From IMG/VR virus record IMGVR_UViG_3300046003_003165, positions 1 to 25,804 of that record: 25,804 bases of DNA; one strand, written 5' to 3'. The DNA comes from a virus. Below the pieces are notes generated by a model that worked only from the letters and a program-made list of their open reading frames with translations, did not search any database and had not been told where the DNA came from. Positions 1 through 25,804 of this stretch are shown in pieces. The translations under genes and the position numbers were made by a program. Within the stretch, counting starts at the first letter, position 1. The number at the start of each line of letters is the position of its first letter.

Positions 1-3
1 TTA

Positions 4-1962
4 TCATTTCCCATACCTCTCCCGAATGTTGACCTCTGCCGCAAGAGGTAGCCCCGCCGCCCACGCGGGGGGTGCCACCATTACGGCTTCAAGCTGCGCA
101 GCGGCAGCCTCTACATCGTCCGCCTCCAGCACGATTTCGTCATGGACGTGCAGGATGACCCTCTGCCCGGCGGCGTCAAGGCGGCGCAGCGCGTCACGCA
201 GCAGGTCGTTCGCGACCGCCTGGACGATGTTCTCGCAGGCCAGCCCGTGCCACAGCCGCGCGCGCGGCCACTCCTTCGCGTCCTGCGCAGGCTTCCACGC
301 CGCCTTGGCGTAGGTGATGCCGTCGCGCTCGAAGCGGGCGTGAGGATAGCACAGCACCCGGCCCGAGGGCAGGGCGTACCACAGGTGCTGGCGATCGTAG
401 AGATACGTCACCCGACCAGCGGTGAACTCATGCCCCGGCTGGCGCATGGCGATCGTGTAGGCCCGCTCCAGCGCGGACCATTGCTCAACAGCCCACGGGT
501 TTGCCCGCCGCCACGCCTCGACCATGCGGCGCGACTGCGCCTCGGGCAGGACGACGCCGTAGATCCGGCCCATCGCGTTGAAGGCACCGACCGACCCACC
601 GAACCCGCAAGCCAGCTCCTGCACCTTGCCGACCTGACGCTGCGCGTCGTCGACGTCAGGCACGCCGACGCCGAACGTCGCCGAGGCGTTGACCTTGTAG
701 ATGTCCTCGCCCGTGCGGAACAGGTCGAGCTTGGCGTCGCCGGCGGCGCAGCTCGACAGCCACGGGTTCACCCGCGCCTCGATCGCGGACCAGTCGGCGA
801 CGACAAGCTGGTTGTTGCCTGACGGCATCAGCGCCGGGCGCAGCATGCCCTTGAGCACGTCGGTGACCCGCTTGCCGTAGGCAGGCACGATCTGGTGGCT
901 GCGCACCATGGCGTGACGCACCGTCTCGGGATCCTTGGCCGTCTTGCGTGCGAAGTTGTGGACCTGTAGGCCGTAGCTGGACGCCCGGCCCGTGGCCGCG
1001 CCGCCAGCGAACACGAACGCGCCGCGCACCCGGTGGTCCTCCTCGTCGGCCAGGTCCGCCATGCGTGCGAACTTGGCCACGCTCGACGCCCACAGGTCGT
1101 CGGCGCACTGGACGACGTCGGCTACGTCAGCGGGCACCTCGTCGGGGTTCTCCTCGGCCAGCACCAGCAGCGAGGCCCGCACGTTCTTGTCGATCGACCG
1201 CTTGGTTTCCTCGCCCTTGGTGACCATCATCAGGTCGCGCGCCTGCGGGCCGACGCGGTCCCACACCCACTCCCGCATCCGGGGACTGCGCACGGACGTA
1301 ACTGCACCTTCGGTGACCGAGACGACCAGCGCCTGTATCTCCTCCAGCTCGGCGGCGGCGTAGACCTGCGCGGCCTTGGCCAGCGGCACGTCGACCAGCA
1401 CGCCATGGTCGTTGATGCGTTCGTTGACGTGGTAGTCGGCCAGCTCGGTGTCGGACAGTTGCCGCAGCCCTTGCGAGATGGCCCGCATCGCGCGGACATC
1501 GCGCTCGCAATACTCGACCAGCGCGGTCATCAGGGCGGCGTCGTCGTTGAACGAGCCGTCAGGGCGAGGGATGCACAGCGCGCGCACCAGTTGGCTGCCC
1601 CGGTGGTCCTTGCGCATCGCTGCGCCGGCGAACCGGCCCGCGTCCTCCAGGCTACCCGGCGCGCAGTTGGCGCGGGCCTGCGTGGCGGTGCAGTAGAACT
1701 GGTCCAGAGCGAAGTCGATCTGGAGGACGTACCAGAACACCAGCCGCTCGAACGCGGCGTTGTGCGCGCGGATCTCGCCGGTGTGGTCGCGCACCTCGTC
1801 GGGGAACGGCTGACCGGGCAGCCAGGTCTGCACCTCGTCATCGTCGAACGCCCACGACATGCACAGCACGTCGGTCGACGGATCGCGGGCGTAGTTGTAG
1901 ACGCCGTGCGCCTTGAGATCGCAACGGCTGCGCGTCTCGAAATCTATCCAGAGTGTCTTCAT
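4..1962 (-). CDS. Family A DNA polymerase with 3'-5' exonuclease domain
   Basis: Replicative phage polymerase of the Pol I family, 652 residues. The proofreading exonuclease comes first: DFE at residues 7-9 (Exo I), AHNAAFE at 66-72 (Exo II), and Y151/D155 in YCERD (Exo III). The polymerase follows: motif A VVADWSAIEAR at 387-397 with metal-binding D390, motif B with R442 and K446, and motif C HDE at 607-609. No 5'-3' exonuclease domain is present, as is usual for phage versions. In motif B the positions matching the F and Y of E. coli Pol I (F762, Y766) are L450 and F454. It is the last complete gene of a three-gene operon with a nuclease and a small acidic-tailed protein. The start has no obvious Shine-Dalgarno. 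The stop TGA overlaps an ATG at bases 5-7, so another gene may begin just outside the window. Confidence 0.95.
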   Translation of the reverse strand: MKTLWIDFETRSRCDLKAHGVYNYARDPSTDVLCMSWAFDDDEVQTWLPGQPFPDEVRDHTGEIRAHNAAFERLVFWYVLQIDFALDQFYCTATQARANCAPGSLEDAGRFAGAAMRKDHRGSQLVRALCIPRPDGSFNDDAALMTALVEYCERDVRAMRAISQGLRQLSDTELADYHVNERINDHGVLVDVPLAKAAQVYAAAELEEIQALVVSVTEGAVTSVRSPRMREWVWDRVGPQARDLMMVTKGEETKRSIDKNVRASLLVLAEENPDEVPADVADVVQCADDLWASSVAKFARMADLADEEDHRVRGAFVFAGGAATGRASSYGLQVHNFARKTAKDPETVRHAMVRSHQIVPAYGKRVTDVLKGMLRPALMPSGNNQLVVADWSAIEARVNPWLSSCAAGDAKLDLFRTGEDIYKVNASATFGVGVPDVDDAQRQVGKVQELACGFGGSVGAFNAMGRIYGVVLPEAQSRRMVEAWRRANPWAVEQWSALERAYTIAMRQPGHEFTAGRVTYLYDRQHLWYALPSGRVLCYPHARFERDGITYAKAAWKPAQDAKEWPRARLWHGLACENIVQAVANDLLRDALRRLDAAGQRVILHVHDEIVLEADDVEAAAAQLEAVMVAPPAWAAGLPLAAEVNIRERYGK

Positions 1963-1982
1963 GTGATTGGTCGCGGATCGCG

Positions 1983-2003
1983 GGCCGACCCGGAGGCCGA
2001 CCC
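1983..2003. repeat. Short direct repeat in the gap before the polymerase gene
   Basis: The 54-base gap between the polymerase and the gene upstream of it holds two exact copies of GGCCGACCC (bases 1983-1991 and 1995-2003), three bases apart. They are flanked by GCGGG and CCCGC arms that could pair. The transcript here lacks a clear ribosome binding site for the polymerase, so a structured leader is conceivable. The repeat may also be chance in GC-rich DNA. Confidence 0.4.
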
Positions 2004-2016
2004 GCTCTCGCGTCTC

Positions 2017-2661
2017 TTAGCCAGCGCGCCGACGACGGGTCGGCGCAGCTTCTTCCTCGACGGCATCCTCGTCCTCGCCGCCCGGCTCCTTGTCCATGGC
2101 GACCCACTCCACGACCTCGAAGACCGGCGTGAAGATGCGACCGTAGGACTTGTGCTGGTAGTGCTCCTTCTTGAGCAGCACGACCGGCACCGGACGGGTC
2201 GGGTCCTTCTCGACCTGCGCCGCGATGGCGAGGCCGAGCGCGGTCAGGGCCTTCTTGCCCCCGACCGAGGTGGCCGAGTAGCGGGCGTTGATGCCTGCGT
2301 CCTCGCCCGAGATGCACTTCACGGACGCGCCGATCTGCACTTCCCAGCCCTTCGCGCAGCCGTCCGGCACGGGGCCGTGCTCGGGCAGCGGAGCCGTCAC
2401 CGGACCCATGGCCTCGCCAAGCACCTCGCCGTTGCCCCAGGCGATGAAGCCGTGGACGAACGAGAAGGGATTGACGGCCCACTTGCTGTCCGGCTCGACC
2501 TCGGTCTGGTCGGAGCCGAAGACCCAGTGGCCGGTCTTGTCCATCTTGAGGATGATACCGCCGGCACCCGTCTCGACGGTGGCCTCGACCCGGCGCAGGG
2601 CCGAGGTCAGGTCGCCGACGGAAGGGAGGCCCGCGTTGCCGAAAACAGTCAGATTGCTCAT
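2017..2661 (-). CDS. Conserved phage replication-region protein, possible ssDNA-binding protein
   Basis: I do not recognise a named family. The protein has 214 residues, is soluble, and is predicted mostly beta strand with many alternating hydrophobic residues. It has no signal peptide or membrane segment. The last 25 or so residues form an acidic run (GGEDEDAVEEEAAP) followed by a basic end (TRRRRAG). Its place between a Cas4/RecB-like nuclease and a DNA polymerase, its size and its acidic tail fit a single-strand binding or recombination-mediator protein. That role is inferred from position, not from a motif. Single-strand binding proteins usually end in an acidic-hydrophobic tip, and the basic end here is unlike that. 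The start is supported by AAGGA shortly upstream of the ATG. The gene lies 11 bases after the preceding stop, so it is cotranscribed. Confidence 0.8.
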   Translation of the reverse strand: MSNLTVFGNAGLPSVGDLTSALRRVEATVETGAGGIILKMDKTGHWVFGSDQTEVEPDSKWAVNPFSFVHGFIAWGNGEVLGEAMGPVTAPLPEHGPVPDGCAKGWEVQIGASVKCISGEDAGINARYSATSVGGKKALTALGLAIAAQVEKDPTRPVPVVLLKKEHYQHKSYGRIFTPVFEVVEWVAMDKEPGGEDEDAVEEEAAPTRRRRAG

Positions 2662-2672
2662 TGTCTTTTTCC

Positions 2673-3800
2673 TTAGCTCAGTTTGCTGAGGGCGGCAGAA
2701 AGTTGACGCCCGATCTGGACCACCGCAGGGCGGGGGTCCGTGTCCACCGCGAGGGTGGATCCCGACGATACCGCGACAACCATGTCAGAAGGAAGGTCGA
2801 TCTTGTGCTTCTTGAGCACCTTCTCGGCCTGCGCCACCGACAGCAGTTCGGTCTTGGTCACGTCAGTCTTGGTCAGGCCAAGCCCGATCAGCGCGTCCTG
2901 CGCCGTCGTCGGGTCAGCCCAATGTCTCGTGGCGCGCTTGGCGACCAGCTTGTAGCCGGGCACCGGCACGTCGTTCTCCAGCATCTGATGCGCCAGAGCG
3001 CGGCACTGTGCAAGGAAGTCCTCGATGTCAGGCGCAGCGGCGAGGTAGGACGCCAGCTTGTCGGCGTCGATCGCCTGCATCGCCGCCAGCTTCATGCGGT
3101 CCAGTTGGCCGGTCTTGATGGGGCAGACCGGCTTGGCCGTGCACCACTTGCACCAGTCGCCGTCCGCCAGGGGCGCACGCGGCAGCCCTGCGGTGTTGAC
3201 GGCGCGGACCAGTTGGCGCTCGAACTCGGCGATGCGCTCGACGGTCGTGGTCCACGTCCGCAGATACGGCGGCTGGATGATGACGCACTCAACCTCGGTC
3301 ACGTCCTTGAACGCCCACGCACAGGACGGCGTGCGCATGGCAGCCGCAGCGTAGAACATGAGCTGCATGTTCTCCTCGGCCTCGACCATGACGCCGTCGC
3401 CGAACTTCCAGTCGAGGATGACGGCCTTGCCGTCCAGCCGACCGACGATGTCGGACGAGCCGAACACGCCGGGCATCAGGTCGCCGAAGTTGACCATCTC
3501 CTCGGTGGTGAACTCCATCGCGGCCTTGGGGTCATACTCGTTGAGCAGGGCCAGCGCGGGCTTGAGCTTGCGCTCCAGCAGTTCCTCGGTCAGCGTCAGG
3601 CCGTGGGCCTCAAAGCCGACCATGTCCTCCGGCGCGCAGGCCGTGTCCATCACGATGGCGATGGCCTCGTGCAGCAGGCTGCCCTCGTTGGCGTAGCTGG
3701 AGCCTTCCTGTGGGGGCATGGTGGCCGCCAGCGCCACCGAGCCGGGGCAGTTGATGACACGCTTGGCGGTCGAGCCGCCGACGATGAGTGAGTGGGCCAT
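2673..3800 (-). CDS. DUF2800-like Cas4/RecB-type PD-(D/E)XK nuclease
   Basis: 375-residue protein resembling phage DUF2800 proteins, which belong to the Cas4/RecB nuclease group. Visible active-site elements are the early histidine in EGSLLHE (H44), D117 in GSSD, D130-W-K132 in VILDWKFG, and the QxxxY signature Q146-Y150. C18 (INCPGS) together with C217, C220 and C226 (CKWCTAKPVCP) matches the one-plus-three cysteine arrangement that holds an iron-sulphur cluster in Cas4 and AddB proteins. The probable role is DNA end processing during replication or recombination. I chose ATG 3800 because AAGGAG stands just upstream. A longer reading to 3836 adds 12 residues without any such signal. It is the first gene of the left operon and diverges from the VRR-NUC gene. 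Confidence 0.88.
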   Translation of the reverse strand: MAHSLIVGGSTAKRVINCPGSVALAATMPPQEGSSYANEGSLLHEAIAIVMDTACAPEDMVGFEAHGLTLTEELLERKLKPALALLNEYDPKAAMEFTTEEMVNFGDLMPGVFGSSDIVGRLDGKAVILDWKFGDGVMVEAEENMQLMFYAAAAMRTPSCAWAFKDVTEVECVIIQPPYLRTWTTTVERIAEFERQLVRAVNTAGLPRAPLADGDWCKWCTAKPVCPIKTGQLDRMKLAAMQAIDADKLASYLAAAPDIEDFLAQCRALAHQMLENDVPVPGYKLVAKRATRHWADPTTAQDALIGLGLTKTDVTKTELLSVAQAEKVLKKHKIDLPSDMVVAVSSGSTLAVDTDPRPAVVQIGRQLSAALSKLS

Positions 3801-3879
3801 GATTGTCTCTCCTTGTTGACGCCACTCTGGCTGCACGGAAAAGTGTTGTCAACGGAAATCGGATGTGTATGTTCGCCCC
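3801..3879. promoter_or_regulatory. Divergent promoter/operator region between two DNA-metabolism operons
   Basis: This is the only divergent junction in the window, so both operons probably start here. On the plus strand TTGTCA (3846-3851), a 16-base spacer and TATGTT (3868-3873) resemble -35 and -10 elements. Transcription would then begin at about base 3880, the A of the nuclease ATG, giving a leaderless message. On the minus strand a perfect TTGACA overlaps the same site, but its -10 is poor (CAGAGT at 17 bases). The shared core GTTGTCAAC (3845-3853) is a palindrome around one central base, and a further GTTGAC lies near 3815. This could be an operator. All assignments are by eye. Confidence 0.5.
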
Positions 3880-4173
3880 ATGTTGGAGCGCGACGTTGAG
3901 GCGTATTTCAGGAAGGCGGTGGCTGCGGCTGGCGGTGTCGCCTTCAAGTTCGTCAGCCCGTCGCACCGTGGCGTCAGCGACCGGATCGTGTGCCTCCCCG
4001 GAGGCGCGGTCTGGTTCGTGGAACTGAAACGCCCCGGCGGGCGGCTCTCGCCGTTGCAACACGTTTTCGCCGCCCTGATGGGGCGGATGGAGCAGAACTA
4101 TGTGTGCCTGTCATCAAGGGAGGAGATAGACGAATGGATCACTGGCCTGAATACAAAGAGCGGATGCTCGTGA
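3880..4173 (+). CDS. VRR-NUC domain nuclease
   Basis: Stand-alone VRR-NUC (virus-type replication-repair nuclease) protein of 97 residues. This is a PD-(D/E)XK fold that acts on branched or structured DNA. Visible catalytic pattern: E6 in the first helix, GVSD with D34, FVELKRPGG with E48 and K50, and Q60 in the following helix. This matches the usual length of phage VRR-NUC proteins. The start is uncertain. ATG 3880 puts the conserved first helix at the N-terminus but has no Shine-Dalgarno, whereas GTG 3865 would add five residues. It is the first gene of the plus-strand operon. Its last 40 bases overlap the following gcrA-like gene in another frame. Confidence 0.9.
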   Translation: MLERDVEAYFRKAVAAAGGVAFKFVSPSHRGVSDRIVCLPGGAVWFVELKRPGGRLSPLQHVFAALMGRMEQNYVCLSSREEIDEWITGLNTKSGCS

Positions 4174-4367
4174 AGATGCGCGATCGCGGCATGTCGGCAG
4201 GCGAGATCGCCAAGGCGATGGGCATGAGCCGCAACGCCATCATCGGCAAGATGGACCGGATGGGGATGCTGCGCCGCAAGCCGCGCGTCGCCAGCCGCCC
4301 GCTGCCCCCGGAGTTCCAGGCCAAGGCCTTGCCCTCGCCGCCGCGCCTGTTCAGTTGGCAACAATGA
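4134..4367 (+). CDS. Mini-GcrA-like DNA-binding protein
   Basis: 77-residue protein whose first 50 residues look like the DNA-binding part of GcrA, the alphaproteobacterial cell-cycle regulator that works with sigma-70. It has the early tryptophan (W4), a GMSAGEIAKAMG helix, and SRNAIIGKMDRMGM (residues 32-45), against TRNAVIGKVHRLGL in Caulobacter GcrA (from memory). The remaining residues (50-77) are basic and proline-rich. Full-length GcrA is about 170 residues and carries a C-terminal sigma-interaction domain, which is absent here. The start is supported by GGAGG at 4119-4123. The gene begins inside the VRR-NUC gene and its stop overlaps the next start (ATGA), so translation is probably coupled. 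It may bind phage or host promoters, and could compete with host GcrA (inference). Confidence 0.82.
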   Translation: MDHWPEYKERMLVKMRDRGMSAGEIAKAMGMSRNAIIGKMDRMGMLRRKPRVASRPLPPEFQAKALPSPPRLFSWQQ

Positions 4368-4915
4368 GGATCCTGATCGCTTGCGAATATAGCGGGGCCG
4401 TCCGCGACGCTTTCCGCGCCCGAGGCCATGACGCCATGTCCTGCGACCTGTTGGCGACCGAGGTAGACGGGCCGCACTATCAGGGCGACGTGTTCGACGT
4501 GCTTGGTGACGGGTGGGACTTGATGGTCGCGCACCCGCCTTGCACGGACCTTGCCGTGTCCGGCGCGCGTCACTTCCCCGCCAAGATCGCGGACGGTCGG
4601 CAAAGCGCGGCGCTGGACTTTGTGCGCCGGCTGCTTGACGCGCCGATTGAGCGCATCGCCTTGGAGAACCCGATCTCGGTCATCTCCAGCAAGATCCGAA
4701 AGCCGGACCAGATCATCCAGCCTTGGATGTTCGGTCATGGCGAGGTCAAGGCGACCTGTCTGTGGCTCAAGAACCTGCCGCTGCTGACGCCGACCAACAT
4801 TGTCGACGGACGCGAGGCGCGTGTGCACCGTATGCCGCCGGGGCCGAACCGCTGGAAGGAGCGCAGCCGCACCCTGCCGGGTGTCGCTGCGGCCATAGCG
4901 GACCAGTGGTCATGA
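4364..4915 (+). CDS. Short C5-cytosine DNA methyltransferase-like protein
   Basis: 183-residue protein with the skeleton of a cytosine-C5 methyltransferase. An N-terminal strand and turn ACEYSGAVRDAF lies where the cofactor-binding motif I sits. HPPCTDLAVSG contains the possible catalytic C60 (motif IV, usually PCQ), and LENP at 100-103 carries the motif VI glutamate. The C-terminus (RSRTLPGVAAAIADQW) resembles the closing motif of these enzymes. It is much shorter than typical enzymes (300 or more residues), and I see no target-recognition domain or QRR-type motif VIII. Similar short proteins in phages are often annotated as DNA cytosine methyltransferases, with activity unproven. ATG 4364 overlaps the gcrA-like stop (ATGA), and its own stop overlaps the helicase start in the same way. 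A TTG three codons upstream is a less likely start. Confidence 0.78.
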   Translation: MRILIACEYSGAVRDAFRARGHDAMSCDLLATEVDGPHYQGDVFDVLGDGWDLMVAHPPCTDLAVSGARHFPAKIADGRQSAALDFVRRLLDAPIERIALENPISVISSKIRKPDQIIQPWMFGHGEVKATCLWLKNLPLLTPTNIVDGREARVHRMPPGPNRWKERSRTLPGVAAAIADQWS

Positions 4916-6198
4916 AGCTCCGCCCATACCAGGAGCAGGCTGCCGACTTCCTGTTCGCCACCGACCGGGCGATGATCCTCGCCGCAGTTGGTGCCGGCAA
5001 GACCGCGATCACCCTGTCCGCCATGCAGGACATGGTGCGTCAGGGCATCGCTCGGCGCTGGCTGGTGCTCGCCCCCAAGCGGGTTGCGACCGACGTCTGG
5101 CCTGTCGAGGCCCCGAAGTGGGCACCGGGCCTGACGCTGGCCGTGGCTGTCGGCACGCCAGCGCAGCGGGCGGCGGCGTTCGCCAGCAAGGCCGACGTGG
5201 TGGTAGCAAACTATGATACCATCCAGACCCTGCCGTCGCTCGACGGCTTCGACGGGGTGGTGTTCGACGAACTGACGCGGCTCAAGAACCCGTCGGGCGC
5301 ACGCTTCAAGGATCTGTTCAAGAAGCTGGACGGCATGAAGTTCCGCTGGGGCCTGACCGGCTCGTTCACCTCGAACGGGCTGGAGGACGTGTTCGGTCAG
5401 TGCAAGGTGATCGACGTCGACCTGCTCGGGCGCTCCAAGGGGGCGTTCCTACAGACCTGGTTCATCCCGATCAGCCGGGAGTTCGGCCAATGGGTCGCAC
5501 GGCCTAGCGCCTTGGCGGGCATCATGGCCAAGATCAAGCCCGCCACGTTCGTGCTGGACGCGGGCGAGTATTCCGACAAGCTGCCGCCGCTCAACGTGGT
5601 CGAGGTCAAGTCGACCATGGACATGAAGGCATATGACAAGATGAAGCGGGACTACGTCGCGCAGGTCGGCACCGAGACGGTGACGGCCCTGACCGCAGCG
5701 GCCATGACCAGCAAGCTCCAGCAGCTCGCCGGCGGGTGGGCCTACAGCCCCTCGCCTGTCTGGTTCTCGTCGCATCGGTTCGACCGGCTGGAGGAGTTGC
5801 TGGCCGAGAACCAGCGGGCCAACACCTTAGTGGTGTATAACTACCGCGAGGAGCTGGCCGAGTTGAAGCGGCGCTACCCGCAGGCGCAGACGCTGGACGA
5901 CGCGGATGCTCTCGCCAGATGGAACGCAGGCAAGATTGAGATGCTGCTGGTTCATCCAAAGTCAGCGGGCCACGGCCTGAACCTCCAGCACGGCGGGTCG
6001 CATATCGTGTTCGTGTCGCTGCCGTGGTCGCTGGAGCTGTTCGAGCAGACGGTCGGGCGGCTGCACCGCAGCGGACAGAAACACCCGGTCTATTGCTACG
6101 TCATGATGACCGAGAAGACGATTGACGAACGTATCTGGCAGTCGCTGCACGACAAGCGGTCGCTGTCCCAACTGGCTACAGAGGAGTTGGCCGCATGA
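4912..6198 (+). CDS. SNF2-type DEAD/DEAH superfamily 2 helicase
   Basis: 428-residue ATP-dependent DNA translocase. Domain 1 has a Walker A GAGKT at 27-31, the LVLAPKR strand (motif Ia), a Walker B FDELTRLKNP at 118-127 with D119 and E120, and LTGSFTSNG (motif III) near 148-156. Domain 2 has SAGHGLNLQ at 351-359 (motif V) and QTVGRLHRSGQ at 379-389 (motif VI with arginine fingers). DELT in place of DEAH is common in phage SNF2-like proteins. This helicase occurs beside VRR-NUC, DUF2800 and family A polymerase genes in many phages, which supports a role in replication or recombination. ATG 4912 overlaps the preceding stop (ATGA). A longer in-frame reading from 4723 would run through the methyltransferase-like gene and is rejected. 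Confidence 0.93.
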   Translation: MKLRPYQEQAADFLFATDRAMILAAVGAGKTAITLSAMQDMVRQGIARRWLVLAPKRVATDVWPVEAPKWAPGLTLAVAVGTPAQRAAAFASKADVVVANYDTIQTLPSLDGFDGVVFDELTRLKNPSGARFKDLFKKLDGMKFRWGLTGSFTSNGLEDVFGQCKVIDVDLLGRSKGAFLQTWFIPISREFGQWVARPSALAGIMAKIKPATFVLDAGEYSDKLPPLNVVEVKSTMDMKAYDKMKRDYVAQVGTETVTALTAAAMTSKLQQLAGGWAYSPSPVWFSSHRFDRLEELLAENQRANTLVVYNYREELAELKRRYPQAQTLDDADALARWNAGKIEMLLVHPKSAGHGLNLQHGGSHIVFVSLPWSLELFEQTVGRLHRSGQKHPVYCYVMMTEKTIDERIWQSLHDKRSLSQLATEELAA

Positions 6199-6536
6199 CT
6201 ATCACCAAGGATCAAGCCGACGCAGCCCGCAAGCTGGTCAAGGCGTATGCCGAGCAGGAGTGGGAAGCCGGCGAGGCCCGCCGGTCTGCTGCCCGAGCGG
6301 CTACACAGGCCCTCATAGACGCAACAGGCGTTGACTTGACGGCGTGGGCCAAGCACGAGCGAGAGCGCGACCTGCGAAAAGGCAACGGGCGCGGCATGGG
6401 CGACGTCGAGGCCATCAGGTATTATGTCGGCGCTGCGCACGCCCGGCTGGCGCTGACGCTGGAGGCGTTCGGTGTGGACGCGGATGACTTCTTCAAACTG
6501 GTGCGCAAGGAGGTCGCAGATGACCGAGTGGACTGA
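6195..6536 (+). CDS. Unknown small helical protein (113 aa)
   Basis: Unrecognised. The protein is 113 residues, soluble, predicted almost wholly helical and rich in charged residues and alanine. It has an N-terminal helix with many K/E/R (residues 5-45), a glycine-containing linker around 63-70, and a C-terminal helical part. It has no cysteines, membrane segment or signal peptide. The start overlaps the helicase stop (ATGA), and its 3' end contains the ribosome binding site and start of the next gene, so it belongs to the same transcript. Position suggests an accessory protein of DNA metabolism or a host-takeover factor, but nothing in the sequence shows which. Confidence 0.72.
   Translation: MTITKDQADAARKLVKAYAEQEWEAGEARRSAARAATQALIDATGVDLTAWAKHERERDLRKGNGRGMGDVEAIRYYVGAAHARLALTLEAFGVDADDFFKLVRKEVADDRVD
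6507..6513 (+). promoter_or_regulatory. Strong Shine-Dalgarno deciding a 60-aa gene start
   Basis: AAGGAGG lies six bases before ATG 6520, inside the 3' end of the preceding gene. It is the strongest ribosome binding site on the plus strand and fixes the start of the last small gene of this operon. Confidence 0.75.
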
Positions 6537-6702
6537 CCTGGTCGAACGCCTCCCGTCGATGAGCGAGGCCGAGCTGGCGGCTGCGATCGCCGCCGAGGCG
6601 CGGCGTGACGAGCCGCGCGCCTCGCACCTGACCCGGCTGCACATGAGATATAGCAAGGTCCGCGCCGCCCGCGAGCGGGCCGAACTACTGCGGCGCAGGT
6701 GA
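6520..6702 (+). CDS. Unknown small basic helical protein (60 aa)
   Basis: Unrecognised 60-residue protein, probably two helices. A first segment, SMSEAELAAAIAAEARRD, is followed by a strongly basic C-terminal helix ending in AELLRRR. The net charge of the C-terminal half is positive, so nucleic-acid or protein binding is possible. The start is fixed by an ideal AAGGAGG. The gene overlaps the preceding one by 17 bases, and its own stop lies inside the end of the opposing 845-residue virion gene (18-base tail-to-tail overlap). The SMSEAEL segment resembles the short MSDxxL motif repeated in that virion protein, but it is too short to argue common origin. Confidence 0.65.
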   Translation: MTEWTDLVERLPSMSEAELAAAIAAEARRDEPRASHLTRLHMRYSKVRAARERAELLRRR

Positions 6703-9222
6703 CATGGCGTTGGCGGTCGGGTCGGCCATGACGTTCGCCGCCGCGCCCGTCAGATGCGACCAGAACGCCGGGTTCATCATGTTGCGCGCGATTTGCGCCC
6801 GCGAGGCTGACGGCACCACGGCCAGCAGTTCATCCATGTTGGCCCCCGACTGATACGCCTGCGCCAGTTCGCGGCGGACTTGCGGGGCTACCTTGGCGTC
6901 GAGCAGCATGGAGCCAAAGTCCATCGCGGCTGCTGCGCCGGGACGCGCGCGCGCCGCTAGGTTGAGCAGCCGACGCACAGGGCCACGGGCTGACTGTTGC
7001 AGCAGCTCCTGGGCGACACCCCGGCCTTCGCCAGCCAACACGTCGACGCGCTGGTTGCGCCGGATTTGTTGCGCTGCGCTTGCCAGCGCGTCCATGCCCG
7101 ACGGCCCGACGCCGGTCGGGCTCATCAGGTTAGCCAGCGTGTCGTTGCGGTTAAACACGTTTGCTACGACGTCCGGTGCGTCTCCTTCAACGAGGTTTGC
7201 GAACGTGTTGGGGCTTTGACGCAGCTGCCGCCCGGCTACACCCATCATTTGCTGACGTTCGACGCTTCGCATCCCGCTAGAATAATCTGCGAGGTATTGA
7301 CGCCAGCCGGTGCCGCCTGCCGCCTCGATGGCGTCGTCGATGAGCGGCGCAATGTTTGCGGTGATTTCCGCTTGCTGCGCACGCAAGGCCGAGGGGCTTG
7401 CGGTGCCGGACGTATTCAAAAGTCTGTTCACCTCGCTGGTGATGAACCTTTGGCGGATTTCATATAGATCCGCAGGTTCAATGACACCGCCGCCGATGTC
7501 GGCCATAGACCTGAGCTGCTGCGCGACGTTGGCTAGCGCCTGCACCTGTTCCGGGTTGGCCCGAACCCCAGGCACGTCTGCGCGGGCCATAAGTTGATTG
7601 GCGATAGCATCCACGTCCAACCGCCCGGTCGCACCGGCCCGCGCCAGCGCCGCCTCACCAGCAGGCACCGTGGCTGCGCGCAAGGCTGCTTTCTCGGCCC
7701 GCTGCGACAGTTGCGCCTCGGTCAAGTTTGCGCCTCCTGCCAGCCGGTCGATTGGTGCCTGCCTCGCCGCAGCTTGCGCCGCGTCGATGGCGATGTAAGG
7801 ATCCGGGTTCGCCGCGCGCACGGCAGCGCCGACACCCATGAAGGCGGACGGCTCGACGCCCGCTTCGACCAGGGCCTGCTGCGCGGTGACGTCGGGGCCA
7901 GCGTTGCGCAGCGCAGCCACGGCCACGTCGTAGTCGACGCCGAGGGACTGGCGCACGATCTCCGACGCGCGGGCGCGGCCCAAGGTGCCGGTCAGCGCGT
8001 CAAAGCCGTTCAGCAATTGGTTGAGGGCGTATTTGGCCGGGCGCGCGGCGACAGTCGGCAGGAGCGCGCCGATGGCAGCCCCAGCCGCCGCGTCGTCCTC
8101 GTCGATGAGCGCCGCCTGTGATCCTCCTGCGATCGCGCCGCCCGCGCCGCGAGTGCCGAGGTTCAGCAGCCGTTCGCCTATGACCGGAGCCGCCCCTGCC
8201 GCCGGCGGACGCACGGCGGACGGCAGGAAGCCACCGGCAGCCGTCGAACGGCCAATGGCCTCCAGCCCCTGCCCGACGCGCGGCGCAAACCGACCAACAC
8301 CTTGGCCAGCGAGGCCGATGCCGCGACCGAGCAAGCCTGCTGCCCCTGCCGTAGCGCCCGTTTGACCGGCAAACCGCGCGGTCTCCACGGCACCGCCGAG
8401 GCCCGCGTTGGCGCGTTCGGCGTCGACACGCTGATTGACCGCAGCAAGGAACTCGTTTGCGTTCTGAGAGACGCCGCGCCCGAAATCGCCCAAGCCAGGG
8501 ATGTAGCTCATGGCGTTGCCGCCGAGGCGGACAGCACCCCCGAGGATGTCGTTGACGCCACCAGCCGCGCCCACCCCGAGGCCCATGATGGTGCCGAGGA
8601 CCGGGTTCTGGCGCGCGCCTGCGACCGCTTGGTCCAGCAGGCTGCCTTGCGGCGCAGCGGCAGGCACCATCGGCAGGCCCTCGACGCCGCCCTGCACCTC
8701 GGCAGCGGGCAGCTCGACGGCAGGCTCGTAATCGGTCGGGCGATACCGCATCCCGTTAACGTCGATGTCGTCAGCCCGACGCGGACCAGCCATGGCAACC
8801 GGCGTGCCAGGGCCGCGCAGGTTGACCACACGACCGTCGGGCAGGGTGTAGGGGCGGACGGCGTCGTATTGCTCCTGTTCGACGGCCTTTTGCAGCGCCA
8901 CATCGGCAGGGTAGCCTTGGTCCATAAACGCCCGGACGCTGTCTTCCCGCGTCAACGCACCTGTGTCTGATCCTTGCCCACCCATGGCGGGCGGCGCGGC
9001 GCGGGCAGGTGCTGGCGCAGGCTGACGCCCGCCGCCGGTGGGCGCGCGGCGCGGGGCAGCAGGTGCTGCGGGCGCAGGGCGACCAAGCGCGCGCATCAGC
9101 TCGGCGTCAGACATGGCCTGCGGGTTGGTTGGCGCGGCAGGGGCGGCTCGCGGCGCAGCCGCCGGGCGACCAAGCGCGGCCAGCAGAGCCTCGTCGGACA
9201 TCGACGCCGGGTCTTGCCTCAT
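6685..9222 (-). CDS. Large virion protein, probable ejection (internal virion) protein
   Basis: 845 residues, the last and largest complete gene of the virion operon. The N-terminus has two copies of MSDxxLxxALGRP (residues 8-20 and 37-49) in an Ala/Pro-rich linker that runs to about residue 85. A globular-looking stretch follows (90-190). Next is a glycine/alanine-rich, weakly hydrophobic region (200-385) with segments such as GTIMGLGVGAAGG. A long helical C-terminal half completes the protein. Two candidate ejection-protein genes lie just upstream, so it occupies the position of P22 gp16 and its functional relatives, proteins that leave the head with the DNA and help cross the cell envelope. 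The assignment rests on position, size and composition. The start overlaps the upstream stop (ATGA). The stop lies inside the opposing 60-aa gene. Confidence 0.75.
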   Translation of the reverse strand: MRQDPASMSDEALLAALGRPAAAPRAAPAAPTNPQAMSDAELMRALGRPAPAAPAAPRRAPTGGGRQPAPAPARAAPPAMGGQGSDTGALTREDSVRAFMDQGYPADVALQKAVEQEQYDAVRPYTLPDGRVVNLRGPGTPVAMAGPRRADDIDVNGMRYRPTDYEPAVELPAAEVQGGVEGLPMVPAAAPQGSLLDQAVAGARQNPVLGTIMGLGVGAAGGVNDILGGAVRLGGNAMSYIPGLGDFGRGVSQNANEFLAAVNQRVDAERANAGLGGAVETARFAGQTGATAGAAGLLGRGIGLAGQGVGRFAPRVGQGLEAIGRSTAAGGFLPSAVRPPAAGAAPVIGERLLNLGTRGAGGAIAGGSQAALIDEDDAAAGAAIGALLPTVAARPAKYALNQLLNGFDALTGTLGRARASEIVRQSLGVDYDVAVAALRNAGPDVTAQQALVEAGVEPSAFMGVGAAVRAANPDPYIAIDAAQAAARQAPIDRLAGGANLTEAQLSQRAEKAALRAATVPAGEAALARAGATGRLDVDAIANQLMARADVPGVRANPEQVQALANVAQQLRSMADIGGGVIEPADLYEIRQRFITSEVNRLLNTSGTASPSALRAQQAEITANIAPLIDDAIEAAGGTGWRQYLADYSSGMRSVERQQMMGVAGRQLRQSPNTFANLVEGDAPDVVANVFNRNDTLANLMSPTGVGPSGMDALASAAQQIRRNQRVDVLAGEGRGVAQELLQQSARGPVRRLLNLAARARPGAAAAMDFGSMLLDAKVAPQVRRELAQAYQSGANMDELLAVVPSASRAQIARNMMNPAFWSHLTGAAANVMADPTANAMSPAPQ
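9076..9201 (-). repeat. Tandem 13-residue coding motif MSDxxLxxALGRP
   Basis: Two copies of a 13-residue motif, MSDEALLAALGRP (coded by 9163-9201) and MSDAELMRALGRP (coded by 9076-9114), separated by 16 Ala/Pro-rich residues. Each copy would form a short amphipathic helix. The copies differ at four positions, so this is an old duplication or a selected binding motif rather than a recent slippage product. Confidence 0.8.
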
Positions 9223-10478
9223 TGGATCAGCCCCCGACGGCGCGCTTCGGCTTCAAGTGCGCTCACGTTTCCGCCGCCTTGTGCGCCGCTGCCCGACACG
9301 CTGTCGACATACCGACCAAAGCGCGCGAACGCCTCGCGCACCGTCTCGATCGACTGGTCCGGCGCGCTCACGGTGTTGAGGAACAGTTGCAGTTCGACAT
9401 TCGAGTTCATCTGCTGCGCGCTCATCCCGGTCAGGTCTTTGAGCGACGCGACCAGCATGGGGATGGCGGTCTGGATGTTGTCGCGCTCGGTTTGCTCGCG
9501 CGAACCGATTGTGCGGCCCACCACGCGCCCCGGCAGCGACGCACCAATGCTGGCGATAATGTTTTCGGCAGGGCCTCGCTCGGTCGATACGATACCCTTC
9601 ATTTTTTCAAGGTTCTCGTAATAGCCCAGCATGCTGTCGATCGTGCTGCGGACGCCTTCCGCTGCGTTCTGTCGCGTCTCGTCTGCGGCTGCTGCCCCTG
9701 CGGACGGCGCTTGATACGGCATAACAGGGTTGCCTTGGTCATCGGTGACCGGGGTGAAACCGGATTGCCCCGGCACAACAGAACCGTAGCCTTCCGCTGT
9801 CTGCACGATGACCGGGCGGTTCGGGCTTGCGGTGACAGCAATCCGCTCCGGCGGGGTCGCACCAGGTGCGAGTGGGTTCGTCTGCACCGGCACGATAGAC
9901 CCGCCTGCGTTCTGCATGTCGTAGGCAGGCGTGAACCGCTCCAGCAGTTTCAAGCCCTCCGACGTCGTAGCCAGTTCGTTGGCCAGCAGGCTACGACGCT
10001 GCTCGGGCGGTGCCGCGAGGATACGCGCGGCATAGGCAGTCATCTGCTCGCGCGGGACGCCCGCCGCGATAGCCTGCTCGGACACCGCCGCGATGTTGGC
10101 GTTCGACGGGTCAGTGTAAACCGCGCCGATCGCGCGCTGCATGAACCCTTGGTCCTCGCCGCGCGCCTTACGGGCGTATTCGCCTCCGGCGCGGGCCTCT
10201 GCTGCGCGAGTGTTGAACAGCGTGTCGCCTGCGCCCGCAGCTTGGATATACGCCGTGGTTTCAGGTCCAAGCCGTGCGAACTCGTTGACCGAGTTGCGGT
10301 CGTTAAAATCGACCGACGCAGCGCGCTGCTGGATCATCGCGTTGCGCGCCGCAGTCGCTTGCGCGGCTTGCTGCGCCATCTGGTTCTGGCGATACTCTTG
10401 CCCTTGGCGCATCGCGCCGAGGATGTCGGGCGCTTGGAACGACGCGCCTTGCAGGGCGATGCGAGGGTCGAGGGCCAT
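9219..10478 (-). CDS. Probable ejection/internal virion protein (419 aa)
   Basis: 419 residues. The N-terminal 110 residues are helical and rich in Q, A and R (MRQGQEYRQNQMAQQAAQA), as in DNA-ejection proteins. A middle part around 190-270 is rich in P, V, T and G and probably beta or flexible. The C-terminal 150 residues are helical again, with an SLKDLTGMSAQQMNS segment and an end at EAEARRRGLIQ. No signal peptide or membrane helix is seen. The start forms a TGATG junction with the upstream gene and the stop an ATGA junction with the downstream one. It is the middle gene of three in the position of the P22 ejection genes 7-20-16. The role is inferred from position and composition. Confidence 0.7.
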   Translation of the reverse strand: MALDPRIALQGASFQAPDILGAMRQGQEYRQNQMAQQAAQATAARNAMIQQRAASVDFNDRNSVNEFARLGPETTAYIQAAGAGDTLFNTRAAEARAGGEYARKARGEDQGFMQRAIGAVYTDPSNANIAAVSEQAIAAGVPREQMTAYAARILAAPPEQRRSLLANELATTSEGLKLLERFTPAYDMQNAGGSIVPVQTNPLAPGATPPERIAVTASPNRPVIVQTAEGYGSVVPGQSGFTPVTDDQGNPVMPYQAPSAGAAAADETRQNAAEGVRSTIDSMLGYYENLEKMKGIVSTERGPAENIIASIGASLPGRVVGRTIGSREQTERDNIQTAIPMLVASLKDLTGMSAQQMNSNVELQLFLNTVSAPDQSIETVREAFARFGRYVDSVSGSGAQGGGNVSALEAEARRRGLIQ

Positions 10479-11167
10479 CAGCGGTCTCTCATACCGTAAT
10501 ACTGCGCCCCGAGGTTGCCCATCTGGTTGATCGCGTTGGTGTAGGCGTTGGCCGAGCCGACGTAACCCGACGCGCGGGCGTTGCCAGCCCCCATGGCGTT
10601 CTCTCCGAGGTTCTGGCCGAGCTGCCCCGCTGCGCTGGACACGACGTTCGTGGCGTTCTGCCCCGCACCCGCCATGCCCATGAGCGGGTTCAGGCGGCTG
10701 CTCCGGTTGGCCTGGAAACGGTTGAAGGCGTTCTGGTATTCCTGCGACGCCAGATCCTGACCGAACCGCTGCGCGCCTTTGAACATCTGGCCCGACATCA
10801 CCATGCCGCGCGCTGCTGCCGACCGCTCCAGCGCCTTGTTGCCTTCGGCCAGCCGGAAGGCATAGCCAGGGTCGAATTCAAAATCGTTCATCGAGAAGTC
10901 GCGAGCGTCCCTGCCGTAATCGGCGACGCTTGCGTTCCCGCCGATGCCGAGCAGTTCCATGAGACGGTTCTGGCCCGCAAGTCCGCCCTGCCGGAACGGC
11001 TCTTGCAGCTCAACCTGCCGGTCGAACATCTCACGCTGGAGACGCGACGCCTCCGCAGCGGACTGGACCTGCGCGTCAGCCGCCCGGCGCGCGGCCCGCG
11101 ACTGGTTCGACGCGCTGACAGCGCCGCCGAGGGCGCTGCCTGCAATGGCGACGACGGGATTAGGCAT
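10478..11167 (-). CDS. Probable ejection protein, gp7/DNA-transfer-like (229 aa)
   Basis: 229 residues. The N-terminus has a hydrophobic glycine/alanine segment (VVAIAGSALGGAVSA, about residues 4-18), then a long helix of A, Q, R and E. A central DFEFDPGYAFRLAEGNKALE block follows. The C-terminal part is rich in G, N and A with many M and Q. Proteins of this layout next to head-completion genes are annotated as DNA transfer or injection proteins in many podovirus-like phages, and I use that as the basis for the call. ATG 11167 is chosen because GGAGGAG stands upstream. The longer reading to 11206 lacks a site and overlaps the preceding gene more deeply. The chosen start overlaps the upstream stop by eight bases. 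Confidence 0.72.
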   Translation of the reverse strand: MPNPVVAIAGSALGGAVSASNQSRAARRAADAQVQSAAEASRLQREMFDRQVELQEPFRQGGLAGQNRLMELLGIGGNASVADYGRDARDFSMNDFEFDPGYAFRLAEGNKALERSAAARGMVMSGQMFKGAQRFGQDLASQEYQNAFNRFQANRSSRLNPLMGMAGAGQNATNVVSSAAGQLGQNLGENAMGAGNARASGYVGSANAYTNAINQMGNLGAQYYGMRDR

Positions 11168-11597
11168 TGGGGAACTCCTCCCGATAGGCCGCGAACGGCT
11201 CACCATACATCAGCATCACGGCGGGGGCCAGCCGCAGCGCCTCGGCCTGACCGTGGCAGAGCAGGACGACCAACAGCACCACGTCGTAGTAGGCCGCGCG
11301 CCACACGAACGACCGCTCGTCAGCCACACCGCCGTCCTCAGCCTCGTTGGCAGCGTGCCATTTCAGGATGGCGGTGGCGACCGCAGCCTGCAAGGCAGCG
11401 GCGTTGGCCTGATAGAAGACGTTGCCCGGCATCGACACCAGCGAGGCCCACAGCGCAGGCATCACGTTGCCCACGGGGTCGCCGTCGTGGGCATCGTCGA
11501 ACACCTGGATGACCTGCCACAGGTCCAGCAGCCAGTCAGCCGCAGGGCGGGGCAGATCCAGTTGATGCTTGAAATGGTGCTCCAGCGCCTCGATCAC
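11160..11597 (-). CDS. Unknown virion-region protein (145 aa)
   Basis: 145 residues, helical, unrecognised. It has an unusual number of aromatic and histidine residues (EALEHHFKHQLDL, WLLDLWQVIQVF, ILKWHAANEAEDGG, SFVWRAAYYDVVLLVVLLCHG). The AAYYDVVLLVVLLCHG stretch near 100-115 is hydrophobic and could be a buried or membrane-associated helix, but it is short and lacks a topology signal. It sits between small fibre-like proteins and the first ejection-protein candidate and is linked to both by overlaps of 4 and 8 bases. It could be a chaperone or an assembly factor for neighbouring fibres. That is a guess from position only. Confidence 0.72.
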   Translation of the reverse strand: MIEALEHHFKHQLDLPRPAADWLLDLWQVIQVFDDAHDGDPVGNVMPALWASLVSMPGNVFYQANAAALQAAVATAILKWHAANEAEDGGVADERSFVWRAAYYDVVLLVVLLCHGQAEALRLAPAVMLMYGEPFAAYREEFPNA

Positions 11598-11929
11598 GAA
11601 ATCGTCCTCCCGCTGGCGCGGATGTTGATGGCGGTCGCGGTGCCTGCGAGCGTGGAGATATATCCGCCGTTGAGCAGCACATGGCCGATCAGTTCCGGGA
11701 ACAGGTAGGTCTGCCCCGGCTGGATCGACACCGTCTTGACGACGAGGTTGGCGTTGGTGGGGTTGTCCAGCGACGCCACGATATTGACCGACAGCGTCGC
11801 GGCGTTGGCGCTGTAGTTGGTGGCGGTGAACTTGTCGATGATCGTCGTCACCGCTGTCGAGGTGTATTGCGTCGTCTGGACAGCCTCTGCCGTCTTCGAC
11901 GGGATCAGGACGCGAACGTAAACGGCCAT
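11594..11929 (-). CDS. Small beta-rich virion protein (111 aa)
   Basis: 111 residues, predicted nearly all beta strand with Thr/Ala/Val-rich repeats (TTQYTSTAVTTIIDKFTATN, SVNIVASLDNPTNANL). This suggests an immunoglobulin-like or jelly-roll domain, perhaps a small fibre or decoration protein. No catalytic motif is seen. The start is well supported, since an AGGAGG spans the stop codon of the preceding gene. The strong site suggests high expression, as expected of a structural protein. The 3' end overlaps the next gene by four bases. The exact role is unknown. Confidence 0.75.
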   Translation of the reverse strand: MAVYVRVLIPSKTAEAVQTTQYTSTAVTTIIDKFTATNYSANAATLSVNIVASLDNPTNANLVVKTVSIQPGQTYLFPELIGHVLLNGGYISTLAGTATAINIRASGRTIS

Positions 11930-11938
11930 CAGGCCCTC

Positions 11939-12553
11939 CTAGATTGTGAAGACGAAGCGGACCCGCCCCGCCAGGCCGTTGTCGCCACGGTCGCCGCCGA
12001 CCGCCGGCGTCCCGCCGTTGCCGCCCGCGCCGCCTTGCAGCCCGTCGACGCCCGCCGTGGCCGCAGCCCCGGCCTGCGTGAAGAAGTTGCCGCCGATGCC
12101 CGTCGTGTTGGTGTCGGAGCCGCCCGAGGCCGTGCCGCCCTGACCTTGCGTGGTGTTGCCGTCGGACGTGCCGCCCGCGCCGCCCGTGGCGATCATCGGC
12201 GTGATCGTATACGTCCCGCTCGACACCGTCGAGGTGCCGCCCGTGTTGCCGGGGTCGGGGGTGTTGGACCCGGTGCCGCCCACGCCGACGGCGTAGAGGA
12301 TGGTCTTGGCCGCGTCAGCGCCGCTCAGAGCCAGCGTGGTCTTGCTGTAGCCACCCGCGCCGCCGCCGCCGCCCTCGTTGGACCCCTCAATACCGAACCC
12401 GCCGCCGCCGCCGCCGCCCCACACCTCAATGACCGCGCTGATCGGCGCAGCCGGGATCGTGACGGAGCCGGATCCTGTCGAGAAGTCGAACGTGACCAGC
12501 GTAGGGGCGGTCTGGACGCTCAGGCCCGCCATGACGGCGACGACGCCGGTCAT
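11939..12553 (-). CDS. Glycine-rich phage adhesin/tail protein
   Basis: 204 residues. After a beta-rich start it contains glycine runs (EVWGGGGGGGFGIEGSNEGG near 48-67) and then long stretches of GG-T/N/S repeats up to residue about 195, closing with GLAGRVRFVFTI. Glycine-rich domains with this look form polyglycine II bundles at the tips of some phage fibres, where they bind receptors. This protein may do the same. ATG 12553 is chosen (TGATG overlap with the upstream fibre gene). A reading to 12583 would add ten residues without support. The opening VTFDFSTGSGSVTIPA and terminal RVRFVFTI resemble the start and end of known glycine-rich phage proteins. Confidence 0.8.
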   Translation of the reverse strand: MTGVVAVMAGLSVQTAPTLVTFDFSTGSGSVTIPAAPISAVIEVWGGGGGGGFGIEGSNEGGGGGAGGYSKTTLALSGADAAKTILYAVGVGGTGSNTPDPGNTGGTSTVSSGTYTITPMIATGGAGGTSDGNTTQGQGGTASGGSDTNTTGIGGNFFTQAGAAATAGVDGLQGGAGGNGGTPAVGGDRGDNGLAGRVRFVFTI

Positions 12554-13347
12554 CAGGTGACCCCCAGCCCGGCGATGATCCACGAGGTCGCGCCGACCTT
12601 GACCAGCGTGGCCATGGCGTTGCGAGCCAGCGTGCGGGTGCCGGTGGTCGTGGTGTTGACCAGCGTCATCGTGTCGGTCGTGATGGCCACCGACAGCGAC
12701 GTGGCGTTGACGTTGATGACGACGATAGCCGTGCCGATCGGGAACGCCACCGCTGCGTTGGCCGGGACGGTCAGCGTCAGCGACGAGCCGTTCATGACCA
12801 CGGACTTGCCCCGGTCGGCCAGCACCAGTTGGTGATTGGCGGTCTTGAGGCTCTGCGGCACGTCGAGATAGCCCGCCGTGTGCGACGCGGCAGCCGCATC
12901 CTGGATCGTCGTCGTGCCGGTCAGCGCGGCGTTGTTGATCGGCGCGTAGGTCGCCGCCGCAGCCGCAGTCGACAGGCCGTCGGTGATGCCGTAGCCCGCC
13001 AGCGTTGTCGGCTCACCTGTGATCTCCGACCACGGCACACCCGTCGCGCTGACGTCGTTGATGCCGTAGATGTCGTCGTAGGTGCCGATGAGCGCGTCCG
13101 CGCTGTCGCGCAGCACGAACTTGTAGGCGACCTCGCCGGTCAGCCAGACCTCGCTCTCCAGCCGCCCGGCGGCGTCCATGATGATCGGGTTGGCGTGCGG
13201 CGTGACGCCGGTCGACGACGTGTAGGTCGTCTGCGGCGTCGTGGTGCCTGCCGCGTAGGTGTAAAGCCGCCCGCCGGTCAGCGGGTTGCCGGAGTTGTCA
13301 AGGAACTGCTGGCCAGCGCCGGCGAGAGGCGAGAGGAAAACGGTCAT
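12553..13347 (-). CDS. Tail fibre protein (264 aa)
   Basis: 264 residues. The N-terminal 80 residues, with FLDNSGNPLTGGRLYTYAAG and a later PIIMDAAGR, match a motif common at the start of phage fibre proteins, probably the part that docks on the virion. A collagen-like or helical stalk follows (STAAAAATYAPINNAALTG, near 125-143). A Thr/Val/Ala-rich C-terminal beta domain (about 160-264) ends in SWIIAGLGVT. This is typical of a trimeric fibre. It overlaps its neighbours as ATGA upstream and TGATG downstream. The sequence does not show its receptor. Confidence 0.85.
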   Translation of the reverse strand: MTVFLSPLAGAGQQFLDNSGNPLTGGRLYTYAAGTTTPQTTYTSSTGVTPHANPIIMDAAGRLESEVWLTGEVAYKFVLRDSADALIGTYDDIYGINDVSATGVPWSEITGEPTTLAGYGITDGLSTAAAAATYAPINNAALTGTTTIQDAAAASHTAGYLDVPQSLKTANHQLVLADRGKSVVMNGSSLTLTVPANAAVAFPIGTAIVVINVNATSLSVAITTDTMTLVNTTTTGTRTLARNAMATLVKVGATSWIIAGLGVT

Positions 13348-14039
13348 TGGTCAACCTGTGTGATGCTCAACAGCGCCGAAGGGCTTGCAGGGGCGAACGC
13401 AGTCGCAGCGTGGGCGTTCAGTATAACATTGGTGTCGTCAGCGGCCCACATCAGCTCTACATAATCGTTATGCGTCAGCGACAGCGTCGCCAGCAGCGGG
13501 ACCAGCACCTCGTCGTCGTTGCCTTTCAGCCGCCACCGGCTTGTGGAGTTGGCCACGTCGACACCGTTCTTGCGCAGCCACAGATACGCCAGGGTCGAGC
13601 CGCCGGTCGTCTTGTCCAGCGAAATCGTGGCAGAGATCACGAACGCCCCTGCGCGGGTGACGCCGATGCGCGAGCTGGTGTTGAGGCTGACGCCGGCGGC
13701 GTAGTTGGTGGTGTTGAACGTGACGGCGTTCGCCGTGCTTGCGCCCGACAGTGTCTGCGTGGCTGTGTTGGCGAACCCGCCCGCGTAGCCCTGCGGCGGC
13801 ACCAGAGGCGGCGCGGACAGTAGCCCCTGCACGTCGGCGCGCAGCAGGTCCATCGCCGCCTCGGCCTCGGCCCCGCTGAACGGCGCAAGCGACAGGTCGC
13901 TGATGGAGATGTCGGTGGTGCCGCTGCCGGTCTGGCCGAACTGGTTGAACAGGAACCGATACCACTCGCGCGACATAATGTTGGTGCCCGGCTCCAGCAC
14001 CGGGACGCGCGCGGCGGGGATCGAGGTGATGTCAGCCAT
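13344..14039 (-). CDS. C1q/TNF-knob virion protein, candidate tail needle
   Basis: 231 residues. The N-terminus carries MSREWYRFLFNQFGQTG, a segment shared by many phage fibre proteins. A short helical part follows (SGAEAEAAMDLLRADVQGLL, near 54-73). The C-terminal 130 residues have a C1q/TNF-like jelly-roll pattern: RIGVTRAGAFVISATISLDK, then LWLRKNGVDVANS, then NDYVELMWAADDTNVILNA. It lies directly after the gp10-like gene, the place of the tail needle (gp26) in P22, and is close to gp26 in length. The tail needle of the related phage Sf6 ends in a TNF-like knob. I therefore infer a needle or penetration protein. The long coiled coil of P22 gp26 is not evident. The start overlaps the gp10-like stop by eight bases. 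Confidence 0.78.
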   Translation of the reverse strand: MADITSIPAARVPVLEPGTNIMSREWYRFLFNQFGQTGSGTTDISISDLSLAPFSGAEAEAAMDLLRADVQGLLSAPPLVPPQGYAGGFANTATQTLSGASTANAVTFNTTNYAAGVSLNTSSRIGVTRAGAFVISATISLDKTTGGSTLAYLWLRKNGVDVANSTSRWRLKGNDDEVLVPLLATLSLTHNDYVELMWAADDTNVILNAHAATAFAPASPSALLSITQVDQ

Positions 14040-15549
14040 TGGTGCCGCTCACCGTCAGTTCCGCCCCCATGATGGCCACCTTGACAGGGGCGGTGCCTGA
14101 CACCTCGTAGACCCGGTCGCGCAACTTGTTGGTCATGCCCAGCCTACGCCAGATGACGCGCGTCTGCGACGCACCGAGCAGGCCCATCGACCGCCAGTGC
14201 TCTTTCGACCAGGTGTGCCCGCCGTCGTCGGACCAGCGCAGCATAACCTGCGGGTCAGAGCCTTCAAGGACCGGCTGGCCGAGCAGCAGCGGCACGTCGG
14301 TCGACACCAGCAGTTCCACGCCCGTCTCGACCAGCAGCGGCTCGTCGTAGGCGTAACCCTCCAAGCCGACGCCGGTCTCGCAGACGAGCTGGAGCGCGTG
14401 CTGCGCGGTGCGCTTGAAGTCGTTCTGGCCGGTCGGTAGCGCCCGCCACCGACGCAGCCACTTCTGGACCAAGCCGTTGTCGGCGAACGTGTCGAGGTCC
14501 AGTTCGTAGATGTTGCCGTTCTCGAAGTCGCCGACGATCAACGCGCCGAGGAAGTTGACGAAGCAGTTGGACCGATGGCGCGTGAACACGCCGTTCTTGA
14601 GGCCGCGCCGCTCGTGCCACGCCCGCGTCGCGGCGTCGAACACCCACGTCGTGTCGGCCAGCGGGAAGTTGAGGACGTAGAACTCGTGGCCGTCCTGTTG
14701 GTAGGAATAGGCCACCGCGTCCGTCATGTCGGCGTAGCTCTGAATGGCGTATTCGACGGCGTGCGTGGAGATGCGCTCGGCCTGATAGCCGTTGGCGCGG
14801 TAGACGATGCCGCGTCCTCTGGCGTCCTGACCCAGCCAGGTGATGCTGTTGTCCAGCTTGGCGATCGAGTTAGGCGCGACGCAGCCGACCTCGTTGTAGG
14901 CCCCTTGGATGCGGGCCAGCGGGAAGTCGGCGTCGCCGGAGTTATACCAGACCTCGGTCGAGTTGGTGCCGAACACCCACACCTCGCGGTGGTTGGCGAC
15001 CAGACCGACGACGTTGTCCGGCGCACCCTCGGCGCTGGCAAAGTCCAGCGGATCCACACTGTTGCCGTCAAACAGGGTGGTGACCCAGATGCGTTGCGAG
15101 TTGGGTTCCGAGAAAACGAAATAGCCGTCGAGGTAGGCGACCGTGCTGGCCCCGGCGAAGTCCTCGTCAGTGATCTCGGCCAGCACGCCGGTGTCGAAGT
15201 TGTAGATGTAGCCCTTGGGGTCGGCGGCGATGAACAACTGCGTGCCGTTGTCGGCCATCGACACCGGGCCGCTGTTCTCGACTGTGCCGATCAGCGTCGC
15301 GACGCCGGCGGGCGTGACCGAGTAGAACGATTGGCCCGACACAACGTAGCCGGTGCTGCCGTTCGACCACAGACCCTGGATAGGTCCGGTGCCGATGGTG
15401 GAGATGAAACGCAGCCCCGGCGCGCGTTGCAGATATGCCGCCTCCAGCCCGCCCTCGGCCATGACCTCTGGGTAGAGGTTGACCATGCGGTTGTCGGCAG
15501 CGTTGACGCTGCGGACCACATAGCTGGATCCTAGAATGGGGCTCTTCAC
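14032..15549 (-). CDS. P22 gp10-like packaged-DNA stabilisation protein
   Basis: 505 residues, close to the length of P22 gp10, a tail hub protein that plugs the portal after packaging and carries the needle and spikes. The N-terminus has YVVRSVNAADNRMVNLYPE (about residues 10-28), the typical opening of this family. The body is made of beta-propeller-like repeats with G-Y-V-V, Y-F-V-F and W-V-F-G strands and several asparagine/aspartate turns. The start is GTG 15549, one base after the preceding stop, without a clear ribosome binding site, so translation is probably coupled. It lies between the gp4-like adaptor and the candidate needle, the same order as in P22. Confidence 0.92.
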   Translation of the reverse strand: MKSPILGSSYVVRSVNAADNRMVNLYPEVMAEGGLEAAYLQRAPGLRFISTIGTGPIQGLWSNGSTGYVVSGQSFYSVTPAGVATLIGTVENSGPVSMADNGTQLFIAADPKGYIYNFDTGVLAEITDEDFAGASTVAYLDGYFVFSEPNSQRIWVTTLFDGNSVDPLDFASAEGAPDNVVGLVANHREVWVFGTNSTEVWYNSGDADFPLARIQGAYNEVGCVAPNSIAKLDNSITWLGQDARGRGIVYRANGYQAERISTHAVEYAIQSYADMTDAVAYSYQQDGHEFYVLNFPLADTTWVFDAATRAWHERRGLKNGVFTRHRSNCFVNFLGALIVGDFENGNIYELDLDTFADNGLVQKWLRRWRALPTGQNDFKRTAQHALQLVCETGVGLEGYAYDEPLLVETGVELLVSTDVPLLLGQPVLEGSDPQVMLRWSDDGGHTWSKEHWRSMGLLGASQTRVIWRRLGMTNKLRDRVYEVSGTAPVKVAIMGAELTVSGTNG

Positions 15550-15550
15550 G

Positions 15551-16261
15551 TCAGTTCGGCTGGTTGGTGTAGATGTTGTAGCGCCCTGGCGATCCCATGA
15601 TGCCCGACGGCATGGCCATCATGTCGCCCGGATTGTTGATCCGCTTGAGGTTACGCTTGGACACCATGGCGACGCGCGTCACCTGCGGCGACGGCTCGAC
15701 GCCGAACTCCGGGGCCAGCTCGCAGGCTAGATTGTAGCGGAAGGCGCGCAGGTAGCCGGGCGGAAAGACCAGTTCCGTGCCGAGCGTCGCGGGCTGCGCC
15801 AGCTCCAGCACCGAGATGAAGTGCCACACCATCGCCTGCGTCGGCACCGGGTAGATCGTGTATGTGGCGTTCGGGTTCGTCGCCTCGGCGTAGATGACCT
15901 GCGGATAGGTGCTCGTCACCGTCTTGAGGACGATGGCGTTGTATTCCGCCTCGTTGATGATGGCGGGCATGAACGACAGGCCCTGCGGGTCGACGTAGTA
16001 GGTTGCGTCGTTGAGCAGCACGGGACGCAGGCCGACGAAGTCGCCGGTCGGCCCAAGCGTGCGGGTCGCCTGCCCTGCGGGCCATGTAAAGGTCTGGTCT
16101 TGGGTGGCGTAGACAGCGAGCCTCTCGGTGCTCCAGCTATCAATCATCATGTTCATCGCGGCCAGCGCGTCCTGCGCCGTGTCCGCCGACGGAACCTCGC
16201 CCTCGGCCAGTTGACCGATCAGCCGGAGCGCGCCGTAGATGATGTCTCCTGCGGTCGTCAT
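15551..16261 (-). CDS. P22 gp4-like tail accessory/head-completion protein
   Basis: 236 residues. Its start, TTAGDIIYGALRLIGQLAEG, and the following AMNMMIDSWSTERL (about residues 35-48) are characteristic of the P22 gp4-like family, which binds under the portal ring to build the neck. A beta-rich centre has WPAGQATRTLGPTGDF, and the C-terminus KRNLKRINNPGDMM is typical of the same family. An AGGAC-type ribosome binding site lies upstream of ATG 16261, past a strong hairpin. The gene is followed one base later by the gp10-like gene. P22 gp4 has been reported to have muramidase activity; nothing here shows that. Confidence 0.9.
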   Translation of the reverse strand: MTTAGDIIYGALRLIGQLAEGEVPSADTAQDALAAMNMMIDSWSTERLAVYATQDQTFTWPAGQATRTLGPTGDFVGLRPVLLNDATYYVDPQGLSFMPAIINEAEYNAIVLKTVTSTYPQVIYAEATNPNATYTIYPVPTQAMVWHFISVLELAQPATLGTELVFPPGYLRAFRYNLACELAPEFGVEPSPQVTRVAMVSKRNLKRINNPGDMMAMPSGIMGSPGRYNIYTNQPN

Positions 16262-16291
16262 GCTGGCGTCCTGTCGTTGGCAAGGGCAGTG

Positions 16292-16317
16292 CCGCCCCGC
16301 CGGTTAAGGCGGGGCGG
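16292..16317 (-). terminator. Perfect GC-rich hairpin after the capsid genes
   Basis: Stem CCGCCCCGCC paired with GGCGGGGCGG (ten perfect base pairs) around a six-base loop, lying nine bases after the stop of the 136-residue capsid-region gene on the transcribed minus strand. No run of T follows, so it is not a classic intrinsic terminator. It could be an attenuator, a transcript-stabilising 3' structure or a Rho-linked pause. It would leave capsid genes more strongly expressed than the neck genes beyond it. It is the only clear stem of this strength between genes in the virion operon. Confidence 0.7.
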
Positions 16318-16325
16318 GGTAGGCG

Positions 16326-16736
16326 TTAGCCGTAGCGGTAGAGAACCCAGGACGCGTCGCCCGTCTTGCGAGCGCGGAAGACTTGGGCGGTGCCTGCGGT
16401 GGCCACGACGGTCATAAGGCCGACGAGGGTCCAGCCGGTAGCGGTGGTCATCGTGATGACGCCCGAACCGGAGCCGTTGACGTTGACGACGTTCAGGTCG
16501 AACGCCGAGCCGATCTTGGCGTTGCCGAGGGCAGCGTCCAAGAGGGCAGCGGTCGGCAGGGTGTAGGCAGCAGCGGACGAGCCGGGGCTGCCGAGCAGGA
16601 TGCCGCCGGTCAGTTGGGCCACCGAGAGGGTGGCGTCGCCGGCGGCGGTCAGCGGGGCCGGGATGGCAGCGAGAACAACCTCGTTGAGGTTGCCGTCGCC
16701 GATCTGGGAGCCGCCGCCGATGTTTGCGATAGTCAT
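16326..16736 (-). CDS. Probable capsid decoration or small structural protein (136 aa)
   Basis: 136 residues, low in charge, rich in A, G, T and V, predicted mostly beta. It starts MTIANIGGGSQIGDGNLNEV and ends in VFRARKTGDASWVLYRYG, which looks like the end of a beta-sandwich. The gene sits 23 bases after the coat gene, with a good AAGGAG site. A small beta protein beside the coat gene is most often a capsid-decoration or head-associated fibre protein. The identity is inferred. A strong hairpin follows its stop. Confidence 0.75.
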   Translation of the reverse strand: MTIANIGGGSQIGDGNLNEVVLAAIPAPLTAAGDATLSVAQLTGGILLGSPGSSAAAYTLPTAALLDAALGNAKIGSAFDLNVVNVNGSGSGVITMTTATGWTLVGLMTVVATAGTAQVFRARKTGDASWVLYRYG

Positions 16737-16759
16737 GTTCGTTCTCCTTGCGCTGGGGG

Positions 16760-17968
16760 TTAGCCGAGCAGGCGGGTGGCGGCAGCGGCGCGGATCGCGG
16801 CGTAGCCATACAGGACGTCGATACGGCAGGGCATACGGTCGTTGTTGATGTCGTAATCACGAACGATGCGCATGGAGATGCCGTTGTGGACCTGACGCGA
16901 GGCCATGTCGACGCCCTGCGGGAGCAGGAGGTCGGCGGTGGCGAACGCGAAGGCGTCCTTGTGGTAGATCAGGTTCTGTGGAGCCGAGGTCGAGGCGACA
17001 CCGTCGAAGATGATCGCCGCGCCGGACTGCGGGAAGGCGTTGACCGTGGCCAGAGCTTCCGACCCCGTGTAGATCGGCGGCGAGATGGCGACCGAGGTGT
17101 ATGCGCCGCCCGAGGCCGTGTTGGACGCGGTGCAGACGAACTTCTGCAACGAGCCGGTGCTCTCACGGGTCTGCGGGTTGACGGCGAACACGCCGGCGAT
17201 GGTGAAGGTGTCACCACGGTTGATGGTCTGCGTGCCGGTGCCGGTGATGGCGATGGTCGACTGGCCCTGCGTGGCGACGGTGGTCGTCACGGTAGCGCCG
17301 GTGGCGGCGCGCGAGCCGTAGGCGTGGACCTTGATGGACTGCGACATGTTGATTTCGTCGTAGCCCAGCACGCCCTCGCCCATCATGCCGCTCTTGAACT
17401 GACGGCTGATGACGTCGCCCGGATTGAAGAAGCCTTTCAGCCCTTCGACCAGACCGGCGTTTGCGGCGGGGTTGACGGTCGCGTAGCGCGGCGACATCGG
17501 GACGGCACCCTCGTTGAGCACCTGCTGGCCCTGGAGCAGGACGAGCGAGGTGGCGGGGGCGACGCCGGCGGTGCCGACGGCGTTGTAGACGTCACGGTAG
17601 ACGTTGGCGACGTCAGCGTCGACGCTGGCGGCGAGCTGGCTGATGCGGGGTTTCAGGATGCGATCGGCGAAGTCGTCCAGCGACAGGGCCATCTCGGCGG
17701 TCGTGAAGTTGACGCCGATGTGCTTCTGGTTGGTGACCGACATCGTGGTGAACTGCTCGTTCTCGTCCTGCACTTGCAGGGCGGCACCGTCGGTGACGAG
17801 TGCGCGGTCGGGCAGGCGGATGCGCAGGGTGGAGCCGATCTTGGCGCCTTCCTTGGCGAAGCTGTCGTCGTGTTGGCGGTTGATGTTCCGCGTCAGGACG
17901 AGGTTGTTCTCAAAGATTTCCAGGGCCTTCCTGGTGATCATGTCGATGGTAAGCAGAGAGTTGGCCAC
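16760..17968 (-). CDS. P22-like major capsid (coat) protein
   Basis: 402 residues, near the P22 coat length (430). The opening SLLTIDMITRKALEIFENNL and the following RNINRQHDDSF (about residues 4-38) match the N-arm and start of the P22 coat family. HK97-fold features are visible: a long helix in the spine region with LAASVDADVANVYRD (about 112-126), and a central beta insertion (about 225-330, TGATVTTTVATQGQSTIAIT and on) where P22 coat has its extra domain. The end is GYAAIRAAAATRLLG. The start codon is GTG with AAGGAA upstream, unusual for a highly expressed gene. It follows the scaffold-like gene by 25 bases, the P22 order. Confidence 0.93.
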   Translation of the reverse strand: MANSLLTIDMITRKALEIFENNLVLTRNINRQHDDSFAKEGAKIGSTLRIRLPDRALVTDGAALQVQDENEQFTTMSVTNQKHIGVNFTTAEMALSLDDFADRILKPRISQLAASVDADVANVYRDVYNAVGTAGVAPATSLVLLQGQQVLNEGAVPMSPRYATVNPAANAGLVEGLKGFFNPGDVISRQFKSGMMGEGVLGYDEINMSQSIKVHAYGSRAATGATVTTTVATQGQSTIAITGTGTQTINRGDTFTIAGVFAVNPQTRESTGSLQKFVCTASNTASGGAYTSVAISPPIYTGSEALATVNAFPQSGAAIIFDGVASTSAPQNLIYHKDAFAFATADLLLPQGVDMASRQVHNGISMRIVRDYDINNDRMPCRIDVLYGYAAIRAAAATRLLG

Positions 17969-17993
17969 GAGCGTGGTTCCTTGCAGAGAGGGT

Positions 17994-18734
17994 TCAGTTG
18001 GCCGCTTTTCTCATCTGCCGGAGCCGTTCCTGCGCGATCCATTCCGACGTGCTCATCGTAGATGTCGAGCGGGGGTCGGTGGTGTCGTAGGCTGGAGTGC
18101 CGTTGCTGGTAGGCGTGACAGGTGAGATAGGCGGTGGTGCGGAGGTGGTGCGTTTGACCGGGGGCGACGCTGCCAGAGCAGCCTCAATCCGTCCGATCTC
18201 CTTGGCCTGCAAGAGCGGCGACAGTTTCGAGATCCGTGACGCTTCCGCCGGATTGGACCCGAGGTGATAGAGCACGTCGGGGCCTTGGTCGGAGGCGCGG
18301 ATGGTTTCGGCCATCTCGGCGGTGATCGGCAGGGACGGGTTGTAGGCGACCTGTTTGAAGTCGTCATACTTGCCGAGGGCCTGCTCCTCGCGGTCGAAAT
18401 AGGCTTCAACAACGGCGTCCTGCTGACGCTGCCGCTCCCTCTGCTCGACCAAGGCGAGTGCCTTTTGTTCTGCCAGCGCCTCGGCGTATGCCTCGGTGCT
18501 CTCGAACTGGTCAGCCGGCGGAAGGGGGGCGGGCGGCGGCGCTTGGCGCTGTTGCTCTCGTTCCCATTTACGCTGCTCTCGTGCGAGACGCTTGCTGACG
18601 ACCGCATCCAGTTCTTCCTGGCTGAAGGTCTTGGGCGCAACGTCTTCCGGCGTTTGGACTTCGGCAACAGGAGGGGCCGTGACCTCCAGTTCCGGCGCGG
18701 CTTCAACCCCCGCTGGGCTTTGTTCTTCTGACAT
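17994..18734 (-). CDS. Scaffolding protein (P22 gp8-like role)
   Basis: 246 residues of very charged, helical, low-complexity sequence, as expected of a phage scaffold. An acidic, proline-rich N-terminus (VEAAPELEVTAPPVAEVQTP) is followed by a long coiled-coil region (SKRLAREQRKWEREQQ and EQKALALVEQRERQRQ, about 47-110). A helical domain (115-190), a proline/serine-rich linker (190-225), and a basic C-terminal helix SEWIAQERLRQMRKAAN complete it. A basic C-terminal helix-turn-helix is how P22 scaffold binds coat. ATG 18734 is chosen because it begins the acidic segment; 27 upstream codons to 18815 look non-coding. It lies directly before the coat gene. Sequence similarity to gp8 is weak, so the role comes from composition and position. 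Confidence 0.85.
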   Translation of the reverse strand: MSEEQSPAGVEAAPELEVTAPPVAEVQTPEDVAPKTFSQEELDAVVSKRLAREQRKWEREQQRQAPPPAPLPPADQFESTEAYAEALAEQKALALVEQRERQRQQDAVVEAYFDREEQALGKYDDFKQVAYNPSLPITAEMAETIRASDQGPDVLYHLGSNPAEASRISKLSPLLQAKEIGRIEAALAASPPVKRTTSAPPPISPVTPTSNGTPAYDTTDPRSTSTMSTSEWIAQERLRQMRKAAN

Positions 18735-18809
18735 GTTGGCTCTCTGAACCCCCGGTGTTACCCCGCCGGTAGGGTCGTGTGTCGTCAAGGTAACTGCGTC
18801 GCGGTTTTT
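18735..18809 (-). promoter_or_regulatory. Leader before scaffold-coat genes, possible promoter
   Basis: One of the longer gaps in the virion operon (about 80 bases), lying between lysis and head genes. A TTGACG box (18783-18788, minus strand) stands about 50 bases before the scaffold ATG, but no good -10 box lies at 16-18 bases. A GAGAG site precedes the ATG. A separate promoter for abundant scaffold and coat would make sense, but the evidence is thin. Confidence 0.28.
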
Positions 18810-18830
18810 TGGCAACTACCAGAGTTGCCA
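18810..18830 (-). other. Perfect 8-bp hairpin spanning the Rz1-like stop codon
   Basis: TGGCAACT and AGTTGCCA pair perfectly around a five-base loop; the stop codon of the Rz1-like gene lies in it. On the transcribed strand it is followed by six A residues, not T, so it is not an ordinary terminator of the virion transcript. The T run lies on the 5' side for plus-strand transcripts. It may affect translation termination, RNA processing or Rho access at the lysis/head boundary. Confidence 0.6.
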
Positions 18831-19094
18831 CCAGCGTCTGTTCTGGCTTTCGGCGATGGCGACGACGGCATCCTTGCGGGCAGAGCAGACACGCAGGTCG
18901 GCGTCGCTCTGGATGATCGCGCTGCCGAGGTCTCCGACCGTCTGCGCGCCGGACACGTCGACCGTCGTGACGCAGGGGGCCTTGAGGCTATCGGGGATCG
19001 TCACTCTCGCCGCGCTGGCGGCGCACCCGCTCAAGGTCACGGCCAAAGTTGTCAGGCAGGCGCAGGCCAGCGCCGTTGAGCTTCTTGACTTCAT
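18816..19094 (-). CDS. Rz1-like outer-membrane spanin lipoprotein
   Basis: 92 residues. It has a basic start, a hydrophobic segment and a lipobox TLSGC, giving a signal-peptidase II site before C24, so the mature protein should be a periplasmic lipoprotein in the outer membrane. The gene starts inside the Rz-like gene in another frame (107-base overlap) and extends past it, a layout known from Rz/Rz1 pairs. The mature part is not proline-rich, unlike lambda Rz1, and has two further cysteines (C41 and C69) that could form a disulphide. It would fuse inner and outer membranes with the Rz-like partner in the last step of lysis. The assignment is by architecture. Confidence 0.83.
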   Translation of the reverse strand: MKSRSSTALACACLTTLAVTLSGCAASAARVTIPDSLKAPCVTTVDVSGAQTVGDLGSAIIQSDADLRVCSARKDAVVAIAESQNRRWWQLW

Positions 19095-19305
19095 CTTGCT
19101 TCTCCACTTGTTCCTGGCGGATGGTGGCGGTCTCGGTCACGACGGCGTCCAGTGCCTTGCCGGTCGCTGCGGCAACGGTAGCCTGCGCGCGCATCTCCTT
19201 GACGCGGGCGCGGTCGGCACACCACGACAGGGTCAGCACGGCGAACATCAGCGCGATGAGCAGCGCACCGACGTAGACGATGCGGCGGATTTCCTGCGGG
19301 ATCAT
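18988..19305 (-). CDS. Rz-like inner-membrane spanin
   Basis: 105 residues. One N-terminal membrane helix (about residues 9-28, VYVGALLIALMFAVLTLSW) is followed by a periplasmic coiled-coil region rich in A, E, Q and K (33-75). A basic C-terminal part contains LRLPDNFGRDLERVRRQRGE. Size and topology fit an inner-membrane spanin. ATG 19305 is used because it overlaps the endolysin stop (ATGA) and places the membrane helix at the N-terminus. Upstream codons in the same frame read through the endolysin gene and are ignored. The Rz1-like gene starts within its last third. Confidence 0.87.
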   Translation of the reverse strand: MIPQEIRRIVYVGALLIALMFAVLTLSWCADRARVKEMRAQATVAAATGKALDAVVTETATIRQEQVEKQDEVKKLNGAGLRLPDNFGRDLERVRRQRGESDDPR

Positions 19306-19859
19306 GTCGCGGCTCCGTATAGCGCGGCCTCGGCGGCGCGGCGGCGGGCAAGGCCCTTCATGACCTTGCCGTCGTTCTTGTCCCAGCGCGCGAACTGAGC
19401 CTTCGCGCCTGCGTAGTCGCCCGCCTTGTGCAGCCGCAGCAGCGTGCTGTCGTTGAGCGCCGACAGGCCGACATTGTAGGCGAACGACACGAGCGCGTCG
19501 AACTGGCTCTGCGTCGTCACAGGGGCCAGCAGGGCTACGCCCTTCTCGAACCGCCCGAGATCCGTGAGGAAGCGCGCGTCGGCCTGCGCTTGCGTCCAGA
19601 CGACGCCCTTGGCGATGCCCGGTCCCGTGCTGCCCCAGCCGATCGTCCACGGGTGCCCGTCGCGCGACCCAGGGTCGGGGTAAGCCGTCAGCTTGCAGCT
19701 CTCGAACGAGTGGATCAGGTCGACCCCCGCCTTGCTGACGCGCTTGCTCGGTGCCGGCGACGCGGGCGGCGCTAGGGCGGCGTTGATCGCGTCAACGTCC
19801 GCCTGCGTCAGCGGCGCACCCTTGATGATGCGCACCGCGTCGAACAGCGCCTTGCTCAT
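19302..19859 (-). CDS. GH24 endolysin (lysozyme/muramidase)
   Basis: 185 residues. The T4-lysozyme-type catalytic triad is visible: E53 in HSFESCKLTAYPDPG, D62, and T72 in WTIGWGSTG. The fold continues with QAQADARFLTDLGRFEKGV and FDALVSFAYNVGLSAL, and it closes with GLARRRAAEAALY. It cuts the glycan strands of peptidoglycan. The first 32 residues (ALFDAVRIIKGAPLTQADVD and on) precede the catalytic domain. This short helical segment recurs in other phage lysins, perhaps as a targeting or wall-binding piece. There is no signal peptide or SAR helix, so release should need a holin. It overlaps the Rz-like gene (ATGA). Confidence 0.95.
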   Translation of the reverse strand: MSKALFDAVRIIKGAPLTQADVDAINAALAPPASPAPSKRVSKAGVDLIHSFESCKLTAYPDPGSRDGHPWTIGWGSTGPGIAKGVVWTQAQADARFLTDLGRFEKGVALLAPVTTQSQFDALVSFAYNVGLSALNDSTLLRLHKAGDYAGAKAQFARWDKNDGKVMKGLARRRAAEAALYGAAT

Positions 19860-19874
19860 GGTCGGGTCTTGCCC

Positions 19875-21416
19875 TTAAGCCGACGTGTAGCCTTGGCCGT
19901 TGACCCGGACGCCAGTGCTTACGGCAGACAGGTTGACGTTCAGGGCAGTGGCTGCGGTTGCGGTCAGTTCGGTGGGGAACGCGATCGACACCGGGACGTT
20001 GATGGGCAGCGTCAAGCGCCACCGCTCGGTCGCGCCGTCGAGGATGATAAGGTCCACAGCCGCAGCGCCGGTGTTGATAGCCTGGATCGCGGTCAGGTGC
20101 CGTTTGAGGCCAGCCGCTGCCGCGACGATCAGCGCCGTCGCCGTGGTAGTCGTCAGCGAGACGGACCCGTTCCAGCCCGCCTCTGCGACTGAGTAGGGCT
20201 TTACGATCGCCGCCGCGCCGCGCGACATCGTCAGGCGAGCCGCGTCGCCAGCCACTAGGGTGGTCGGAGCGCTCGCATCGCGGACAACGCCGCCGACAGT
20301 GAGCGGGTTTGTGCCCGCCGCCGCGTCCTCTGCTGCGCCGCCGCCAGTCAGGGTCGTGACAGTCGAAACCGTTGTTACCGTGCCTGATTGAATAGTGGCC
20401 GGAATGGGGTTTGTCGCGCCTTGGGCGCGGAACCCTTGAATGTAGACCGGGTTGTTCGGGAAACTTTCGACCGCGATATGGCCGAGCGTCAGGGTCGTGG
20501 TCGACGCGGGGGCCACGGTTCCGTTGAACGACCAGATGAAAACAAACAGTTCAACGGTCTGGTCCGGGATGTTCTCGTAGCGGCTGGCGCGCGTGGTGAA
20601 AGTCGGCGTAGTGCTCGTCGCTCGCAGGGCGTCCGAGAAAAACACGTCCCGCCCGGTCAGTTCGTTGGCGATCAGGACACCTGGCGAGGCGGTCGTGTTG
20701 ATGGTGGCTGTGGTGTCTCCCGTGGCCCAACCATTCCGCTGCGCGTCCACGGCGACGTTGGTGGCCGTGGTGCCAGTGAACAGGTCGCGGACGTAGTTGC
20801 GGCCAAACAGGCACAGCGTCCCGGTGCCGCTCGCGGGCCACCCCGAGACGGTAAACCGGATGGTGTTTGCGTCAGGGATCGACGCAATGGCGTAACGACC
20901 TGGGACGCCAGCCGCGCCGGTGATGCCGCCGAGCAGAGCGAACTGGCCGACCATCGTGGCGTTAAAGCCGTGCGAGGGCACGGTGATGTCGACGGTGGTC
21001 GCGTTGATGATGTTGTAGGCCGCGTTGTCCGAAATCGCGTCGGCCAGCAGGATGGCGAAGTTGTTGTTGGCGATGCGCTGACTGAGCGTGGCGGTGAAGC
21101 GCATCCGCATCGAGCCAGAAAACGACTCGGTCGACTTGGCCAGAAACTCAGCGTTTATTGTGGTGCCCGAAAGGATGTTGAGCGACCCGGAACCTTGGTT
21201 GTAGGTAACGCCCGTGCCAACGCGCGGAGCGTTAAAGCGGCTGTCCAGCACCGAAGAGCCGACAGCGGAGAACCCCGCCGACCACACAAGCTGCGACCCG
21301 GACAAGACCGGCAGCGGCGTGTCCGGCGACACCACCGTGGCTTGCTCGTTGACGTTTCCATACGCGAGCGCGCGGATGGGTGCGTCCGCCGCTTCATGGA
21401 TCACAAGGGTGGTCAT
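19875..21416 (-). CDS. Beta-rich virion protein, probable tail fibre/adhesin (513 aa)
   Basis: 513 residues, nearly all beta-strand, T/A/G/V-rich and without a membrane segment. The first 90 or so residues are a likely docking part. A central domain of about 100-330 has lectin-like alternation (MRMRFTATLSQRIANNNFAI, TVELFVFIWSFNGTVAP). A Thr/Gly linker near 370-410 (TVTTVSTVTTLTGGG) leads to a C-terminal domain (about 420-513) with LKRHLTAIQAINTGAAAVDL, a segment I recall from several phage structural proteins. The start is ATG 21416 with GAAAGGTG upstream. The longer reading adds 39 residues of shadow sequence. It lies inside the lysis block, between holin candidates and endolysin, an odd place for a virion gene. 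Confidence 0.8.
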   Translation of the reverse strand: MTTLVIHEAADAPIRALAYGNVNEQATVVSPDTPLPVLSGSQLVWSAGFSAVGSSVLDSRFNAPRVGTGVTYNQGSGSLNILSGTTINAEFLAKSTESFSGSMRMRFTATLSQRIANNNFAILLADAISDNAAYNIINATTVDITVPSHGFNATMVGQFALLGGITGAAGVPGRYAIASIPDANTIRFTVSGWPASGTGTLCLFGRNYVRDLFTGTTATNVAVDAQRNGWATGDTTATINTTASPGVLIANELTGRDVFFSDALRATSTTPTFTTRASRYENIPDQTVELFVFIWSFNGTVAPASTTTLTLGHIAVESFPNNPVYIQGFRAQGATNPIPATIQSGTVTTVSTVTTLTGGGAAEDAAAGTNPLTVGGVVRDASAPTTLVAGDAARLTMSRGAAAIVKPYSVAEAGWNGSVSLTTTTATALIVAAAAGLKRHLTAIQAINTGAAAVDLIILDGATERWRLTLPINVPVSIAFPTELTATAATALNVNLSAVSTGVRVNGQGYTSA

Positions 21417-21474
21417 GCTTTCACCTTTCGTAAGGCACGTTGGCGCACCATAGCAGATGTTCTGCGGGGTTTCA

Positions 21475-21660
21475 CTATGCGTTTGGCGGGGGTGTAGGAG
21501 GGGTCTGGTTACGGCGCGGGTCGATTGCCGCAAGGCACCCGCCGGCGACCAGAGACACGATCGTTGCGTCGACGCCCGCCAGGGCGAAGCCCATGGCGGC
21601 GATGATGGTTGCGTAGGGCAGGAGGGTGGAGATGAGCTGGCGAAGATCCTGCGGAGCCAT
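21475..21660 (-). CDS. Small membrane protein, holin candidate (61 aa)
   Basis: 61 residues. A short charged N-terminus (MAPQDLRQLIS) is followed by a hydrophobic hairpin or two short membrane helices (about 12-30 LLPYATIIAAMGFALAG and 32-46 TIVSLVAGGCLAAI). The C-terminus is basic and proline-rich (DPRRNQTPPTPPPNA). Size, hydrophobic pattern and position before the endolysin fit a class II-like holin or an antiholin. ATG 21660 shares its A with the preceding stop (TGATG). A longer reading to 21744 overlaps the upstream gene completely and is rejected. After it, 58 bases lead to the 513-residue gene; they hold only a weak 5-bp stem. Confidence 0.72.
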   Translation of the reverse strand: MAPQDLRQLISTLLPYATIIAAMGFALAGVDATIVSLVAGGCLAAIDPRRNQTPPTPPPNA

Positions 21661-21848
21661 CACGACAGCCCCAGCGCAGAGGCGACACGGGGCAGCAGCA
21701 GGGTCACGACCGCGCCGAAACCGACAGCCGCGCCCATCTGCCACCGCTGCGTCAGCATGATGGCCTCAACCTTGGCCTCCAGCTTCTCAACCCGGTCGAC
21801 CAGAGTTTTTACGCGCTCTGCGACCACCGCCGCGCTTGGCGCGGTCAT
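21660..21848 (-). CDS. Coiled-coil plus one membrane helix; XhlA-like holin accessory candidate (62 aa)
   Basis: 62 residues. The N-terminal half is a short coiled coil (VVAERVKTLVDRVEKLEAKV, about residues 8-27), then MLTQRWQMG leads into one membrane helix (about 39-58, AAVGFGAVVTLLLPRVASA). This layout, a coiled coil then a single C-terminal helix, is that of XhlA-type haemolysin/holin-associated proteins. It could instead be a small virion or membrane anchor. The start overlaps the preceding stop by four bases (ATGA) and the stop overlaps the next start. The pair with the 61-residue membrane protein is a plausible holin unit. Confidence 0.68.
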   Translation of the reverse strand: MTAPSAAVVAERVKTLVDRVEKLEAKVEAIMLTQRWQMGAAVGFGAVVTLLLPRVASALGLS

Positions 21849-22330
21849 TTCCCAGCATCCGATGCAAGAGGTGCGCGCCGGCGATCAGACAGCCAGACGC
21901 GAAGACAATCCAGGCCATGACCCACTCCGATGGCCGCGAGGGTAAGGAGCTGAACCACGAAGATCGCGTTGACAGCCACGACATAAGTCCACAGTCCATG
22001 CTCGGTCAGGCTTCCTGTTTTCCAAAGGCCGATGGTCACGGCGTGAAACGTAAGCTGACCAACCAGTGTGCCGACCATAAGCGATTTCCAGCCTTCCCGG
22101 CTTTGCTGATTTGACCGGAAAATCATTGCGGCCAGAAAGAGGTCCAGAACCGGCGCGGCCAGCAGCGCGTCGGGGAACTGATACAGGACCGTGATCGCGT
22201 TCCCGATACAGAACACCAAGGCCAGCAAGGCGCTTACGCCCATCAGATCCGCATACTTCTCCGGCTTTGACCGATAGGCCAAGAAGCAGATCACGAAAAC
22301 GGCGACCGTCGCGTAGAGATACCAGATCAT
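21845..22330 (-). CDS. Polytopic membrane protein, unknown (161 aa)
   Basis: 161 residues, four or five membrane helices: about 2-20, 27-50, 53-73, 83-103 and 113-140, with a basic C-terminal tail (VWLSDRRRAPLA). I do not recognise a family. It lies between a coiled-coil protein and two small holin candidates and shares ATGA overlaps with both. Possible roles are an unusual holin or antiholin, a superinfection-exclusion protein, or a host-membrane modifier. Histidines at about 96, 111 and 138 are not in an obvious active-site pattern. Confidence 0.7.
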   Translation of the reverse strand: MIWYLYATVAVFVICFLAYRSKPEKYADLMGVSALLALVFCIGNAITVLYQFPDALLAAPVLDLFLAAMIFRSNQQSREGWKSLMVGTLVGQLTFHAVTIGLWKTGSLTEHGLWTYVVAVNAIFVVQLLTLAAIGVGHGLDCLRVWLSDRRRAPLASDAGK

Positions 22331-22566
22331 GGCTTCACCGGCTTGTCGGGGTCAGTGACCGGAGGCTTATCCGTGCCTCCAGAGAAAGCAACAATGTTTT
22401 TGCCGTCGCGCGTGGCCATATAGGCTTTCTGCGCCTTGTCCAGCCTGGCGTGCAGGATTGCGTGATGCTCCTCGACCAGCCTGAGCGCCCGCCGGGTAGC
22501 CTTGACGGCATCCTCGGACTTGGCCAGCGCCCGCCCGATTGCGTCGATGTGTTCTTGTGCAGTCAT
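22327..22566 (-). CDS. Small coiled-coil protein (79 aa)
   Basis: 79 residues. A helical part with heptad character (residues 3-55, IDAIGRALAKSEDAVKATRR and on) is followed by a short flexible end rich in T, D, P and K (DKPPVTDPDKPVKP). No membrane helix is present. It starts two bases after the tailspike stop (ATG 22566; a TTG start at 22587 is less likely because it would lie inside the tailspike gene). It could be a tailspike chaperone or assembly helper, or a regulator of the lysis proteins. No function can be assigned from sequence. Confidence 0.65.
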   Translation of the reverse strand: MTAQEHIDAIGRALAKSEDAVKATRRALRLVEEHHAILHARLDKAQKAYMATRDGKNIVAFSGGTDKPPVTDPDKPVKP

Positions 22567-22568
22567 GA

Positions 22569-24500
22569 TTAAACCAACCAACGCCAAGTGAAGTCATAAA
22601 GCCGCTTCGTGCCGCTGCCGGTCCATGTGTTCTGGACCATATCTCGATACAGCGTAAAGACGCCCCCCGTTGACAGTTCAGCCTCACCCCATGCAGCGTT
22701 GCTGTTATCCATGACCTTTGCATACAGGCGGCGGGTGCCGGACGGGCGCATATAGGTCGGCAGCGGAACTGTCGTTCCGAGCGTAAATGCCGTTGAGTTT
22801 GACGTTCCACCAACGATTGCCGTGCTGCTCATAACAGCCCACGGCCCCTCGCGCCGAATGGTCACGACCATGGCCGTAACACTATCAATCCCCGCCACGC
22901 TAAGAATGAACGACGCCGGGTATTCGCCTAGCGCAATGCCGTCCTGCGAAACCGTCAGATCAATCGCCGGGTCAGACATAAACCGGGTAAAGGTTACGGA
23001 ACTTCCCGTCAGGCCCGTGCTGCTCGTAAAAGCCCGCGTTCCGACATAGGTATTCAGCGACGCATCAGATCGCAGCAGATTAACGTCAAGGCGCACCGAC
23101 ACCACGTCTGTGCCGGTCGCAGTCAGGCCGACATACCGAGGCGAAGTCGTGGACCCGCCAGTGCCGGGGCTTTGCACGTTGTCGATCACTGCGCGGTAGA
23201 AACCGCGCGAACCCGTGTTAATCTCAAGCCCTGCGGCGTAGGGATTGATAAGTTCAACATCCATCCCGCAAGCGTGGTCAGTAAACTGGATTTTTGCTGC
23301 GCCAGCCGTCCCGATTAGTGCGCCAAATCCTGTTGCTCGCCCGCTAATATAGCAGTTTTGGGCGCGTGTTGAGGCGCTGGCATCGGAAGCACCCGCGATC
23401 AGGAACGCCTCGCCGCGCCGCTCGTTTCCATCTGCATAGGTCGAAAACGCGACGGACGTATTTACCGCGTCAACGTCCCGCGCAAAGCACCGAACAGGGC
23501 CGAGCGCAGACGAGCGCGTTGTCAGCCAAACAGCCCGGCGACTGTCGCGGATGACCGGCCCGATGAAGCCGCAATCCACCCCGCCGTGCGTGTCGAACGG
23601 CTGCCAGGAGAAGCCCTTCGCAAAGCCGCCGAACCAGACGCAGCGTTCCGAGTTGGGGTAACGGACGTAATCCGTAGAGCCGTCATTGCCCGACCACGAC
23701 ACGGCGAAGCACTCAAGGGCACCGCCGCCGCCCAAGCCGGTCGCATCAAGGAAAATACCGCCGACGCCGTAGCAGTCGCGCGTCCCCTGCGTAATCATGA
23801 ACCCGTAACCAAAGTTCTTGGCGACAGGGTTGGTGATGACCATGCGCTCGACATAGAGCGGCTGGATGCAAAGATAGCCGAAGTCCTGAATATCCGGCTC
23901 AAGGATTTTGATGTCGGAGATAAACGTCGGAGCGACCCCTGCGCCGTTGACCGTGCCGGACAGGTAGATGCCAATGGACGTGGCGTTGTAGGTGCCGGAC
24001 GGCCCGCGCAGCTTGGGCTGGATGAGCGTGACGTTCGAGGCGGTGATCGACAGCAGCGTGATGTTCGCAGCCGTTGAGATCGTCGCGCCTTGGAAATTGA
24101 TGGTCGAGTTTGCCGGAATGGTCAGGCCGGTCGCGCAGCGATAGTTCCTGCCCGGTCGCAAGGTCAGAACAGCGTTAGCCGCCGCCGCCGCCGTGATTGC
24201 GTTTTGCATGGCCGTGGCGTCGTTTGTAGAGCCGTCGCCTACAGCGCCATATTGCTCCGGGTAAAGGACGCGGCGCACCGCAGTCTGCACGGTCTCAGCC
24301 ACCGCCCCCGTGCCGGATTGCAGAAGGCCAACCAGCGCCGATCCGCCGGGCGCCGAGTAGAACGCCTTGATGTAATCAGAAAACACCGACGCGGTCGCGC
24401 GCTTGAGCGGGCCAGGGGCGCGGTAAACCAGCAGCTCGTCGGTGCCGACGATCGGCGGCGTCTCCGGCGTCAGCTCAGGAACGGTTTTGCCTGCGGTCAT
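22569..24500 (-). CDS. Tailspike with pectate-lyase-type beta-helix
   Basis: 643 residues. The N-terminal 75 residues, with PIVGTDELLVYRAPGPLKRA, look like the virion-binding start of phage fibres. At 81-100, PEQYGAVGDGSTNDATAMQN is the classic entry into the pectate-lyase-3 right-handed beta-helix, which then runs for about 400 residues with N/G-turn repeats. The C-terminal 150 residues (after about 490) form a separate beta domain ending in WTGSGTKRLYDFTWRWLV, probably for trimerisation or receptor contact. It should bind and perhaps cleave a surface polysaccharide. Active-site residues cannot be named by eye. It lies directly after the portal, seven bases from its stop, and the ribosome binding site is weak. 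Confidence 0.88.
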   Translation of the reverse strand: MTAGKTVPELTPETPPIVGTDELLVYRAPGPLKRATASVFSDYIKAFYSAPGGSALVGLLQSGTGAVAETVQTAVRRVLYPEQYGAVGDGSTNDATAMQNAITAAAAANAVLTLRPGRNYRCATGLTIPANSTINFQGATISTAANITLLSITASNVTLIQPKLRGPSGTYNATSIGIYLSGTVNGAGVAPTFISDIKILEPDIQDFGYLCIQPLYVERMVITNPVAKNFGYGFMITQGTRDCYGVGGIFLDATGLGGGGALECFAVSWSGNDGSTDYVRYPNSERCVWFGGFAKGFSWQPFDTHGGVDCGFIGPVIRDSRRAVWLTTRSSALGPVRCFARDVDAVNTSVAFSTYADGNERRGEAFLIAGASDASASTRAQNCYISGRATGFGALIGTAGAAKIQFTDHACGMDVELINPYAAGLEINTGSRGFYRAVIDNVQSPGTGGSTTSPRYVGLTATGTDVVSVRLDVNLLRSDASLNTYVGTRAFTSSTGLTGSSVTFTRFMSDPAIDLTVSQDGIALGEYPASFILSVAGIDSVTAMVVTIRREGPWAVMSSTAIVGGTSNSTAFTLGTTVPLPTYMRPSGTRRLYAKVMDNSNAAWGEAELSTGGVFTLYRDMVQNTWTGSGTKRLYDFTWRWLV

Positions 24501-24507
24501 GCCGGTC

Positions 24508-25804
24508 TCACAGTTGCTGCGGCGCGAGCGATTGCGGGGCCAGATCGCCCGTTTGCATAGCTGCGTCGATGGTGCCGTCTATGGTATCTTGAATTTGCTC
24601 CGGTGTCATGCCCGCCTGCATGATGCCGATGCGCTTGGTCTCGGCGTCATACGCCTTGATCTGCGCCTCGAACTGCTTGGTGCGCATCTCCTGCGCCTCG
24701 ATCGACTGCTCGACGTTCTTGAGCGCGCCTTGCATCTGCTGGAGCATCCCGCCCATCTCCTCGATCTGCTTCTCGGCAGCTTGCAGTTCGGGCGACTTGT
24801 CGTCGTCGGCCAGGATCTTCGGGTCGATCGTCTTGCGCAGCCGCTCGGACATCTCCTGCGCTCCCGGCCAGTCCATGTTCTTGACGAACAGGTCGCCGGC
24901 CACCTGCCACAGCGCCGGGTTGCCTTGCAGCACCTGGCTCATGCTTTCGGCAGCCTCCTGCCGCTTGGTGGCGTAGGCAGGCCCGGTCACGGCCACGACG
25001 TCGTATTTGCCGATGCTCGGGTTGTAGATTTTCTCGATGACGTTGCCTTGCTCGTCCTCAAGCTTGCGCACCGGCTCGGGCTGCATCGGGTCGATGCGGG
25101 CCATCGTCACCTCGCCGTCCATGCCGATGATGCGCGCGATGCGCGCCGTGTCGTAGATCTTGGGGATCAGGTCGATGCACTGGCGCGTGACGTGCCGGAT
25201 CGCGCGGGCGAGGTTGTCGATGTAGTGGTAGGTGCCGGTGTCGCCCTGCTTCTCGCGCGCAAGGATCGCCTTGCCCGACCGCTCGTTGGACGTGGCCCCC
25301 AGGCTGCTGTCGTATTGCCCCGTGGTCGACTTGATGTCGTCCGACGCCCCCATCTTGGCCTGAATAAGCCCCGTCTGCGCCAGCGGAGGTGGCGCGCGCT
25401 GCGGCAGCGGCAGCGGGTTGCCAAGCGCGTCGGTCGCGTCGGCGTTGACCTCCAGATACGGCCAGTTGTTGACGTTGGCCGTCTTCCACTGGCCCTCATA
25501 GCCCTCAAACTGCCCGCCGTAGCCGATGAACGGCGCCTTGGGGGCCAGCGCCAGCATCTCGGCCTCCTGGCTGGTCCAGTAGTTATACATCCGCTGCGCG
25601 TCCTTGGCGTTGCGGACGAGGCCGGAGATGTGCAGCTCGCCGTCGATCTCGAACTCGTTGCCGACGACGCGGATCACAGGGATCCACTTGCCCGGCCAGT
25701 TCTGCTCTTGCAGCACCTCGAACCCGTTGGTCTTGATCCACTTGATCGTCTTGCGGTCGACCGTGCGGGTGCGCGTCGGCTTGCCGAACAGCAGCCGGGC
25801 GACC
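24508..25804 (-). CDS. P22-like portal protein (partial, C-terminal part)
   Basis: Reading frame open to the window edge; about 431 codons are visible. The segment KTIKWIKTNGFEVLQEQ (edge side) and WPGKWIPVIRVVGNEFEIDG (downstream) continue in frame without an initiator of known type, so the N-terminus lies beyond the window. GLVRNAKDAQRMYNYWTSQE is typical of the P22-like portal family, as is SSLGATSNERSGKAILAREK. The C-terminus has a long coiled coil (LQAAEKQIEEMGGMLQQMQG and on), the likely portal barrel, and ends in a flexible PQQ-rich tail. A shorter frame starting at GTG 25716 would begin mid-domain and is not the real start. The portal forms the DNA entry ring at one vertex. Confidence 0.92.
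   Translation of the reverse strand, partial: VARLLFGKPTRTRTVDRKTIKWIKTNGFEVLQEQNWPGKWIPVIRVVGNEFEIDGELHISGLVRNAKDAQRMYNYWTSQEAEMLALAPKAPFIGYGGQFEGYEGQWKTANVNNWPYLEVNADATDALGNPLPLPQRAPPPLAQTGLIQAKMGASDDIKSTTGQYDSSLGATSNERSGKAILAREKQGDTGTYHYIDNLARAIRHVTRQCIDLIPKIYDTARIARIIGMDGEVTMARIDPMQPEPVRKLEDEQGNVIEKIYNPSIGKYDVVAVTGPAYATKRQEAAESMSQVLQGNPALWQVAGDLFVKNMDWPGAQEMSERLRKTIDPKILADDDKSPELQAAEKQIEEMGGMLQQMQGALKNVEQSIEAQEMRTKQFEAQIKAYDAETKRIGIMQAGMTPEQIQDTIDGTIDAAMQTGDLAPQSLAPQQL

Follow-up and report, generated by a model that had tools for sequence, protein, structure and literature searches.

In P22, the N-terminus of the tail needle (gp26) acts as the plug of the channel, in such a way that DNA falls out of the capsid when the needle is missing, according to the account in PMC3741392, which also describes virions with a foldon in place of the needle tip as functional, with a changed rate of DNA release. 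A C1q domain is reported in a tail protein of a Synechococcus jumbo phage, and its likeness to the knob fold of Sf6 has already been remarked there (PMC7824862). Here we analysed a window (the whole stretch of 25,804 nucleotides of the IMG/VR virus record IMGVR_UViG_3300046003_003165) in which a gene at the position of the needle gene encodes a protein predicted to end in a domain of this type.

The Gene behind gp10 and Its Neighbours

The locus belongs to a structural block of the P22 type, in which the portal and coat genes are P22-like; downstream of the needle-position gene comes a fibre-like gene. The genes considered are:

13344..14039, minus strand: needle-position protein (putative plug module, short helix and C1q/TNF knob), 231 aa, ATG at 14039
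14032..15549, minus strand: homologue of gp10 / head closure Hc3, the presumed hexameric nozzle entered by the plug
15551..16261, minus strand: homologue of gp4 / head-tail adaptor Ad3 (PHROG 637, 5.5e-9)
12553..13347, minus strand: fourth gene, a probable tail fibre and not the needle

As proposed in the initial annotation, the third gene lies directly behind the homologues of gp4 and gp10, as the needle genes do in P22 (4-10-26), Sf6 (7-8-9) and HK620, and its product has the size of gp26, with 231 aa vs. 233 in P22, 233 in HK620 and 282 in Sf6. Its start overlaps the stop of gp10 and its stop overlaps the start of the next gene, and the third-position G+C in its coding frame is 86%. The gp10 homologue matched PHROG 578 ("head closure Hc3", E 1e-136) and Pfam Phage_stabilise (3e-9). 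Searches of Pfam and PHROG with the needle-position protein gave no useful family (PHROG 38624, of unknown function, E 0.005), and phmmer against the PDB gave zero matches. Many IMG/VR contigs conserve both the protein and its neighbours, supporting that the ORF is not a chance one. In the relatives, the fourth gene keeps around 100 conserved N-terminal aa and is very variable in C-terminus and length; it is possibly a tail-fibre adaptor.

Other genes of the window were also noted. The 643-aa product of a minus-strand gene at 22569-24500, right behind the portal gene, weakly resembles pectate lyases (PF12708, E 1.5e-4, below the cut-off) and is a tailspike candidate with an unusual position. 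A phage lysozyme gene (PF00959, E 1e-38) is found at 19302-19859 (minus strand), within the head block between the portal and scaffold-like genes, and an SNF2-type helicase gene (PF00176, E 4e-13) at 4723-6198 on the plus strand, opposite to the structural genes.

Predicted Structure of the Protein

The protein was modelled with AlphaFold2 (30 sequences), yielding a mean pLDDT of 81, with values around 95 in the knob and a low confidence in the N-terminal part (block means of 43-67 over residues 1-60 and of 89-97 over residues 91-230). The following parts were distinguished:

13905..14039, minus strand: N-terminal putative plug module, residues 1-45 (extended stretch and SREWYRF motif), from a profile conserved behind gp10
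13941..13970, minus strand: predicted plug helix, residues 24-33 (pLDDT about 65, moderate; in the relative L194 the helix is at 25-41)
13818..13874, minus strand: predicted 19-residue helix, residues 56-74, in place of a long shaft (AlphaFold2 model and heptad test)
13347..13796, minus strand: C1q/TNF-type jelly-roll knob, residues 82-231 (AlphaFold2 model and structure matches)

The jelly roll claimed for the C-terminus was recovered by structure prediction, as residues 82-231 match C1q/TNF domains with Z scores of 15-18 (Bacillus BxpB 17.9, Caprin-2 C1q 17.0, EDA-A1 16.9, and also Bacillus BclA). Domains of this kind form trimers. Phage chains among the matches were 9eul (central spike of phi812), 9k09 (portal-tail complex of cyanophage A4) and 8ke9 (short tail fibre of cyanophage A-1(L)), and among predicted viral structures the knob had 703 matches at E 0.001 or better. 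In Pfam, the window protein itself had no match to C1q, and its relative L147 had one below the cut-off (E 0.043). Since many further phage proteins also contain C1q domains, the knob is not diagnostic of a needle; it therefore marks the tip of a viral appendage, and the diagnosis of a needle comes from the position and the N-terminal module. As to the proposed likeness to the needle of Sf6, the knob is of the general C1q/TNF type, and a sequence relation to the Sf6 knob was not detected (PHROG 1030 was unmatched, and direct blastp gave only E 3.6). The Sf6 knob was not among the matches listed for the structure search, an absence that excludes nothing.

The lack of a long coiled coil was also borne out. 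The longest heptad stretch of the window protein, of 28 residues, lies inside the knob and is no better than those of shuffled sequences (23/40), whereas in the same test P22, Sf6 and HK620 showed stretches of 68-73 residues (0/40 shuffles). Stretches of 65-93 residues (0/40) were detected in the proteins in the same slot of Shewanella phage X14, Vibrio phages and Thalassomonas phage BA3, in a test that may understate coils, as it missed alanine-rich stretches (those of phiAX1 and L033 were not above shuffles). The 497-aa third-slot protein at L033:7704-9197 has such an alanine-rich stretch, followed by a C1q knob and then about 240 residues. In the model of L194, an IMG/VR member of the long-shaft group, the helix at 25-41 is followed by one of 90 residues (48-137, best modelled over 61-120), whereas in the window model helix 24-33 is followed only by 56-74. 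A PDB fold search with a long-shaft relative (mean pLDDT 68) found no useful match (best E 5.5). When 21 genes of the window were scanned for heptads, only two stretches exceeded all 20 shuffles, one of 40 residues at the C-terminus of the portal and one of 46 residues, rich in Thr/Val, in the fourth gene; judged by eye, neither resembles a needle shaft.

A Conserved N-Terminal Module behind gp10

The first 45 residues or so belong to a conserved, unannotated module of metagenomic phages (consensus IPAPRVPxIDxRTGLxSREWYRFFxNLF), shared by the relatives even where the remaining protein differs. A profile was built from 39 IMG/VR sequences and run against all ORFs of the first 184 loci (E<0.01), where 137 ORFs matched, those 39 included, and 136 of the 137 start directly behind gp10; the exception (L005) lies behind a broken gp10 frame. 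The window protein matches this profile directly behind gp10, and so belongs to the group. In a set of loci seeded with gp10, the module adjoins gp10 in 79 of 80, the remaining one ending at a contig edge, and the tips were C1q in 32, other in 42 and cut off in 5. When the search was seeded with 34 residues of the module, 78 of 80 were found behind gp10, with one at a contig edge and one rearranged (tips: C1q 29, other 48, cut 3). Each set holds the best 80 of a longer list, and contigs are shared between them and with the initial relatives, so the two sets are not independent of each other and describe a single broad clade. As an apparent contrast, the module followed gp10 and the tip did not in 81 representatives (Spearman 0.51 vs. 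0.02); this was dropped as not robust, given values of 0.37 vs. 0.34 in 58 gp10-seeded representatives.

The module was also searched in 26 third-slot proteins, a choice and not a census (20 of 54 gp10 records were examined) which leaves out the next genes of L104 and L089, encoding other proteins, and those of L084 and L033, with another N-terminus. With the uniterated, IMG/VR-trained profile, 16 of the 26 scored above all 6951 decoy N-termini: those of Shewanella phage X14, Vibrio phages 1.184.A, 1.211.A, 41E34 and FGH, Thalassomonas phage BA3, Acetobacter phage phiAX1, Pseudomonas phage PAE2, Pseudanabaena phage Pam5 (48 aa), an Acidobacteriaceae contig and six nearer ones. The proteins of VvAW1, PBR31, H6/1, PfAn1, VSN-002, Pan3, Pam1, P22, Sf6 and HK620 were not recovered, that of VvAW1 appearing once the profile was widened by one round. 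In the reverse search, a profile of the coil group also recovered the relatives of the window protein.

Against the PDB, module profile A4 gave only unrelated matches (best E 0.011), so no solved chain shows the module, and profile A3 gave only weak, chance-like ones. In the open-licence literature searched, we found neither a C1q needle behind gp10 nor the N-terminal module described. A module that stays behind gp10 while the C-terminal parts change is new here, and it can serve in annotation as a marker of a gene to which the records examined give various names or none beyond hypothetical.

Variable Tips and Apparent Exchange of the Knob

Across the relatives, the module is followed by a C1q knob, an S74 chaperone, collagen, something else or nothing. 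Peptidase_S74 tips were detected in L167 (E 3.5e-11) and L129, collagen repeats in L184 (E 1.4e-15) and a weak pectate-lyase-like tip in L170 (E 0.003). In L028 (185 aa) the knob begins directly after the module, and still shorter are the third-slot proteins of Rhodoferax phage P26218 (106 aa) and Pam5 (48 aa). Because clustering failed to separate the tips (single linkage gave one cluster, and a stricter rule still put 65 of 81 together), they were sorted by profile into C1q and other.

The loci searched contain 196 C1q ORFs, 125 of them with the module and 150 starting behind a detected gp10. A second N-terminus, LTRDQLASFLxDHEQIKQFEKLF, was found in the same slot (L220-L290, e.g. L220:2701-3468). 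The phages that carry it have gp10s only 24-28% identical to that of L028 (n=19), and C1q knobs 39-66% identical to its knob, with a median of 61% (n=22). For the proteins with the module, the knob median was 56% (n=124) and gp10 identity 47-100% (n=117). Loci L211-L290 were fetched by their likeness to L028, in such a way that the high knob identity is partly a matter of selection and the gp10 divergence is not. From these sequence identities, the knob appears to have passed between phages whose gp10s differ, each with an N-terminus of its own; this is what one would expect of an N-terminus that fits gp10 and a tip that can be exchanged.

Putative Role of the Protein

The profile of gp10 matched in the PDB chain M of 9vyg ("stabilization protein", six chains) with E 1.2e-54, and also 7eeq ("needle head proteins") and entries of P22/Sf6-type proteins. 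In Pseudanabaena phage Pan3, the gene behind gp10 is identical to the "Needle protein" of 9vzi, and residues 1-69 of its product are chain S of 9vyg, present as three chains. The Pan3 needle is the nearest experimental anchor for the window protein, via gp10 and the slot. A hypothetical protein of Pam1 (ON014753, L100:7735-8466) matches this solved needle with E 2.4e-7; the Pam1 record names another gene, Pam1_12, as the needle.

The gene probably encodes a short tail needle made of a plug, a helix of around 19 residues and a knob, for which we infer plugging, trimerisation and position in the virion. Between the shortened needle and the different genome gate suggested in the initial annotation, the former is favoured because the gene occupies the same slot behind gp10, because coiled-coil proteins of Vibrio, Shewanella and Thalassomonas phages in that slot share the module, and because the homologous gp10 of Pan3 precedes a deposited three-copy "Needle protein" (9vyg, 9vzi). 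Three copies would assemble, with the N-terminal 45 residues or so (extended peptide and short helix) in the mouth of the gp10 hexamer, where they would hold the packaged DNA. The helix of around 19 residues (about 28 Å, at 1.5 Å per residue) would replace the coiled-coil shaft of 65-93 residues of the relatives, so the C1q/TNF knob would lie immediately outside the channel and act as a lid or contact sensor, not projecting far beyond the tailspikes. Once tailspikes and fibres hold the virion on the cell, the knob could be displaced and the plug pulled, allowing DNA and ejection proteins to leave.

Several results count against a short needle: the module gave no sequence signal with the needle N-termini of P22, Sf6 and HK620, the N-terminal part was modelled with low confidence, the long-shaft relative had no useful fold match in the PDB, the contrast between module and tip vanished in the gp10-seeded representatives, and the S74, collagen and beta-helix-like tips of the relatives are parts usual in tail fibres. 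The protein could instead be a tail fibre or receptor-binding protein, with the module docked outside the gp10/gp4 ring and the channel unplugged, as the fibre-type tips behind the module (S74 in L129 and L167, collagen in L184, the weak pectate-lyase-like one in L170), the abundance of C1q knobs in predicted viral proteins and the match to the A-1(L) short tail fibre would suggest. However, the window encodes, apart from this protein, a pectate-lyase-like tailspike candidate as well as the fibre-like product of the fourth gene; long coils of the gp26 type occur in relatives that share the module; the Pan3 counterpart was deposited as a needle; and no stretch in the scan of the 21 window genes looked, by eye, like a needle shaft. 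We consider a fibre unlikely.

The shaft is nearly absent and the relatives L028 (185 aa), P26218 (106 aa) and Pam5 (48 aa) are shorter yet, so it is doubtful that such proteins reach DNA deep in the channel. Closure by gp10 or an ejection protein, leaving the third-slot protein only as a lid or contact sensor beneath gp10, would account for this; nevertheless all short forms keep the module and not the tip, consistent with the module doing the work, and such a gate appears quite improbable. Finally, the ORF could be spurious or misplaced, or be a C1q cargo gene with no connection to the tail, a reading for which only the missing Pfam/PHROG annotation speaks. It has practically no probability: many contigs conserve the protein, the gene order and the overlapping starts, which already refutes it, and the third-position G+C also speaks against it.

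Beyond the short needle in this window, a large P22-like group may have reduced the needle to a plug of around 45 residues that gates gp10 and works with almost any C-terminal attachment, be it a C1q lid, an S74 or collagen fibre, a beta-helix-like part, a coiled coil or nothing (Pam5), a generalisation that we hold as tentative and would not yet favour. If true, DNA retention would be separable from host sensing and piercing, and a projecting needle would be unnecessary for infection. Natural proteins that carry the plug module and are nearly shaftless (the window protein, L028) or tipless (Pam5) would make it testable whether the plug alone suffices.

Comparison with Known Needles

When the module was compared with the needle N-termini of P22, Sf6 and HK620, between 196 and 2753 of the 6951 decoys scored as well, a range spanning five module profiles (HK620 being unlisted in one), and the window protein did not match PHROG 1219 or 1030. 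P22 gp26 shares slot and size (233 vs. 231 aa) with the window protein, and differs from it in its long coiled coil, a different tip and an N-terminal homology that was not detected. As a gp26-homologous N-terminal domain and a long coil were looked for and not found, the protein is kept out of the gp26 family and regarded as a new, shortened and knob-tipped sub-type among needle-position proteins.

The needle of Sf6 and HS1 (Sf6 gp9; PMC3741392) resembles the window protein in its slot behind gp10, its length and its C-terminal TNF-type knob; however, the Sf6 needle has a heptad stretch of 73 residues and the window protein none, and a sequence relation of N-terminus or knob was not found. 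The tail needle of SU10 (gp18) resembles the proposed needle in being held in the nozzle channel, and differs in its length of 260 Å and its coiled coil with a beta-prism tip, as described in PMC9509320. The Pan3 N-terminus, tested against the five module profiles, was equalled by 968, 112, 116, 1 and 16 of the 6951 decoys; its needle has a tip for which no C1q profile match was noted, unlike the window protein, and resembles it in lying behind a homologous gp10 and in a heptad stretch (49 residues) shorter than that of P22. The third-slot proteins of X14 and the Vibrio phages, annotated as hypothetical or coil-containing, differ in having a coiled coil of 65-93 residues and no knob, with a helical C-terminus in the X14 type, but share with the window protein both the module and the slot.
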